Of a stretch of DNA of 64,000 nucleotides, positions 1 to 64,000 are shown piece by piece; position 1 is the stretch's first letter; every line of letters starts with the position of its first letter. The notes below the pieces were generated by a model that saw only the letters and a list, made by a program, of their open reading frames with translations, had not been told where the DNA came from and made no database searches. Origin of the DNA: Brevundimonas guildfordensis (GTDB taxonomy: Bacteria; Pseudomonadota; Alphaproteobacteria; Caulobacterales; Caulobacteraceae); assembly GCF_014836405.1 (NCBI RefSeq), contig NZ_JACSQU010000001.1, positions 1,116,001 through 1,180,000 of the forward strand, given 5' to 3'. The translations under genes and the position numbers were made by a program.

Positions 1-1123
1 GCGCGTCCATCGTCGAGCGGCCCCACAGCACCTTGTAGACCCAGGCGGTGTAGAGCAGGACGACCGGCATGAAGACCGCCGTCACGATCAGCATGATGAA
101 CAGGGTCGTGTGGCTGGATGAGGCGTTCCACACCGTCAGGCTGGACTGGGCGTCAATCGAGCTGGGCAGGATGAAGGGGAACATCGACAGGCCGACCGTC
201 GAGATGATCCCGACCGCAGAGGCCGACGACCCGCCGAAGGCGAGCAGAGCCGACCGGCGCCACATGCCCAGCAAACCGACCGCCGCGCCAGCAAAGCCCA
301 AGACCGGAGCAATGATCATCCACGGATAGCGGCCGTAGTTGTCCATCCAGGCGCCGGGCGCCGCCTCGACCGCCGTGCGCAGCGGGTTCGAAGCGCCGGC
401 GGTGTCGAGCACGCCGGTAATGCGGAAGCCCATGTCGCCGAACGCGACCATGGCGCCGCCGATGGCGAACAGCGCCAGGCTGAGGACCCCGGCGCCCGTC
501 CCGATGGCGCGCGCTCGGTTCAGCACCGGACCTTGCTCCCCCTTGATGGCCAGCCAGGCGGCGCCGTGCAGGACCAGCATGGACACCGACAGCAGGCCGC
601 AGATCAGGGTGAAGGGCGTGAACAGGCCCAGCAGGCTGCCCTCATAGAAGCTGCGCAGGTCGCTGGTCAGGCGGAAGGGCGCTCCCATCAGGACGTTGCC
701 CACCGCCACGCCGAACACCAGGGCCGGCACGAAGCTGCCGACGAACAGGCCCCAGTCCCACATCGAGCGCCAGCGCGCCTCGGGCCGCTTGGAGCGGTAT
801 TTGAACGACACCGGCCGCAAGATCAGCGCGGCCAGCACCAGGAACATCGCCAGGTAGAAGCCCGAAAAGCTGACCGCGTAAACCTGGGGCCAGGCGGCGA
901 AGATCGCCGCCCCGCCGACGATAAACCAGACCTGGTTGCCTTCCCAGGTCGCGCCGACGGTGTTGATCACCATGCGGCGCTCTTCATCCGTCTTGGCCAC
1001 GAAGGGCAGCAGGGCGCCGACGCCCATGTCGAACCCGTCGGTCAGGGCGAAGCCGATCAGCAGCACGCCCAGCAGTCCCCACCAGATCAGGCGGAGGGTG
1101 GTGTAGTCGAGGGGAAGTTCCAT
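1..1123 (-). CDS. cydB: Cytochrome bd quinol oxidase subunit II, 3' end missing
   Basis: Membrane subunit of cytochrome bd, which oxidises quinol and reduces oxygen to water with high affinity. The reading frame starts at ATG 1123 with MELPLDYTT and has no stop before the window edge, so only the last few residues are missing. The N-terminal stretch TLRLIWWGLLGVLLIGFALT leading into DGFDMGVGALLPF is a CydB hallmark, as is the later TVGATWEGNQVWF motif; eight or nine hydrophobic helices follow. It lies 24 bases behind cydA, in the standard cydAB order, so both are probably transcribed from the FNR-box promoter upstream of cydA. A CydX-type small subunit, if present here, would lie outside the window. 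Confidence 0.95.
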   Translation of the reverse strand, partial: MELPLDYTTLRLIWWGLLGVLLIGFALTDGFDMGVGALLPFVAKTDEERRMVINTVGATWEGNQVWFIVGGAAIFAAWPQVYAVSFSGFYLAMFLVLAALILRPVSFKYRSKRPEARWRSMWDWGLFVGSFVPALVFGVAVGNVLMGAPFRLTSDLRSFYEGSLLGLFTPFTLICGLLSVSMLVLHGAAWLAIKGEQGPVLNRARAIGTGAGVLSLALFAIGGAMVAFGDMGFRITGVLDTAGASNPLRTAVEAAPGAWMDNYGRYPWMIIAPVLGFAGAAVGLLGMWRRSALLAFGGSSASAVGIISTVGLSMFPFILPSSIDAQSSLTVWNASSSHTTLFIMLIVTAVFMPVVLLYTAWVYKVLWGRSTMDA

Positions 1124-1147
1124 CTCTCTTTTCCTTCAACGACCGGG

Positions 1148-2716
1148 TCAGGCGACCGCGGGCTCGCCTTCCGTGCGGGCGTCTTCTTCGAGCGCTTCCT
1201 GTTCAGCGAACGGTCCCTTCTTGACCGCGCGCAGGATCAGTCCGACCTCGACCACGGCGAGAGCGCCGTACAGCAGGGTGAAGCAGACGATCGTGGTCCA
1301 CAGGTGCGTGGTCGTCAGGCTGGATGCGCCCAGGAAGGTCGGCAAGACGCCTTCCACAGCCCAGGGCTGACGCCCCACCTCGGCCAGAATCCAACCCGAC
1401 TCGATAGCGATCCACGGCAGCGGGATGGCCAGGACGGCCAGGCGCAGGAACCACTTCGTTTCATGCTTGCGCAGGGTGCACAGCACGAAGGCGGTGGCGA
1501 ACAGTCCGATCATCAGGAAGCCGATGCCGGCCATGAATCGGAAGACCCAGAACATCAGCGGCACGTTCGGCACCGTCGACCAGGCCGCCAGCTTGACCTG
1601 GTCCGGGGTCGCCAGGCGCGGGTCCTCGACGTAGCGCTTCAACAGCAGGCCGTAGCCCAGGTCGTTGCGGACCGTCTCGAACTGGCCGCGGGCGGCCATG
1701 TCGGTCGGATCGGCCTTGACCTTCTCCAGGGCGTCATAGGCGACGACGCCGCGCTCGATGCGGTCTTCAGCGACGGCGACCAGCTCGAGGATGCCTACGA
1801 CCGGCTTGTCCAGGCTTCGCGTCGAGATCAAGCCCAGCGCATAGGGCACCTTGATCTCGTAATGGGTGTGGCGGTCGTCCAGATTGGGCAGCCCGAACAG
1901 GGTTAGACCTGCCGGCGCCGGTTCGGTGCGCCACATGGCTTCCAGAGCCGCCAGCTTCATCTTCTGGTTGTCGGTCAGGGCGTAGCCCGACTCATCGCCC
2001 AGAACCACGACCGACAGCGACGACAGCAGGCCGAAGGCGGCGGCGACCGTCATCGACCGCTTGGCGAAGCCCTTGTGTTTGCCCTTCAGCAGATAGAAGG
2101 CCGAAATGCCCAGCACGACCACGGCGGCGCAGACGTAGCCGGCCGACACGGTGTGGACGAACTTGGCCTGGGCCACCGGGTTGAAGATCACCGCCATGAA
2201 GTCGGTGATCTCCATGCGCATGGTGTCGGGATTGAAGGCCGCGCCGACCGGATTCTGCATCCAGCCGTTGGCGATCAGGATCCACAGCGCCGACAGGTTG
2301 GTGCCCAGGGCGACCATGAAGGTGACGAACAGGTGGGCGTGCGGCTTCAGCTTGTCCCAGCCAAAGAACATCAGGCCGACAAAGGTCGCTTCCAGGAAGA
2401 AGGCCATCAGGCCCTCGATCGCCAGCGGCGCCCCGAAGATGTCCCCGACGTAGTGGGAATAGTAGCTCCAGTTCATGCCGAACTGGAATTCCATCGTCAG
2501 GCCGGTGGCGACGCCCAGCACGAAATTGATGCCGAAGATCGTGCCCCAGAAGCGGGTGATCGTCCGCCAGATCGGCCGGCGGGTCATCACATAGATGCTC
2601 TCCATGATGACCAGCATGAAGGAGAGCCCCAAAGTGAGAGGCACGAACAGAAAGTGGTATAACGCCGTCAGTGCGAACTGAAGGCGTGAAAGGTCTACGA
2701 CCGCCAGGTCGATCAT
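1148..2716 (-). CDS. cydA: Cytochrome bd quinol oxidase subunit I
   Basis: Heme-carrying subunit of cytochrome bd that binds quinol and hemes b558, b595 and d (522 residues, the E. coli length). The early LYHFLFVPLTLG helix carries a heme-ligand His; GDESGY followed by an Ala/Glu-rich loop and TLFGLPNLDD mark the long quinol-binding Q-loop type (bd-I-like), not the short-loop cyanide-insensitive type. GRQPW near the C-terminus is also conserved. I chose ATG 2716 (MIDLAVVDL) because AGGAG lies 8 bases upstream; an in-frame start ten codons earlier has no such site. It diverges from cydD, with a perfect FNR box between them, implying induction at low oxygen. Confidence 0.96.
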   Translation of the reverse strand: MIDLAVVDLSRLQFALTALYHFLFVPLTLGLSFMLVIMESIYVMTRRPIWRTITRFWGTIFGINFVLGVATGLTMEFQFGMNWSYYSHYVGDIFGAPLAIEGLMAFFLEATFVGLMFFGWDKLKPHAHLFVTFMVALGTNLSALWILIANGWMQNPVGAAFNPDTMRMEITDFMAVIFNPVAQAKFVHTVSAGYVCAAVVVLGISAFYLLKGKHKGFAKRSMTVAAAFGLLSSLSVVVLGDESGYALTDNQKMKLAALEAMWRTEPAPAGLTLFGLPNLDDRHTHYEIKVPYALGLISTRSLDKPVVGILELVAVAEDRIERGVVAYDALEKVKADPTDMAARGQFETVRNDLGYGLLLKRYVEDPRLATPDQVKLAAWSTVPNVPLMFWVFRFMAGIGFLMIGLFATAFVLCTLRKHETKWFLRLAVLAIPLPWIAIESGWILAEVGRQPWAVEGVLPTFLGASSLTTTHLWTTIVCFTLLYGALAVVEVGLILRAVKKGPFAEQEALEEDARTEGEPAVA

Positions 2717-2764
2717 CGTTCCAGGCTCCTGACCGCCAGCCCCCATCGACCGGCGTTCTACTCT

Positions 2765-2806
2765 AACCTAAAGCGGCGCGGTTCGCCGCGCCTTGATCCT
2801 GATCAA
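2765..2806. promoter_or_regulatory. FNR/FixK box between cydA and cydD, with candidate cydA -10
   Basis: TTGATCCTGATCAA at 2793-2806 matches the FNR/FixK/Anr consensus TTGAT-N4-ATCAA perfectly. If the box is centred at -41.5 for the minus-strand gene, transcription would start near 2758 and the -10 hexamer would be TAGGTT (2770-2765, minus strand), a fair match. The same palindrome lies 125 bases before the cydD start and could also serve that direction. The box is directly seen; promoter geometry is inferred. Confidence 0.8.
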
Positions 2807-2930
2807 AGTCGCCGTTGCAGGATTGGACTAGTCGGCGTTTCGCCCAAGGACCTTTCGTCCCATGGTCCTTTTGCCCAATCCCGCTGCGTCGGCGATCATG
2901 GCTGATCCGCTGGTCCACCCCGGAGACAAG

Positions 2931-4559
2931 ATGACGGCCCAGCCGATCGCCCCCACCGCCCCTGCTCTAGACGACACGCCGCCCGCCGCCTGGTTGAAGG
3001 TCGCTCTGGCCCCGTGGCGGCGGCTGATGACTCTCGGCGGCGCGCTGGTGATCGCCGACACCGTGCCTGCGATCGGATTCGCAGCCGGTCTGGCCCTGGC
3101 GGTCGGCGCCCTGCCTCAGGGCATCGAACGCGCCCTGCCCGGCCTCGCTCTGGCGGCCGTCTCCCTGCTGGCGCGCGGCGTGCTCAGCCACACGGCGGTC
3201 AAGGTGAACACCCGAGCCGCCCGCGCCGCCAAGAACGGAATTCGCCGTTCCATCCTGACCGAAGCCCTGTCCGGCCGTCTGTCCGACGCCGCCGCCATGA
3301 CCGCTGTGGTCGAAGGGGTCGAGGCGCTTGACGGCCATGTCGCGCGCTTCTCTCCCGCCCGCACGGCGGCCGCCGCTTCACCTCTTATCCTGATCGCCGT
3401 CACCGCCGTGGTCAGCCCTTTCACGGCGGGCATACTGATCTTCACCCTGCTGCCTTTCGTCATCGGCATGGCGCTTACCGGCATGGCGGCCGGCGCCGAG
3501 AGCCGGCGTCAGTTCCAGGCGTTGGAACGGCTGTCCGGCCTGTTCCTGGACCGGGTGCGCGCCCTGCCCGCCATCCTGGCCTTTCAGGCTGAGGACCAGC
3601 AGGCCCGCGTCATCGCCCGCGCTTCGGACGACCTGGCCCGCCGCACCGGCAAGGTGCTGAAGGTCGCCTTCGTGTCCTCGGCGGTATTGGAGTTCTTCTC
3701 GGCCCTGGCGGTGGCCCTGGTGGCCGTCTACTGCGGCTTCAACCTGCTGAAGCTGCTGCCCTTCCCGGCGCCGGAACAGCTCAGCCTGACTCGCGCCTTC
3801 TTCGTTCTGGCGCTGGCGCCGGAAGTCTATCAGCCGATGCGCCGCCTCGCCGCCGCCTACCACGACCGTCAGGCCGCCGAGTCCGCCGTCCCCAGCCTGC
3901 GTCGCCTGAGCGTCGAAATGAAGAGCCGCCAGCGCCCCGCCCGGCCTGATCAGGCGCCAGCCATCGCCTTTCAGGATGTCGCCATCGCCTATGACGGCGC
4001 GGCGGTGGTCGAGCATTTCAATCTGGATGTCGCCCCCGGGTCCATCGTGGCCCTGACGGGTCTCAGCGGCTCGGGCAAGAGCAGCCTGCTGCACCTGTTT
4101 ATGGGCCTGTCGCCTCTCAGCGCGGGAGAGGTCATGGTCGGCGAGGCGCGCCTTTCGCAGGCGGCCGAGCTAACCGACTGGATCGCCTGGGCCGGCCAAG
4201 CCCCAGTCGTCATTCGCGGAACCCTGGCCGAGAACATCGCCCTGGCCCATCGCAGCGCGACACCCGAGGCGGTGGAAAAGGCTGCACGAAAGGCGGGCCT
4301 GAACGGCGCGCTGGATCGTCTGATCGACGAACGCGGCGGGGGCCTGTCGGGGGGCGAACGCCGCCGTCTCGGCCTGGCCCGCGCCTTCCTGAAGCCCGCG
4401 CCTCTGCTGCTGCTGGACGAACCCACCGCCAATCTGGACGCCGAGGCCGAAGCCGCCCTGCTGCCCGTCATCCGCGAGGCCGCGCGCGGCCGCACCGTGC
4501 TGATCGCCACCCATTCCGACGCCGTGGCCGCTTTGGCCGACAAGGTGGTGCGCCTGTGA
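2931..4559 (+). CDS. cydD: Cysteine/glutathione ABC exporter subunit needed for cytochrome bd
   Basis: Half of the heterodimeric CydDC exporter, which moves thiols (cysteine, glutathione) to the periplasm and is required to assemble cytochrome bd. 542 residues: N-terminal membrane domain (about 20-320) and C-terminal ATPase with Walker A GLSGSGKSS, signature LSGGE, and Walker B LLLLDEPT. ATG 2931 is preferred over an in-frame ATG at 2862 because GGAGAC sits just upstream. Its stop overlaps the cydC start by four bases (GTGA), so translation is coupled. Divergent from cydAB across the FNR box. Confidence 0.93.
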   Translation: MTAQPIAPTAPALDDTPPAAWLKVALAPWRRLMTLGGALVIADTVPAIGFAAGLALAVGALPQGIERALPGLALAAVSLLARGVLSHTAVKVNTRAARAAKNGIRRSILTEALSGRLSDAAAMTAVVEGVEALDGHVARFSPARTAAAASPLILIAVTAVVSPFTAGILIFTLLPFVIGMALTGMAAGAESRRQFQALERLSGLFLDRVRALPAILAFQAEDQQARVIARASDDLARRTGKVLKVAFVSSAVLEFFSALAVALVAVYCGFNLLKLLPFPAPEQLSLTRAFFVLALAPEVYQPMRRLAAAYHDRQAAESAVPSLRRLSVEMKSRQRPARPDQAPAIAFQDVAIAYDGAAVVEHFNLDVAPGSIVALTGLSGSGKSSLLHLFMGLSPLSAGEVMVGEARLSQAAELTDWIAWAGQAPVVIRGTLAENIALAHRSATPEAVEKAARKAGLNGALDRLIDERGGGLSGGERRRLGLARAFLKPAPLLLLDEPTANLDAEAEAALLPVIREAARGRTVLIATHSDAVAALADKVVRL

Positions 4560-6220
4560 GCCGTTCCGAATCGCCCGGCGTCGCCCGCGTGAAGGCCCTG
4601 ATCCGCGCGCAGGAGAAGGCCCAGCGCCCGCGCCTGCTGGCCGCCTCCGTCACCGCCGCCCTGGTGTCGGCAGGCGCTGTCCTGCTGCTCGGCCTGTCGG
4701 GCTGGTTCATCACCGCCGCCGCCCTCGCCGGCGCCGCCGGGCCGGCCGTGGCCCATGTCTTCAACTACATGGTGCCTAGCGCCATGATCCGCTTCTTCGC
4801 CATCGTGCGCACCGCCTCGCGGTATGGCGAGCGCGTCACCGGCCATGACGCGGCGTTGAAGGCGCTGGCGGCTCTGCGTCCGCAGCTGTTCATCGGCCTG
4901 GCCCGCGCCCCCACGACCAAGGCCCTTTCCTTGGCGGGCGGCGAAGCTTCCGCTCGACTGGTTCAGGACGTGGACGCGATCCAGGACCGTTTCGTGCGCC
5001 TGTCGACGCCCTGGGGCGCGGGCGCCGGTTTGATCGCCGGCGTCGGCATGGCGGCCCTGGCCGGATGGGCCCCGGCGCTCGTCGTCGCGTCCGCCGCCGC
5101 TTTGGGCGTCATCCTGGCCGTCGTGATCGGACGCCGCTTCGCCGAACCTGCTGGCCGCCGCCTTCAGCAGGCCTCCGGCGCCCTGAAGACCGAGTTCGCC
5201 GCCCTGGCCGCCGCCGCGCCCGAGCTTCAGGCCTATGGCATGAAGGCCTGGGCCGCCGACCGGCTGGCCGAGCACGGCGACGCGGTCGAGCTCGCAGCCG
5301 AGCGGCTGGCCCGCGCCGGCGGTCTGATCATGGCCAGCCAGAGCCTCGCCATGGCATTTGGGGTGGCGGGCGCGGCTTTGGCCGCAGGCGCCGGCGCCCC
5401 CGCCCTGACCGCCCTGTCCATGCTGGCCGCCGTCGCCACGGTTGAGAGCGCCGGAACCCTGCTGAACGCCCTGCGCCAGAACGGCGCGGTCAAGGAGGCC
5501 GTCCAGCGCTTGGGCGAACTTCTGGACGATGAAGCGCCCGCGTCGCCGGTCGCTGACGTATCGCCGAGCCTGCGGCTGTCCGGCGCCGATCTGACGGTGG
5601 CCCCGCCGCAGCGCCTCGCGCTCACGGGCCCGTCCGGAGCCGGAAAGACGACCCTTATCGAGCGGCTGATGGGCCTGCGCGCGACCAGCCCGGGAGAAAT
5701 ACTGCACGGGGATATCGACGCCGCCGCCCTTGGCGCCGAGACGTTGAGGCCGCTGTTCGCCTATGCTCCGCAACAGGCCGTGCTTCTGACCGGCAGCGTG
5801 CGCGAAAACTTGCGCCTGGCGGCCCCGACCGCTTCCGACGAGGATCTGTGGTCCGCCCTGGAGGACGCTGCCCTGGCCGAGCGCATCCGCGCCGCGCCCG
5901 GCGGGCTGGACACGCCGGTGGGCGAGAACGGCGCGCGCCTGTCAGGCGGAGAGCGCCGCCGCCTCGGCCTGGCCCGCGCCTATCTGCGCCCCTCGCCCTG
6001 GCTGGTGCTTGACGAACCCACCGAGGGTCTGGACGCCGCCACCGAAGCCCTGGTTCTTGAGCGGCTCGCCGCACGGCTGCACCACAGCGGCCAGGGATTG
6101 ATCGTCGTCAGCCACCGCCCTGCGCCTCTCGCCCTGTGCGGCGTGGCTCTGACGGTTACCGGCCTGGCGTCGACCGGCCGCGTCGAGGTCAGCGCAAGGC
6201 CCGTGCCCGCGGCCGCCTGA
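4556..6220 (+). CDS. cydC: Cysteine/glutathione ABC exporter subunit, partner of CydD
   Basis: Second half of the CydDC thiol exporter, 554 residues. The membrane domain covers roughly residues 20-310; the ATPase domain has Walker A GPSGAGKTT, signature LSGGERRR, and Walker B LVLDEPTEGLD. GTG start at 4556 lies inside the cydD stop (GTGA overlap), typical of co-translated heterodimer subunits. Together with cydAB the region provides the full oxidase plus its maturation transporter. The short linker and compact nucleotide-binding domain make it slightly smaller than E. coli CydC. Confidence 0.92.
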   Translation: MSRSESPGVARVKALIRAQEKAQRPRLLAASVTAALVSAGAVLLLGLSGWFITAAALAGAAGPAVAHVFNYMVPSAMIRFFAIVRTASRYGERVTGHDAALKALAALRPQLFIGLARAPTTKALSLAGGEASARLVQDVDAIQDRFVRLSTPWGAGAGLIAGVGMAALAGWAPALVVASAAALGVILAVVIGRRFAEPAGRRLQQASGALKTEFAALAAAAPELQAYGMKAWAADRLAEHGDAVELAAERLARAGGLIMASQSLAMAFGVAGAALAAGAGAPALTALSMLAAVATVESAGTLLNALRQNGAVKEAVQRLGELLDDEAPASPVADVSPSLRLSGADLTVAPPQRLALTGPSGAGKTTLIERLMGLRATSPGEILHGDIDAAALGAETLRPLFAYAPQQAVLLTGSVRENLRLAAPTASDEDLWSALEDAALAERIRAAPGGLDTPVGENGARLSGGERRRLGLARAYLRPSPWLVLDEPTEGLDAATEALVLERLAARLHHSGQGLIVVSHRPAPLALCGVALTVTGLASTGRVEVSARPVPAAA

Positions 6221-6233
6221 TGGCGCGGCGACT

Positions 6234-6247
6234 TTGATCTCAATCAA
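6234..6247. promoter_or_regulatory. Second perfect FNR/FixK box
   Basis: TTGATCTCAATCAA matches TTGAT-N4-ATCAA exactly. It lies 14 bases after the cydC stop and 48 bases before the ATG of a short membrane protein at 6296. A class II arrangement (box centred at -41.5) would put transcription start near 6282, just ahead of that gene's AGGAG site. It therefore probably drives the small gene and not cydDC. Confidence 0.75.
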
Positions 6248-6295
6248 GGCGGCGCAGGCGGTCAACCGCTTTTCTGTCGGCAGAGGAGATCACCA

Positions 6296-6412
6296 ATGCC
6301 CGCAGACATCATCGCCCCCGTCGTCGCCATCAGCGCCTTCTTCATGACCTTCATCATCGGCATGGCCTACGGCTGCATCGCCAGCAACCTGCCGACGCCA
6401 GAGAAAGGCTGA
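6296..6412 (+). CDS. 38-residue single-helix membrane protein behind an FNR box
   Basis: Begins MPADIIAPVV, has one continuous hydrophobic stretch (about residues 5-29, containing FFMTFIIGMAYGC), and ends in a short polar tail NLPTPEKG. GAGGAG lies 7-8 bases before the ATG, and a perfect FNR box lies 48 bases upstream. The length and single helix recall accessory subunits of terminal oxidases (CydX of bd, CcoQ of cbb3), but the sequence lacks the CydX N-terminal Trp-Tyr pattern, so I do not assign it. Its position after cydDC and its own low-oxygen-type promoter suggest a role with cytochrome bd or another respiratory complex. This is inference. Confidence 0.65.
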   Translation: MPADIIAPVVAISAFFMTFIIGMAYGCIASNLPTPEKG

Positions 6413-6485
6413 GCCTCATGGCGCCTGCCCCGGCGGTCTGGCGCCGAGGTCAGGGCGAGCGGCCGACCAAACAGGAGGCCTTAGC

Positions 6486-6511
6486 GACGCCGCCTGAAAT
6501 CAGGCGGCGTC
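6486..6511. terminator. 12-bp perfect hairpin at the stop of the CorC-like gene
   Basis: A 12-base arm (6486-6497), a 2-base loop, and its exact complement (6500-6511). The hairpin includes the stop codon of the minus-strand gene at 6500. No T-run follows on either strand, so factor-independent termination is uncertain. It sits between two convergent genes (the 38-residue protein and the CBS-domain protein). Confidence 0.45.
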
Positions 6512-7813
6512 GTCTGCATGTGTGTGGATCACTGGCCGGAACAACAGCTTGTCGATACGTCGGTCGTCCATATCGATGACCTCGACCTCGAAACGGCCCA
6601 GTTGCAGGATATCGCCCTCGTCCGGCACCCGCGACAGATGGTGCAGCACCAGGCCCGCTACCGTGTGGAAGCCTTCATGCTCGCCGAAGTCTTCGCCCAG
6701 CGCTTCGCCCAGCTCATCCAGATCGATCTGACCGTCGACAGCCCAGGTGCCGTCAGCGCGCTTGCGCACGGCCGTCTCGACCTCGTCATGGCTCTCGTTG
6801 AAGTCGCCGGCGATCATTTCCAGCAAATCCGTCGCCGTGACCACGCCTTCAAAGGCGCCGTACTCGTCGACCACGAAGGCCATGTGGACCTTCGAGCCCT
6901 TCAGGATCTCCAGCGCCTTCAGCACCGAGGTCGACTGCGGGATGAAGGCCGGTTCGGCCACCAGCGTCTCGACGTTGAACTCGCCATTGGTGAGCAGGCT
7001 GTCCAGCAGGTCCTTCTTGTGGACCACGCCCAGCGGATTATCGATATCGTTATCGCGCGCCACCACGATGCGCGAATAGGGGCAGGTGCGGATTTCCTCG
7101 CGCAGCGTCTCTTCGGAATCGTCCAGCGCGATCCAGTAGACCTCGTGGCGCGGCGTCATGGCCACGCGCACGGCCCGGTCGCCCAGGCGCAGGATCTCTT
7201 CGATCATCTCCTGCTCTTCCGGCTCGATCAGGCCCGCAGACGTGCCTTCCGCCAGAATGCTTTCCACCTCTTCCTGGGTGACGTCCGATCCATCGCGGTC
7301 CTTGACGCCCATCAGCTTGAGGATGCCGGAGGTCGACGCCGTCAGCAGCAGCACGAAGGGCTTCATCGCCAAAGCCAGCGTCGAGATCGGCACGGCCATC
7401 TTGGAAGCGATCGTCTCGGGGAAGATCAGGGCCAGGCGTTTGGGCACCAGTTCGCCGACGATCAGCGAAACATAGGTGATCAGCACCACCACCACGGCCG
7501 TGGCGATGATCTGGGAATAAGGCGCCAGGGCGGGCAGGTTCGCCTTGAGGATCTCATCCAGCTGACCAGCGATGGCCGCCTGGCCATAGGCGCCCGCCAG
7601 AATGCCGATCAGGGTGATTCCCACCTGGACCGCAGACAGAAACTGGGTGGGCTCTTCGGCCAGCTTGAGCGCGGCGCGGGCGCCGCGATCGCCTCTTTCG
7701 GCGCGGCTCTGAAGCTTGGATCTGCGGGATGACACGACCGCAAGTTCGGTCATGGCGAAAAGGCCGTTCAGCACCACGAGCAGCAGCACGACGACGATAG
7801 CGATGGTCAACAT
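6500..7813 (-). CDS. CNNM/CorC (HlyC)-family membrane protein with CBS domains
   Basis: 437 residues. An N-terminal DUF21/CNNM membrane domain (about 1-195, four hydrophobic segments, containing MTELAVVSSRR and GELVPKRLAL) is followed by a CBS pair (about 210-335, RVAMTPRHEV to DEYGAFEGVVTATDLLEMI) and a C-terminal CorC_HlyC domain (about 345-425, AGLVLHHLSRVPDEGD). Family members take part in magnesium/cobalt export or resistance; older names call them hemolysins. No partner gene lies beside it. Assignment to the family is firm; the ion is not shown by the sequence. Confidence 0.9.
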   Translation of the reverse strand: MLTIAIVVVLLLVVLNGLFAMTELAVVSSRRSKLQSRAERGDRGARAALKLAEEPTQFLSAVQVGITLIGILAGAYGQAAIAGQLDEILKANLPALAPYSQIIATAVVVVLITYVSLIVGELVPKRLALIFPETIASKMAVPISTLALAMKPFVLLLTASTSGILKLMGVKDRDGSDVTQEEVESILAEGTSAGLIEPEEQEMIEEILRLGDRAVRVAMTPRHEVYWIALDDSEETLREEIRTCPYSRIVVARDNDIDNPLGVVHKKDLLDSLLTNGEFNVETLVAEPAFIPQSTSVLKALEILKGSKVHMAFVVDEYGAFEGVVTATDLLEMIAGDFNESHDEVETAVRKRADGTWAVDGQIDLDELGEALGEDFGEHEGFHTVAGLVLHHLSRVPDEGDILQLGRFEVEVIDMDDRRIDKLLFRPVIHTHADDAA

Positions 7814-7917
7814 CGAAAAGGGAAAAGCCCTGACGCGGCGCGACTAACGGCGTCCGCGCGCGGATACTAGGGCCGATGAGGGTTTCGCGCCAGTTATTGT
7901 TGTGCTGGTTGGGCCGC

Positions 7918-8046
7918 TCAGCCGTTCCGTCCCGCCTCGATCGAGCCGTAGAAGCCGCCGGTAGCGCCTCGCCCGCCCATAGACGCGCAGGCGCTCAGGC
8001 CAATAACAAGGCCTATCAACATCCCGAGGCGAGCAGCACGAGCCAT
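7918..8046 (-). CDS. Small lipoprotein of 42 residues
   Basis: The ATG at 8046 gives MARAARLGMLIGLVIGLSAC followed by a Gly-rich tail (GGRGATGGFYGS). Positive residues, a hydrophobic core and an LSAC lipobox with Cys20 form a standard lipoprotein signal, leaving a mature peptide of about 23 residues. A longer in-frame start at 8145 would add Arg-rich sequence overlapping the tuf terminator and is less likely. No clear ribosome binding site is visible. Function unknown; it may resemble the entericidin-like small lipoproteins, but I cannot show this. Confidence 0.5.
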   Translation of the reverse strand: MARAARLGMLIGLVIGLSACASMGGRGATGGFYGSIEAGRNG

Positions 8047-8143
8047 TTGCGTTAACAATACATCGACGACCCGCGACAAACGTCGATCAACCGCCCGCAG
8101 TTCCCGCACCCTGCAACGCGTCGCCCGCCGAGCGACTGACAGC

Positions 8144-8172
8144 AAAACGGCCCCCGGATCGCTCCGGGGGCC
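8144..8172 (-). terminator. Factor-independent terminator of tuf
   Basis: Perfect 10-bp stem (8149-8158 with 8163-8172) and a 4-base loop. On the minus strand it is followed by GTTTT (8148-8144). It lies about 120 bases after the tuf stop. Confidence 0.8.
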
Positions 8173-8293
8173 GCTCTGTTACGCTTTACGCTTGGCCTAG
8201 CGCCCTTGCGGGCTGCTTGAGGCCGGTACGCTTACGCTTACTCGTTACTGGCGAACCAGCGAGGGCCGAAGCCCCCGCCCATTCTGACGTCGA

Positions 8294-9484
8294 TTACTCG
8301 ACGATCTTGGCCACGACGCCGGCGCCGACGGTGCGGCCGCCTTCACGGATGGCGAAGCGCAGCTTCTCTTCCATCGCGATCGGCGTGATCAGCTCGACGT
8401 CCAGCTCGGCGTTGTCGCCCGGCATGATCATTTCCACGCCTTCCTTCAGGTGCACGATGCCGGTCACGTCGGTCGTGCGGAAGTAGAACTGCGGACGGTA
8501 GTTCGTGAAGAACGGCGTGTGACGGCCGCCTTCTTCCTTGTTCAGGATGTAGGCTTCAGCCACGAACTTGGTGTGCGGGGTGATCGAACCCGGCTTGCAC
8601 AGCACCTGGCCGCGCTCGACGTCTTCACGCTTGGTGCCGCGCAGCAGCACGCCCACGTTGTCGCCGGCTTGACCCTGGTCCAGCAGCTTGCGGAACATTT
8701 CAACGCCCGTGCAGGTCGTCTTCTGAACCGGACGGATGCCGACGATTTCGACTTCTTCACCGACCTTGACGATGCCGCGCTCGACGCGACCCGTCACCAC
8801 GGTGCCGCGGCCCGAGATCGAGAACACGTCTTCGACCGGCATCAGGAACGGCATGTCGATCGGGCGTTCCGGTTGCGGGATGTAGGCGTCGACCGCCGCC
8901 ATCAGCTCTAGGATGCGCTCTTCGCCGATGTGGGCGTCGCGGTCTTCGACGGCGGCCAGGGCCGAGCCCTTGACGACCGGGATGTCGTCGCCCGGGAACT
9001 GGTACGAGCTGAGCAGCTCGCGCACTTCCATTTCGACCAGCTCCAGCAGTTCCTCGTCGTCGACCATGTCGACCTTGTTCAGGAACACCACCAGGGCCGG
9101 AACGCCGACCTGACGCGACAGCAGGATGTGCTCGCGGGTCTGCGGCATCGGGCCGTCAGCGGCCGAGCACACCAGGATCGCGCCGTCCATCTGAGCGGCG
9201 CCCGTGATCATGTTCTTCACGTAGTCGGCGTGGCCCGGGCAGTCCACGTGCGCGTAGTGACGGTTGGCCGTCTCATATTCCACGTGCGACGTGTTGATGG
9301 TGATGCCGCGCGCTTTTTCTTCCGGCGCGTTGTCGATGTCGGCGTAGTTCATCGCCTTGTTGCCGCCGGCCTTCGCCAGCGTCATCGAGATCGCCGCCGT
9401 CAGCGTCGTCTTGCCGTGGTCAACGTGGCCGATCGTGCCGATGTTCACGTGCGGCTTGTTACGTTCGAACTTTTCCTTGGCCAT
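8294..9484 (-). CDS. tuf: Translation elongation factor Tu
   Basis: GTPase that delivers aminoacyl-tRNA to the ribosome. 396 residues, the normal length. Starts [22 protein letters not shown]-binding motifs are [16 protein letters not shown] and NKVD. The ATG at 9484 is used because MAKEKF is the family N-terminus and AGGAG lies about 10 bases upstream. It follows tRNA-Tyr and tRNA-Gly on the same strand with 61 bases between tRNA-Gly and the start, an order shared with the tufB locus of enteric bacteria, so co-transcription is likely. Confidence 0.98.
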
Positions 9485-9544
9485 GGCCAAACTCCTGTGG
9501 CCCGGGTCCGGAACGGAGGGGCGCTGTGCTCAGTTCAAAAAACC

Positions 9545-9618
9545 TGGAGCGGGTAGCGGGAATCGAACCCGCGTATTCAGCTTGGAAGGCTGCTGCACTA
9601 CCATTGTGCTATACCCGC
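9545..9618 (-). tRNA. tRNA-Gly (anticodon TCC)
   Basis: Cloverleaf on the minus strand: 7-bp acceptor stem GCGGGTA/TACCCGC, anticodon loop CTTCCAA (anticodon TCC), T-loop GTTCGATTC, and encoded CCA at 9547-9545. It lies between tRNA-Tyr and tuf. Confidence 0.95.
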
Positions 9619-9713
9619 GCGAAGAATGCGGCTGCACCGCTCTTCGTTGAAGAGCGACGTTTCCGCACCCGATTCCTTTCTGGACTCCCGGCCCGGCGGG
9701 CATTGAAGGCGCG

Positions 9714-9797
9714 TGGTGGGGGAAGCAGGACTCGAACCTGCGAAGCTTACGCAGCGGATTTACAGTCCGCCCCCTTTGCCGCTCGGGACATTCCCCC
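9714..9797 (-). tRNA. tRNA-Tyr (anticodon GTA)
   Basis: Minus-strand class II tRNA with a long variable arm. Acceptor GGGGGAA/TTCCCCC, anticodon loop CTGTAAA (GTA), T-arm with GTTCGAGTC, and encoded CCA at 9716-9714. It is the first member of the apparent tRNA-Tyr/tRNA-Gly/tuf unit. Confidence 0.95.
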
Positions 9798-9947
9798 AGC
9801 GCGCCTTATGTCAATGCCGGTCTGGAAAACGCCGGAAATAATCTTTCGATCATTTCGCGACGAAAGCCTTCGCTGTCGGGCGACGCCTGCAGTAGAGGAA
9901 GCGCCTGAACCGAAAGCCCTGGGGCCCAAATCGGAGGCCGTCTTATA

Positions 9948-10826
9948 GTGTCGTCATTTCGAGAACGCAACGACCGGAAAACCGGTAGAAAACAATCTTT
10001 CCACAAGAGGGATGAAACCCGCCCAAATCGGGCTCAAACGCCTGCCCCACAAGGGCGCGGCACTGGCGAAAGCGAGCGCAAACCGGCTCGATCGCGCTTA
10101 GATGCCGATAATTTTCTTTGGGGACGCCACCCGGTTCTGGCCGCTTTGGCGAATCCGGCGCGTCGCGGAACGGGCCGTCTGATGGTCACCGAAGACCGCG
10201 CCGAAGAGATTCAGCGCGAGAATCTGGCGAACGGCCACCGAATCGAGGTGGTCGATTCGGTCGCGCTCGGCCGGATGCTGCCGGCCGGCGCCGTGCACCA
10301 GGGCATGGCCTTCAAGGTCCAACCCTTGGAAGGCGTGGATCTGGAAGACCTGGCCGAACCCGCTGAAGGCGTCATCGTCATGCTGGATCAGCTGACCGAC
10401 CCTCAGAACGTCGGCGCCATCTTCCGCTCGGCGCTGGCGTTCGGCGCGCGCGGCATCGTCGTGCAGGATCGCCACTCGCCCGCCCTTGCCGGCGCCCTGG
10501 CCAAGGCCTCGGCCGGCGCGACCGAGCGCCTGCCTTGCGCCCGCGTGACCAACCTCAGCCGCGCGCTGGAGAAGCTGGCCGATCACGGCTGGCGCGCCAT
10601 CGGCATGGACGGCGGCTCGGACCTGACGCTGGAACAGGCGCTGGACGCCCGGCCCACTGTCATCGTCATGGGCTCCGAGGGCGACGGCGTCCGCCGTCTG
10701 GTGGCCGAGCACTGCGAGGCCATGGCCCGCATCCCCATGCCCGGCGGCTTCGAGAGTCTGAACGTCTCCAACGCCGCCGCCATCGCCCTCTATGAGGTCG
10801 CCAGGGCCCAAAGCCGCGCGAGCTAA
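9948..10826 (+). CDS. rlmB: 23S rRNA 2'-O-ribose methyltransferase, TrmH/SpoU family
   Basis: 292 residues. A basic, probably disordered N-terminus (1-50) precedes a substrate-binding domain (about 57-130, beginning FLWGRHPVLAAL) and a knotted SPOUT methyltransferase domain (about 139-285) with NVGAIFRSA, VIVMGSEGDGV and ESLNVSNAAAIALYE, the three SpoU motifs. RlmB methylates G2251 of 23S rRNA; the family also holds tRNA enzymes, so the exact target is inferred. GTG 9948 is taken as start, with GGAGG 12 bases upstream. It diverges from the tRNA-Tyr/tuf unit. Confidence 0.88.
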   Translation: MSSFRERNDRKTGRKQSFHKRDETRPNRAQTPAPQGRGTGESERKPARSRLDADNFLWGRHPVLAALANPARRGTGRLMVTEDRAEEIQRENLANGHRIEVVDSVALGRMLPAGAVHQGMAFKVQPLEGVDLEDLAEPAEGVIVMLDQLTDPQNVGAIFRSALAFGARGIVVQDRHSPALAGALAKASAGATERLPCARVTNLSRALEKLADHGWRAIGMDGGSDLTLEQALDARPTVIVMGSEGDGVRRLVAEHCEAMARIPMPGGFESLNVSNAAAIALYEVARAQSRAS

Positions 10827-10899
10827 GAAGGCGAACGCCCGCGTCAACTCGTCCCAGCGACGTCTTGGCGCGGGCCCCGCCGGGCATTAAGAGTCCGGC

Positions 10900-11754
10900 A
10901 TGGACTTCCTCTCAAATCCCGAACTGATCAGTCAGGCCTCGGCGCTCGGCAAGGTGCTGATGATCGACCTGGTGCTGGCCGGCGACAACGCCGTCGCCGT
11001 GGGCCTGGCCGCCGCCGCCTTGCCGCAGGAACAGCGCCGCAAGGCCATTCTGATCGGGCTGGCCGCCGCCGTCGTCATGCGCATCGGCCTGGCGCTGATC
11101 ACCGTGCAGTTGCTGGCTATCGTCGGCCTGCTGCTGGCGGGCGGCTTCCTGCTGCTGTGGGTCTGCTGGAAGATGTGGCGAGAGCTTCGCGAACAGGCCA
11201 CCCACGATCAGGCCGAAGCCGAGGCCGAGATCGAACGGGCCATGGCCATTGAACATGGCGGCGGCCCCTCGCCTGAGGAGTTGGGCCTCAAGCGCAAGAC
11301 CTTCGGCGCCGCCCTGATCCAGATCATGATCGCCGATCTCACCATGTCGCTGGACAATGTGCTGGCCGTTGCCGGCGCCAGCCATGATCACCCGTGGATC
11401 ATGGTGTTCGGCCTGGTGCTGTCGATCGCCCTGATGGGTCTGGCCGCCAGCTTCATCGCCAAGCTGCTGAACCGCTATCGCTGGATCGCCTACGTGGGCC
11501 TGGTCATCGTCCTCTACGTCGCCTTGCACATGATCTGGGACGGCGGACGTTCGGTGATCGTGCGCACTGGGCACACAGACCAGTTCAACGCCTCGGCCCC
11601 CGCCTTCCTCGGCATCAGCGACGAGGAAAAGGCCAAGCACCTGCGCCACAGCGGCGAAGGTCCGGGACGGCACACGCCCGAAGCCCTGCCTGGTGGTCGC
11701 GAGCGACGAGATCCGCCGCCGCCGACTGTCGCGCCGTCAGAGCCCGCCTCCTAG
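10900..11754 (+). CDS. TerC-family integral membrane protein
   Basis: 284 residues with six or seven hydrophobic segments. The paired acidic motifs LVLAGDNAVAVGL (about 26-38) and TMSLDNVLAVAG (about 148-159) are typical of TerC/YjbE/Alx proteins, whose members act in manganese export or tellurite resistance. A long charged segment (about 90-125) separates the two halves, and the C-terminal 60 residues are polar and Pro-rich. It starts 73 bases after rlmB and is followed at once by a strong terminator. The family is clear; the metal is not. Confidence 0.88.
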   Translation: MDFLSNPELISQASALGKVLMIDLVLAGDNAVAVGLAAAALPQEQRRKAILIGLAAAVVMRIGLALITVQLLAIVGLLLAGGFLLLWVCWKMWRELREQATHDQAEAEAEIERAMAIEHGGGPSPEELGLKRKTFGAALIQIMIADLTMSLDNVLAVAGASHDHPWIMVFGLVLSIALMGLAASFIAKLLNRYRWIAYVGLVIVLYVALHMIWDGGRSVIVRTGHTDQFNASAPAFLGISDEEKAKHLRHSGEGPGRHTPEALPGGRERRDPPPPTVAPSEPAS

Positions 11755-11761
11755 AAACACG

Positions 11762-11791
11762 AAAGGCCCGGAGCGATCCGGGCCTTTTTTT
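11762..11791 (+). terminator. Factor-independent terminator of the TerC gene
   Basis: 11-bp perfect stem (11762-11772 with 11777-11787), loop GCGA, running into seven Ts. It starts eight bases after the stop codon. Confidence 0.9.
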
Positions 11792-11882
11792 ACTCGCCCG
11801 CTCGGCCTCTCCGACGTCGTCTTTACAAGAACAAAGATCTTGAAATACTCCTGGCCGTAACACTGATAGTCCAGGGTCGTAA

Positions 11883-12887
11883 ATGTCGCTTCGTGTTCTC
11901 TCTTGGTCGCTCGCAGCGGCGACCCTCTATCTATCCAGCGCCGGTGGCGCCGAGGCCCAGATCACCATCGGCGGCAGCGCTACCAATGTATCGTGCTTTG
12001 GCGGCAGCAACGGCTCGGCGACCGCCATCCCTAGCGGCGGAACACCGCCCTACACCTACACGTGGTCGCCTGGCGGCGCGACGACCGCCAGCGCCACCGG
12101 CCTGTCCGCCCTCGACTACATCGTCACAGTGACCGACAGCAACGCACTGAGGCAGGCGCGAACATACGTCGTCACCCAGCCGCCCGCCCTTGCGACGAGC
12201 ACTATCACCAAGTCAAATGTCACCAGCGCCGGCGGATCTGACGGCTCCGCCACGGTCGGCGTATCCGGCGGCATTGCCCCGTATACCTACTTGTGGTCGC
12301 CGTCCGTCGGCTCAGCCGCCACAGCCACCGGGTTGACGGCAGGAACCTATACGGTCGTCGTAACGGACAGGAATGGCTGCCAAAAGTCGCATAGTTTCTC
12401 GATAGTCGAAAGCCTTGCAGCAGGGGTCTCCAGCGTCAGCGTGCCTGCCGATGGAGCCTATGTGGCGGGGCAAAACCTGGACTTCACCGTAAACTTCAAC
12501 CAAGCCGTCACGGTCGACACCGTCGGCGGAACGCCTCGACTCGAACTGATCGTGGGGTCGACCACGCGCTACGCCGCATACCTAGCCGGTTCCGGCGGTC
12601 CGAGCCTGACATTCCGCTACACGGTTCAGCCGGGCGACAACGACAGCGACGGCATCACCTTTAGCACTACCGCCCTTAGTCTTAACGGCGGTCGCATCGC
12701 TACCGGGTCGGGCACCGTCGTTCTAACCCTCAACGGCGTCCCTTCCACGGCCGGCGTTCGGGTTGTCGCCGCGCCGCCCGCTTCGGTTCCGACCCTGACG
12801 GAATGGGCGATGATTCTGTTGACCAGCCTGCTGGCTCTGCTCGGCGCGGGGCGTCTGGGCTTGCTGCCTGCCGGTCGAAAGGTCTGA
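11883..12887 (+). CDS. Exported SprB-repeat protein with IPTL-CTERM-like sorting tail
   Basis: 334 residues. A signal peptide (cleavage likely after Ala25, AEA/Q) is followed by two SprB-like repeats (about 36-98 and 112-174) sharing the pattern GGS-GSAT, GG--PYTY-WSP, TGL-A--Y-V-VTD. A second domain (about 183-298) is a beta-rich, Ig-like region with FTVNFNQAVTVD. The C-terminus reads VPTLTEWAMILL, a hydrophobic helix to about 323, then a short basic tail ending GRK: the IPTL-CTERM protein-sorting arrangement. Such proteins are thought to be cleaved and anchored at the outer surface. SprB repeats come from a Bacteroidetes gliding adhesin, so horizontal origin is possible. Function here is unknown; surface adhesion is a guess. 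Confidence 0.75.
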   Translation: MSLRVLSWSLAAATLYLSSAGGAEAQITIGGSATNVSCFGGSNGSATAIPSGGTPPYTYTWSPGGATTASATGLSALDYIVTVTDSNALRQARTYVVTQPPALATSTITKSNVTSAGGSDGSATVGVSGGIAPYTYLWSPSVGSAATATGLTAGTYTVVVTDRNGCQKSHSFSIVESLAAGVSSVSVPADGAYVAGQNLDFTVNFNQAVTVDTVGGTPRLELIVGSTTRYAAYLAGSGGPSLTFRYTVQPGDNDSDGITFSTTALSLNGGRIATGSGTVVLTLNGVPSTAGVRVVAAPPASVPTLTEWAMILLTSLLALLGAGRLGLLPAGRKV

Positions 12888-12910
12888 AGTTCGGCGGCGA
12901 CCGAACAACG

Positions 12911-12938
12911 AAAAGGCCCGGATCGCTCCGGGCCTTTT
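12911..12938. terminator. Bidirectional terminator between the SprB-repeat gene and metG
   Basis: 12-bp perfect stem (12911-12922 with 12927-12938), loop TCGC, with A4 before and T4 after, so it can serve both convergent genes. Confidence 0.85.
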
Positions 12939-12958
12939 CTGTATTCGGGATCACAAAC

Positions 12959-14668
12959 TCAGCCTTCGGCGCCGCCGAAGCGTTCAGTCCATTCGGCGAC
13001 CTGCGCATCCTCGATCTTGGCAAACAGAACCTGGGGGGCCGCCACCGCCCGACCGGCAGGAACCAGGCTCAACAGGTCGCCATCAGCGCCGGGCCATGAC
13101 AGATCGGTTGCGCCGACCGTGGCCGCGATCCGCCCCGCCGCCTCCGGCATAAAGGGCGCCGTCACGCGAGCGAACAAGGCCACCAGGCTCAGAGCCGTCC
13201 GCACTACGACAGCGGCCCGGTCGCGGTCCGTCTTCAACGCGGTCCACGGGGCCGCGACCTGCAGGTATTCGTTGCCCAGAACCCACAAGGCCCGAGCGGC
13301 TTGGGCCGCCTTGCGGAACTCCATCGCCTCGAACTCTTCAGTCAGGCTGGCCAGAGCCGCCTTGACGTCGGCCGCCAGCTTCTCCTCCAGCGCACCCGCC
13401 TCCCCGCCCGCCGGCACGACGCCGTCGAACTTGGACTCGGTGAACTTGACGATGCGGTTGACGAAGTTGCCCAGCACGTCGGCCAGATCCTTGTTCGTCG
13501 TCGACTGGAACTGCTCCCAGGTGAAGGCCGCGTCGGAGTGCTCCGGCCCATAGGCCGTCAGGTGCCAGCGCCAGTAGTCGGCGGGCAGCAGCTCCAGCGC
13601 CTGATCCATGAAGACGCCGCGGTTCTGGCTGGTCGAGAACTTGCCGCCGTACCAGTTCAGCCAGTTGAAGGCCTTCAGCTGGTCCACCGTCTTCCACGGC
13701 TCGCCCGAACCCAGGATGGTCGCCGGGAAGCTGACGGTGTGGAAGGCGACGTTGTCCTTGCCCATGAACTCCACGTAGCGCACGTCTTCGGCGCCTTCGT
13801 CCAGCCGCCACCACGAGCGCCAGTTGCCGCCGGTCTTCTGCGCCCATTCCTCTGTCGCAGCGATATATTCGATCGGAGCGTCGAACCAGACGTAGAAGAC
13901 CTTGCCCTCCATGCCGGGACGCGGGCCGCCGTCCGGCCCGACGACGGGGACGCCCCAAGTCAGGTCTCGGGTGATGCCCCGGTCGATCAGCCCCTCGTCC
14001 AGGTGCTTGTAGGCGATGGATCGGGCCAGCGGCTGCCATGACGGCGAGCGTTCATCGACCCAGGCGCGCACCGTGTCGGCCACCTTGGTTTGCAGCAGAT
14101 AGAGATGCCGCGTGTCGCGCACTTCCAGGTTGCGGCTGCCGGACACCGCCGAATAGGGATTGATCAGGTCGGTCGGGTCCAGCAGGCGGCCGCAGTTGTC
14201 GCACTGATCGCCGCGCGCCTTTTCATAGGCGCAGTGCGGGCACGTGCCTTCGACATAGCGGTCGGGCAGGAAGCGGGCGTCGTCGATCGAATAGATCATC
14301 CGGTCGACGCGCTCCTCGATCAGGCCGCGTTCCTCCAGCACCTTGGCGAAATGTTGGGTTAGCCGCTTGTTGGGCTCGCCCGAGCTGCGGCCGAAAATAT
14401 CGAATGACAGGTTGAAGGCTTCGCCAGCGCGGCGCTGCACCTCGTGCTGCTCGTCGCAATAGGTGCGGACGTCCTGCCCCGCAGCGGCGGCGGCCAACTC
14501 GGCCGGGGTGCCATGCTCGTCAGTGGCGCAGACATAGAGGACGTCATGCCCCCGGCTTCGCATGAAACGCGCCCACACATCGGCGGGCAGCATCGACCCA
14601 GCCAGATTCCCCAGGTGCTTGATGCCGTTGATGTAGGGCAGCGCCGAGGTGATGAGGATGCGGGACAT
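12959..14668 (-). CDS. metG: Methionyl-tRNA synthetase
   Basis: Charges tRNA-Met with methionine. 569 residues, class I. The HIGH-type motif is HLGN (residues 18-21, within [11 protein letters not shown]) and the KMSKS-type motif is KFSTS. A four-cysteine zinc knuckle (CPHC ... CDNC, about 143-159) places it with the E. coli/archaeal-type enzymes. There is no C-terminal tRNA-binding (EMAP) domain, which explains the shorter length. Convergent with the SprB-repeat gene and separated from it by a shared terminator. Confidence 0.95.
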
Positions 14669-14742
14669 GATCTTCCAACGTCTGACAGGGAGGCGTCGGA
14701 TATAGAGGGCGATTTGCCCGCCGTCACCTTATTCGCCGCCGC

Positions 14743-16083
14743 CTATGCCAACCGACGCGCGATCCGCACGAAGCGCCCGGTCAGCAGCGCGCCCGAGATC
14801 AGGCTGGCGACGATCACCGACCAGACCAGGCCGTCCACCCCGATCCGGTGCGCCAGGAACCAGCCCAACGGGATCATGATCACGCCATAGGACAACAGGT
14901 GCATCAGGGTCGGCCACACCACGTCGCCGGCCGCGCGGTTGGCTTGGGCGGCGACCACCTGCATGGCGTCGGCGACGAAGAACAGGGTCGCCAGCACCAG
15001 CGCCGGCGCCGCGATAGCCAGGATCGCCGGGTCGGTCGTATAGGCGCCGACGATCAGCCGCGCCGACGGCCAGATGATCAGGGCGATGATGAAGGCCAGC
15101 ACCGTCACCACGCCGATCCCGGCCAGACCCCCACGCATCACGCCCGCCTTGTCCGCCGCGCCATAGCTGCGACCGACCAGCACCGCCGTCGCCGACGACA
15201 GTCCCATCGGCACCATGAAGACGATGGCCGAGATGTTGATCACGACCGCCCAGCTGGCGGTCTGCGCGGCGCCCAGCTGACCGGCGAACAGGGTCATGGC
15301 CGCAAAGGCGCCAACCTCGATGAAGTTCGACGCCCCGGCGCCCAGGCCGACCTTCATCTGCTGGCTCTCGACCGCCTTGTCGCGTTTGGGCTTCTTGAAC
15401 ACGCCCCAGGCCCGCGCCTCGGGCAGGCGCAGGATGAAGATCACCAGAAAGACCGCCAGCGCCGTGCGCGCGCCGAAGGTCGCCCAGGCCGAGGCCACCG
15501 CGCCATGCAGGCCGATGCCCAGCAGGTCCGGCACCAGCAGCAGGTTCAGCGCCAGATTGACCGCATTGGCCACCCACATGGCGACCATGCCCGCCTTGGG
15601 CCGGTGCAGTCCCTCAAGGAAGAACTGGGCGCAGACCGAAATCAGATAGGCGGGCATCGACAGGGCGAAGACCATCAGGGCGGGCGTCGCGCCCTCGCCC
15701 AGACCATCCTCCAGCCCCATGTGCACCAGACCGAACGGCCCCAGCAGCAGCAGACCGATCATCGAGACCAGACCGATCTGCAGCGAATAGGTCATGCCGC
15801 GCCGCAGGACGGCGCCGACTTCATCGCCCCTGCCCTCGCCCAGCAGGCGGGCGGTCATGACCTGCACCCCCATCATCAGGCCGACCGCCGTGGTCAGCAC
15901 GACCGAAGACGGCGCCCACGCCAGAGAGTGATAGGCCAGCTCGCGGCTGGCGTAATGGCCGACGACGATGGCGTCCGTCAGCCCCATGGTCATGATGCCC
16001 AGACGCGCCAGCACGACCGGCCAGGCCAGCTTCAGCAGCTCGGACAGGGTCGCGCGGGTCTTGAAACTGAACAGGTGGGTCAT
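14743..16083 (-). CDS. MATE-family multidrug/sodium antiporter
   Basis: 446 residues with about 12 hydrophobic segments arranged as two similar halves (MatE domains, about 15-180 and 240-405). PVVLARLGIMTMGLTDAIVVG near the N-terminus and FAGQLGAAQTASWAVVI in the second half fit the NorM-type family, which expels cationic drugs using Na+ or H+ gradients. ATG 16083 (MTHLFSF) is preferred over an in-frame ATG nine codons earlier, although neither has a strong binding site. It follows the DUF1489 gene on the same strand. Confidence 0.88.
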   Translation of the reverse strand: MTHLFSFKTRATLSELLKLAWPVVLARLGIMTMGLTDAIVVGHYASRELAYHSLAWAPSSVVLTTAVGLMMGVQVMTARLLGEGRGDEVGAVLRRGMTYSLQIGLVSMIGLLLLGPFGLVHMGLEDGLGEGATPALMVFALSMPAYLISVCAQFFLEGLHRPKAGMVAMWVANAVNLALNLLLVPDLLGIGLHGAVASAWATFGARTALAVFLVIFILRLPEARAWGVFKKPKRDKAVESQQMKVGLGAGASNFIEVGAFAAMTLFAGQLGAAQTASWAVVINISAIVFMVPMGLSSATAVLVGRSYGAADKAGVMRGGLAGIGVVTVLAFIIALIIWPSARLIVGAYTTDPAILAIAAPALVLATLFFVADAMQVVAAQANRAAGDVVWPTLMHLLSYGVIMIPLGWFLAHRIGVDGLVWSVIVASLISGALLTGRFVRIARRLA

Positions 16084-16146
16084 CGGAGGCTGCAACAGCC
16101 ACGCGCCCATGTGCGCGTCAATCGATTTTCCGTGCGTTTCGGGCGC

Positions 16147-16542
16147 CTACCAGGCGCCCAGTTCGCGCAGCTCCCGCGCCAGCTCGGGCGGCAGGTCCGT
16201 CGGCTCGGCTACGGACAGATCCGGCGGCACGTCCTTGTCGAAATAACGCCACCCCTGAAACGGCCGCCGGGCCAGGGGCGCAGTACGGATGACCTGGCTG
16301 TCCAGCTTGATCTCGCACCGGCTGGCCTTGCCCTCGCCCACGGTCGTGATGTCCAGAATCCGCTGACGGCAGGTCACGACGCCCTTCATCACCCAGTACA
16401 GCGAGCCGCCGTCCTCGATCTCGGCGGCGCGCTTGGGCGTCATGCGGGTGTGGACGATGCGCCAGTCGGACCGCCTGGCGTTCGCCTCCAGGGTCTCGAC
16501 CTCGGCGACGCCGACGCACAGCTTGATCATGTGAAGGGGCAT
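16147..16542 (-). CDS. DUF1489 family protein
   Basis: 131 residues. Starts MPLHMIKLCVG and contains GSLYWVMKGVVTCRQRILDI and a Trp/Arg-rich stretch FQGWRYF, the layout of the DUF1489 family, which is widespread and almost confined to Alphaproteobacteria. No function is established. It precedes the MATE gene on the same strand and diverges from the ABM-domain gene, sharing a short intergenic region of 34-73 bases depending on which start that gene uses. Confidence 0.8.
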   Translation of the reverse strand: MPLHMIKLCVGVAEVETLEANARRSDWRIVHTRMTPKRAAEIEDGGSLYWVMKGVVTCRQRILDITTVGEGKASRCEIKLDSQVIRTAPLARRPFQGWRYFDKDVPPDLSVAEPTDLPPELARELRELGAW

Positions 16543-16615
16543 AAGTGGCCTCTAACATCAGATTCCCGGCGACGTCATGGCGGACATTTTGGATGAACGG
16601 CGCCATGCTGTTGTC

Positions 16616-16999
16616 ATGTCCCTCGACCGCCGACAAATCCTCTCTGCTGGTCTGGGTTTGGCCGCCACGACCGTGGCGGCGCCAACGCTTGGAGAAACGC
16701 CCATGTATGGACTGATCGGCCGCATCAAGGCTCAGCCGGGCCAGCGAGACGCCCTCGCCGCCATTCTGCTGGAAGGGACCGACGTCATGCCTGGCTGCTT
16801 CAGCTATGTCGTCGCGCGCGATCCCGCAGACGCTGACGCGCTGTGGATCACTGAAGTGTGGGACGATCGCGAGAGCCACGCCGCCTCGCTGCAGCTTCCC
16901 GCCGTTCAGGCCGCCATCGCCAAGGGGCGTCCGCTCATCGCCGGCTTTGATAGCCGGACCGAAACCGAGCCGCTAGGCGGCGTGGGGCTCGCCCGCTGA
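16616..16999 (+). CDS. Exported ABM-domain (quinol monooxygenase-like) protein
   Basis: From ATG 16616 the protein has 127 residues: an N-terminal signal with a twin-arginine-like start (LDRRQILSAG, then a hydrophobic stretch to about residue 24) and an antibiotic-biosynthesis-monooxygenase dimer domain (from MYGLIGRIKAQPGQRD, about 30-115) with the usual CFSYVVARDP and EVWDD-ES-A motifs. ABM enzymes oxidise quinol-like compounds without a cofactor. A cytoplasmic form starting at MYGLIG (16703) is possible, and an upstream in-frame ATG lies at 16577. The Arg pair suggests Tat export, unusual for this family. Confidence 0.7.
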   Translation: MSLDRRQILSAGLGLAATTVAAPTLGETPMYGLIGRIKAQPGQRDALAAILLEGTDVMPGCFSYVVARDPADADALWITEVWDDRESHAASLQLPAVQAAIAKGRPLIAGFDSRTETEPLGGVGLAR

Positions 17000-17026
17000 G
17001 CCCCACCGCTTCGAGCTGAACTGGTT

Positions 17027-19027
17027 TCAGGCCGCGTCCGCCGCCTTCACCACAGCCAGCACCGCGCCGTCCGTGACCTGATCGCCGACCGCAACGTTGA
17101 ATTCGGCAACCACGCCGTCGAAAGGCGCGGTCAGGGCGTGCTCCATCTTCATGGCCTCCAGCACCACGACTGGCTGGCCCTTGGCGACGGCATCCCCGGC
17201 CTTGACGGGCGCGGCGACGATCTTGCCCGGCATGGGGGCGCGGAGGCCGCCGTCGGAGACGGAGCCGCCCACCGGCCCGCTGGACTTGCGGCGGTGGAAC
17301 TCGACCACGTCGCCGCCGTCGAACACCAGCACCCGCCCGGCGTCGGGCGACAGGGTGCTGACCACCTCGCCGTCCACCACAACCACGCCCGGCTCGCCAT
17401 AGATCTGGGCCGAGCCGAAATCGCCGTTCACCGTGAAGCTGGACGAGCGGGCGTACCAGCCCGGCTCGCCCGACAGGGTCAGGGCATGGGCCGCGCCGTC
17501 ATGATGGACCGCCGTATGCGCCTGGGGCGCCGCGTTCAGGCGGAAACCGAACAGCCCCGCGCGAGCGGGCGCCAGCACATTGTCCGGCGCGTCAAAGGCG
17601 GCGGCGTCCGCCTCCAGCCCGATCTGCCCGGCCGCAGCAGCCAGAGCGCGAGCGGAAACCTGAGCCGGGGCGATCAGCGCCCCCTCCTCCGCCGCGATGA
17701 ACCCCGTGTCCACGTCGCCCGCGACGAAGCGCGGATGATCCAGACAACGCGCCATGAAGCCGGCGTTGGTCTTCACCGGCCAGACCTCGACCTCGCGGCA
17801 GGCGTCGGCCAGACGGGCGGCGGCAGCTTCGCGGCTGTCTTCGTGGACGATCAGCTTGGCGATCATCGGGTCGTAGAACTGGCTGACCTCGCCGCCCTGC
17901 ATCACGCCGGTGTCGACGCGGATGTCGTCCGGCAGGACGAAGTGATCCAGCCGCCCGATCGACGGCAAGAAGCCGTTAGCCGGATCCTCGGCGTAGAGGC
18001 GGGCCTCCATCGCCCAGCCCTTCATCGGAATGTCTTCCTGCGCCAGCGGGATCGGCTGGCCCGCCGCGACGCGCAACTGCCATTCGACCAGATCGACGCC
18101 GGTGATGGCCTCGGTCACCGGGTGTTCGACCTGCAGCCGGGTGTTCATCTCCATGAACCAGATGCGGTCGGCCTTCAGCCCATCCGACGCGTCGGCGATG
18201 AACTCGATGGTGCCTGCGCCCTGATAGTCCACGGCCTTGGCGGCGCGCACGGCGGCGGCGGTGACGGCGTCGCGCGTGGCCTGATCCATGCCCGGCGCGG
18301 GCGCCTCTTCGATCACCTTCTGGTGGCGGCGTTGCAGCGAGCAATCGCGCTCATGCAGATGGACGACTTTCCCGTGGCTGTCGCCGAAGACCTGAACCTC
18401 GATGTGGCGCGGGCGGGTGATGTAGCTCTCGATCAGCACGCGCGGATCGCCGAAGGACGACTGGCCCTCGCGCTGCGCCGAAGCCAGTCCCTCGGCGAAG
18501 TCCTCAGCCCGGTCGACCTTGCGCATCCCCTTGCCGCCGCCGCCCGCGACCGCCTTGATCAGGACCGGGAAGCCGATGCGGTTCGCCTCGGCCGTCAGGG
18601 TCTCCAGCGACTGGTCCTCGCCCTGATAGCCGGGCGTGACGGGCACTCCCGCCTCGATCATCAGCTTCTTGGCCGCATCCTTCAGGCCCATGGCGCGGAT
18701 CGAGGACGGCTTGGGGCCGATCCAGACGATGCCTGCCGCCGCCACCGCCTCGGCGAAGTCGGCGTTCTCGGACAGGAAGCCATAGCCAGGGTGGATGGCT
18801 TCCGCCCCCGTCGCCTTGGCCGCCGCCAGCACCTTGGCCGCATCCAGATAGGATTCGCGCGCCGCCGCCGGGCCGATCAGCACCGCTTCATCCGCCTCGC
18901 GCACATGCAGGGCGTCGGCGTCGGCTTCGGAATAGACGGCGATGGTGCGCAGGCCCATGCGGCGGGCGGTGCGGAAGACGCGGCAGGCGATCTCGCCGCG
19001 ATTGGCGACCAGGACGGACTTGAACAT
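17027..19027 (-). CDS. mccA: 3-Methylcrotonyl-CoA carboxylase, biotin-containing alpha subunit
   Basis: Carboxylates biotin with ATP and bicarbonate in leucine degradation. 666 residues: biotin carboxylase domain (about 1-445, from MFKSVLVANRGEIACRVFRT, with GGGGKGMR and EMNTRLQVEHPVTE), a linker/BT domain, and a C-terminal biotinyl domain with the EAMKM site (Lys627). The neighbouring methylglutaconyl-CoA hydratase-like gene and carboxyltransferase point to the methylcrotonyl-CoA enzyme, not propionyl- or acetyl-CoA carboxylase. It is the last gene of a three-gene minus-strand unit, nine bases after the hydratase. Confidence 0.88.
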   Translation of the reverse strand: MFKSVLVANRGEIACRVFRTARRMGLRTIAVYSEADADALHVREADEAVLIGPAAARESYLDAAKVLAAAKATGAEAIHPGYGFLSENADFAEAVAAAGIVWIGPKPSSIRAMGLKDAAKKLMIEAGVPVTPGYQGEDQSLETLTAEANRIGFPVLIKAVAGGGGKGMRKVDRAEDFAEGLASAQREGQSSFGDPRVLIESYITRPRHIEVQVFGDSHGKVVHLHERDCSLQRRHQKVIEEAPAPGMDQATRDAVTAAAVRAAKAVDYQGAGTIEFIADASDGLKADRIWFMEMNTRLQVEHPVTEAITGVDLVEWQLRVAAGQPIPLAQEDIPMKGWAMEARLYAEDPANGFLPSIGRLDHFVLPDDIRVDTGVMQGGEVSQFYDPMIAKLIVHEDSREAAAARLADACREVEVWPVKTNAGFMARCLDHPRFVAGDVDTGFIAAEEGALIAPAQVSARALAAAAGQIGLEADAAAFDAPDNVLAPARAGLFGFRLNAAPQAHTAVHHDGAAHALTLSGEPGWYARSSSFTVNGDFGSAQIYGEPGVVVVDGEVVSTLSPDAGRVLVFDGGDVVEFHRRKSSGPVGGSVSDGGLRAPMPGKIVAAPVKAGDAVAKGQPVVVLEAMKMEHALTAPFDGVVAEFNVAVGDQVTDGAVLAVVKAADAA

Positions 19028-19036
19028 ACGGCTACC

Positions 19037-19939
19037 TTATTGCGCCCAGTTCGGCGCGCGCTTGTCGAGGAAGGCACGCACGCCCTCCTGGCCCTCGGCC
19101 GAGACGCGGGCGCGGGCGATGCGCTTGGCGGTCTCTTCCAGCAGACGGTTGTCGATATCCTCGCCTGCGACGTCGTTCACCAGCCGCTTGGCGTCGCCCA
19201 TCGCGCCCGGCGCATTCGCCGACAAGCTGTCGGTCAGCATGGAGATGAACTCCTCCACCGAACCTTCCGGCAGCACCATGTCGATCAACCCCGCATGGGC
19301 GGCGTAGTCGGCGTCGAAGATGTTGGCCGTCAGGAACAGCTGGCGCGCGCGGCGCGCGCCGACCGCCTCGATGACATAGGGGGCGATGGTCGCCGGGATC
19401 AGGCCCAGCTTTACCTCCGAGAAGGCAAAGCGCGTCCCCTCGACGGCCACGGCCATGTCGCAGGCGGCGACGATGCCCGCTCCGCCGCCCATGGCCGCAC
19501 CCTCGACCAGGGCCACCGTCAGCGCCGGCACGTCGTGCAGGGCCTTGAGCATCTTGGCCAGGCCCATGGCGTCGTCGCGGTTATCGCTTTCGGACCAGTC
19601 CGCGGCGTCGCGCATCCAGGTCAGGTCAGCGCCCGCGCTGAACGTCCCGCCCGCGCCGCGGATGAAGACCACGCGCACCCGGTCGGCGCCGTGCAGGGTC
19701 TCGAAGGCCTCATACAGGGCGGCGATGGTCGCCGCGTCGAAGGCGTTCTTCTTCTGCGGCCGGTTGATGGTGATGAAGACCACCCCGTCGGCCGTGGCGT
19801 CGATCTGCACCAGGTCGTCGTTCGCATCCGGCGCCGGATCCGCGACAAAAGGATGGGCGATGGCGTTCATCTCCGCCGCCTCGGCGTCGGTGATGTCCAG
19901 GGCGTTCAGCTCGTCTTCGGTGGGCTTCTGGTCGGTCAT
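19037..19939 (-). CDS. Enoyl-CoA hydratase family, probable 3-methylglutaconyl-CoA hydratase
   Basis: Crotonase-fold protein of 300 residues. The core starts near residue 45 (VQIDATADGVVFITINRP) and has the oxyanion-hole segments AGADLTWM and EGAAMGGGAGIVAACD. It lies between the two methylcrotonyl-CoA carboxylase subunit genes, which supports the next step of leucine breakdown (3-methylglutaconyl-CoA to HMG-CoA). ATG 19939 is taken because AGGAG lies six bases before it. Oddity: an acidic N-terminal extension of about 44 residues (rich in Asp, Glu, Ala) not found in typical crotonases, which run near 260 residues. Confidence 0.82.
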   Translation of the reverse strand: MTDQKPTEDELNALDITDAEAAEMNAIAHPFVADPAPDANDDLVQIDATADGVVFITINRPQKKNAFDAATIAALYEAFETLHGADRVRVVFIRGAGGTFSAGADLTWMRDAADWSESDNRDDAMGLAKMLKALHDVPALTVALVEGAAMGGGAGIVAACDMAVAVEGTRFAFSEVKLGLIPATIAPYVIEAVGARRARQLFLTANIFDADYAAHAGLIDMVLPEGSVEEFISMLTDSLSANAPGAMGDAKRLVNDVAGEDIDNRLLEETAKRIARARVSAEGQEGVRAFLDKRAPNWAQ

Positions 19940-19998
19940 GGTCGGCTCCTTGCCGAAGTGAAACGCGGCAGTACGGCTTTGGTGCAGGCTTTCGCCGG

Positions 19999-21591
<1,593 letters not shown>

Positions 21592-21670
21592 GCCCAAGGT
21601 TTAGGAGGCTTCCGTCTCCGGGGGAAGCCGTTCGGTTCACTGAAGACGAAATCCGCTATATCTCCCCTTC

Positions 21671-23530
21671 ATGGCCCCGCTTCGACCGGACACCCTCGCC
21701 GCCGCCCTGACCCGCGCCTTCGAGGGCGCGCAGGACAGCCGCGCCAGTTGGTTCGCTCTGACGCGGGGCGAGCGATTGTTTTCCGCCGCCGATAGGGCCG
21801 ACACCCTCTATCTGCTGCGCGCCGGGCGACTGGGCGTCTTCCGTCGCGACGACGGCCGCGTCCCCCAGATGATCGCCGTCATCAAGCCGGGCGAGCCGGT
21901 CGGCGAACTGGCGATGCTGGCGGGGACCTCGCACATGTCCGACGTGACGGCCCTGCGCGACAGCGACGTGCTGGCCCTGCCGCGCGAGGCCTTCTTCGAC
22001 GCCGCGCGCAATGATCCGCTTCTGATGTCCGAACTGGGTCAGATCATGCTGACCCGCGCGCGCGAGCGCGGCGGCGGGACCGAGCCCAACGTCTTCGGAT
22101 TCGTCGCGGCCCGCGACAAGCCCGTCAGGGCCTTCGTTGAGCGCATCGCCCGTGCGGTGGAGGCCCAGGGCTGCACCTGCCACGTTATCGACAGCTCGGC
22201 CCTGACGTCGGCGGCGGAGTGGTTCTCACGCGTCGAGGACGCCCACGATTACGTCCTCTACGTCGCCGAGGCGGACGAGCCGAACTGGGCCGTCCTGTGT
22301 GCGCGCCAGGTCGATCGGTTGTTCCTGGTCGGAGCAGCCGACCGACCGCCGCCCCCTGCCCCGCCTGTCGCCGATGCGTGGGATGACGCGGGCCAGCGCA
22401 CCGACCTGATCCTGCTGCGCGACCCTCGGATGCCGCGCCCCAGCAACACCCGCGCCTGGCTGGACGTGCTGAAGCCGGGCCGCTGGTTTCACGCGGTCGA
22501 GGGCCTGTTCGACGACACCGCGCGGATCGCGCGGCTGATCACCGGCTCTTCGGTCGGGGTGGTGTTATCGGGCGGCGGCGCGCGCGCCTATGCCCACATC
22601 GGCGTGCTCAAGGCCCTGCGCGAGGCGGGTACGCCCATCGACTTCATCGGCGGCGCCTCCATGGGGGCGGTCATCGGCGCCGGCCCCGCTCTCGGCTGGT
22701 CCGACGAGGAGTTGGAGCATCACATCCGCCAGGCCTTCGTCCTGTCCGACCCTCTGGCGGATATCGCCCCGCCCATCATCGCCATGACTCACGCCCGCAA
22801 GGTCAAGGCGCTGATGAAGGAGGCCTTCGGCGACGTGCAGATGGAAGACATGCTGCTGCCCTTCTTCGCCGTCTCGACCAATCTGACGGCGGGCAAGCTG
22901 GAGGTGCACCGCGAGGGCACGCTACGCCACGCCCTGCGCGCCTCCATCTCCATCCCCGGCGTCATGCCGCCTGTGGTGATGAACGGCCAGGTGCTGGTCG
23001 ACGGGGCCGTTCTGCGAAACTTCCCCAGCGACGTGATGCGACGGCTGAACAGCGGCCCGGTCGTCGGCGTCGACGTGTCCCAGTCACGCGGCGTGGACGC
23101 CAAGGCGCTCGAGAACCCGCCCTCGTGGTGGCGCTGGATAATGTCGGGTGCGTGGAAGCACGGCCCGCCGATCGTCTCCATCCTGATGCGCTCGGCCACC
23201 CTGTCGAGCGAGGCCGAGCGGATGCAGGCCCGCGCCGAGACGGATCTGCTGATCCTGCCGCCCTCTGACGGCGTCGATATGCGCGACTGGAAAGCCTTCG
23301 AGCCCGGCGTGGCCGCCGGCTATGAGGCGGCACGGGCTGCGCTGGAAAGCCTTAACGGCCCTGTCGAGACCCTTCACCGACGTCGCTTCTCCGGCGCGCC
23401 AGAAGAAACAATCGAGGAAATGGCAGAAGTGTCCTTCCCTCAGGACGTTTTGGAAACGCCTGGCCCAACACCTGGCCCAGGCGCATCAGGAAGGCGTCGA
23501 GGATGGCTGAGTCTTCGCAAAGCGCGGTGA
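21671..23530 (+). CDS. Patatin-like phospholipase with N-terminal cyclic-nucleotide-binding domain
   Basis: 619 residues. A cNMP-binding-type domain (about 15-125, with GELAMLAGTSHMSDVTALRDSDV), a middle domain resembling the NTE/RssA linker (140-285), and a patatin domain (about 295-480) with oxyanion loop GGGARA (301-306), nucleophile GASMG (Ser330) and catalytic Asp444 in LVDGAVL. This is the NTE-type architecture of serine lysophospholipases. The last 60 codons (23352-23530) lie antisense to the end of the methyltransferase gene, and the terminal residues (GPTPGPGASGRRRG) look unlike a folded domain, so the original stop may have been lost. Confidence 0.85.
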   Translation: MAPLRPDTLAAALTRAFEGAQDSRASWFALTRGERLFSAADRADTLYLLRAGRLGVFRRDDGRVPQMIAVIKPGEPVGELAMLAGTSHMSDVTALRDSDVLALPREAFFDAARNDPLLMSELGQIMLTRARERGGGTEPNVFGFVAARDKPVRAFVERIARAVEAQGCTCHVIDSSALTSAAEWFSRVEDAHDYVLYVAEADEPNWAVLCARQVDRLFLVGAADRPPPPAPPVADAWDDAGQRTDLILLRDPRMPRPSNTRAWLDVLKPGRWFHAVEGLFDDTARIARLITGSSVGVVLSGGGARAYAHIGVLKALREAGTPIDFIGGASMGAVIGAGPALGWSDEELEHHIRQAFVLSDPLADIAPPIIAMTHARKVKALMKEAFGDVQMEDMLLPFFAVSTNLTAGKLEVHREGTLRHALRASISIPGVMPPVVMNGQVLVDGAVLRNFPSDVMRRLNSGPVVGVDVSQSRGVDAKALENPPSWWRWIMSGAWKHGPPIVSILMRSATLSSEAERMQARAETDLLILPPSDGVDMRDWKAFEPGVAAGYEAARAALESLNGPVETLHRRRFSGAPEETIEEMAEVSFPQDVLETPGPTPGPGASGRRRGWLSLRKAR

Positions 23531-24170
23531 GATAGGGCCGCAGCGCGGTCCCCTTCATCCACTCCAGCACGGCGTCCTCGCCTTCAAGCACGTGCAGGTA
23601 GGTGGTCGACCAGATGTCCACGTCTTCGCAAAGGTCCGCCACAGCGTCGTAATAGCCCTCTGCCGCCAGCAGAGGCTGGATAGTGTCCACGCCTTTCAGT
23701 CGCGCGCGCCACGGGCCGTCGGCCGCAGTCTGACGCATCAGAGCGTGATGGCGCGTCTCCCAAGCCATCGGCATCTGCACCGCCAGAACGCCGCCCGGGG
23801 CCAAAACTGCCGCCAGGCGTCGAAAAAGATTCGCGTGATCAGACGCCCATTGCAGCGAAGCGTTGGCCAGGATCAGATCGACCGGAGCCTCGGGCTCCCA
23901 CATCTGCAGATCGCCCAGGACCCAGTCCACCGCATCGGGCAGACTGCGCGCCTGCTCCAGCATAGCCGCGCTGGAATCTAGGCCATGGACCCGCGCGCCC
24001 GGCCAGCGTCGTTTCAGCAACGCCGCGTGTCGCCCTGTCCCGCAGCCGATGTCCCAGACCTCATGCGGATCCAGATCGCGCGGCAGCTGCGCTAGCAAGT
24101 CGATGACCGCGCGATCGCGCTGGCGCTCGAAACGGTTGTATTGCTGGGGGTCCCACGCCGGCGACGTCAT
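23352..24170 (-). CDS. tam: Trans-aconitate 2-methyltransferase
   Basis: SAM-dependent enzyme that methylates trans-aconitate, detoxifying an aconitase inhibitor. 272 residues. SAM motif I is VWDIGCGTGRHAALL, motif II is GLDSSAAML, and LGDLQMWEP and LANASLQW follow; PMAWETRHHALMR and LPFPRLFLLARR near the end are typical of Tam. The reading runs about 15 residues past the normal family end and overlaps the patatin gene tail to tail by 179 bases. ATG 24170 fits the family N-terminus (WDPQQYNRFERQRDRA). Confidence 0.85.
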   Translation of the reverse strand: MTSPAWDPQQYNRFERQRDRAVIDLLAQLPRDLDPHEVWDIGCGTGRHAALLKRRWPGARVHGLDSSAAMLEQARSLPDAVDWVLGDLQMWEPEAPVDLILANASLQWASDHANLFRRLAAVLAPGGVLAVQMPMAWETRHHALMRQTAADGPWRARLKGVDTIQPLLAAEGYYDAVADLCEDVDIWSTTYLHVLEGEDAVLEWMKGTALRPYLTALCEDSAILDAFLMRLGQVLGQAFPKRPEGRTLLPFPRLFLLARRRSDVGEGSRQGR

Positions 24171-24216
24171 CGTCGTTATTCTCCCTCGACCATCGCGAAA
24201 GCGATTCGAGGGAGAA

Positions 24217-24293
24217 TGGTACAGCCTCTCAGGATTGAACTGAGGACCTCCGGCTCCACAAACCGGCGCTCTAACCAGCTGAGCTAAGGCTGC
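24217..24293 (-). tRNA. tRNA-His (anticodon GTG) without the extra 5' G
   Basis: Minus-strand cloverleaf: acceptor GCAGCCT with AGGCTGT (first pair G-U), anticodon loop TTTGTGG (GTG), T-loop GTTCAATCC, encoded CCA. The base before position 1 is T, so no encoded G-1, and the discriminator is A, not the usual C73. This matches the known tRNA-His of a branch of Alphaproteobacteria including Caulobacter. Confidence 0.92.
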
Positions 24294-24385
24294 ACATCTC
24301 TGCGCGAGGGCGGTTCTCTAGCGGGCCTCGCCGCCGGGGGCAAGCGGCCTTTTCGCCCTCGCGAAGAATTTATGTTTGATCCCCG

Positions 24386-25144
24386 TCAGTTCCAGCCGCG
24401 GCTGGCGATATATTGCTGCAACTGGGTGATCCGCGTCTCATCAGACGGGTGGGTCGAGGCGAACTCAGGCGTCCCGGACTGACGCCCAGCCGCCATGGTT
24501 CGCCACAGCGTCAACGACTCGGACGGCTTGTAGCCGGCCGCCGCCATGTAATCGACGCCCAGCCGGTCCGCCTCCAGCTCATGGCTGCGCGAGAATGGCA
24601 GCAGCACGCCTAACTGCGCGCCAAGACCGCCAAAGGCCTGCACCGCTTGGCCGTAATCCCCTGCCCGGCTCTGCACGGCGCCCAGCACCAGACCCGTTGT
24701 CTGCGTCGTCGAGGCCCGTTCGGCCGCATGGCGTGCGACAACGTGGCCGACCTCGTGGCCGATCACGGCCGCCAGCTGATCGTCGTTCTTGGCGATGGCG
24801 AGCAGCCCCGTCGTCACGCCCATATGGCCGGACGGCAGCACGAAAGCGTTCGGGGTGGCGTTGTCGAACACCGCGTAGTCCCAGTGACGGTTGGTCAGGT
24901 TGGCCGCCTGGACGATGCGATCCCCAACGCGACGAACGCGCGCGTTCTGGGCTGCGTTGTTCGACACCTTCTGGGTCTTCAGGGTCTCGGCCCAGGCGGC
25001 CTGCGACTGCTGGATAAGGGCGCTGTCGTCCATCAGCACGAACTGGCTTCGGCCCAGCGCCTCATTATAGGCGCAGGCTCCGATGCCGGCGCCGAAAACG
25101 CTCGCACCAATGGCCAGAGCAACGAGGATGGGTTTGTGGGACAT
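24386..25144 (-). CDS. M48-family metalloprotease lipoprotein
   Basis: 252 residues from ATG 25144. The N-terminus has a hydrophobic signal ending GIGAC (Cys24), a probable lipoprotein site. The zinc site is HEVGH (130-134), with the third ligand Glu in SRSHELEAD further on. The protease domain spans about 60-230, and the C-terminal segment FASTHPSDETRI is also typical of M48B periplasmic proteases such as LoiP/YggG and BepA, which police outer-membrane proteins. An upstream in-frame start (25201) would put 19 residues before the signal and is less likely. Confidence 0.88.
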   Translation of the reverse strand: MSHKPILVALAIGASVFGAGIGACAYNEALGRSQFVLMDDSALIQQSQAAWAETLKTQKVSNNAAQNARVRRVGDRIVQAANLTNRHWDYAVFDNATPNAFVLPSGHMGVTTGLLAIAKNDDQLAAVIGHEVGHVVARHAAERASTTQTTGLVLGAVQSRAGDYGQAVQAFGGLGAQLGVLLPFSRSHELEADRLGVDYMAAAGYKPSESLTLWRTMAAGRQSGTPEFASTHPSDETRITQLQQYIASRGWN

Positions 25145-25371
25145 GGGGCCTCCAGACAGCATTCTGGTCCCATAATGCACAGCCTGTCCGAAGGGCTCCA
25201 TCTCTGGCGATCTTATCCCGCCGTCTCGGAAGGGGCCTGCGGCTCCAAAGGGCGGTCACCATGCCGCGCGCCCCCCGCGCTTGGTCTGCTTGACAGCTGC
25301 CCGCGCGGTACGATTTCGCGGGCCCGGCAAATCTCAGCCGGGACCCGCAGGGTCTCTTGCAACCACGCAAC

Positions 25372-25404
25372 AAAAAACGCCCCGAGGCGAAACCTCGAGG
25401 CGTT
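25372..25404 (-). terminator. Terminator of the exbB-exbD-tonB unit
   Basis: On the minus strand an 11-bp stem with one mismatch (25376-25387 with 25393-25404) is followed by six Ts (25377-25372). It begins 27 bases after the tonB stop. Confidence 0.8.
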
Positions 25405-25430
25405 TCTTTTGTTTCGATGCGATCGCTCGC

Positions 25431-26159
25431 TTAGTCCAGGTTAAACGGCACCCGGACCACGAACTTGGCGTTCGTTGCAGCGCCATCGACCGTGCGGGGC
25501 GAAAGTTGCCCGCGCTGGACGATGCGAACCGCGGCGGCGCCGAAGCCCATGCCCGACGGCTCTTCCGAGACGACACGACAGGCTTCCGGACGACCGCTCG
25601 GGGTCACCGTACATTCGACCGTGGCCGAACCACCCACGCCGCGATCAAGAGCGCGCTGCGGGAAGTCCCGTTCGGTCGGACGCGGCGGGCGAGCCCACTG
25701 CGGGTTGGTGATCACCGAAGGACGCGGCGGCGCGGGCGGCGCCGGCGGAGGCGGAGGACCCGGGACGATCACGGGCGGGCCCGTGTATTCGACGCGGTCT
25801 TCCTTCTTCGTCGGCTCGATCGGCAAGGTCACCGGCGGCGGAGGCGCCGAGGTGTTGACGACCGGCTCGCGTACCTGAAGCTTCGGCGGCGGAGGCGTAT
25901 CCGGCGGCGGAGGCGGCGGCGGCGGAGGCGGAGGCGGCGGCGGCGGAGGCGCCATCAGCTCCACATCTACAGCCTCGTCCACATAGTTGAACTCTTGGAG
26001 TTCGAACTTGCTCTTGTAGAGGTAAAGACCCGCAAGAACGTGAACGGCGATCGAGATGCCGATTCCGACCATTGCGCCCGTCGAAAGTTTTTTCTTTCTC
26101 GGGGCGTCGAGCAGAGGGTCGCGATGCTCGCGATGTTCAGCAGTCATGCTTTGCGTCAC
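25431..26159 (-). CDS. tonB: Energy-transducing protein TonB
   Basis: Carries proton-motive energy from ExbBD to outer-membrane receptors. 242 residues: cytoplasmic N-terminus, one helix (about 29-49, with Ser and His as in TonB's SVCIH-like motif: ISIAVHVLAGLYLY), a periplasmic Pro-rich linker including 16 consecutive prolines, and a C-terminal TonB domain (about 160-240: FPQRALDRGVGGSATVECTV). A start five codons in (MTAEHREH) is possible. Downstream of exbB and exbD in the same direction, six bases from exbD, so one operon. The TonB-dependent receptor at 59.4 kb would depend on this or a similar system. Confidence 0.9.
   Translation of the reverse strand: MTQSMTAEHREHRDPLLDAPRKKKLSTGAMVGIGISIAVHVLAGLYLYKSKFELQEFNYVDEAVDVELMAPPPPPPPPPPPPPPPPDTPPPPKLQVREPVVNTSAPPPPVTLPIEPTKKEDRVEYTGPPVIVPGPPPPPAPPAPPRPSVITNPQWARPPRPTERDFPQRALDRGVGGSATVECTVTPSGRPEACRVVSEEPSGMGFGAAAVRIVQRGQLSPRTVDGAATNAKFVVRVPFNLD
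25903..25951. repeat. GGC/GGA triplet repeat encoding the TonB polyproline tract
   Basis: Low-complexity run of GGCGGC and GGCGGA units on the plus strand, read as CCG/CCT/CCC codons (16 prolines in a row) in tonB. It is a likely site for slippage-driven length change of the linker. Confidence 0.7.
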
Positions 26160-26165
26160 GCCCCC

Positions 26166-26597
26166 TTACGACAGATCTTCGCCAACCAGGGCGACACTGT
26201 AAAAACCATTGTCCTGCAGGGCGTTCATGACCTGCATGAAGTCCCCGTACCGCGTGTCCTGGTCGGCGCGGATGAAGATCCGCTCCTGGTCCGGGTCACG
26301 CGTTCCGATTTGGGACTTCAGGTCATCGCCCAAAGTGCCCACCGAGGTCCGGAAGTCGCCAATCCAAACTTCACCGCCATTCTGAACGGAGATGAAGATC
26401 GGCTTGGGAGGATTCGGAGCCGGCGGAGCGACGGCACGAGGAAGTTTCACCGGCACCGACACGGTGGCGAGCGGAGCCGCCACCATGAAGATGATGAGGA
26501 GAACGAGCATAATGTCCACGAAGGGTGTGACATTGATATCGCTGTTCGCCTCGACGGTGTACTTGCCGCCGCCGGAACCGGAAAGTTTGGCGGCCAT
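26166..26597 (-). CDS. exbD: Biopolymer transport protein ExbD
   Basis: 143 residues: short cytoplasmic N-terminus, one helix with the essential Asp (NVTPFVDIMLVLLIIFMVA), and a periplasmic domain (about 55-140) ending in GFYSVALVGED. The ExbB-ExbD motor uses proton flow at this Asp to energise TonB. Six bases separate it from tonB and five from exbB. TolR is the main alternative, but the adjacent tonB decides for ExbD. Confidence 0.9.
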   Translation of the reverse strand: MAAKLSGSGGGKYTVEANSDINVTPFVDIMLVLLIIFMVAAPLATVSVPVKLPRAVAPPAPNPPKPIFISVQNGGEVWIGDFRTSVGTLGDDLKSQIGTRDPDQERIFIRADQDTRYGDFMQVMNALQDNGFYSVALVGEDLS

Positions 26598-26602
26598 TCG
26601 TC

Positions 26603-27508
26603 TTACGCTCCCTTGTCGAGTTGACGCGAGATCGAGTTGATCAGCTCAGCGTTGAACCCGTCGGCGCGAGCGCCGTACGAAGCGATGCGGGTGTTGAAGT
26701 AGTTGTAGAAGATAACCGCCGGGATAGCCGCGAACAGGCCGATACCGGTGGCCAGCAGGGCTTCAGCGATACCCGGAGCAACGACGGCCAGGTTGGTGGT
26801 GTTCGATTCGGCGATGCCGATGAACGAGTTCATGATGCCGTACACGGTGCCGAACAGACCGATGAACGGACCACCCGAACCGACCGACGCCAGGAACTGC
26901 TGGCCGCCCGACAGACGGATGCCCAGGCCGCCTTGCACAGCGCCGATAGCGTTGTTGGCGCGATCGATCGTCGAACCGCGGTGAACGCCAGCGACGTCCA
27001 GACCGGCTTGACGCGACAGTTCGACTTCGCCGGTAGCGGCGGCGGCCATGTCGGCCAGCGGGTTGCCGTCGAACTCTTCCGAGGTGGCCAGGCGACGGAT
27101 GTCAGCCAGGGTACGAGCACCGCGGTACTCTTCCAGGAAGCGGTTGGTCTTTTTGTTCAGCGAGCTGAACTCGACCAGTTTGATGAGCAGCAGCGTCCAG
27201 GAGAAAATCGAGGCCAGGACCAGGCCAGCCATCACGACCTTAACGACCGGGTGCGCCATCATGAACATGGCGATCGGGGTCAGGCTCGTGCCGCCATGGC
27301 CTTCTGCAGCGGCTTCTTCAGGGGCAGCGGCGTCAGCCGCCGGAGCAGCAGCATCGGCGGCCGGGGCGGCGGCGTCAGCTGCGGCGGGCGCCGAAGCGGC
27401 GGCCGGAGCGGCCGGAGCGGCAGCGTCCTGCGCCAGAACCGGCGAGCTCGCCATCAGGACGGCGGCGCCGGCCAGTGCGAGGAGGATATTCGTCTTCTTA
27501 TCGAGCAT
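26603..27508 (-). CDS. exbB: ExbB-type proton channel with exported Ala/Pro-rich N-terminus
   Basis: 301 residues. A signal peptide (about 1-26, VLAQ cleavage) and an Ala/Pro/Asp-rich repeat region (27-75, units of PAADAA) precede the MotA/TolQ/ExbB domain with three helices (about 88-118, 200-225, 240-270). GPFIGLFGTVYGIMNSFIGIA and ALLATGIGLFAAIPAV are the conserved pore helices. ExbB proteins with such a cleaved, extended N-terminus are known in other proteobacteria. First gene of exbB-exbD-tonB. Confidence 0.9.
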   Translation of the reverse strand: MLDKKTNILLALAGAAVLMASSPVLAQDAAAPAAPAAASAPAAADAAAPAADAAAPAADAAAPEEAAAEGHGGTSLTPIAMFMMAHPVVKVVMAGLVLASIFSWTLLLIKLVEFSSLNKKTNRFLEEYRGARTLADIRRLATSEEFDGNPLADMAAAATGEVELSRQAGLDVAGVHRGSTIDRANNAIGAVQGGLGIRLSGGQQFLASVGSGGPFIGLFGTVYGIMNSFIGIAESNTTNLAVVAPGIAEALLATGIGLFAAIPAVIFYNYFNTRIASYGARADGFNAELINSISRQLDKGA

Positions 27509-27935
27509 GTTTCGCCAGTTCCTGCTTTGGTCTGACTCGTGGAACCCAAGACGGCGACCGCGTCAGTCGGCCGCGCCTTTACAGTGAAATCTAATCCTCC
27601 CGCCGGATTTCTCCCCCGCCGGTCGGCGCCGCAATCCCCCAAACGCCGAAGCGCCGCGGACTTGGCGACAGAGACAATATCTCGCCGCCCACAGCCTGCA
27701 AGCAGGAATGCGGTCCTGTCCCTTTGGCGAAGCCCTATCTTAGCGTCAAGGGCGGAAAATGTCTTTTCACCCTTGATCGGACGCGCGTCGGCGCGAGGCG
27801 CACGGAAAATGCACACCCATGATATAAAACGGCAACAAATATGCCGAAGTGACGAACGTTAAGAAAAGTTTAAGCCCGTGACGAATTTTCGGCTTTTTGA
27901 GGGCCGAGGCGAATATTCGACTGTTTGGGGGAAAG
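27509..27935. other. 427-base non-coding gap between exbB and tRNA-Phe
   Basis: No convincing gene on either strand. The part from 27770 to 27920 is AT-rich for this genome (includes GATATAAAACG and TTAAGAAAAGTTTAAG) and contains the palindrome CGAATATTCG at 27910-27919. It must hold the exbB promoter and the 3' flank of tRNA-Phe, but I cannot fix promoter elements. Iron regulation of exbB would be expected in general; I see no clear Fur box. Confidence 0.5.
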
Positions 27936-28011
27936 TGGTGCCTGGAGGCGGATTCGAACCACCGACACGCGGATTTTCAATCCGCTGCTCTACCAACTGA
28001 GCTATCCAGGC
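27936..28011 (-). tRNA. tRNA-Phe (anticodon GAA)
   Basis: Minus-strand cloverleaf of 76 bases: acceptor GCCTGGA/TCCAGGC, anticodon loop TTGAAAA (GAA), T-loop GTTCGAATC, discriminator A and encoded CCA. Confidence 0.96.
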
Positions 28012-28074
28012 GTCGCTTCGCGTCGCGAGAGGCGGCTCTATAGGCGAGCCCGGACGGGCTGTCCAGCCGCCAAT

Positions 28075-28239
28075 TCACTCAATTCCGCGATCTTTTTCAT
28101 CATCGTGCGCTTCTTCAGCTGGAATGGCGTAGCCGCCGGTGAACCAGCGCTGCAGATCGACGTCGGCGCAGCGCTTGGAACAGAACGGCTTATAGGCCGC
28201 CACGGCCTCGGCGCGACGGCAGATAGGGCATTGGGCCAT
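28075..28239 (-). CDS. yacG: Zinc-ribbon DNA gyrase inhibitor YacG
   Basis: 54 residues. MAQCPICRR at the start and PFCSKRCADVDLQRWFTGGY in the middle give the YacG zinc site Cys4, Cys7, Cys20, Cys24 and the conserved DL-RW motif; the tail is acidic. E. coli YacG binds GyrB and inhibits gyrase. It starts three bases after the stop of the RNase E/G-like gene, completing an infA-maf-rng-yacG gene order seen in other Alphaproteobacteria. Confidence 0.9.
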   Translation of the reverse strand: MAQCPICRRAEAVAAYKPFCSKRCADVDLQRWFTGGYAIPAEEAHDDEKDRGIE

Positions 28240-28242
28240 GCT

Positions 28243-29253
28243 TCAGCCCTCCTTGATATGAAACGCGCCCGGCGCGGCGTCAGGCTGCATGTGGGCGCGC
28301 GGGCCCAGTTCAGCCACCCATGGCGAGAGGATCGCCGCCGAAGCCGGACTGCAATGCAGCGTCAACCGCGGAGCCGCCCGATCCGTCTCCAGCGCCAGGC
28401 GCAGCCGATGGAGCGCAGCGCGTTCGCGCGAACCGGGCGCGGCCAGCCGTTCATCCGCCGGAGTTCGGCCCCACGGCAGGGATAGTTGCAGAAGGCCGAA
28501 CCGGCTCAGCGGTCCTACCGCAGCCCCTTCCGTCTGGGCGAAAGCCTGGCGCGCCATGTTCAATGTGCTTTCCGGATGCAGGCCCACGCCCGCCAGATCG
28601 ACTGCGACCAGGCCGCCCCAACCGTTCAGGCCGAGCAGGCGGGCGGCGTGACGCAGCCCTTCGCGGTTCACCGCGTCGCGCCCCTTTCGAGAATCTCTCC
28701 CGGCGACGGGCGCGTAATCAATGTCGACCGCGATGAGGGCCCGCGTGCGCTGGATCGCCAGATCCAGCCCCACCTCGGGGACCATGACGCCGCCTTGCAG
28801 CGCATCGTCCTGGGCGTCCATCGCCCCGCGAATAGCGTCGACGCCTTTTGCGACGGGCCTGTCAGGATAAAGGGCGTCTAGAATCGCTTGAACTTCCGGC
28901 CCGGGCGTCAGCAGGCGGGGCTCGCCGCTCGCCTCCCCTAGACGACGCAGTGCCGGCCCCTTGCGCTCGCGCGGTTCGGCGGTGACATCCAGTTCCAGTT
29001 TAGCGCCCTCGGAGAGCCGATCCGCCTTGCCCAGAGGCAGGAAGCCGAAGGGTTCGCCGCAGCCCAGATCGACAAAAGCGCCGCGAAGGCCTGGCGCCAG
29101 GCGCGCCACCCGGCCCACGACGCGCGCGCCCAGGCGATGCTCGGGCCGGTCGTCGTCTCTATGAATGATCAGCGTCTCGGCGCGACCGTCGCGGAACGCC
29201 ACGCCTCGGGTCTCGCCCGGAGCCGCGTCCAGGAAGACCTCGATATCGGCCAT
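28243..29253 (-). CDS. Short RNase E/G-family protein
   Basis: 336 residues from ATG 29253. The N-terminal part (about 1-95) is a degenerate S1-containing segment (RVVGRVARLAPGLRGAFVDLG, GFLPL). The catalytic DNase I-like region keeps both metal-ligand aspartates: ALIAVDIDY and GGLVAVDLAGV (the RNase E positions of VDVNTG and IIIDFIDM). It lacks the Cys-pair Zn-link and the C-terminal dimerisation region of RNase G (about 490 residues), so quaternary structure must differ. Its start shares one base with the maf stop (TGATG), and yacG follows at once. Ribonuclease activity is inferred. Confidence 0.8.
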   Translation of the reverse strand: MADIEVFLDAAPGETRGVAFRDGRAETLIIHRDDDRPEHRLGARVVGRVARLAPGLRGAFVDLGCGEPFGFLPLGKADRLSEGAKLELDVTAEPRERKGPALRRLGEASGEPRLLTPGPEVQAILDALYPDRPVAKGVDAIRGAMDAQDDALQGGVMVPEVGLDLAIQRTRALIAVDIDYAPVAGRDSRKGRDAVNREGLRHAARLLGLNGWGGLVAVDLAGVGLHPESTLNMARQAFAQTEGAAVGPLSRFGLLQLSLPWGRTPADERLAAPGSRERAALHRLRLALETDRAAPRLTLHCSPASAAILSPWVAELGPRAHMQPDAAPGAFHIKEG

Positions 29254-29852
29254 CAGGCCCCCTCGCCTCGCCATCCGGCGCCGCGAAGAAGATTCGCCGC
29301 CTCATACAGAGGCAGGCCCATGACGGCGGGATGGCTGCCGACGATTCGGGTGATGAAGGCCGCCGCCCGGCCCTGGATGCCATAACCCCCGGCCTTGCCG
29401 CGCCATTCGCCCGAGGCGACATAGGCGGCGATCTCGCCGTCCGACAGCGGCTTGAAGCTGACGCGGGTTTCCACCACCCGCCAGGCGGTCCGCCCGCCGT
29501 GAACCACGGCCACGCCGGTGAAGACGCGATGATTGCGTCCCGACAGCAGCTTCAGGAACCGGATCGCCTCGGCCTCGTCAGAAGGCTTTTCCAGCAGACG
29601 GCGCCCCACAGCCACCACCGTGTCGGCGGCCAGGACCACGTCGTCGGGATGGCGTTCGGCCACGACGGCGGCCTTGGAACAGGCCAGCCGCTGGGCCAGA
29701 CGCGGCGGCGTCTCAGCCTTTTCGGGCGTTTCGTCGATGTCGGCGGGGTCTACCAGATCGGGCGCAATGCCGATCTGCGCCAGCAGTTCGATGCGGCGCG
29801 GGCTCGACGAGGCCAGGATCAGCCTCGGAGCCAGGGCGTCAGGACGCGACAC
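29253..29852 (-). CDS. maf: Maf-family nucleotide pyrophosphatase
   Basis: 199 residues. Starts with LILASSSPRRIELLAQIG, and contains VVLAADTVVAVGRRLLEKP and YGIQGRAAAFITRIVGSHPAVMGLPL, the core Maf motifs. Maf proteins hydrolyse dTTP, UTP or modified nucleoside triphosphates and are linked to division arrest. It follows infA by eight bases and overlaps the RNase E/G-like gene by one base. Confidence 0.9.
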   Translation of the reverse strand: MSRPDALAPRLILASSSPRRIELLAQIGIAPDLVDPADIDETPEKAETPPRLAQRLACSKAAVVAERHPDDVVLAADTVVAVGRRLLEKPSDEAEAIRFLKLLSGRNHRVFTGVAVVHGGRTAWRVVETRVSFKPLSDGEIAAYVASGEWRGKAGGYGIQGRAAAFITRIVGSHPAVMGLPLYEAANLLRGAGWRGEGA

Positions 29853-29860
29853 GCGCGTCC

Positions 29861-30079
29861 TTACTTGAAGCGATAGGTGATGCGACCCTTGGTCAGGTCA
29901 TAGGGCGTCATTTCGACCAGCACCTTGTCGCCGGCCAGCACCCGGATGCGGTTCTTGCGCATCTTGCCCGCAGTGTGGGCGATGATCTCGTGATCGTTTT
30001 CCAGCGTCACGCGAAACGTCGCGTTGGGCAGCAATTCGCTGACCACGCCGGGGAACTCAAGCAGTTCTTCCTTAGCCAT
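29861..30079 (-). CDS. infA: Translation initiation factor IF-1
   Basis: 72 residues, S1/OB fold. [20 protein letters not shown] and the closing KGRITYRFK are unmistakable. ATG 30079 gives the family N-terminus; the open frame extends ten codons upstream without reason. It begins the infA-maf-rng-yacG order. The 106 bases upstream (30080-30185) hold no gene. Confidence 0.97.
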
Positions 30080-30185
30080 GCGGCCTCTCTCGCCCTGTGA
30101 ATACGGCATAAGGCTCGCGCCGGACGTGAGCGCGAGCCGTAAAAGTGAGGGCGCCTAATGCACCAAAACGCTTAGATAGTCGAGT

Positions 30186-30653
30186 TCAGCCCCGACGATA
30201 GAGGGCGCAGACCAAGGTAAAGAGCCGTCGGGCGGTCTCCTGGTCGATCTCGACCTTGCCTTCCAGACGCGCTTTCAGCAGGGCCGCGCCTTCATTATGC
30301 AGGCCGCGGCGCCCCATATCGACCGACTCGATCTGGCTGGGCGAAGAGCCGCGCAGAGCCTCATAGTAACTCTCGCAAATCAGGCCGTAGTCGCGGATCA
30401 CGGTCTTCATCGGCGTCAGCGACAGAACGTGGGCGCGGCTGAAATCCGGCCCGGTGATGTCGAAGGCCAGGCGATTGTCCTGCGACGACAGCTTCAGCGC
30501 ATAAGGGCCGCCTGCGGCGCCTTCGGGCACGAAACTGTTCTGCTCCACCAGGTCGAAGATGGCGACGCGGCGCTCATGCTCGATCTCGGCCGTCGCGGCT
30601 GGCAGGGAGGCGTTGTCGATCTCGATCGCCGTCAGCTTGTGCGTCGCGCTCAT
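30186..30653 (-). CDS. UPF0262 family protein
   Basis: 155 residues from ATG 30653. [32 protein letters not shown] and GRRGLHNEGA--L are the conserved segments of UPF0262, a family of unknown function in Alphaproteobacteria. The start codon overlaps the stop of the DUF2948 gene (ATGA-type contact), so the two are translated together; murA lies just upstream of both. Confidence 0.85.
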   Translation of the reverse strand: MSATHKLTAIEIDNASLPAATAEIEHERRVAIFDLVEQNSFVPEGAAGGPYALKLSSQDNRLAFDITGPDFSRAHVLSLTPMKTVIRDYGLICESYYEALRGSSPSQIESVDMGRRGLHNEGAALLKARLEGKVEIDQETARRLFTLVCALYRRG

Positions 30654-31153
30654 CAGCCCGCCTCGTCCAGATGGGTCGGCGCCACCCGCGCAGGCCAGCG
30701 CTCGGACAGGTCGGTCAGGACCGCGTCCAAGCACTCCACGTCGATCCGCAGATCTCCGCCGCCAGCGAACATCATCATCACCCGTCCGCCCGGCGCCTCG
30801 GTCGGATAAAAGTCCATCGCCAGCAATTCCAGCGCCTGATCCGGCAGACGCGGCAGGCGTCGGCTCTTGACCGCCTGCACGTCGCCGAACTGCATGGCCG
30901 CCATCACCCTCGTGCCGCCGCATTCCCAGCAGAAGCGCGACAGGACGACCGTCAGACGGCGCGCGTCCCTTTCCCAGCGAATGTCGACAGGCCGCATGAT
31001 CGCGTCCTGAAGCGCCGCAGAGATGATCTGCAGGTCGTCTGCATCCTCGGCCAGCAAGCGCAGCGGCGCGATCGGCGTCAGGCTTTCACTCGCCGCTTCT
31101 TCGTTCGTGGCCGATTGGTCGGGGGCCGAGATCGGGTCGCCGTCAGTGCTCAT
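30653..31153 (-). CDS. DUF2948 family protein
   Basis: 166 residues. A variable acidic N-terminus (1-30) precedes the conserved region from [20 protein letters not shown] through FCWECG and [13 protein letters not shown]2948 is an alphaproteobacterial family of unknown function, commonly next to murA and hisD. It overlaps the murA stop by 11 bases and the UPF0262 start by one base. Confidence 0.82.
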
Positions 31154-32432
31154 CGTCCTCCCCCTTTATCCTACGAACGTCGGCGCCGCAGGCGCCCAGC
31201 TTCTCTTCCATGCGCTCGAAGCCGCGATCCAGGTGGTAGACGCGGCCGACCGTCGTCTCACCTTCGGCCACAAGACCGGCGATGACCAGAGACATGGAGG
31301 CGCGAAGATCCGTCGCCATGACCGGCGCCCCCTTCAGACCCTCTACGCCGCGCACCACGGCCTGACCGGCGTGGACCGTGATGTCGGCGCCCAGACGCGC
31401 CAGTTCCGGCGCGTGCATGAAGCGATTCTCGAAGATGTTCTCCTGGATGACGCTCTCGCCTTCAGCCGTGGTCATCAGGGCCATGAACTGCGCCTGCAGG
31501 TCAGTGGCGAAGCCCGGATAGATCTCGGTCGTGGCGTCGACCGCCTTCAGCCGTTGTGTCGGATCGCGACGCACGATCAGGCCGTCGTCCGTGGGCTCGA
31601 TCTCGACGCCCGCCTCGACCATCCTGTCGGTCAGGGCGGTGATCAGGTCAGCGCGGCCCTTGGTCAGGCGCACTTCGCCCCCGGCCATCGCCGCCGCCAG
31701 GGCATAGGAGCCCATCTCGATCCGATCGGGAATCACCGACCAGGTCGCGCCCGACAGGGACGAAACCCCGGTGATCGTCAGCACGTCGGTGTCCAGGCCT
31801 TCGATCTTGGCCCCCATGGCGATCAGGCAGCGCGCCAGGTCGCCGATCTCGGGCTCGCGCGCGGCGCGCTTGAGCACCGTCGTCCCGTTCGCCAGCACGG
31901 CGGCCAGCAGGGCGTGCTCGGTCGCGCCGACGGAGACGAACGGGAACTCGATCTCGGCGCCGCGCAGCCCCTTGGGCGCCGTGGCGGAGACATAGCCCTC
32001 TTCCAGTTCGATCGCCGCGCCCATCGCGGTCAGCGCCTGCAGGTGCAGATCCACTGGACGGGCGCCGATGGTGCAGCCCCCGGGCAGGGAGACCTTGGCG
32101 TGCCCCGTGCGCGCCAGCAGCGGCCCCAGCACGTTGAACGAGGCCCGCATCTGACGCACCAGGTCATAGGGAGCGAAGGTCGAGGTCAGCTCCGGCGCGT
32201 GGAACAGCGTCTCTTGGCCGTCCGCCCCGTCGCGCTCGGTCACCTCCACGCCGAACTGGCGCAGCAGCTGCCCCAGGAATCGCGTGTCGGCCAGGCGCGG
32301 CATATTCGTCAGCAGCAGGGGCTGATCGGTCAGAATCGACGCCGCCATCAGCTTGATCGCCGAATTCTTGGCGCCGCTGACCGGAATGGAGCCGTTGAGG
32401 CGGTTGCCGCCGTGGATGACGATGCTGTCCAT
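31143..32432 (-). CDS. murA: UDP-N-acetylglucosamine 1-carboxyvinyltransferase
   Basis: First committed step of peptidoglycan synthesis: adds enolpyruvate from PEP to UDP-GlcNAc. 429 residues. GAKNSAIKL near the N-terminus holds the catalytic Lys, and the fosfomycin-target Cys sits in [32 protein letters not shown] and the C-terminal [12 protein letters not shown] are further markers. First gene of the murA-DUF2948-UPF0262 unit, with overlapping junctions. Confidence 0.96.
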
Positions 32433-32542
32433 GGGTGTCGGGGAAGTCCTGGGAGGTCCGGACCCCTACGGTCCGGCGAACCGGCTATCTAGCAAGCCTC
32501 GCGGCGCAGGCGAAAGGCCGGAACGTCGCAAGCGAGAGACTT

Positions 32543-32740
32543 TCAGTTGGTTTCCTTGGCCGGCCTCGCGCCGCCTGCTCCGGGCGCCTTGCGGCGACGA
32601 AGATTCGTACGCAGCGCGGCCGCCAGACGCGCCGTTCGCTCCGCCTTGGCGGAGGCGGCCGGACCGGGGCCTGTATTGGCGAAAGGAGGCGTTGCGGCGT
32701 CAAGGCCCGCCTCATCGTCGTCTTTGGTCGGCTTATCCAT
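32543..32740 (-). CDS. Small basic hypothetical protein
   Basis: 65 residues from ATG 32740 (MDKPTKDDDE). An acidic, disordered-looking N-terminus is followed by a basic stretch TARLAAALRTNLRRRKAPG. Small proteins with the same ALR-NLRRRK core lie near murA in Caulobacterales as far as I recall, which supports it being real. No domain or function recognised. The open frame extends 13 codons upstream, but those are less plausible. Confidence 0.6.
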   Translation of the reverse strand: MDKPTKDDDEAGLDAATPPFANTGPGPAASAKAERTARLAAALRTNLRRRKAPGAGGARPAKETN

Positions 32741-32838
32741 GGCCGCAGCAGACCGCGCCCAAAGATTTTGATCAAGCATGCATTTTGGGCTTGGCCCGGC
32801 GAAAACCTTTGGCTATACGGCCGCTTCCTCAGTGACCC

Positions 32839-32913
<75 letters not shown>

Positions 32914-32915
32914 TC

Positions 32916-32944
32916 GGAGCCCAAACCTGCAAGGTTTGGGCTCC
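32916..32944 (+). terminator. Hairpin just after tRNA-Thr
   Basis: Perfect 13-bp stem (32916-32928 with 32932-32944) with a 3-base loop, two bases after the tRNA CCA. No T-run follows, so it may act as a processing or transcription-end hairpin and not as a classical terminator. Confidence 0.55.
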
Positions 32945-33151
32945 GGCCATTTCTGGCCCCCTTCCCCGATAAAAGCTGCGGCTCTGCAAGGCGTCAGGCT
33001 AGTGTGCCCAGCCCTTGGGCCACTGTGCGGCCGCTGCGCCGACAGCCCGAAGAATATTCGGGGCCGTTGGCCTTATCCCGACTAGCCAAGGTCCCGCTGC
33101 TGCCGTTAGCCTCGCCTCATCTGTATACGTTTGATAGCCGAGGGGGCTTTC

Positions 33152-36100
33152 ATGAAGCGCGTTCTAATGACTACGGCTGCGGCTTTGACCGTGGCTTTTC
33201 CAGCCTTCGCCCAGGAATCTAACCCGACTGCGACGGCAAAATGGGACGTTCAGAACCCCATCGGCGCCCAGCGCGACATCAATATCAACGTCGACGAAGG
33301 CACGTGGATGGCCGTCGATGTCAGCCCTGACGGCCGCGAGATCATTTTCGACCTGCTGGGCGACCTCTATGTGATGCCCATCAGCGGCGGCGAGGCCCGT
33401 CCGATCGCCTCGGGCGTATCCTGGGACATGCAGCCTCGTTATTCGCCGGACGGCCGCTTCATCGCCTTCACCTCGGATCGCGGCGGCGGCGACAACCTGT
33501 GGGTCATGGATCGCGACGGCTCCAACCCGCGCCAGGTGTCCAACGAGACCTTCCGCCTGCTGAACTCGCCGACCTGGACGCCGGACAGCCAGTTCGTCGT
33601 CGGCCGCAAGCACTTCACCTCTTCGCGCTCGCTGGGCGCGGGCGAGATGTGGATGTACCACCGCGCAGGCGGCGGCAGCGGCGTGCAACTGACCGAGCGC
33701 CGCACCCAGCAGAAGGACACGGGCGAGCCCGCCTTCTCGCCCGACGGCCGCTACATGTACTTCAGCGACGACGCCACGCCGGGCGGCGTGTTTGAATATT
33801 CCAAGGACCCGAACACCCAACTGTATGTGATCCGCCGCCTGGATCGCGAAACCGGAGAGATCAAGCCGTTCGTCACCGGCCCCGGCGGCTCGGTGCGCCC
33901 GACGCCCTCCCCGGACGGCAAGTCGCTCGCCTTCGTGCGCCGGGACCGTTACCAGTCGGTCCTCTACGTCATGGATCTGGAATCAGGCCGCGAGACGCCG
34001 ATCTACGACGCCCTGGACCGCGACATGCAGGAGACCTGGGCCATTCACGGCGTCTATCCGGGCTTCGCCTGGACGCCGGACAACGGCTCCATCGTCATCT
34101 GGGCCGGCGGCAAGATTCGCCACATCGACGTGGCCTCCAAGGCCGTCAGCGAGATCCCCTTCCGCGTCACCGACACCCGCCGGGTGCAGGAGACGGCCCG
34201 CTTCCCCGTCGAGGTGGCGCCCGAAAAGTTCGACGTGAAGATGATCCGCTGGGCCCAGACCTCGCCCGACGGCTCCAAGGTGGTGTTCGAAGCCCTGGGC
34301 AATCTGTGGGTGCGCGATCTGCGCAACGGGGTGGCTGGAACGCCCCGCCGACTGACGCGCCAGAGTGATCATTTCGAACTCTATCCGTCCTGGTCGCGCG
34401 ACGGCCGCTCGATCGTCTACACGACCTGGAGCGACGACAAGCTCGGCTCCATCCGCGTCGTCCCTGTCGCAGGCGGCGAAGGCCGGACCATCACGACCAA
34501 TCCCGGCCACTATCTGGAGCCGCGCTTCTCGCCGGACGGCCAGACGGTCGTCTATCGCAGCTCCAGCGACGGCTATCTGCGCTCGGCCCTGTGGAGCCGC
34601 GAGCCGGGCGTCTATCGCGTCTCCGTGCGCGGGGGCGAGCCTGTGAAGATCACCGACGCGGGGACGAACCCGCAGTTCGGCGCCCGTAACGACCGCATCT
34701 TCCTCAGCGCCCGCGAAGGGGACAAGCGCGTCCTGAAGTCCATGAACCTGTCGGGCCAGGACGAGCGCACGCATCTGAGCAGCGAGTGGGCTGCGGAATT
34801 CTCCATCTCGCCCGACGAGCGCTGGATCGCCTGGACCGAGCGCTTCAACGCCTATGTCGCCCCCTTCGCCTCGACCGGTCGCGCGATCACGGTCAGCGCC
34901 GACAGCAAGGCCCTGCCGCAGACGCGCGTGACGCATGACGCCGGCGAGTGGCTGCATTGGTCGGGCGACTCTCGCCAGTTGCAGTGGTCGATGGGGCCGG
35001 AGCTGTTCTCGCGCCCGCTGAGCGACAGCTTCGCCTTCATGGACGGCGCGCCGGCCGACCTGCCCAAGCCGGCTGAGCATGGGATCAAGATCGGCTTCAC
35101 CGCCGACTACGCCCGTCCGACCGGCGTCACCGTCCTGTCCGGCGCGCGCCTGATCACCATGAACGGCGAGGAAGTCATCGAGGACGGCGTCGTCGTCATC
35201 AACGGCAACCGCATCGAGGCCATCGGCCCGCGCGCCTCTGTCACGGTTCCCGCCGGCGCGCGCGTCATGGATATGGCCGGTAAGACGATCATGCCCGGCC
35301 TGGTCGACGCTCACTGGCACGGCCGCATGGGCTCGGACGAGATCATCCCGCAGCAGAGCTGGGTGAACTACGCCGCCCTGGCCTTCGGCGTGACCACGCT
35401 GCACGACCCGTCCAACGACACCAGCGAGATCTTCGCCCACAGCGAACTGGCCAAGGCCGGGCGCGTGGTGTCGCCGCGCATCTTCTCGACCGGCACCATC
35501 CTGTACGGGGCGGCGACGCCTACGACAGCCGTGGTCAACAACCTGGACGACGCCCGCTCGCACCTGCGCCGGATGCAGGCCATCGGCGCCTGGAGCGTCA
35601 AGAGCTACAACCAGCCCCGCCGCGACCAGCGCCAGCAGATCATGCAGGCCGCCCGCGAACTGGGCATGATGGTCGTGCCCGAGGGCGGCTCCCTGTACCA
35701 CGCCAACATGAGCATGCTGGTCGACGGCCACACCACGATCGAGCACTCGGTGCCGGTCGAGCGGATGTACGACGACGCGGTGCAACTGTGGTCGCAGACG
35801 GGTACGGCCTACACCCCGACGCTGATCGTGGGCTTCGGCGGCGCCTGGGGCGAGAATCACTGGTACGAAGTGGATGACGTCTGGAAGGATCCGATCCTGA
35901 CCCAGTACGTGCCGCGCCGCATTCTGGACGCACGCTCGCGGCGTCCGGTGAAGACCCCGCCGGAAGAGCTGAACCACATCTCCATCGCCCGCGAATCCAA
36001 GCGGCTGATGGATCAGGGCGTCTCGGTCCAGATCGGCGCCCACGGCCAGCGTGAAGGCCTCGGCGCCCACTGGGAGCTGTGGATGTTCCAGCAGGGCGGG

Positions 36101-36415
36101 ATGAGCGCCCACGAGGCCTTGCGCGTCGGCACCATCAACGGCGCCCGTGCGCTGGGCATGGACAAGGACATTGGCTCGCTGGAAGTCGGCAAACTGGCCG
36201 ACCTGGTCGTGCTGGACGCCAACCCGCTGGAAAACCTGCGGGACTCGACCAAGATCAGCCACACCATGATCAACGGCCGCCTGTTCGATAACCGCATGAA
36301 CGAGGTCGGCGGCGCCGAACGCAAGCCGTTCTGGTTCGAGAGCGAAGACGGTCAGGCCTGGAGCGCCTCGGGCACGGCTACGGCCGCCGAGAGCCACGGC
36401 CACACTCACGACTGA
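33152..36415 (+). CDS. Exported TolB-propeller/amidohydrolase fusion protein
   Basis: 1087 residues. Signal peptide (1-20, AFA/Q), then a long TolB/PD40 beta-propeller region (about 40-650) with repeated SPDGR-I-F/Y motifs, and a C-terminal amidohydrolase domain (about 665-1060). The metal site starts with HWH (721-723, LVDAHWHG); IEHSVPVERMYDD and AHGQREGLGAHWELWMF follow, and the strand GKLADLVVLDANPLENL closes the fold as in imidazolonepropionase-like enzymes. Substrate unknown; a periplasmic peptidase or cyclic-amide hydrolase is possible. ATG 33152 has a GAGGGGG site and gives a clean signal peptide. Confidence 0.88.
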   Translation: MKRVLMTTAAALTVAFPAFAQESNPTATAKWDVQNPIGAQRDININVDEGTWMAVDVSPDGREIIFDLLGDLYVMPISGGEARPIASGVSWDMQPRYSPDGRFIAFTSDRGGGDNLWVMDRDGSNPRQVSNETFRLLNSPTWTPDSQFVVGRKHFTSSRSLGAGEMWMYHRAGGGSGVQLTERRTQQKDTGEPAFSPDGRYMYFSDDATPGGVFEYSKDPNTQLYVIRRLDRETGEIKPFVTGPGGSVRPTPSPDGKSLAFVRRDRYQSVLYVMDLESGRETPIYDALDRDMQETWAIHGVYPGFAWTPDNGSIVIWAGGKIRHIDVASKAVSEIPFRVTDTRRVQETARFPVEVAPEKFDVKMIRWAQTSPDGSKVVFEALGNLWVRDLRNGVAGTPRRLTRQSDHFELYPSWSRDGRSIVYTTWSDDKLGSIRVVPVAGGEGRTITTNPGHYLEPRFSPDGQTVVYRSSSDGYLRSALWSREPGVYRVSVRGGEPVKITDAGTNPQFGARNDRIFLSAREGDKRVLKSMNLSGQDERTHLSSEWAAEFSISPDERWIAWTERFNAYVAPFASTGRAITVSADSKALPQTRVTHDAGEWLHWSGDSRQLQWSMGPELFSRPLSDSFAFMDGAPADLPKPAEHGIKIGFTADYARPTGVTVLSGARLITMNGEEVIEDGVVVINGNRIEAIGPRASVTVPAGARVMDMAGKTIMPGLVDAHWHGRMGSDEIIPQQSWVNYAALAFGVTTLHDPSNDTSEIFAHSELAKAGRVVSPRIFSTGTILYGAATPTTAVVNNLDDARSHLRRMQAIGAWSVKSYNQPRRDQRQQIMQAARELGMMVVPEGGSLYHANMSMLVDGHTTIEHSVPVERMYDDAVQLWSQTGTAYTPTLIVGFGGAWGENHWYEVDDVWKDPILTQYVPRRILDARSRRPVKTPPEELNHISIARESKRLMDQGVSVQIGAHGQREGLGAHWELWMFQQGGMSAHEALRVGTINGARALGMDKDIGSLEVGKLADLVVLDANPLENLRDSTKISHTMINGRLFDNRMNEVGGAERKPFWFESEDGQAWSASGTATAAESHGHTHD

Positions 36416-36438
36416 TCTCGCCGCAGGGCAAGAACGCG

Positions 36439-36468
36439 AAAGGGCCCGGCTTCCGCCGGGCCCTTTTT
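36439..36468 (+). terminator. Terminator after the TolB/amidohydrolase gene
   Basis: 12-bp perfect stem (36439-36450 with 36455-36466), loop TTCC, and a T-run. It starts 23 bases after the stop and may also serve the convergent dedA gene. Confidence 0.85.
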
Positions 36469-36524
36469 CGTGGGCGCTGAGAACTGACCCTCATGCCCTC
36501 TAGGGCGGCATGAGACCGGGGAGC

Positions 36525-37193
36525 CTACTCCCCCAGGCCGCGCACCGAGGCTTCCAGCAGAGCGTTGCGCCGCGCCGCGCGCCCTTTCAGCCAGCGCATG
36601 GCAACAACCAGGGCGGCCACCACAACGCCGAACGCCAGCAGCCACAAGGTCGGATTGTGCGCCTCGCTCATCATCTCCAGTCGCGCCAGCCCCTTGGCTG
36701 CCAAATAGCCCGGCGCCAGCATAGCCAGCACCCACACGAAGGCCGAGGTCACGTTGGCGAACTGAAACACCCGCTGCCGCATATGCAGCACGCCCACCAT
36801 CACCGGAACGAAGGCCCGCAAGGGGCCGAAGAAGCGGCCGATGAAGATCGAGGCCACGCCGTAGCGACGGCAGTAAAGGCGCGTCCAGGCCAGCTTGCGA
36901 CGGTGCGGGACCAGCAGGTGGTGACGCAGCACGCGCGTGCCCAGCCGCCGGCCGATCCAGTAGGAAATGGCGTCGCCCATGACCGCGCCGATGACGCAGC
37001 CGCCGATGACGGTGAAGGGATCCAGCACGCCTGCGGCCACCAGTCCCCCTGCCGCGACCAGAAGCCCCGTCGCCGGCACGAAAGCGCCGATGACGACCAG
37101 CGACTCGAAAAAGGTCACTGCGCCAAGGATCACGCCGGCCCACATGGCGTTGCGGGCGATGAAGTCGGCGGCCGAAGTAAGTAAGCTGTCCAT
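36525..37193 (-). CDS. DedA-family membrane protein
   Basis: 222 residues with about five hydrophobic segments. FFESLVVIGAFVPATGLLVAAG, GDAISYWIGRRLG and the FIGRFFGPLRAFVPVMVG motif are DedA/SNARE-associated signatures, including the conserved Glu and Arg residues. DedA proteins act as lipid scramblases (for example of undecaprenyl phosphate) and affect membrane potential and drug tolerance. Convergent with the amidohydrolase gene and separated from the next minus-strand gene by about 120 bases. Confidence 0.9.
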   Translation of the reverse strand: MDSLLTSAADFIARNAMWAGVILGAVTFFESLVVIGAFVPATGLLVAAGGLVAAGVLDPFTVIGGCVIGAVMGDAISYWIGRRLGTRVLRHHLLVPHRRKLAWTRLYCRRYGVASIFIGRFFGPLRAFVPVMVGVLHMRQRVFQFANVTSAFVWVLAMLAPGYLAAKGLARLEMMSEAHNPTLWLLAFGVVVAALVVAMRWLKGRAARRNALLEASVRGLGE

Positions 37194-37312
37194 ACTGATC
37201 CTTTGCCCGAGGGCATATGGGATCAGGAGCTACCAAGGGAATGCGACGATGCGACGCCCGGCCCTAAAAAAGGTCGGCGTGGCCTATGGGACGCACTTTA
37301 TCGGCGCTCTGA

Positions 37313-37948
37313 CTATCGATGAGCGTCGCCGCCACGGTCGCGGGCCGGCTCGGCCTGCCTCTCGTCCGTGCTAAAGGGTCGGATATGGCTGGGGCGGTCG
37401 TGCGGGCTGCGCACCCCCATAGGCCCTGGCATGGCGCCATAGGCGTCGCGCCAGCCGTAGCCGTTCAGCCCATACCGTCCCGCCTCATAGCCATAGGGCG
37501 TGTAGCCGTAGGGCCCGTAGCCATAGGCCCATGGCGCATTCTTGGTCTGGCTGACGCTGAGATTGAGGGTGCCGTTCTCGCCCAGCGGCATGGAGACGGC
37601 GGCCGCAAAGTCGCGATAGCCGCCGGTGCCGATCCCGGCGCTGACCTCGCCGTGCATCTTGCGCGGCGCAGCCTCTTCCCACGCATCCGCCCATTGCTCG
37701 ACCGGGCGCGCATCGCCCTTGCCTTCGCCGATCCAACGGGAAATCTGGTCTGCGGTGCTCAGGCCGTGCGGAACCGCCGTCTGCAACGTCACCGACGGCG
37801 AAGCATCCGCGACCGTCTCGGCCAGGGCGTCTGCGCTGGCGGTCGGCACGGCCCCAGGCCCCGCTCGCGGCGCGGTCGAAACCACGCCTTCGGGATCGTA
37901 GCTCGCCAGCAAGAGAGAGGCGGTCATGAGTTCGATCAGCATACGCAT
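37313..37948 (-). CDS. Hypothetical protein with Tyr/Gly repeat segment
   Basis: Up to 211 residues; starts at 37948 (MRMLIELMTAS) or two codons later at MLIEL. A short hydrophobic N-terminus may act as a weak signal. The middle (about 105-140) resembles a beta-rich segment (EVSAGIGTGGYRDFAAAVSMPLGENG-LNLSVSQ), followed by a repeat of YG-YGP-YGYTPYGYE type (about 141-168). The charged tail is likely disordered. No family recognised. The segment AAVSMPLGENGTLNLSVSQT recalls outer-membrane beta strands, but this is weak. Confidence 0.55.
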   Translation of the reverse strand: MRMLIELMTASLLLASYDPEGVVSTAPRAGPGAVPTASADALAETVADASPSVTLQTAVPHGLSTADQISRWIGEGKGDARPVEQWADAWEEAAPRKMHGEVSAGIGTGGYRDFAAAVSMPLGENGTLNLSVSQTKNAPWAYGYGPYGYTPYGYEAGRYGLNGYGWRDAYGAMPGPMGVRSPHDRPSHIRPFSTDERQAEPARDRGGDAHR

Positions 37949-37991
37949 CTACTCCCGTTCATGATCACCCTACCCTCAAATGAGGCCAAGG

Positions 37992-38483
37992 TCAGGCGGT
38001 CCCATCGCCGCGCCCCAACGGATCCGGCAGCGCGCCCCCTTCAGCCACGAAGCTCAACGCGACCGAGTTGATGCAGTAGCGCAGGCCCGTGGGCGGCGGA
38101 CCATCGGGGAAAACGTGGCCCTGGTGGCTGTCGCAGCGGGCGCAGCGCGTCTCGACCCTCACCATGCCATGGCTGTCGTCGCGCACGGCGCGGACGTGGG
38201 CCGGATCAACCGGCTGGGTGAAGCTGGGCCAGCCGGTGCCGCTCTCGAACTTGGTCCCCGACCGAAACAGCGGCAGGCCGCATTCGCGACAGCAGAACAC
38301 CCCTGCCCGCTTTTCGCCCAGCAGGGTGCCGCAAAACGGCGCCTCGGTGCCGTGGGCCAGCAGCACGCGCTTCTCTTCAGGCGACAGATCGGCCTCCAGC
38401 GCCACGCGCTGGCTGTCGGTCGGCGGCGTCAGGTCAAAGCCGGAGGCGGAGCGCATAGGTGTGTGAGAATCGGTCTGGGTCAT
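37992..38483 (-). CDS. msrB: Peptide-methionine (R)-S-oxide reductase
   Basis: Reduces the R form of methionine sulfoxide in proteins. 163 residues from ATG 38483. Structural zinc cysteines are in CCRECG and CARCDSH, and the catalytic Cys is in GLRYCINSVALSF; FESGTGWPSF is also conserved. No signal peptide, so cytoplasmic. No msrA is adjacent. An upstream in-frame start would run through the hairpin at 38499 and is rejected. Confidence 0.93.
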   Translation of the reverse strand: MTQTDSHTPMRSASGFDLTPPTDSQRVALEADLSPEEKRVLLAHGTEAPFCGTLLGEKRAGVFCCRECGLPLFRSGTKFESGTGWPSFTQPVDPAHVRAVRDDSHGMVRVETRCARCDSHQGHVFPDGPPPTGLRYCINSVALSFVAEGGALPDPLGRGDGTA

Positions 38484-38498
38484 GGCTCTCAAATAGGA

Positions 38499-38530
38499 AG
38501 GGCCGGACGGTCGTTCCACCGTCCGGCCCT
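38499..38530 (-). terminator. Hairpin after the S41-like protein gene
   Basis: Perfect 13-bp stem (38499-38511 with 38518-38530) with a 6-base loop, 23 bases after the stop at 38554. The minus strand continues TTCCTATTT, a weak T-run. Confidence 0.65.
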
Positions 38531-38553
38531 CAATAGCCTCGTGATCGTTCGGA

Positions 38554-40038
38554 TCAGGCGCCGAACAGACCATTCACCCAGGCGCGGACGGCCGTCTCAT
38601 CGGTGGCGTCGCCCGTGTAGGCCAGCGCCCCCGCAGGCGCGTACGGCGCGTTATTGCCGCGCTGACGCGTCGTCCAGGCCTTATGGCCATAGCTCAGGTC
38701 AGCGTAGTTGGACGGCAGGCGCAGGACGGTCGGCTCGATGAAGATGGTGTCCTCGGCCGTCGTGGAACCGGCGATGCGCACGTTCGGCAGGCGGCTCAGC
38801 AGGTCCAGCGTGTCCAGGCAACCGCCCGAGCAGCCGGCATCGACCAGCACGATCACCTGACCCTGCACCGGATTGGCGGCGCCGGTGTCCGGGGTCGCCG
38901 GACGGCCCGGCATGACGAAGGTCGGCTGACCGGCGGCGATGGCGCTGTCGAAGGCGGCGACGATGGCCTGCGTCTGTTCGATCACTGCGCCCGATTCCTG
39001 AACGAAGCGCGGGTCCGCCTGCATCCGGTTCAGGGTGTCGGCGAACCACTGGCGGTTGCCGGGCGTGGCGCGATAGGTGATCTGACCCGCTTCCGGCTGG
39101 CGGCTGACGGTGAACTCCGGCGACCAGATGCGGTTGGCCAGCCCATAGCCGCGCGAGGTGGCGTTGACCGACGAACCGACGGCGCCGCGCAGATCCAGTA
39201 CAAAGCCCTGCGGGCCGCGAATGGCGGCGGATTGGGCCTCGACCTGGGCGAAGAAGGCGTCCCAGGCGGCGTCATCGGCCAAGGAGTGAACATTCACCCA
39301 CGGACGGCCGTCAACCGTCTCAACCGACAGCGGCGCGCCAGACGGCACGTAGACCGAGGCGCGATAGGCGGCTTCAAGGTTCTGAGCCGTGGCCGGCTGC
39401 GGCGACAGGGTGAAGCTGCGAGCGCGGCGCCCGACCTGGAATTCGCAGGTGCTGGGCACGCCCGTCGTCATCGGGTTGTTGCGGTTCCACAGCAGATACG
39501 GGGCGCTGCGGACACGACCGGCTTCGGTCGTCAGATCACCCTCGAACTGGTCCAGCTTGGCCTTGGCCAGGTTCTCGATCGGCTCGGCGTTGCAGCTCTT
39601 GAGTACGGCGCCCAGCGGCGGCGCACCGCGCACGCCGTCCTGCACATAGGAAACGACGTACTGGCCATTGCGCCAGGCCGTGGCCACGCCGGGCCAGCTG
39701 GTGGCGAAGTACGGGCCGAGGCCCTCGTAGGTGGGGCGGGCGGCGATGTTGGAATCGCGGAAGCCGTTGGCGTACCAGCGCAGCAGATAGGCGTGGCTGT
39801 CGCCGCTGTTGACCTGTCCGGCCTTGGACTGTGCTTCTTGCAGACCGGCGTCGAGCCAGCTGCGGAAGTTCGCGCTCGCCTCACCCGGCACCACGGCCGC
39901 GGGGTGGTTGTCGCGCAGGGCCGCGTGCATGGCCTGAAGGTCCTGCCGCGCCAGATCGCTGAAGTTCTGGGCCGAAGCGGCCGAAGCGGCGAAGGTCAGG
40001 GCCAGGGCGGCCGCGGATGCGCAAAGCAAGCGTTGCAT
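38554..40038 (-). CDS. Exported S41-like (tail-specific protease fold) protein
   Basis: 494 residues with a clear signal peptide (1-23, ASA/Q). The C-terminal half has the S41 layout: GFVLDLRGAVGSSVNATS, then VIVLVDAGCSGGCLDTLDLL, where Ser in the CSGG turn aligns with the S41 nucleophile, and a final strand near IAGSTTAEDTIFIEP. No PDZ domain is evident. S41 members cut C-termini of periplasmic or membrane proteins; related proteins may be non-peptidases. Four Cys residues, including a CSGGC pair, suggest disulfides in the periplasm. Confidence 0.7.
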   Translation of the reverse strand: MQRLLCASAAALALTFAASAASAQNFSDLARQDLQAMHAALRDNHPAAVVPGEASANFRSWLDAGLQEAQSKAGQVNSGDSHAYLLRWYANGFRDSNIAARPTYEGLGPYFATSWPGVATAWRNGQYVVSYVQDGVRGAPPLGAVLKSCNAEPIENLAKAKLDQFEGDLTTEAGRVRSAPYLLWNRNNPMTTGVPSTCEFQVGRRARSFTLSPQPATAQNLEAAYRASVYVPSGAPLSVETVDGRPWVNVHSLADDAAWDAFFAQVEAQSAAIRGPQGFVLDLRGAVGSSVNATSRGYGLANRIWSPEFTVSRQPEAGQITYRATPGNRQWFADTLNRMQADPRFVQESGAVIEQTQAIVAAFDSAIAAGQPTFVMPGRPATPDTGAANPVQGQVIVLVDAGCSGGCLDTLDLLSRLPNVRIAGSTTAEDTIFIEPTVLRLPSNYADLSYGHKAWTTRQRGNNAPYAPAGALAYTGDATDETAVRAWVNGLFGA

Positions 40039-40218
40039 GAGGGAATCTCCCGGTGTCCGTCTAAAACGCGGTGTCGCCGGGTTTTAAACTCATTAACGGC
40101 GCCGTCGCCACCCCTGCGTCGAATTGCGCAGCTTATTCACCCTGCGCCGCTCACCCCCGCCCCATGCTATTTTGATGGCTGGCGCCGCCGAGGCGAATGG
40201 GGTCAAAAGGCAGCGCTC

Positions 40219-40629
40219 ATGATCGCTTTGACCGACCTTTTCCTGACTTCGACTGGACGCGTGGGACGCGCCCGCTTCATTGCGGCGACCGCCGTGCTGT
40301 TGAGCCTGTGGGCTGTCGTCGATTTACGGCTAGGGCTCGCCCTGCCCGCTTGGCTTCATGCCTTGATCGCGGCCGCCTTTCTTTACGGCGGCTTATGCGT
40401 GCTGTCCCAGCGCCTGCATGACCGGGGACGCTCGGGCTGGTGGAGCGGGCCGATCCTGCTGATCTTCGCGCTGGCCTGGCCCCAGCCGACCGCGCTGCTG
40501 GACTGGGTCGCCACGGCGGGACTGGCGTTGGCGGCCGTCGACCTTGCGATCCTGCCGGGCCAGAAGGCCTTTAACCGCTACGGCGCCGCACCGGGCGCCC
40601 GACGTCACAGCGGCGCGACGCCCGGCTGA
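40219..40629 (+). CDS. DUF805 family membrane protein
   Basis: 136 residues from ATG 40219. Typical DUF805 N-terminus ([19 protein letters not shown]) and the conserved [14 protein letters not shown] motif, with four hydrophobic segments (about 20-38, 42-58, 75-90, 92-110). Function unknown in general. The last 25 bases overlap the end of lipB on the other strand. The 180 bases upstream to the S41-like gene hold no gene. Confidence 0.82.
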
Positions 40630-41321
40630 ACCGGCCCAAACACCCGCTGGAAGGATGACTTCAGCGCGTCGTCCGCCTCATCCATCGTCGCCAGTACGCC
40701 CAGATCCACCAGGCTGGTCACGCCATGTTCGGTGATGCCGCACGGCACGATGCCGCCGAAATGGTCGAGGTCCGGCTCCACGTTCAGGCTGATCCCGTGA
40801 AAGCTGACCCATTTGCGGACCTTGACGCCGATGGCGGCGATCTTGTCCTCGCGGCTCCAGCCCGCGCCCTTGCGCTCGACCCAGACGCCGACGCGGCCCT
40901 CGCGCATTCCGGCCTCGACGCCGAAGCGGTCCAGGGCGCCGATGATCCAGTCCTCCAGCCCGTGAACGAAGCCCCGCACGTCCTTGCCGCGCTTGTTCAG
41001 GTCCAGCATCACATAGACCACGCGTTGGCCCGGCCCATGATAGGTGAACTGTCCGCCCCGGCCCGTCCGGTGCACCGGAAAGCGATCCGGCGCCAGCAGG
41101 TCGTCGTCCTTGGCCGAGACGCCTGCGGTGTAGAGCGGCGGATGCTCCAGCAGCCAGACCAGCTCCTCGGCCTCTCCAGCCGCGATGGCGGCCACGCGCG
41201 CCTCCATGGCGGCCTCGGCGGCGGCGTAGTCGACATAGCCGGACGACAGCGCCCACTGGACGGGGCGCCCGTCCTCGCGGAGCAGGCTGCGTTGGGAAGA
41301 GTTTAACGGGTCGGCAAGCAT
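40605..41321 (-). CDS. lipB: Octanoyl-[acyl-carrier-protein]:protein octanoyltransferase
   Basis: Transfers octanoate from ACP to lipoyl domains, the first step of lipoate synthesis. 238 residues. Family motifs: [26 protein letters not shown], the catalytic Lys in [12 protein letters not shown] and catalytic Cys in [11 protein letters not shown] 41321 (MLADPLNSS) gives the normal length; the frame stays open far upstream but shows no similarity. It diverges from the FliN-like gene with 12 bases between starts and overlaps the DUF805 gene at its end. Confidence 0.93.
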
Positions 41322-41333
41322 GATGCCCTCAAT

Positions 41334-41639
41334 GTGGGGCCGAACGCGGCGGCGCAAGGGCCGCCCGTTGATTTGCGAGTATCCTCTTTGAGCCAGATCG
41401 AAGCCGTCGATGTCGAGATTTCGGTCGTGCTGGGCCGTTCGGTCTTGCCGATGCAGCAACTGCTGCGCATGGGCCGGGGCGCGGTGATCCCGCTGGACGC
41501 CTCGGAAAAGGACGAGGTCTGGATCCTGGCCAACAACCACCCTGTCGCGCGCGGCGAGATCGAGATTCGCGACGACCGCATCGCCATCACCGTGACCCGG
41601 CCGGCTGACGTCTATGACTTCATGGCGGGCGCGGCCTGA
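41334..41639 (+). CDS. FliN-like SpoA-domain protein
   Basis: 101 residues from GTG 41334; in-frame TTG codons at 41372 and 41387 are alternative starts. The SPOA fold (about 21-95) is plain: [44 protein letters not shown] and RIAITVT. FliN forms the base of the flagellar switch complex; SctQ-like proteins do the same in type III secretion. Oddly, no other switch, basal-body or secretion gene is adjacent (lipB and tRNA-Leu flank it), so it may be a relocated fliN or a divergent paralogue. Confidence 0.75.
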
Positions 41640-41745
41640 GCCTTCCGACTCCCATTGGGAGAAGAATTGCTCGCCTCGCCTCATTTTCCGCAAAACGCTC
41701 TTTTCTTTCCGCTCTCTCTCCGCTATTGCCCGCCCTCCGATGCGA

Positions 41746-41830
41746 GCGGTCGTGGCGGAATTGGTAGACGCGCAGCGTTGAGGTCGCTGTGGGGCAACCC
41801 GTGGAAGTTCGAGTCTTCTCGACCGCACCA
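41746..41830 (+). tRNA. tRNA-Leu (anticodon GAG)
   Basis: Plus-strand class II tRNA of 85 bases: acceptor GCGGTCG/CGACCGC, D-loop AATTGGTAGACGC, anticodon loop TTGAGGT (GAG), long variable arm, T-loop GTTCGAGTC and encoded CCA. Confidence 0.95.
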
Positions 41831-41894
41831 TCTGATCTGACAGGGCGAATCTCGGCTAGATACGGCTGATACCAACTGCAGAGGAGGCAGACAC

Positions 41895-43313
41895 GTGACC
41901 AACACGGATTACGCCCCTCTGCGCCCCGAAGACCCGCAGCTGCAAGACGAAGATCACGCCGCCCTCGGTGAAGACTACGCCCTGACGGCGGCCTTCGTCG
42001 AAAAGGTCGTGGACGCGGCGGACGACGGCGACGGCATGCGGCTTCGCAGCCTGCTCGAGAATCTTCACCCCGCCGACGTCGCCGATCTCATGGGCTTCCT
42101 GACGGCCGAGCACCGCTCCGTCGTGGTCCAGTGGCTGCCGCCCGACCTGCTGGCTGAATCCCTCCCGGAGATGGACGACGGCATCCGCGAGCAGGTGCTG
42201 GAGCGCGTCCCCTCGGCGACCCTGGCCGAAGCCCTGCAGGAGCTCGATTCGGACGACGCCGCCTCGGTGGTCGAAGACCTTGAGGACGATCAGCGCGAAC
42301 GCGTGCTGGCCGCCATGCCCGAGGTTGAACGCGCCGCCATCGAATCCTCCCTGGGCTATGAAGAGGATTCGGCTGGCCGCCTGATGCAGCGCGAGTTCAT
42401 GGCCGCGCCGCAGTTCTGGAACGTCGGCGACACCATCGATCACGTCCGCGCCCAGGGCGACGACCTGCCTGAGCTCTTCTTCGACATCTATGTCGTCGAT
42501 CCGATGAACCGCCCGGTCGGCGGCGTCGCCATCAGCCGGATGCTGCGCAGCCCGCGCTCCACGCCGCTGGTCGATCTGATGGAGCCGGTCAACGTCATCG
42601 AGGTGGACGTCGATCAGGAAGAAGTCGCCTATATCTTCGAAAAGTACCACCTGATCTCGGCCCCCGTCGTCGATACGGGCGGGCGGCTGGTCGGCCAGCT
42701 GACCGTCGATGACGTCGTCAACATCATTCAGGAAGAGAACCGCGAGGACATCCTGCGTCTGGCCGGCGTCTCGGACGAGGACCGCTCGTCCAGCGTGCTG
42801 GAGATCGTGCGCGGTCGGGTGCCGTGGCTAGGCATCAACCTGTTCACCGCCGTCCTGGGCGCCAGTGTCATCGCTCTGTTCGAGGGCACGATCCAGGAGA
42901 TCGTCGCCCTGGCCGTGCTGATGCCCATCGTCTCGGCCATCGGCGGCAACGCGGGGACTCAGGCTCTGACCGTCACCGTGCGCGCGCTGGCGACGCGCGA
43001 GCTGAACGCGTCGAACGCCCTGCGCACCTTCTGGCGCGAGATGGCCGTCGGCCTGGCCAACGGCTTCATTCTGGCGCCGCTGATCGGCCTGGCGGCAGGT
43101 TTCTGGTTCCAGGATTGGCGCATCGGCGCCGTCATCGGAACAGCCATGATCCTGAACCTGCTGGTCGCCGCCAGCGTGGGGGTGCTGACGCCTTTGACCC
43201 TGGCCAAGCTGAAGTTCGACCCGGCCGTGTCCTCGGCGGTGTTCGTGACGGCGACCACAGACTTCTTCGGCTTCCTGATCTTCCTCGGGCTGGCGACCAT
43301 GGTCCTGCTGTAA
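41895..43313 (+). CDS. mgtE: Magnesium transporter MgtE
   Basis: 472 residues: N-terminal helical domain (about 45-150) with the MgtE superhelix pattern (LLENLHPADVADLMGFL), a CBS pair (about 155-275), and five transmembrane helices in the last 190 residues with the pore motifs GNAGTQALTVTVRALA and TATTDFFGFLIFLGLAT. The cytosolic domains sense Mg2+ and gate the pore. GTG 41895 is supported by GAGGAGG upstream. A 7-bp hairpin at 43323-43342 follows the stop. Confidence 0.94.
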   Translation: MTNTDYAPLRPEDPQLQDEDHAALGEDYALTAAFVEKVVDAADDGDGMRLRSLLENLHPADVADLMGFLTAEHRSVVVQWLPPDLLAESLPEMDDGIREQVLERVPSATLAEALQELDSDDAASVVEDLEDDQRERVLAAMPEVERAAIESSLGYEEDSAGRLMQREFMAAPQFWNVGDTIDHVRAQGDDLPELFFDIYVVDPMNRPVGGVAISRMLRSPRSTPLVDLMEPVNVIEVDVDQEEVAYIFEKYHLISAPVVDTGGRLVGQLTVDDVVNIIQEENREDILRLAGVSDEDRSSSVLEIVRGRVPWLGINLFTAVLGASVIALFEGTIQEIVALAVLMPIVSAIGGNAGTQALTVTVRALATRELNASNALRTFWREMAVGLANGFILAPLIGLAAGFWFQDWRIGAVIGTAMILNLLVAASVGVLTPLTLAKLKFDPAVSSAVFVTATTDFFGFLIFLGLATMVLL

Positions 43314-43322
43314 ATCTGACCT

Positions 43323-43342
43323 GAAACGGCCCGGCCCGTTTC
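43323..43342. terminator. Short hairpin after mgtE
   Basis: 7-bp stem (43323-43329 with 43336-43342) and a 6-base loop, nine bases after the mgtE stop. No T-run, so weak as a terminator. Confidence 0.3.
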
Positions 43343-43403
43343 GGAACAAGGCTTGCTCAGCCCTGGTCGGGGCGAGAACGCCCGTTTCGAATTGGGTCAG
43401 TCC

Positions 43404-44228
43404 GTGTCCGCAGCCGCGCCGCAACGCCGCAAGGTCTCTCGCGAAGGCCTTCTGCTGATCAAGAGCTTCGAGGGCTTTCGCCCGCGCACCGTGCTGCGCC
43501 GCGACGGGACCCCCGTCATCGGCTATGGCCACTCGCGCTCCGCCCGCCCCGGCGCCGTGGTCAGCGAGGCCGAGGCCGAACTGCTGCTGCAATACGACCT
43601 GATGCCTATCGTGGCCCTGTTGAACGAGCGGGTGCGCCTGCCGCTGAACCAGCATCAGTTCGACGCCCTGGCCAGCTTCATCTTCTCCATCGGACTGGAG
43701 CGCTTTCAGGGTTCCGACGTGCTGGAGAAGCTGGACGCCCACGCCCTGACCGAGGCCGCCGACGCCCTGTCCGCTTGGCCCGAGCGCGCCTCGCCGCCGG
43801 TCGACGCCCTGTATCGCCGTCGCTCGTCCGAACGCGCCCTGTTCGACACTGCGCCCGACCAGCCCGCCCCGCTGGACGCCCTGCTGACCGCCCCCGTGCG
43901 AGGTCCCGGCGCCGAAGCGACGCCCACCGACGCCGCACCGCCCAGCATGCCCGTCCTCCGTCACGAAAAGCGCGCCGCCAAAGACTCCGCGAGCGACGCA
44001 GCTTTGGGCGACAAGGGCGCCGTCCTGTTCATCGGCGGCGTCGGCGCCCTGGCCTTCGCTGCCGGGATCGCCGCCTTCCGACGCGCGCTTAACGCCCCGG
44101 CTTCAGGCGACGCCGCGGTGCTGATCGGCGCCGGCCTGGCGGCCGCGGGTCTGGTCTTTATCGGGGTCGCCGCCTGGAGCTTCCTGCGCGGCAAGGATCG
44201 CCCCGCAGAGCACAAACAGTCGCGCTAA
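43404..44228 (+). CDS. Lysozyme-like (GH24) protein with C-terminal membrane hairpin
   Basis: 274 residues from GTG 43404 (an in-frame TTG at 43353 is the alternative; no binding site decides). N-terminal phage-type lysozyme domain (about 10-150): [12 protein letters not shown] with catalytic-type Glu23, and VIGYGHS. Counting from Glu23, the usual Asp/Cys nine positions on is Arg32 and the usual Thr fifteen positions on is Val38, so the classical triad is incomplete. A polar linker (150-200) leads to two hydrophobic helices (about 206-226 and 238-262) and a basic tail. There is no N-terminal signal, so topology is puzzling. Confidence 0.75.
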
Positions 44229-44272
44229 CGGGAGTCTTTGCGAAGGCCGCTCGCGATGCTACGCCATTGGGC

Positions 44273-45436
44273 ATGAGCATTCCCTTCGCGCCCCAATCCA
44301 TGGAATTCGGCCTCGGCGAGACCGCTGACGCCATCCGCGACACCACCGCCCGCTGGGCCGCCGAACGGCTGGCCCCGCGCGCCGCCGAAATCGACGAGAA
44401 GAACGAGTTCGCCCGCGACCTGTGGCCCGAGATGGGCGAACTGGGCCTGCACGGCATCACGGTCGAAGAAGAGTTCGGCGGCCTCGGCCTCGGCTACCTC
44501 GAACACGTGGTGGCGATGGAGGAGGTGTCGCGCGCCTCGGCCTCGATCGGCCTGAGCTACGGCGCCCACTCCAACCTGTGCGTCAACCAGATCCGTCGCT
44601 GGGGCACGCCCGAGCAGAAGGCGAAATACCTGCCCAAGCTGATCTCGGGCGAACACGTCGGCTCCCTGGCCATGTCCGAGGCCGGCTCGGGCTCGGACGT
44701 CATGTCCATGCGCACCCGCGCCGAGAAGAAGGGCGACCGCTACGTCCTGAACGGGACCAAGTTCTGGATCACCAACGCCCCGTCGGCCGACACACTGGTG
44801 GTCTATGCGCGCACCGGCGAGGGTAACGGCGGCGTCACCGCCTTCCTGATCGAAAAGGGCATGAAGGGCTTCAGCGTCTCCAAGAAGCTGGACAAGATGG
44901 GCATGCGCGGCTCGGACACCGCCGAACTGGTGTTCGAGGATTGCGAAGTCCCCGAAGAGAACATCATGGGCGGCGAAGGGCGCGGCGCGGCCGTGCTGAT
45001 GAGCGGCCTGGACTATGAGCGCGCCGTGCTGTCGGCCGGTCCGCTGGGCATCATGCAGGCGGCGCTGGACGTGGTCCTGCCCTACGTCCGCGACCGCAAG
45101 CAGTTCGGCAAGGCCATCGGCAGCTTCCAGCTGATGCAGGCCAAGGTGGCCGACATGTACGTCGCCCTGAACAGCGCGCGCGCCTATGTCTATGCGGTGG
45201 CCCGCGCCTGCGACCAGGGCAAGACCACCCGCTATGACGCCGCCGGAGCGATCCTGCTGGCCTCCGAGAACGCCGTGAAGGTTTCGCTGGAGGCCGTCCA
45301 GGCGCTGGGCGGAGCCGGCTACACCAAGGAATGGCCGGTCGAACGTCTGGTCCGTGACGCCAAACTCTACGACATCGGCGCCGGCACCAATGAAATCCGC
45401 CGCTTCCTGATCGGCCGCGAGCTGCTGGGAAGCTGA
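44273..45436 (+). CDS. ivd: Isovaleryl-CoA dehydrogenase
   Basis: FAD enzyme that turns isovaleryl-CoA into 3-methylcrotonyl-CoA in leucine degradation. 387 residues from ATG 44273. [34 protein letters not shown] and [19 protein letters not shown] are closely IVD-like; the FAD-binding [15 protein letters not shown] and the C-terminal [20 protein letters not shown] complete the acyl-CoA dehydrogenase fold. The catalytic base in this subfamily is a Glu within the helix [12 protein letters not shown]. Its product feeds MccAB, encoded 23 kb away at 17-21.6 kb. Confidence 0.88.
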
Positions 45437-45487
45437 CGGAACCCTTGAGGCGGGCGGGCGCTTGCTCCTTCTCGAAAGGAGCTCGTC

Positions 45488-45676
45488 ATGCCCGCCAAGT
45501 CCGCCGCCCAGCAGAAAGCCGCCGGAGCCGCCCTGTCGGCCAAGCGCGGCGATACGCCCAAGTCCAAGCTGAAGGGCGCGTCGAAATCCATGATGGAATC
45601 GATGAGCGAGGAGCAGCTTGAGGAGTTCGCCCACACCAAGCGCAAGGGCAAACCCGAACACGTCTCGAAGCATTAG
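45488..45676 (+). CDS. DUF3008 family small protein
   Basis: 62 residues, Lys- and Ala-rich, hydrophilic (MPAKSAAQQKAAGAAL, then KGASKSMMESMSEEQLEEFA and a KGKPEHV tail), matching DUF3008. AAAGGAG lies 7 bases upstream. The upstream sequence has GGAAC at 45438 followed 16 bases later by CGCTT, an imperfect match to an EcfG (general stress sigma) promoter. The role is unknown; stress-related is a guess. Confidence 0.8.
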   Translation: MPAKSAAQQKAAGAALSAKRGDTPKSKLKGASKSMMESMSEEQLEEFAHTKRKGKPEHVSKH

Positions 45677-45768
45677 GCGTCTAGTGCACCGCAACCGTAG
45701 CAGTGGGGATGGCGCAAGGCGCTGCGGCCTCCTAACTACGCGTATGACATCGTTCTGAGTCTCGCTTT

Positions 45769-46407
45769 ATGACGTTCGTTTCCGCCCCACCGCCCGATGA
45801 GGGACGGACCTTTTCCGACGTGCTGGAGCAACTGGGCCAGGGCGAGGCGGAGAAACTGTCTCTGCGCGAGATGATCGAGGCGTTTGGCGAGCGGGGTTTC
45901 GGCGCAGTCATCCTGATGCTGGCCTTGATGGCGCTGTTTCCCTGGCCGCCGGGCGGCAAGGCGGTGTTTTCAGTTCCCATCATCCTGATCGCCGCCGAGT
46001 TGGCGCTGCAGCGAGACAAGGTTTGGCTGCCCCGCTGGCTGCTGAACCTGTCAGTAAACCGCCAGTCCTATCGCACCGCCACGGCGAAGCTCCTGCCCCG
46101 CCTGCGCAGAGTGGAGCGCCTCACCCGCCCCCGCTGGCCTGCGCTGACGGGAGAGATCGCCGACAACGTCATCGGCGTAATCTGCATTCTACTGGCCCTG
46201 ATGATGGCGTTGCCAGTGCCCTTCGGCGACGCCCTGCCCGGCCTGACGCTCGCCCTATTCGGCCTGGGAATCATACAGCGGGACGGAGCCTTCATCCTCG
46301 CCGGCTTGTTCGGCACGGCGGCCTGCGGCGTCTATCTGGCTGTGGTGTGGACCACTGTGGTGGCTGTGGTTTCGGGCATCGCGCACTGGGCGGCGAACTT
46401 GTTCTAG
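45769..46407 (+). CDS. ExoD-family membrane protein
   Basis: 212 residues with four hydrophobic segments. The N-terminal region (FSDVLEQLGQ, LSLREMIEAFGERGFGAVILMLALMALFPWPPG) and the later LPVPFGDALPGLTLALFGLGIIQRDG are ExoD signatures. ExoD was described in Sinorhizobium exopolysaccharide synthesis and nodule invasion, but its molecular role is not settled. No exopolysaccharide genes are nearby. Convergent with flaF. Confidence 0.85.
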   Translation: MTFVSAPPPDEGRTFSDVLEQLGQGEAEKLSLREMIEAFGERGFGAVILMLALMALFPWPPGGKAVFSVPIILIAAELALQRDKVWLPRWLLNLSVNRQSYRTATAKLLPRLRRVERLTRPRWPALTGEIADNVIGVICILLALMMALPVPFGDALPGLTLALFGLGIIQRDGAFILAGLFGTAACGVYLAVVWTTVVAVVSGIAHWAANLF

Positions 46408-46414
46408 AAGCAGC

Positions 46415-46777
46415 TCAGCCTGCGTCCGTCTGACCGCTGAGCCCCTGCATGATCATGCGATTGATCTCGATCAGGGTGGAGAAATCGTCCTCGCCGCGCA
46501 TCACTTCGGACGTGTTGCGGCTGACGAACAGACTCAGGGAAATGAACTGCGCCCGCATCGCCTGCGGGAGGGCGTTGTCGGGGTCTGAACAGGCCGTCGC
46601 CAGCGTCGACCATAGGCGCCGGTTCCAGTCCAACGCATCCATTCGACCGACGACATCCGACTTTTCCAGGGTCGAGGCGTGCATCAGGGCGCGCGTCACC
46701 TGGCCGAACAGCCGGTACTCCATTGCGCGCGGGGATTCAGCCCGCGTCGCCGCCGTTTTGTACGCCTGAAGCGACAT
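46415..46777 (-). CDS. flaF: Flagellar biosynthesis regulator FlaF
   Basis: 120 residues from ATG 46777 ([21 protein letters not shown]). The FlaF pattern continues with [34 protein letters not shown] and [14 protein letters not shown]. In Caulobacter, FlaF is needed for flagellin synthesis and export and works opposite FlbT. It overlaps flbT by 41 bases, so the pair is translated together. No flagellin gene adjoins it here. Confidence 0.9.
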
Positions 46778-47162
46778 TACCGAGCCTTTGATCTTCGTAA
46801 TCAACGATTTTGCGAGCGCCCATCAGGGCCTTGTAATACTGGCGCGCCAGGACGTGCTTCGAGCAGGCGACGCATTCCGTCAGGATATCCGGATTGCGCA
46901 CCGCGCCCATGAACTCGGTCAGGCGCAGGGCGAACTCATCATAGAATTTCGGCGCGTCGGCCTCATCAAGATACATCATCATGACGGGGAAATAGATGCG
47001 GCGCGCAGGGCTGTTGACGTCCTCGGGCTGCATGATGTCCTTCTCGCGCAGGACGCTGGCCTTGTTCTGCAGGATCAGGACGCCGCGACGGTCGCCGTTC
47101 TGGACGACGGCTCCGTTCAAGACGAATTTCTCGCCGGGTTTCAGCGACAGTTTCAGAGGCAA
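46737..47162 (-). CDS. flbT: Flagellin mRNA regulator FlbT
   Basis: 141 residues. [33 protein letters not shown] and [15 protein letters not shown] are FlbT signatures. In Caulobacter, FlbT binds the 5' leader of flagellin mRNA and blocks its use until the hook is complete. Immediately upstream of flaF with a 41-base overlap. A CtrA-like site lies 68 bases before the start. Confidence 0.92.
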
Positions 47163-47229
47163 GGGAAGGTCTCCGTGGCGCCGCCTTCACCGTGACGGCC
47201 GGCCGCTGACGAACTGTAAACCGACGTGG

Positions 47230-47244
47230 TTAACCATCCCTTCA
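47230..47244. promoter_or_regulatory. CtrA-like site upstream of flbT
   Basis: TTAACCATCCCTTCA: TTAA, seven bases, TTCA, one mismatch from the CtrA consensus TTAA-N7-TTAA. It lies in the 163-base gap between flbT and the divergent acidic-protein gene. CtrA control of flagellar genes is established in Caulobacter; this site is a candidate only. Confidence 0.35.
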
Positions 47245-47279
47245 CTTCGCGTCCTTCCACCGTCACAACCGCATAGGCG

Positions 47280-47305
47280 GGAACGCCCTGCCGAGCCGGG
47301 CCGTT
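47280..47305 (+). promoter_or_regulatory. EcfG-type general stress promoter
   Basis: GGAAC (47280-47284), 17 bases, CGTT (47302-47305), a full match to the alphaproteobacterial EcfG/SigT consensus GGAAC-N16/17-CGTT. Transcription would start about 7-10 bases on, with the GGAAGGGAG ribosome site and ATG at 47326-47329 following. It should drive the acidic protein and the FPASDP protein. Confidence 0.6.
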
Positions 47306-47325
47306 GATCTCTCGGAAGGGAGACG

Positions 47326-47751
47326 ATGATGCCAGGACCAGACTTCGACACCGACGCCCAGGATCAGGCCGAGGTCTATGACGAAACCCATCTGGACGAC
47401 GACGGCGACGGCGATCTGTCGTTTGACGAGGCCGAGGACGTTCTGGACGTCACGCAGCTCGACGGCGACGCAGACGCCGAGCGGTTCGACGAAGATCACC
47501 TCGACCTGGACGCCGAGCTGGCTCTGGACGGCATCGAGGCCGAAGCGGACGCCCTGCTGGGAGTCGACAGCATTCGGCTGAGCCAGGCGGACGGCGACGG
47601 CGCCACAGCCTCCAGCGCCGACGAGGTGGAGCTGGTCTACGCCGGCTTGATGCGCAACCAGCGGGGGGCCCAAGCCAGCGCCGCTCACTGGGAAGCCAAA
47701 CGTCTCTCCGACGACGACATAGAGGACCTGGGCTACGGCCCTGACAAATGA
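47326..47751 (+). CDS. Very acidic small protein with an EF-hand-like loop
   Basis: 141 residues, about 30 percent Asp plus Glu. Residues 24-35 (DDDGDGDLSFDE) fit the EF-hand loop D-x-D-x-D-G-x-L-x-x-x-E exactly. Three further acidic blocks (LDVTQLDGDADAE, EDHLDLDAELALD) follow, and the C-terminus is DDIEDLGYGPDK. A second Met lies at codon 2. It could bind Ca2+ or act as an acidic buffer or decoy; no family recognised. It has an EcfG-type promoter and overlaps or adjoins the next gene, which suggests a two-gene stress operon. Confidence 0.7.
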   Translation: MMPGPDFDTDAQDQAEVYDETHLDDDGDGDLSFDEAEDVLDVTQLDGDADAERFDEDHLDLDAELALDGIEAEADALLGVDSIRLSQADGDGATASSADEVELVYAGLMRNQRGAQASAAHWEAKRLSDDDIEDLGYGPDK

Positions 47752-47759
47752 GGGATTTC

Positions 47760-47966
47760 ATGACGGAACATCAACCGACCAAGGCTCAGCAAGAGGCCGA
47801 CCCCAACACGCCGCCCGCTAAGCGCGCCCCTCATCAGGAAGGGAAGACCGACCAGCTCAAAGATAAGGAGAAGGACGCCGAGAACCGTCAGGAAGCGCTC
47901 ATTGACGAAGGCGTCGAAGAAACCTTCCCCGCCAGCGACCCGGTGTCGGCTAAGCGCATCACCTGA
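47760..47966 (+). CDS. Small hydrophilic protein ending in the FPASDP motif
   Basis: 68 residues from ATG 47760, which has GAGGG five bases before it; an upstream ATG at 47748 overlaps the preceding stop. The Lys/Glu/Gln-rich body looks disordered, and ETFPASDPVSAK near the end is a motif found at the C-terminus of many short uncharacterised proteobacterial proteins. Probably co-transcribed with the acidic protein from the EcfG-type promoter. Function unknown. Confidence 0.7.
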   Translation: MTEHQPTKAQQEADPNTPPAKRAPHQEGKTDQLKDKEKDAENRQEALIDEGVEETFPASDPVSAKRIT

Positions 47967-48036
47967 TCCTGCCGCCCGTTCACGAGCATCTCTTTAAGCT
48001 ACCTGCTCCCTTCCCCCGGAATGGAGCAGGTTTCGC

Positions 48037-48897
48037 ATGAGCCGGTTCGAAGGCACGTCCAACTACATCGCCACCGACGACCTGAAGGTCGCCGTCAACG
48101 CCGCCGTGGCGCTGGAACGGCCGCTGCTGATCAAGGGCGAGCCCGGCACGGGCAAGACGGTGCTGGCCTATGAACTGGCGCGCGCGCTGAACGCGCCACT
48201 GATCACCTGGCACGTCAAGTCCACGACCAAGGCGCACAACGGCCTTTACGAATACGACGCCGTGTCCCGCCTGCGCGACAGCCAACTGGGCGACGAGCGC
48301 GTGCACGACGTCCGCAACTATTTGAAGAAGGGCAAGCTGTGGGAGGCCTTCACCGCCCCGGTCCGCCCCGTCCTGCTGATCGACGAGATCGACAAGGCCG
48401 ACATCGAGTTCCCCAACGACCTGCTGCAGGAACTCGACCGCATGGAGTTCTACGTCCAGGAGACGGACGAGACGATCCGCGCCGAGGTCCGCCCCGTCGT
48501 CGTCATCACCTCGAACAATGAGAAGGAATTGCCGGACGCATTCCTGCGTCGCTGTTTCTTCCACTACATCCGCTTTCCTGACGCGCAGACCATGCAGGAC
48601 ATCGTCGAGGTCCACTTCCCCGGCATCAAGCCGCGCCTGGTCTCCGAGGCGCTGAAGACCTTCTATGAGATCCGCGACACGCCGGGCCTGAAGAAGAAGC
48701 CTTCGACATCCGAACTGCTCGACTGGTTGAAGCTGCTTCTGGTCGATGACGTCTCGCCGGAAACGTTACGTGAAAAGACGCCTGGGAAGTTGATCCCGCC
48801 GTTGCATGGAGCCCTGTTGAAGAACGAGCAGGACGTGCATCTGTTCGAGCGCCTGGCCTTCATGACCCGCCGCGAAGGCGCCCGCCCCGGCGGTTGA
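48037..48897 (+). CDS. MoxR-family AAA+ ATPase
   Basis: 286 residues. Walker A GEPGTGKT (39-46), Walker B VLLIDEIDKAD, sensor 1 VITSNNEKELPDAFLRRC (with the Arg finger region), and a C-terminal lid. MoxR ATPases act as chaperones that insert metals or fold large complexes, normally paired with a VWA-domain protein (CoxE/YeaD-like). No VWA gene follows: the next gene is a lipoprotein. LPDAFLRRCFFHYIRFPD is the subfamily signature seen in stand-alone proteobacterial members. Confidence 0.88.
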   Translation: MSRFEGTSNYIATDDLKVAVNAAVALERPLLIKGEPGTGKTVLAYELARALNAPLITWHVKSTTKAHNGLYEYDAVSRLRDSQLGDERVHDVRNYLKKGKLWEAFTAPVRPVLLIDEIDKADIEFPNDLLQELDRMEFYVQETDETIRAEVRPVVVITSNNEKELPDAFLRRCFFHYIRFPDAQTMQDIVEVHFPGIKPRLVSEALKTFYEIRDTPGLKKKPSTSELLDWLKLLLVDDVSPETLREKTPGKLIPPLHGALLKNEQDVHLFERLAFMTRREGARPGG

Positions 48898-48991
48898 TTT
48901 TCGCCCTGTTTCAGTCGTCATTCGGTTACCGCGATTTCACTAGGCCCGCGGCGTTTAGGGCCCACAATCAGGCCATTAAGTGGAGCCGACT

Positions 48992-49864
48992 ATGCAACAC
49001 ATGACTTGGCCTGTGATCGCCCTGACGCTGATGGCCGCCGCCTGCGACAACCCCAGCACGGTGCGCATCACCACCTCCTCGACCTCGGATTCGTCCGGCG
49101 TCTTGAAGGTTGTTGACGCCTTGCAATGCCCTCAGACCCAGGGGGTTCTGACGCGCAAGGGTTCGGCTCGCGCCGATGGCTCCTGCCTCTATGGCGGGCC
49201 ACGCGGTTCGGAAGTCATCCTGCAACTGGTCCAACTGAACGGCCGCTCGTCCGCCGAGGCTCTCAAACTCTTCGAGAATCGCCTGACCTCCGACCTCCCC
49301 GAGGCGATGGCCCAGGTTGAGGCGGAGAACGCACGCGTCGAGGCTGAGGCTGCGAAGGCCGATGCGGACGCCGCCCGCGCCGATGCCGATGCGTCCCGCG
49401 CCGCCGCCGAGGCCGAGGTCGAAGCCGCCGCCGGCGATTCCGCCCAGGTCCGGATGCCCGGCCTGCGCGTCGACGCCCAGGGCGACAAGGCCACCGTTCG
49501 CCTGCCCGGCATGCGCATCGACGCCGACGGCGACCGCGCCAACATCCGCATCGGCGGCCTGACCATTCGCGCCGACGACAAGTCCAGCCGCGTCAACGTC
49601 TCGTCCGCAAACGACGCGGTGAAGATCGACGCCGCCGACGGCGCCGCCCGCGTCCGCACAAGCGGCTCCGGCGAGGCCGTACGCGCCACTTTTCTGATGA
49701 CCGGCAAGGAAGCCTCGGCCAGCGGCTGGCGCACCGTAGGCTATGAGGCGCGTGGCCCGGTGGGCGGGCCGGTCGTCGTCGCCACTGTCCGCAGCAAGGA
49801 CCGCGACCCGGACCGCCTGTTCGACGCGGCCAAGGCGCTGGTGACGCTTAACGTCGGCGATTAA
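48992..49864 (+). CDS. Hypothetical lipoprotein with Ala/Glu/Asp coiled segment
   Basis: 290 residues from ATG 48992 (GGAG seven bases upstream). Lipoprotein signal with lipobox MAAAC (Cys18). Residues 110-152 are an Ala/Glu/Asp helix with AEAAKADADAARADADASR repeats, likely coiled. The region 155-205 contains near-repeats: MPGLRVDAQGDKATVRLPG and MRIDADGDRANIRIGGL, a beta-repeat of about 18 residues. The end (about 230-290) forms a separate small domain. No family recognised; a periplasmic envelope protein is likely. Confidence 0.7.
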   Translation: MQHMTWPVIALTLMAAACDNPSTVRITTSSTSDSSGVLKVVDALQCPQTQGVLTRKGSARADGSCLYGGPRGSEVILQLVQLNGRSSAEALKLFENRLTSDLPEAMAQVEAENARVEAEAAKADADAARADADASRAAAEAEVEAAAGDSAQVRMPGLRVDAQGDKATVRLPGMRIDADGDRANIRIGGLTIRADDKSSRVNVSSANDAVKIDAADGAARVRTSGSGEAVRATFLMTGKEASASGWRTVGYEARGPVGGPVVVATVRSKDRDPDRLFDAAKALVTLNVGD

Positions 49865-49925
49865 CCCCCATCTATCGCAACGGTCGCCCTTGATCGCGCG
49901 TTCGGTCTGAGTCACCAGCCTGAGC

Positions 49926-50612
49926 ATGCGCAACATCAAGACCTTGGCCGAAGAAATCGAAGACGCCGGCCCCGCGCCCCGAGTCCGCAAGCCCAAGCCG
50001 CCCCGCGCCTGGCAGCGGATGCTGTCGGGCCGCCGCCTGGACCTGCTCGATCCCTCGCCCTTCGACATCGAGATCGAGGACATCGCCCACGGCCTGGCCC
50101 GCGTCGCCCGCTGGAACGGCCAGACCATCGGCGAACACGCCTTCTCGGTCGCGCAGCACTCGCTCGTCGTTGAGGAGATCGCTGCCCATATCCGGCCGGG
50201 GCTGGAGCCGAAATGGCGCCTGGCCGCCCTGCTGCACGACGCCTCGGAATACGTCATCGGCGACATGATCTCGCCGTTCAAATCGGCGCTGGGCGCCAGC
50301 TACAAGGATTTCGAGGCCCGTCTGGAGGCGGCCATCCACGTCCGTTTCCAGCTGCCGCCCAAGACGCCGCAGACGATCAAGACCCTGATCAAAAAGGCCG
50401 ACAAGGCCTGCGCCTTCTACGAAGCCACCCAGTTGGCCGGCTTCACCCGTCGAGAGTCGCTACAGATCTTCGGCAGCCCGCCCCAGGGCTATGATCTGGT
50501 GATCGAGCCGCTGCCGGCCGCGGTGGCCCAGCAACGCTATCTGGACCGCTACCGTGTTCTGGCCGAAGCTGTCGGCATCCTGCCCGGCGCCGACGCCTGG
50601 CATACCGAATAG
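49926..50612 (+). CDS. HD-domain phosphohydrolase (YfbR-like)
   Basis: 228 residues. The HD fold runs about 55-190: the metal ligands are in GEHAFSVAQHSLVVEEI, LAALLHDASEYVIGDM and KKADKACAFYEATQL. YfbR-type HD proteins remove phosphate from deoxynucleoside monophosphates; the exact substrate is not shown. It lies nine bases ahead of the NrtR-like gene in the same direction, so the two probably form an operon and may share a nucleotide or NAD theme. Confidence 0.8.
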   Translation: MRNIKTLAEEIEDAGPAPRVRKPKPPRAWQRMLSGRRLDLLDPSPFDIEIEDIAHGLARVARWNGQTIGEHAFSVAQHSLVVEEIAAHIRPGLEPKWRLAALLHDASEYVIGDMISPFKSALGASYKDFEARLEAAIHVRFQLPPKTPQTIKTLIKKADKACAFYEATQLAGFTRRESLQIFGSPPQGYDLVIEPLPAAVAQQRYLDRYRVLAEAVGILPGADAWHTE

Positions 50613-50620
50613 GACGCTTG

Positions 50621-51574
50621 ATGAAGCTTGGGGGCGAACAGGGCGTGCGGATCGGTCTGTCGGCCGTGGTCATCGCCCTGCGCGACCGTCAGGCCGTGCT
50701 GCTGACAACCCATGCTCCGGACGGCGCCGCCGCCCTGCCCTTCGGCCCCTTCGACCCCGCACGCGACCGCACGTTCGAACTGGCCCTGCGCGCCTTCGTC
50801 ACCGAACAGACCGGCTTCCCGCTCGGCTTTGTCGAGCAGCTCTACACCTTCGGGGACGCCGGTCGCGCCTCGCCCCGCGCCACGCCGGGGCCGGAACGCG
50901 CGCGCGAAGTCTCGGTCGGCTATCTGGCCCTGACCGCCGAGGCGCCAGACGCCCCCGGCTTCGCGTCGGGCAGAGACGCCGCCTGGACGCCCGTGTTCGA
51001 CATCTTTCCCTGGGAGGATTGGCGTCAGGGCCGGCCCGCCATGCTGGCGAGCCTGCGTTCAGACCTGTCCGACTGGGCCGGGAACGACGCTGCCCGACGC
51101 GGACGCGCCGAGTCCCTGTTCGCCTTCTCGCCCGACGCGCGCTGGAACGAGGAGCGCGTGCTGGAACGCTACGAACTCCTCTATGAGGCGGGGCTCGTCG
51201 CCGAATCCGCGCGTGATCATGACCGCCCCATCCCGGCGCCTCTGGGTGACCTGTCGATGGCCTCGGACCACCGCCGAATCGTGGCCACCGGCCTTGGCCG
51301 GCTGCGCTCCAAGCTGAAGTACCGCCCGGTGCTTTTCGACCTGACGCCGCAGACCTTCACCCTGTCCGCCCTGCAGAGCGCCGCCGAGGCGGTGGCGGGC
51401 CTTTCGCTACACAAGCAGAACTTCCGGCGCGGCGTCGAGCGCACTGGTCTGGTCCAGCCCACCGGCGTTTTCGCCAGCGACACCGGAGGCCGTCCGGCCG
51501 AACTTTTTCGCTATGTCGGCCCCGATCCGGCAGGCGGCGCCCCTTCGGGCCTGGCGCTTCCCGGACTGCGTTGA
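50621..51574 (+). CDS. NrtR/COG4111-like protein: Nudix-type domain plus winged helix
   Basis: 317 residues from ATG 50621. The N-terminal part (about 8-150) has the Nudix fold shape (VVIALRDRQAVLL; FELALRAFVTEQTGFPLGFVEQLYTF) but no complete Nudix box, so it likely binds and does not cut a nucleotide. The C-terminal half (about 200-300) has the winged-helix of NrtR-type NAD regulators (RLRSKLKYRPVLFDLTP, FTLSALQSAAEAV, FRRGVERTGLV). Possibly a repressor sensing an ADP-ribose-like ligand. Adjacent to the HD hydrolase gene. Confidence 0.72.
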   Translation: MKLGGEQGVRIGLSAVVIALRDRQAVLLTTHAPDGAAALPFGPFDPARDRTFELALRAFVTEQTGFPLGFVEQLYTFGDAGRASPRATPGPERAREVSVGYLALTAEAPDAPGFASGRDAAWTPVFDIFPWEDWRQGRPAMLASLRSDLSDWAGNDAARRGRAESLFAFSPDARWNEERVLERYELLYEAGLVAESARDHDRPIPAPLGDLSMASDHRRIVATGLGRLRSKLKYRPVLFDLTPQTFTLSALQSAAEAVAGLSLHKQNFRRGVERTGLVQPTGVFASDTGGRPAELFRYVGPDPAGGAPSGLALPGLR

Positions 51575-51671
51575 AGCGACAGTCGATTTTCTTCGACATA
51601 CGGCTTGCAGCCCGGCACGGCTTTCATTACAGAGGCCGCTCGCTCAGCCCCATTAGGGACTATCGACCCGC

Positions 51672-51761
<90 letters not shown>

Positions 51762-51986
51762 CACACTTTCCTTCCTGAAATTGTAGAATTGCGCTCCCGC
51801 CCGATAGCTTGGGTGGTTGGACGGCCAGGCGCGCCATCTTCATGCCGGAGTTACGAGCGTCTCACTGGGGCGACTTGGATTTCCCGTCAGTTCCCGCCCC
51901 GTTTCCAAACTTTTCGTGTAGCGCTGCTGTAGGAACCGGCTTCACCCCTGTCGCTTGACTTCACTCAATCAACAGGGAGAACCGCC

Positions 51987-52199
51987 ATGACCGACGTCCA
52001 ACCGAACGACCCCAATCGCGACGACGAGACCGGCCTCGATGGCGACGAGGTCGAAGCTGGCCGAGCCGCCCGGAAGGCGGCCGCCAATCAAGATTCAGAG
52101 CAAACCAGCAACCCCGCTGACCGAAGCGCGACGCCGTCAACCGGCGGCGCTGGCGCTGCTGGCGCCGGTGGTCCCAAGGGCTTTGGCACAGGAACCTGA
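51987..52199 (+). CDS. Small hydrophilic hypothetical protein
   Basis: 70 residues. Acidic start (MTDVQPNDPNRDDE), a short helix-prone piece GRAARKAAANQD, and a Gly/Ala-rich tail (GGAGAAGAGGPKGFG). CAGGGAGAA lies 6-10 bases upstream. Looks wholly disordered; similar small proteins occur in stress regulons of related bacteria. The 225 bases between tRNA-Ser and this gene contain GGAAC at 51932, with a poor downstream partner, so no promoter is claimed. Confidence 0.55.
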   Translation: MTDVQPNDPNRDDETGLDGDEVEAGRAARKAAANQDSEQTSNPADRSATPSTGGAGAAGAGGPKGFGTGT

Positions 52200-52206
52200 A
52201 CAGTGT

Positions 52207-52247
52207 GGAGGGGAGAGGGTGAGAGCTACGACCTCGTTCTCCCCTCC
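52207..52247. terminator. Inverted repeat between two small genes
   Basis: Perfect 10-base arms (52207-52216 and 52238-52247, GGAGGGGAGA with TCTCCCCTCC) with a 21-base loop. No T-run. It starts eight bases after a stop and ends 17 bases before the next ATG, so it could be a processing hairpin, an attenuator, or a REP-like element. Confidence 0.4.
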
Positions 52248-52264
52248 TTCGCAGGGAGAAGACG

Positions 52265-52483
52265 ATGACGGCAAACGATCAAGACCCTCGCAGCCCCGCT
52301 GACAAAGACAGCCTCCAGGCGCAGGCCCGCCGCGAGACCGATGACGCAGAACGTCGCGACCGACAAGCCGATCCCAGCGTCACCACCCCTCAACCGGACG
52401 GAGACCCTGACCAACGCCGAAGGCTGGAAGCAGAAGCCGCCAAGACTCCTCCGCCGCCGGCGCCGATCGCCAACCCGGATTGA
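52265..52483 (+). CDS. Small hydrophilic hypothetical protein, Pro/Gln/Arg-rich
   Basis: 72 residues. MTANDQDPRSPADKD then RRETDDAERRDRQAD and a Pro-rich tail ending IANPD. GCAGGGAGAAG lies just upstream, the same binding-site style as the preceding gene. Disordered in appearance. It and the gene at 51987 share composition and promoter-side sequence but no alignable domain. Confidence 0.5.
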   Translation: MTANDQDPRSPADKDSLQAQARRETDDAERRDRQADPSVTTPQPDGDPDQRRRLEAEAAKTPPPPAPIANPD

Positions 52484-52548
52484 GCCGTCGAAAGGTCAGA
52501 CAGAAGCCGCGACCCAACTGGAGCCCATTCGTTGAGATAGGCGCATAT

Positions 52549-52566
52549 TGCTCAATATTCTGAGCA
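52549..52566. promoter_or_regulatory. Palindrome upstream of the aldehyde dehydrogenase gene
   Basis: TGCTCA, six AT-rich bases, TGAGCA: perfect 6-base half-sites, in the 209-base gap before the catabolic operon and about 127 bases upstream of the ALDH start. A plausible operator for the PuuR-like regulator encoded in the same operon or another factor. Candidate only. Confidence 0.4.
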
Positions 52567-52692
52567 GCAAAGACGCCAAATCAGCAACTTACCTCTCATG
52601 TGAAAAGGGCTTGTTGCATAATACGTAATGCGGCCCACTCTCAGGTCAGCGATCCCTCAGAGAAGATCGCGGATCGAATGGGCGGGAAACGG

Positions 52693-54138
52693 ATGGCGGC
52701 GCCATTTTCCACGGAAAAGATTTTCATTGGCGGCGTGTGGCGGTCCGCCGCCGACAGCGCGACCCTGCCGATCGAGAACCCTTCGACCGGTCAGGTCATG
52801 GGCGCCCTGGCCGCCGGACACGCCGCCGACGTAGATGCCGCCGTCAACGCCGCGCGCGAGGCCTTCAACGGAGACTGGGGCCGCATGACGGCCGTGGAGC
52901 GCGGCCGCATCCTGTCGCGCATGAGCCGCGAGGTCGAAGCCCGCATCGACATGCTCGCCGAGCTTGAGGCGCTGGACGTCGGCAAGCCGCTGAAACAGGC
53001 CCGCAACGATGTGGTCGCCCTGGCCCGCTACCTCGAATTCTATGCAGGCGCGGCGGACAAGCTGCACGGCGAAACCATCCCCTTCCAGGACGGCTACACC
53101 GTCTACACCCTGCGCGAGCCGCATGGCGTGACGGGGCACATCATTCCCTGGAACTATCCGATGCAGATCATCGGCCGCTCGGTCGTGGCCGCCCTGTGCG
53201 TCGGCAACGCCGTGGTGCTGAAGCCCGCCGAGCAGGCGTCGCTGACCGCGCTGGCCTTCGCCCACATCGCCGCCGACTGCGGCCTGCCCGACGGCGCGCT
53301 CAACGTCGTGACCGGCACGGGGGCCGAGGCGGGCGCGGCGCTGGCGGCCCATCCGGGGATCAACCACCTGTCCTTCACCGGCTCGACCGGGGTGGGCGTG
53401 GCCATCCAGCAGGCGGCGGCGGTCAACGCCGTGCCGGTGACGCTGGAACTGGGCGGGAAGTCGCCCCAGTTGGTGTTCGACGACGCCGATCTGGACAAGG
53501 CCCTGCCCTTCCTCGTCAACGCAGGCGTCCAGAACGCAGGCCAGACCTGCTCGGCCGGGTCGCGCGTGCTGGTCCAGCGCGGCGTCTATGACGAGGTCGT
53601 GCGCCGCATGGCCGAACGGTTCAGCGCCCTGAGCGTCGGCCCCGCGATGGACGACCGCGACGTTGGCCCGCTGGTGTCGAAGAAGCAGCAGGCCATGGTC
53701 GAGAGCTTCATCGACAAGGGCCGCGCCGACGGCCTGATCGTGGCCCAGGCGAGCCTGGCCGACCTGCCGCCCGGCGGCGCCTATGTCGCCCCGACCCTGT
53801 TCGCCAATGTCGCGCCCGATCATCCGCTGGCGCAGCAGGAGATCTTCGGTCCCGCCGTCGTCGTCATTCCGTTCGAGACCGAGGACGACGCCGTCACCAT
53901 CGCCAACGGCACCGACTACTTCCTGGTCGCGGGCGTCTGGACCGCTGACGGCGGGCGGCAGATGCGGCTGGCGAAACGGCTGCGGGCCGGACAGGTCTTC
54001 ATCAACAACTACGGCGCGGCGGGCGGGGTCGAACTGCCCTTCGGCGGCGTCGGAAAATCGGGCCACGGTCGCGAGAAGGGGTTCGAGGCGCTCTACGCCT
54101 TCACCACCCTCAAGACCGTCGCGGCCCACCACGGATAG
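52693..54138 (+). CDS. Aldehyde dehydrogenase of the catabolic operon
   Basis: NAD(P)-dependent oxidation of an aldehyde to its acid. 481 residues from ATG 52693 (ATG 52678 is an alternative). IPWNYP (151-156), GSTGVG (230-235), general-base Glu252 in LELGGKSP, and catalytic Cys286 in NAGQTCSAGSR. Subfamily is near betaine/gamma-aminobutyraldehyde dehydrogenases, but substrate is not fixed by these motifs. First gene of a plus-strand run; the SDR starts 17 bases later. In the pantothenate model it would oxidise aldopantoate to 3,3-dimethylmalate; oxidation of a polyamine-derived aldehyde is the main alternative. Confidence 0.88.
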   Translation: MAAPFSTEKIFIGGVWRSAADSATLPIENPSTGQVMGALAAGHAADVDAAVNAAREAFNGDWGRMTAVERGRILSRMSREVEARIDMLAELEALDVGKPLKQARNDVVALARYLEFYAGAADKLHGETIPFQDGYTVYTLREPHGVTGHIIPWNYPMQIIGRSVVAALCVGNAVVLKPAEQASLTALAFAHIAADCGLPDGALNVVTGTGAEAGAALAAHPGINHLSFTGSTGVGVAIQQAAAVNAVPVTLELGGKSPQLVFDDADLDKALPFLVNAGVQNAGQTCSAGSRVLVQRGVYDEVVRRMAERFSALSVGPAMDDRDVGPLVSKKQQAMVESFIDKGRADGLIVAQASLADLPPGGAYVAPTLFANVAPDHPLAQQEIFGPAVVVIPFETEDDAVTIANGTDYFLVAGVWTADGGRQMRLAKRLRAGQVFINNYGAAGGVELPFGGVGKSGHGREKGFEALYAFTTLKTVAAHHG

Positions 54139-54155
54139 CGAAAGGGAGTAGCGGC

Positions 54156-54920
54156 TTGGGGGAGAACAGATCGAAGCGGCTGGAGGGCAAGCGAGCGATC
54201 GTCACAGGCGGGGCCTCCGGCTTCGGCGCCGGCATCGCGCGCCGCTTCGCCGATGAAGGCGCCCGCGTCATTGTCGCCGACCTGAACTTTGATGCTGCCC
54301 GCACGCTGGCCGTTGAACTGGGCGACGCCGATCTGGGCGTGAAGGTCGACGTATCCAACGCCGCTGATGTGACCGCTCTGGCCGAGGCGGCGAACCGCCT
54401 GCTGGGCGGCGTCGACATCGTGGTCAACAATGCGGGCGTCGGACACACGCCCCAGCCGCTGGACGAACTGTCGGACGAAATGTTCGACCGCATAGCCGCC
54501 GTCAACATGCGCTCCATCTATCTGATGTCGAAGGCCTTAGTTCCGGCGATGAAAGCCCAAGGGTCCGGCGCCATCCTGAACATCGCCTCGACAGGCGGCG
54601 TCAGCCCCCGCCCAAACCTGACCTGGTACAACGCCTCCAAGGGCTGGGTCATCACGGCGACGCGGGCCATGGCGGTCGAGCTGGCGCCCTTCCAGGTGCG
54701 GGTGAACGCCCTGAACCCGGTCGCGGGCGACACCCCCCTGCTGAAGACCTTCATGGGCGCCGACACGCCCGAGGTGCGGGCCAAGTTCCTGGCCTCCATC
54801 CCCATCGGCCGCTTGTCGACGCCCGAGGACATGGGCGCCGCCGCTGCCTTCCTGTGTTCGGACGACGCCTCGATGATCACGGGCGTGGCGCTGGAGGTCG
54901 ACGGTGGCCGCTGCATCTGA
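54156..54920 (+). CDS. Short-chain dehydrogenase/reductase of the catabolic operon
   Basis: 254 residues. Cofactor loop TGGASGFG (17-24), Asp42 at the end of strand 2 (VIVADLN, favouring NAD), NNAG (91-94), catalytic Ser145, Tyr158 and Lys162, and the C-terminal [14 protein letters not shown] 54156 is taken as start, with GGGAG about eight bases upstream. The end overlaps the next gene by 17 bases. In the proposed pathway it would oxidise the C4 alcohol of pantoate (EC 1.1.1.106 activity); other hydroxy-acids are possible. Confidence 0.88.
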
Positions 54921-56016
54921 CCGCGTGTTCAAGCTGCTGGTCCTGCCCGGCGACGGCATCGGGCCCGAGATCGTCCGCGAGACCCTGCGCGTCGTCGACT
55001 GGGCCCGGAACGCCGGGCTGCGCATCGAACTGAGCGAGGCCCTTGCGGGCGGCGCCAGCATCGACGCCGTGGGCGCGCCGATCGCCGAGGATGTGGTCGA
55101 GCAGGCGCTGGCGTCGGATGCCGTCCTGTTCGGCGCCGTCGGCGGGCCGAAGTGGGACCACCTGCCCCGCCCCCAGCGGCCCGAGATGGGCATCCTGCGC
55201 CTGCGCCAGGCGCTGGACCTCTACGCCAACCTGCGGCCCGCCGTCTGTTTCGACGAACTGCTGGACGCCTCGGCGCTGAAGCCCGAACTGATCCGCGGCC
55301 TCGACATCCTGATCGTGCGTGAAGCCACGGCGGGCGTCTATTTCAGCCTGCCGCGCGCCAATGAGGTCGGCCCCGACGGCCAGCGCCGCGCCTATGACAC
55401 CCAGGCCTACACCGAGGCCGAAATCGCCCGCGTCTGCCGCACGGCGTTCGAACTGGCCCGCACGCGCCAGCGCCGTGTCTGCTCGGTCGACAAGGCCAAT
55501 GTCATGGAGACCGGCGCCCTGTGGCGGGCCGTCGCGACCGAGGTCGCCGCCGACTATCCCGATGTGGAGCTGAGCCACATGTACGCCGACAACTGCGCCA
55601 TGCAGTTGGTCCGGCGACCGGATCAGTTCGACGTCATCGTCACCGACAACCTGTTCGGCGACATCCTCTCGGACGCAGCAGCGGCCCTGACCGGCTCGCT
55701 GGGCCTCTTGCCTTCGGCCTCGCTCTCGGGGCTTGGTCAGGGCGGGAACAGCCGGGGCCTGTACGAGCCGATCCACGGCTCGGCGCCCGATATCGCGGGC
55801 CAAGGCGTCGCCAACCCGATCGCCACCATCCTGTCCTTCGCCCTGTGCCTGCGCTGGTCGTTCGACCGCGCGGACCTGGCCGACCGGCTGGAGCGCGCCG
55901 TGCGGCGCGTCGTGTCCAGCGGCGTGCGCACCCCCGATATCGCCCACCCCGGCGTCGCCGCCGTTTCCACCATTGAGATGACCGACGCGGTGCTGGCCGC
56001 CTTGGCTGCCGAGTGA
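54904..56016 (+). CDS. Isopropylmalate-dehydrogenase-family oxidative decarboxylase
   Basis: 370 residues, LeuB/tartrate/D-malate dehydrogenase family. [10 protein letters not shown] (15-24), [13 protein letters not shown] (100-112), [10 protein letters not shown] with catalytic-type Tyr146, DKANV with Lys197, and metal ligands in [10 protein letters not shown] (249-258). LeuB normally reads VRELTGG-YFG; here Leu and Gly are Ala, and the substrate-loop ET-GLL is EMGIL. That plus its place among catabolic enzymes suggests a substrate other than isopropylmalate. GTG start overlaps the SDR stop. The model predicts 3,3-dimethylmalate to 2-oxoisovalerate plus CO2 (EC 1.1.1.84 activity). True leuB is the main alternative. 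Confidence 0.85.
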
Positions 56017-56026
56017 GGTTCCACCG

Positions 56027-57313
56027 ATGAGCGCCCCGACCCTGCAGACCGTCATGGACCTGATCGACGGCCGCACCGACGAACTGGTCGCCCTGACCCA
56101 GGACCTGATCCGCTTTCCCACCATCAACCCGCCGGGCGAGGCCTATCGCCCCTGCGCCGAATACATCGGCGAGCGGCTGAAGAGGCGCGGCTTCGCCGTC
56201 GAATATGTGCGCGGCGAGGGCTCGCCGGGAGACAGCGACCAATACCCCCGCACCAACGTCATCGCCCGCTGGACCGGCAGCGAACCGGGCCCTTGCGTCC
56301 ACTTCAACAGCCATATCGATGTGGTCGAGGTCGGCGCGGGCTGGACCGTCGATCCCTTTGCAGGTGTAGTGAAGGACGGCCGCGTCTATGGCCGGGGCGC
56401 CTGCGACATGAAGGGGGGCCTGGCCGCCTCCATCATCGCGGTCGAGGCCCTGATCGATTCCGGCCTGCCCCTGCCGGGCGCGCTGGAAATCTCCGGCACG
56501 GTGGACGAGGAATCGGGCGGCTATGGCGGCGTCGCCTACCTGGCCGAGCGCGGCTGGTTCTCCGAGCCGCGCGTCAACCACGTCATCATCCCCGAGCCGC
56601 TGAACGTCGACCGGGTCTGCATCGGCCATCGCGGCGTCTGGTGGGCCGAGATCGAGACCAAGGGCCGCATAGCCCACGGCTCCATGCCCTTCCTAGGCGA
56701 CTCGGCCATCCGTCACATGGGCGCGGTGATGGAGGAGTTCGAGAGCAAGCTCTATCCCGCCATGGCCGCCCGCCGGTCCGACATGCCGGTGGTGCCCGAG
56801 GGCGCCCGCCAGTCGACGATGAACATCAACTCGGTCCACGGCGGTCAGGACGAAGGCTTCGACGGCTTGCCTGCCCCCTGCGTCGCCGATTCCAGCCGCA
56901 TGGTCATCGACCGCCGCTTCCTGATCGAGGAGACTCTGGAGGAGGTGAAGGGCGAGGTGCAGGCCATCCTCGACGGGCTGGCGGCGCAACGCCACGGCTT
57001 CCGCTACGAGATGCGCGACCTGTTCGAGGTGGCGCCCAGCATGGCCGACCGCGACGGCCCCGTCGCCAGCACGACCGCCGCCGCCATCGAGACGGTGCTG
57101 GGCAGAAAGGCCCAGTTCGTCTGCTCGCCCGGCACCTATGACCAGAAGCACATCGATCGCATCGGCCGGCTGAAGGACTGCATCGCCTACGGCCCCGGCG
57201 TGCTCGATCTGGCGCACCAGCCCGACGAATGGGTGGGCATCGAGGACATGAGCAACTCGGCCAAGGTCATGGCTAGAGCGGCCTACGACCTGCTGACCCG
57301 CAAGCGGGGCTGA
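56027..57313 (+). CDS. M20-family amidohydrolase (ArgE/DapE type)
   Basis: 428 residues. Metal ligands: His96 and Asp98 in NSHIDVV, Asp127 in GACDMKGG, the Glu161-Glu162 pair in VDEESGGYGG, and a late His in LDLAHQPDEW. A dimerisation lid (about 210-330) is present. M20 ArgE-like enzymes cut N-acyl amide bonds. It starts ten bases after the IPMDH-like gene. In the proposed pathway it would hydrolyse pantothenate to pantoate plus beta-alanine (pantothenase, EC 3.5.1.22 activity); an N-acetyl-amino acid or N-carbamoyl substrate is the alternative. No signal peptide, so cytoplasmic. Confidence 0.86.
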   Translation: MSAPTLQTVMDLIDGRTDELVALTQDLIRFPTINPPGEAYRPCAEYIGERLKRRGFAVEYVRGEGSPGDSDQYPRTNVIARWTGSEPGPCVHFNSHIDVVEVGAGWTVDPFAGVVKDGRVYGRGACDMKGGLAASIIAVEALIDSGLPLPGALEISGTVDEESGGYGGVAYLAERGWFSEPRVNHVIIPEPLNVDRVCIGHRGVWWAEIETKGRIAHGSMPFLGDSAIRHMGAVMEEFESKLYPAMAARRSDMPVVPEGARQSTMNINSVHGGQDEGFDGLPAPCVADSSRMVIDRRFLIEETLEEVKGEVQAILDGLAAQRHGFRYEMRDLFEVAPSMADRDGPVASTTAAAIETVLGRKAQFVCSPGTYDQKHIDRIGRLKDCIAYGPGVLDLAHQPDEWVGIEDMSNSAKVMARAAYDLLTRKRG

Positions 57314-57317
57314 GGGG

Positions 57318-57884
57318 ATGGCGCGTGGCGATATGGACGAAGAGAACATCATCGGCCCGCGGCTGCGGGCGCTGCGGGACCGCCTCGGCCTGTCGCAACG
57401 CGCGCTCGCCCGCAAGGCGGGCGTGCCGTCCAGCACCGTCAGCCTGGTCGAGAGCGGCCGCACCAGCCCTTCCGTCGGCTCGCTGAAACGCCTTCTGGAC
57501 GCGGCGGGGATATCGCTGGGCGATTTCTTCAGTTCGGAGTTCGAGAGCCCGACCAAATACTTCTATCGCCACGACGAACTGACCGACATTTCGCGCGGCG
57601 AAGTCTCCTATCGCCAGTTGGGGTCCAGCCAGGATTCCAGTCTTCAGATCCTCTACGAGACCTATCAGCCCGGTTCGGACAGCGGCCGGGTCATGCTCTC
57701 CCATGAGGGCGAGGAAGGCGGCCTGATCATCTCCGGCCGCCTCGAAGTCACTGTCGACGGCCAGTCGCGGGTGCTGAAAGCGGGCGACGGCTATCTGTTT
57801 CCCAGCCTGCTGCCGCACCGCTTCCGCAACGTCGGCGACACCCCTTGCGTGGTCATCAGCGCCTGCACGCCGCCGACCTTCTGA
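57318..57884 (+). CDS. PuuR-like XRE/cupin transcription regulator
   Basis: 188 residues. N-terminal helix-turn-helix (about 15-68, RLRALRDRLGLSQRALARKA) and C-terminal cupin (about 108-186). YETYQPG-DSGR and the ending SACTPPTF closely follow E. coli PuuR, the repressor of putrescine use, which reads FETYQPG and SAHTPTTF. The cupin probably binds the pathway metabolite. Alternative start at Met6 (57333). It begins four bases after the M20 gene, so it is autoregulated with the operon. PuuR similarity hints at amine or amino-acid control, not necessarily polyamines. Confidence 0.85.
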   Translation: MARGDMDEENIIGPRLRALRDRLGLSQRALARKAGVPSSTVSLVESGRTSPSVGSLKRLLDAAGISLGDFFSSEFESPTKYFYRHDELTDISRGEVSYRQLGSSQDSSLQILYETYQPGSDSGRVMLSHEGEEGGLIISGRLEVTVDGQSRVLKAGDGYLFPSLLPHRFRNVGDTPCVVISACTPPTF

Positions 57885-57899
57885 CCGCATTGTTGCGGG

Positions 57900-57919
57900 C
57901 GATCACTATAACGATCATT
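57900..57919. promoter_or_regulatory. Direct repeat ahead of the aminotransferase gene
   Basis: CGATCACT at 57900-57907 and CGATCATT at 57912-57919, 12 bases apart, in the 184-base AT-richer gap between the regulator and the aminotransferase (which also has GGAATATTTATCC). A helical-phase spacing of about one turn makes it a candidate operator for the PuuR-like protein. No direct proof. Confidence 0.35.
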
Positions 57920-58068
57920 GGAATATTTATCCCATCGATCTCATAGACATAGGCTAAGCAAGAAACAGGCTTGCCGCCAATCTCGATCCATCGACTACTC
58001 ATGCCCGAAAGGGTTCCTGCCGGCCATGAAGACCCCAGACGGCGCAGGCCGCGACGAAGGATGAACGC

Positions 58069-59391
58069 ATGACCGCCGCCAGAGCCGCCAACGATCTCGA
58101 TCCGTTCTGGATGCCGTTCACGGCGAACCGCGCCTTCAAGGCCCAGCCGCGCCTGTTCGCCTCGGCCAAGGACATGCACTACTTTACGCCCGACGGCCGG
58201 GCGGTGATGGACGGCACCGCCGGCCTGTGGTGCGTCAACGCCGGCCACGGCCGCAAACCCATCGTCGAGGCCATCCAGCGTCAAGCCGAGATTCTCGACT
58301 ACGCCCCGACCTTTCAGCTGGGCCATCCTCTGGCGTTCGAGCTGGCGTCGCGTCTGGGCATGCTGCTGCCCGGCGACCTGAACCACGTCTTCTTCGCCGG
58401 TTCGGGGTCCGAGGCGGTGGACAGCGCCCTGAAGATCGCCCTCGCCTATCAGCGCGCCAGAGGGTTCGAGAACCGCACCCGCCTGATCGGACGCCAGAAG
58501 GGCTATCACGGCGTCGGCTTCGGCGGCATTTCGGTGGGCGGGCTAGAGAACAACCGGCTCGGCTTTCTCACCCTGCCCGGCGTCGACCACCTGCCGCACA
58601 CGCTGAACCTTGACGAGGCCGCCTTCACGCGCGGCCAGCCGACCTGGGGCCTGCACCTGGCCGATGAGCTGGAGGTTCTGATCGAGGCCCACGGCGCCGA
58701 GACCATCGCCGCCGTCATCGTCGAGCCGTTGTCCGGCTCGGCCGGGGTGATCGTGCCGCCGCTTGGCTATCTGGAGCGCCTGCGCGAAATCACGGCGCAG
58801 CACGGCATCCTGCTGATCTTCGACGAGGTCATCACCGGCTTCGGCCGTCTGGGCGCGCTGACTGCGGCCGAGGCGCTGGGCGTCACGCCGGACCTGATGA
58901 CCTGCGCCAAGGGGCTGACCAACGGCGCCGTGCCTATGGGCGCCGTCGGCGTCAGCGCCGCCGTCTATCAGGCCGTGGTCGAGGGCGCGGCCGGGCCGGG
59001 CATCGAGTTCTTCCACGGCTACACCTATTCCGGCCACCCGCTGGCGGCCGCGGCCGGGCTGGCGACGCTGGACGTCTATGAAAGCGAAGGCCTGTTCCAG
59101 CGCGCGACCGAACTGACGCCCTATTGGCAGGATGCAGTGCATGGCCTGAAGGGCCTGCCCCATGTCATCGACGTGCGCGACCTGGGGCTTGTCGCCGGCA
59201 TCGAGCTCGAACCTCGCCCTGGCGCGCCCGGCGCCCGCGCAACAGAGGTGTTCCACCGCGCCTTCGACGACGGAATTCTAGTTCGGGTCACGGCAGACGT
59301 CATCGCCCTGTCGCCTCCCTTGATTATCAGCCGCGCCCAGATCGACGAGTTGATCGATCGACTTTCGACAATCATCAAGCAAACGTCTTGA
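58069..59391 (+). CDS. Omega-amino acid:pyruvate (beta-alanine) aminotransferase
   Basis: Class III PLP aminotransferase, 440 residues. Starts ANDLDPFWMPFTANRAFKA and GTAGLWCVNAGHGRKP, the hallmark of beta-alanine:pyruvate aminotransferases. GSGSEAVDSALK binds PLP phosphate, FDEV (Asp252) and Lys281 in CAKGLTNGAVPMG complete the site. Transfers the amino group of beta-alanine (or another omega-amine) to pyruvate, giving malonate semialdehyde and alanine. GAAGGATG context supports ATG 58069. Its presence beside an amide hydrolase implies the hydrolase releases an omega-amino acid. Confidence 0.9.
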   Translation: MTAARAANDLDPFWMPFTANRAFKAQPRLFASAKDMHYFTPDGRAVMDGTAGLWCVNAGHGRKPIVEAIQRQAEILDYAPTFQLGHPLAFELASRLGMLLPGDLNHVFFAGSGSEAVDSALKIALAYQRARGFENRTRLIGRQKGYHGVGFGGISVGGLENNRLGFLTLPGVDHLPHTLNLDEAAFTRGQPTWGLHLADELEVLIEAHGAETIAAVIVEPLSGSAGVIVPPLGYLERLREITAQHGILLIFDEVITGFGRLGALTAAEALGVTPDLMTCAKGLTNGAVPMGAVGVSAAVYQAVVEGAAGPGIEFFHGYTYSGHPLAAAAGLATLDVYESEGLFQRATELTPYWQDAVHGLKGLPHVIDVRDLGLVAGIELEPRPGAPGARATEVFHRAFDDGILVRVTADVIALSPPLIISRAQIDELIDRLSTIIKQTS

Positions 59392-59416
59392 TACTTACGG
59401 GATTGAGGGGGACTAA

Positions 59417-61633
59417 GTGAAGAAGTATATCCTCGCGTCATCGGTCAGCCTGCTGACGATATCTCTGTGCACTGTCGCCAACGCTCAGAGCGGAACGCGC
59501 AACGAACAACAGGCCACGCGCGTCGACGAGGTCATCGTCACCGCCCAGCGCCGCGAGCAGGCCAGCCAGGACGTGGGCGTCTCGCTCAGCGTCATCGGCG
59601 GCGAACAGCTCGATGAGAAGGGCATCTCGGTCGTCAACGACCTGGAGAACGCCGTCCCCAACATGGAGGTCGACAGCCAGTTCGGCGGCGGCCAGCCCCA
59701 GTTCCGCATCCGCGGCATCGGCGCGCGCGAATATTCCTCGAACAACGCCTCAACGGTCGGCATCTATGTCGATGAAGTGGCCCACCCCTATACGGTCACT
59801 ACGCAAGGCGCCCTGTTCGACATCGCTCGCATGGAAGTCCTGCGCGGTCCGCAGGGCACCCTGTACGGCCGCAACACCACCGGCGGCGCCGTCAACATCA
59901 TCACCAACGCCCCGACCGCCGACTTCCGCGCCGGCTTCAACGCCGAATACGGCACCTTCGACCGCTATAAGGTCGAGGGCTATGTCTCGGGCCAGATCGC
60001 CCCGAACCTGCTGGGCCGCCTGGCCGCCGTCACCGAACAGGGCGGTGCCTGGCAATACCACCGCGACACCGGCGAGAAGCTGGGCGACCTCGACAAGAGC
60101 GCCATCCGCGGCCGCCTGACCTGGGACGCCAGCGAGACCGTCACCGTCGATCTGGCCGCCACCTATTCCATAGACAAGTCCGACGGTCGCGGCTTCCGCC
60201 TGCTGGGACCGTACACCGTCGCCAACGGCAGCGTGACCTATCCCAAGGACACGGCCTGGCGGATTACGGGCTGGGGGATTTCCCCGCAACTGGCCGCCAA
60301 GGCCGGCGTCTCGACCAACGCCAAACCCTTCCGCGACAATGACGGCTTCGACATCAACGCCCGCGTCCGGGCCGATCTCGGCTGGGCGGACCTGACGTCG
60401 ATCACCGCCTACCAGACCTTCTCGCGCAAGGAGTTCAACGACTGGGACAGCACCCGCTTCCACGAGTCGAACGTCCTCTTTTACAATGACATCGACGTCT
60501 TTGCTCAGGAGTTGCGCCTGAGCTCAAACGGCGACGGCCCGTTCAACTGGATGGTCGGCGCCCACTATGCCGACGAAAGCATCGACGGCGGCTTCTACAC
60601 CGAGTTCCGGGGCAACCCGAACCTCATCGACACCGCCTATGATCAAAGCGTGTCGGCCTTCGGCATCTTCACCCACAACACCTACCAGGTGAATGAGCGG
60701 CTGAACCTGATCGTCGGCCTGCGCTGGGAAACGGAAGAACGAACGCTCAGAAGCGGCGGCACCTATGTCGCGCCCAACCCGCCGCCGCCCGCCGTCACCT
60801 ACGACACCGACCTCAGCGAAGTCTCGGGCCGCCTGGGGCTGGAGTATAAGGTCACTGATGACGCCTTGTTCTACGCCAGCCTAGCGCGCGGCGTGAAATC
60901 CGGCGGCTTCACCACCTACAACGCCACCTCTGCGACTCCGTTCAAGCCGGAAATCGTCATCGCCTATGAGGCGGGCCTGAAATCAGACCTGTTCGATCGC
61001 CGCCTGCGGTTGAACGGCGCCTTGTTCTACTATGACTACAAGGACCAGCAGGTTCAGGGTCTGGAGTACGACCGCGACAACGGCCGCCTCGGCAAGATCA
61101 CCAACGTGCCCAAGTCACACATCATGGGCGGCGAGATCGAGCTGACGTGGGTGCCGATGGACGGCCTGATGATCAGCCAAAACATCGGCTACAAGACCGG
61201 CGAATACGACGAATATTTCGCCATCGACGGACCCAAGACCGACGCCGCCAACCCGGTCGACGGCCCCTGGGACGTCATCATCACCAACGACCGCTCCGGC
61301 GAACGCCTGGCCTTCCCGAAGATGAATTACGGCGGCGCCATCTCCTATGACTGGGAGATGTCGGGCTGGGAGCTTCGCGCCGAGACCAACTACAACTATC
61401 GCGACGAGCTGTATTCGGTCAGTTCCGCCTCGATCATCGAGCCCTTCTGGCTGTGGAACTCCAACTTCAGCGTCAGCCCGGCCGGCGCCAACTGGCGGGC
61501 GGGCCTGTGGGTGCGCAACATGTTCAACACCTACTACGAAGAGACCCGCAACGGCTTCAACAGCTCGTCGCGGCCGACCACCTCGCCCAGCCAGGGCCGC
61601 ACCTACGGCGTGCGCCTGTCGATGGACTTCTAA
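59417..61633 (+). CDS. TonB-dependent outer-membrane receptor
   Basis: 738 residues. Signal peptide (cleavage after Ala23, VANA/Q), TonB box region with VDEVIVTAQRRE (36-47), plug domain (about 50-165, including RNTTGGAVNIIT), and a 22-strand-type beta barrel ending in the terminal Phe (RLSMDF). GTG 59417 has GAGGGGG upstream. It begins 25 bases after the aminotransferase stop, so it is likely co-transcribed and imports the substrate of the operon or of the phosphatases downstream. Receptor class resembles non-siderophore (Caulobacterales/Sphingomonad) receptors. Confidence 0.92.
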   Translation: MKKYILASSVSLLTISLCTVANAQSGTRNEQQATRVDEVIVTAQRREQASQDVGVSLSVIGGEQLDEKGISVVNDLENAVPNMEVDSQFGGGQPQFRIRGIGAREYSSNNASTVGIYVDEVAHPYTVTTQGALFDIARMEVLRGPQGTLYGRNTTGGAVNIITNAPTADFRAGFNAEYGTFDRYKVEGYVSGQIAPNLLGRLAAVTEQGGAWQYHRDTGEKLGDLDKSAIRGRLTWDASETVTVDLAATYSIDKSDGRGFRLLGPYTVANGSVTYPKDTAWRITGWGISPQLAAKAGVSTNAKPFRDNDGFDINARVRADLGWADLTSITAYQTFSRKEFNDWDSTRFHESNVLFYNDIDVFAQELRLSSNGDGPFNWMVGAHYADESIDGGFYTEFRGNPNLIDTAYDQSVSAFGIFTHNTYQVNERLNLIVGLRWETEERTLRSGGTYVAPNPPPPAVTYDTDLSEVSGRLGLEYKVTDDALFYASLARGVKSGGFTTYNATSATPFKPEIVIAYEAGLKSDLFDRRLRLNGALFYYDYKDQQVQGLEYDRDNGRLGKITNVPKSHIMGGEIELTWVPMDGLMISQNIGYKTGEYDEYFAIDGPKTDAANPVDGPWDVIITNDRSGERLAFPKMNYGGAISYDWEMSGWELRAETNYNYRDELYSVSSASIIEPFWLWNSNFSVSPAGANWRAGLWVRNMFNTYYEETRNGFNSSSRPTTSPSQGRTYGVRLSMDF

Positions 61634-61706
61634 GGAGCTTCCTCCCAAGCGGGGCGGGTCGGTTCCGACCGGTCCGCCTCGCACCTTTCTGTTTGCTGAT
61701 GAGCTG

Positions 61707-63287
61707 ATGTCCTTTTCCGCTTCCCGCCTTGATCGCCGCGCCCTGCTGACGGGTCTAGTCGTCGCGCCCGCCGTGCTGAGCTTCGGCCGGGCGCAGGCGG
61801 GCGGCGCCTATCTGTTCCCGCTCGGCGTCGCCAGCGGCGATCCGGCCCACGACGGCTTCGTCATCTGGACACGTCTGGCGGCTGATCCCCTGGCCGCCGA
61901 TGGGCTGGGCGGCCTGTCCGCAGACATTCCGGTGCGCTGGGAAGTCGCCGCCGACGCCCAGTTCCGTCGCATCGTCGCCGCCGGAAACGTGACCGCCGCC
62001 ACCGACGCCGCGCACAGCGTCCATGTCGAGGTCGCGGGCCTCGCCCCTCACCGCCCCTACTGGTACCGCTTCACCGCCCAGGGCCAGCAGAGCCCGACCG
62101 GCCGCGCCCTGACCACGCCCGCGCCAAACGCCGCCGCCGACCGCCTGCGTCTGGCCGTCGCCTCCTGCTCGAACTGGGAACGCGGCTATTTCAGCGCCTA
62201 TGGCCACATGGCCGACGAGGCGCCTGACCTGACCCTCTTCCTGGGCGACTACATTTATGAATACAGCCTGGGCCCGGACCGCGCCGACGAGGTGGTGCGG
62301 CCCTACAACCTGGAAGAAGCCACGACGCTGGCGGGCTATCGCAACCGCTACGCCCTGCACCGCACCGACGCGAACCTGCAACGCCTGCACGCCGTTGCCC
62401 CCTGCCTCGCCGTGTGGGACGACCATGAGGTTCAGGACGACTATTCCGGCGTCTGGTCCAAGATCCGGGGCGTCGCGCCCGACAACTTCCTGGAACGTCG
62501 CGCCGCCGCCTATCAGGCTTTCTACGAGGCCATGCCGATCCGCCGCACGCGCCTGAGCGCCGCCCTGCAGATGCCGATTTATCGTCGCGTTCGCTATGGC
62601 AAGCTGGCCGAGTTCTTCATGCTGGACGGCCGCCAGTACCGCTCGAAACAGCCGTGCAGCGACGGCGAGAACGGCGGCAAGGGCCAGATCGTCACCGACG
62701 CGACCTGCACCGACCGGCTGGATCCCTCGCGCACCTTCCTCGGCTTCGAGCAGGAGCGCTGGCTGTATGACGGCCTGGCCCGCGCCGAGGCGCGCTGGAA
62801 CATCCTGGGCCAGAATCTGGTGATGGCGGGCCTGCGTCTGGCCCGCAGCCCGGCCGAGGAAAACCGCTACTGGACCGACACCTGGGATGGCTTCCCCGCC
62901 GCCCGCGACCGCCTGACCTCCGCCCTGTCCGAACTGAAGCCGTCCAACCCTGTGGTGCTCAGCGGCGACTACCACTCCTTCTGGACCAATGACGTGAAGC
63001 TGGACAGCCGCGACCCGTCCTCGGCCACCGTGGCGACCGAGTTCGTCGGCACCTCCATCACCTCGACCGGCCCCAGCTACGACGGTCTGATGGCCGTCAT
63101 GCCCAATAATCCGCAGGTGAAGTTCTTCGACAGCCGCCCGCGCGGCTATATGTCGATCGACGTGCGCCCCGACCGCATGGATACGCGCTATCAGGTCATC
63201 AGCGACGTGCGCGACCCCAAGGCCAGCCTGTCGACCCTGAAATCCTGGACCGTTGAATCGGGCCGCCCCGGCGCCGTCGCCGCATGA
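61707..63287 (+). CDS. phoD: PhoD-type alkaline phosphatase with Tat signal
   Basis: 526 residues. Twin-arginine signal (SRLDRRALLTG, Arg10-Arg11, hydrophobic to about 25, AQAGG). PhoD motifs: FPLGVASGDPAHDGFVIWTRL, the metal motif FLGDYIYEY, WDDHEVQDDY, and late VLSGDYHSFW. PhoD uses Ca2+ and Fe3+ to cleave phosphate mono- and diesters in the periplasm. The 73-base gap after the receptor holds a 6-bp hairpin (61657-61670). Start ATG 61707; upstream in-frame starts lack a signal. Confidence 0.9.
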   Translation: MSFSASRLDRRALLTGLVVAPAVLSFGRAQAGGAYLFPLGVASGDPAHDGFVIWTRLAADPLAADGLGGLSADIPVRWEVAADAQFRRIVAAGNVTAATDAAHSVHVEVAGLAPHRPYWYRFTAQGQQSPTGRALTTPAPNAAADRLRLAVASCSNWERGYFSAYGHMADEAPDLTLFLGDYIYEYSLGPDRADEVVRPYNLEEATTLAGYRNRYALHRTDANLQRLHAVAPCLAVWDDHEVQDDYSGVWSKIRGVAPDNFLERRAAAYQAFYEAMPIRRTRLSAALQMPIYRRVRYGKLAEFFMLDGRQYRSKQPCSDGENGGKGQIVTDATCTDRLDPSRTFLGFEQERWLYDGLARAEARWNILGQNLVMAGLRLARSPAEENRYWTDTWDGFPAARDRLTSALSELKPSNPVVLSGDYHSFWTNDVKLDSRDPSSATVATEFVGTSITSTGPSYDGLMAVMPNNPQVKFFDSRPRGYMSIDVRPDRMDTRYQVISDVRDPKASLSTLKSWTVESGRPGAVAA

Positions 63288-63310
63288 TCACTGCCTACAG
63301 GAGTTTCCCA

Positions 63311-64000
63311 ATGACCACGCCGCGCCTTGCGTCCTCTCTCGTCGCGATGAGCCTCGCTCTCGCCCTGGGCGGTTGCGCCGGCGCGGTTTCGACGCAGACG
63401 GCGGCGGTCGTCGCGCCTGCGCCCGCGACCTTCTGGGAAGGCTTCCGCGACCACCCGCACGGCTATCTGACGGCCGAGAACACGCCCAACGCCGCCAACT
63501 TCCTGCCGCCGCCTCCTGCCGAAGGCTCCCTGCGCGAACAGGCCGACATCGCCGCCTATCGCGAGATGCGCGCCCTGGAAGGCACCGAACGCTGGGCAAT
63601 CGCCCGCGCCGACAATGAGATCGAAACGCCCGGCGCCCCGCGCGCCTTCGACTGCGCCCTCGGCTTCAAGTTCGAGCCGGAGAAGATGCCGACGCTCACC
63701 CTGCTGATGGGCAAGATGCTGGGCGATCTGGAGATGATCCAGACCCCGGCCAAGAAGGGTTACTTCCGCAAGCGCCCCTTCGTGGTCGAGCCCCTGCCCA
63801 CCTGCATCGCGCCGGAAAGCTGGCTGGCGGCCAGCGGCTCCTATCCGTCGGGTCACTCGGCGCTGGGCTGGGCCTGGTCGCTGGTGCTGGCCGAACTGGC
63901 GCCCGACCGCGCCGACGCCATCCTGCGTCGCGGCCTGGCCTATGGCGAAAGCCGCGCCGTCTGCGGCGTCCACTATCCCAGCGACGTCGAGGCGGGCCGG
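63311..64000 (+). CDS. PAP2-type acid phosphatase lipoprotein, 3' end missing
   Basis: First 230 residues; the window ends within the gene. Lipoprotein signal with lipobox LGGC (Cys22). The class A acid phosphatase motif is present in three parts: K-x6-RP (Lys148 to Pro156, KKGYFRKRP), PSGH (179-182), and SR-x5-H-x3-D (Ser214, Arg215, His221, Asp225). This is the PhoN-like, broad phosphomonoesterase type. AGGAG lies seven bases upstream of the ATG, 23 bases after phoD, so both phosphatases probably belong to one unit. Confidence 0.88.
   Translation, partial: MTTPRLASSLVAMSLALALGGCAGAVSTQTAAVVAPAPATFWEGFRDHPHGYLTAENTPNAANFLPPPPAEGSLREQADIAAYREMRALEGTERWAIARADNEIETPGAPRAFDCALGFKFEPEKMPTLTLLMGKMLGDLEMIQTPAKKGYFRKRPFVVEPLPTCIAPESWLAASGSYPSGHSALGWAWSLVLAELAPDRADAILRRGLAYGESRAVCGVHYPSDVEAGR

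Follow-up and report, generated by a model that had tools for sequence, protein, structure and literature searches.

CydX is recognised by a YxxWxxGx15E/D motif and by being encoded directly after cydB, and two further small single-helix proteins tied to cydAB, CydY and CydZ, are described in the available part of the same source as encoded downstream of cydB and as having a conserved tryptophan at the helix start (PMC4325964). YohP of E. coli – only 27 residues long – is presented in the available part of PMC12719787 as a stress-linked small membrane protein that lowers membrane potential and fluidity. For the alphaproteobacterial FNR, FixK and DNR regulons, the accessible portion of PMC2908626 places FNR itself, UspA, HemN and OmpW in the FNR set.

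Here, we describe a 38-codon gene located downstream of cydDC in Brevundimonas guildfordensis, within a 64,000-nucleotide stretch of DNA (the whole stretch analysed, referred to as the window). Judged by its conservation among relatives, it is very probably a real, translated gene of an FNR regulon. The explanation that we favour, and to which we give about an even chance of being correct, is that its product is an FNR-activated single-span microprotein of the inner membrane acting as an accessory of low-oxygen respiration, in this genome most likely on CydABX.

Read from left to right, the locus contains an FNR/CRP-family gene on the plus strand; ompW, cydX, cydB and cydA on the minus strand; an FNR box followed by cydD and cydC; and then a further box, the microprotein gene, a hairpin and a convergent CNNM gene (Table 1). 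The FNR/CRP-family gene lies to the left of the window (L012:1185-1925, plus strand), is separated from cydX by ompW (PF03922), and matches PF00027 and PF13545 with HPCANCGARPLGVC. Its N-terminal cysteines, CANCGARPLGVC, mark a putative FNR-type regulator in this genome, and the gene is a candidate regulator of the microprotein gene. An FNR-like box, TTGACGCAGATCAA, is located about 520 bases upstream of the start taken for it. The genome has one cydA match and, searched with TIGR00780 at E up to 1e-30, zero matches to ccoN.

Table 1. Features of the cyd locus (window coordinates, except where L012 is given)
Feature	Coordinates	Strand	Remarks
cydX (canonical)	L012:2833-2952	-	begins 48 bases beyond the window's left edge; PF08173, 58 bits (cut-off 26.2)
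cydB	1-1123	-	runs off the window; read by eye
cydA, long type	1148-2746	-	PF01654, 574 bits; match spans 1482 nt
Second exact FNR box, between cydA and cydD	2793-2806	+	pattern search
cydD	2862-4559	+	TIGR02857, 450 bits, over cut-off; true start may lie further in
cydC	4556-6220	+	TIGR02868, 309 bits, just under cut-off of 329
FNR box TTGATCTCAATCAA	6234-6247	+	exact TTGAT-N4-ATCAA; centre ~55 bases before ATG
Shine-Dalgarno AGGAGA	6284-6289	+	invariant in 11 founding members
Microprotein gene (38 aa, single-span membrane)	6296-6412	+	frame conserved in 11 founding members, own included; helix 3-31
Scar of 123-residue gene	6429-6483		55 bases here vs ~389 in L015
13-bp hairpin between microprotein and CNNM genes	6484-6513		-28.7 kcal/mol for 51 nt, z -5.2
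CNNM/CorC-type gene, convergent	6500-7813	-	PF01595, PF03471, PF00571

The frame, ribosome site and exact FNR box that the initial annotation had proposed are all present in the letters of the window, and so is the position right after cydDC: the box begins 13 bases past the cydC stop codon and ends 48 bases upstream of the ATG (box start at -62). Exact TTGAT-N4-ATCAA sites number just two in the whole 2.88 Mb genome, both at this cyd locus. The relaxed pattern TTGA-N6-TCAA has three sites in the window, a number that none of 100 shuffles attains (their mean is 0.20), and 21 genome-wide against 8 for the reversed pattern. A third FNR-like sequence in the window, TTGACTTCACTCAA (51955-51968), stands 18 bases before an ATG and is probably there by chance.

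Translation from the ATG to the stop codon gives the 38-residue peptide MPADIIAPVVAISAFFMTFIIGMAYGCIASNLPTPEKG, whose best 19-residue Kyte-Doolittle mean is 2.37 and whose predicted structure is one helix with a mean pLDDT of 91 and a pTM of 0.52, in agreement with the single hydrophobic helix described earlier. In the best-sampled clade (7 sequences), pairwise differences at codon positions 1, 2 and 3 are 58, 38 and 181, so that the third position dominates. The window's own clade (4 sequences) has few changes, 22, 6 and 15 at the three positions, with no third-position bias, and in 10 of the 11 founding sequences of the family another forward frame likewise contains no stop; the coding claim therefore rests on the wider family and not on this clade. 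Ka/Ks, calculated for 10 of the 55 possible pairs, is 0.14 to 0.84 in nine of them, the most distant pair giving 1.18. Sequence comparison supports the frame and its conservation as well as the box and the helix, and the evidence for translation is comparative too.

In near relatives (L013-L021), the frame is followed within a few bases by a gene of 123 residues (MTLHH... or MALHH...), which also occurs near other microprotein copies (L057, L059 and L084) and, at E up to 0.001, is without a Pfam match. This gene, the strict conservation of box and leader while much of the frame varies, and the weak coding signal of the window's own clade could be taken to mean that the box serves a small RNA or the relatives' downstream gene, with the short frame incidental. 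We consider this very improbable: the 123-residue gene has been deleted from the window genome with box, frame and hairpin all kept, which argues that the frame itself is the target of the box; it was not found after the frame in L022, L061 and L079; and profiles built from protein alone find places that have the box, in addition to the third-position bias noted above. Transcription likely ends at the hairpin, where, as it has no long T run, we only infer termination.

Used as a single query, the window peptide was found in 11 of 131 Brevundimonas genomes, its own included. The frame is conserved in these founding members, a point that the initial annotation had asked to be checked: all 11 have the 38-codon frame, the same AGGAGA and a box starting at exactly -62, with a variable spacer between box and leader. 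Profile A1, made from the founding members, gave places in 71 of 390 genomes of the family Caulobacteraceae at E up to 0.05. These comprise the 11 founding members, five with a box already seen (L030-L034) and 55 others, 40 of which were fetched with wide flanks; TTGA-N6-TCAA is present at -60 to -75 in 39 of the 40, some of which were known to have the box before they were fetched. These profiles use protein only and none of the DNA around the frame. The broader profile A2 reached 226 of the 390 genomes at a loose E of 0.1, with a box in 15 of 20 places fetched outside the genus.

Across the class Alphaproteobacteria, which was sampled with 337 genomes, profile A3 has matches in 16 (E up to 0.01) and A5 in 47 (E up to 0.05). 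Among the best 30 A5 places, the box is present in 14 of the 20 with E up to 1e-5 and in 5 of the other 10, leaving 11 without a strict box; several of the weakest class places lie inside longer frames and look spurious (L204, L205 and L208). A search of the phylum returned 14 of 115 genomes at E up to 0.05, seven of them outside the class (E 0.007-0.048), with L208 recurring. Altogether, 101 places of the microprotein family were examined: 84 have an FNR-type box at a distance of 55-100 bases upstream, where about 0.6% would be expected to (0.0056 per place, from how densely such boxes occur in the fetched loci), and 17 have no strict box. Among the latter type in Caulobacteraceae are L061, L124, L125, L127, L131 and L133, all judged from the start taken, which for L133 is provisional. 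The TTGAT-N4-ATCAA box is conserved across species, at what would be an activating distance, and comparison supports both gene and box well.

The Caulobacteraceae and wider class sets are likely homologous; comparison of profiles A2 and A4 gave an hhalign value of 96.9%, a test biased by the gathering of A4 with profile A3, which itself contains A2 members. Family members share a short N-terminus, a helix that has F-x-x-F, small residues and, in many cases, W or Y towards the end, and a short tail, frequently basic, which by the positive-inside rule should be cytoplasmic. The F-x-x-F is invariant in 51 A2 sequences and near-invariant beyond.

Genus genomes without the peptide were also searched for a box, ribosome site and ATG in combination; 9 of 27 gave a match, mostly to longer genes by eye (e.g. 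USP-like ones and cydA). One of the places in such genomes, L152 in G012, may be a divergent relative: a variant of 51-58 residues in G012 and in G108 (L321) has the pattern MS-D/E-DTLP...AF-LTFL-PVGG and an FNR-type box 64 bases before its start. With two relatives of the window peptide as queries, a tblastn search of plasmids yielded 53 records at E 7, all attributed to chance, for one and none for the other. A separate record, JAFKFS010000157.1 (L209), is titled as a Bordetella sp. MAG and contains a Brevundimonas-like cyd locus; its title looks wrong.

The microprotein gene occurs in varied settings. In the founding clade, it comes directly after cydC and has a box of its own; elsewhere in Brevundimonas, it is found after cydC and an fnr-type gene, or near hemN, and in one group (L049-L051, L056, L060 and similar) between PQ-loop (SemiSWEET-like) and SCP2 genes, with no cyd gene within the 16 kb fetched; for each of these neighbours, Pfam was used to check the name on a single example. 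Genes of the USP (stress-protein) and fnr types are repeatedly found close to certain copies in the remaining Caulobacteraceae. Eleven class loci, compared by eye rather than by family searches, have no neighbour in common apart from related pairs (G398/G531 and G513/G700). The family is not tied to cydDC; what accompanies it constantly is the box.

Within the genus, the peptide is strongly associated with cytochrome bd. Long-type CydA is present in 60 of 65 peptide carriers and in 12 of 66 non-carriers (Fisher p 5e-19, ignoring shared ancestry), where a carrier has the peptide at E up to 1e-5, the long type is a PF01654 match spanning about 1482 nt, and the lists were copied by hand. Adding G084, left out of the main count for its truncated long-type match, gives 13 of 66 non-carriers (p 3e-18, again ignoring ancestry). 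Three genomes just below the cut-off – G037, G094 and G108 – were counted as non-carriers; the place in G094 (L322) has no box, and that in G108 has one. The five carriers without long-type CydA (G045, G119, G124, G058 and G080, the last with L062) all have both peptide and box. G058 carries the peptide twice (L319 and L320), with one strict box and one box with a mismatch.

These genus counts, together with the position directly after cydC under its own box in the founding clade, favour the part of the initial annotation that proposed a subunit or assembly factor of cytochrome bd, which would be a second CydX-like peptide recruited to the cydDC locus. A dedicated role of this kind is nonetheless improbable, in that a canonical CydX is already present, many relatives are encoded elsewhere, and, at the cut-off, the peptide is missing from 12 of the 72 Brevundimonas genomes that have long-type CydA (13 of 73 with G084), none of the 12 having a box-driven short hydrophobic frame in the 12-18 kb fetched around cydA; moreover, in the class as a whole, 15 of 26 genomes scored as carriers are without cydA, and the remaining 11 have it. 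The proposal of a bd subunit has the genus link in its favour and, against it, a family that as a whole is bound to neither cydDC nor bd. For the window genome itself, a role at cytochrome bd appears possible from its gene content.

The distribution of ccoN differs between genus and class. Using TIGR00780, it is absent from 11 of 12 Brevundimonas carriers tested, including the window genome, and from 10 of 12 non-carriers; 18 of 26 class carriers have it and eight do not. The class figure, the similar size and the single helix would suit a cbb3 oxidase subunit of the CcoM kind, yet with ccoN missing from nearly all the Brevundimonas carriers tested, we regard this as extremely unlikely. Since the window genome has no ccoN match, the cbb3 role also put forward in the initial annotation is very unlikely here. 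Identity with CcoM itself was rejected: a single comparison, with 5djq_N – deposited as uncharacterized and which we take to be CcoM – gave an hhalign probability of 2.5% (E 0.018).

Six of the 26 class carriers have neither cydA nor ccoN, two of these genomes being under 90% complete. We conclude that neither oxidase alone explains the microprotein family. This distribution, with the absence of a neighbour shared across class loci, leaves room for a low-oxygen membrane peptide that binds no oxidase and acts, like YohP, on the bilayer or the membrane potential, or else on another membrane protein. We hold such a peptide to be somewhat unlikely, given that ccoN or cydA is present in 17 of the 19 class genomes with a strict box at the peptide and only two of the six carriers with neither oxidase (G601 and G723) have a strict box, and given the strong genus link with long-type CydA and the near-invariant F-x-x-F, which suggests a protein partner. 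The class-wide link to oxidases is itself weak, as 19 of 30 class genomes without the peptide also have cydA or ccoN.

What stands from the initial annotation is an apparently real gene for a small membrane protein, predicted to be under FNR control and distinct from CydX, and its suggestion of a low-oxygen peptide fits best. The alternatives shrink to an accessory of CydABX in this genome or a more general low-oxygen membrane peptide; CydABX is the most likely host here because a search of the genome for two high-affinity oxidases turned up only bd. In the accessory reading that we prefer, a fall in oxygen would render the FNR-type regulator active, and it would bind the box, whose centre is about 55 bases ahead of the ATG. 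Activation of a class-II-like kind would then yield a short transcript ending at the hairpin. From sequence features of this sort we infer FNR binding, activation of the gene and production of the peptide, which is predicted to insert as one helix in the inner membrane with its tail probably in the cytoplasm. Through its F-x-x-F and small-residue face, it may pack on a low-oxygen respiratory complex, where its role would be that of an accessory or one of tuning.

A broader version of this scheme holds that the microprotein is an interchangeable regulator, found across the class, of whichever high-affinity chain is present (bd or cbb3), acting perhaps via a partner common to both, for instance the bc1 complex or the quinol pool, and that it has been overlooked because gene callers miss it; we think it unlikely that all of this is correct. 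FNR regulons have mostly been compiled on the basis of annotated genes, and a short gene under a clean FNR box could consequently be missed in many species. The profiles and the box provide a simple way to find the microprotein in other genomes and, if it is made, it offers a small, defined target for understanding how low-oxygen respiration is tuned in Alphaproteobacteria.

Comparison with known families gives few leads. At E up to 0.1, the window peptide has no match in Pfam or NCBIfam, and no PDB chain matches either family profile at E up to 10. Among 51 family members, the best Pfam match is to MWFE, a complex I accessory, at E 0.002 (5 of 51), with CcmD at 0.036 in one, and the best NCBIfam E is 0.017; ten members of the wider class set have best E values of 0.079 (Pfam) and 0.0041 (NCBIfam), all under the cut-offs. 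We attribute these weak matches to chance, because frames with a single helix give low scores against many profiles. MWFE is a single-helix accessory subunit of complex I, and that match, although probably also chance, may hint at a partner. Among open-licence papers, judged by their titles and the opening of their abstracts, no description of the family was found.

Of the described systems, YohP and the microprotein are alike, compared by description, as stress-linked small membrane proteins; the control of YohP is linked to starvation, and the term 'FNR' appears nowhere in PMC12719787. CydY and CydZ are set apart, also by description, by their position downstream of cydB and their helix-start tryptophan, both of which the microprotein lacks. 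CydX is a small single-span membrane protein beside bd genes of the long CydA type, as the microprotein is here, but identity with CydX was rejected in line with the initial annotation: the peptide has no tryptophan and a single tyrosine, at position 25, and so no YxxW; it is encoded after cydC instead of cydB and has its own FNR box; there is no profile relation (hhalign 0.9%); and the separate cydX of this genome, in L012, has both the motif (Y3, W6, G9 and E25) and the position after cydB. The available part of the table in PMC2908626 names no such microprotein, a few of its entries being listed simply as 'hypothetical protein', and the regulons described there show the same kind of control as that predicted here. 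CcoM of the Pseudomonas stutzeri cbb3 oxidase is a further likeness, with 36 residues, one helix and a place in low-oxygen respiration. Set beside these systems, the microproteins are rated here as a new and so far unnamed family that belongs to a familiar type, small membrane proteins of low-oxygen respiration, and extends across Alphaproteobacteria.
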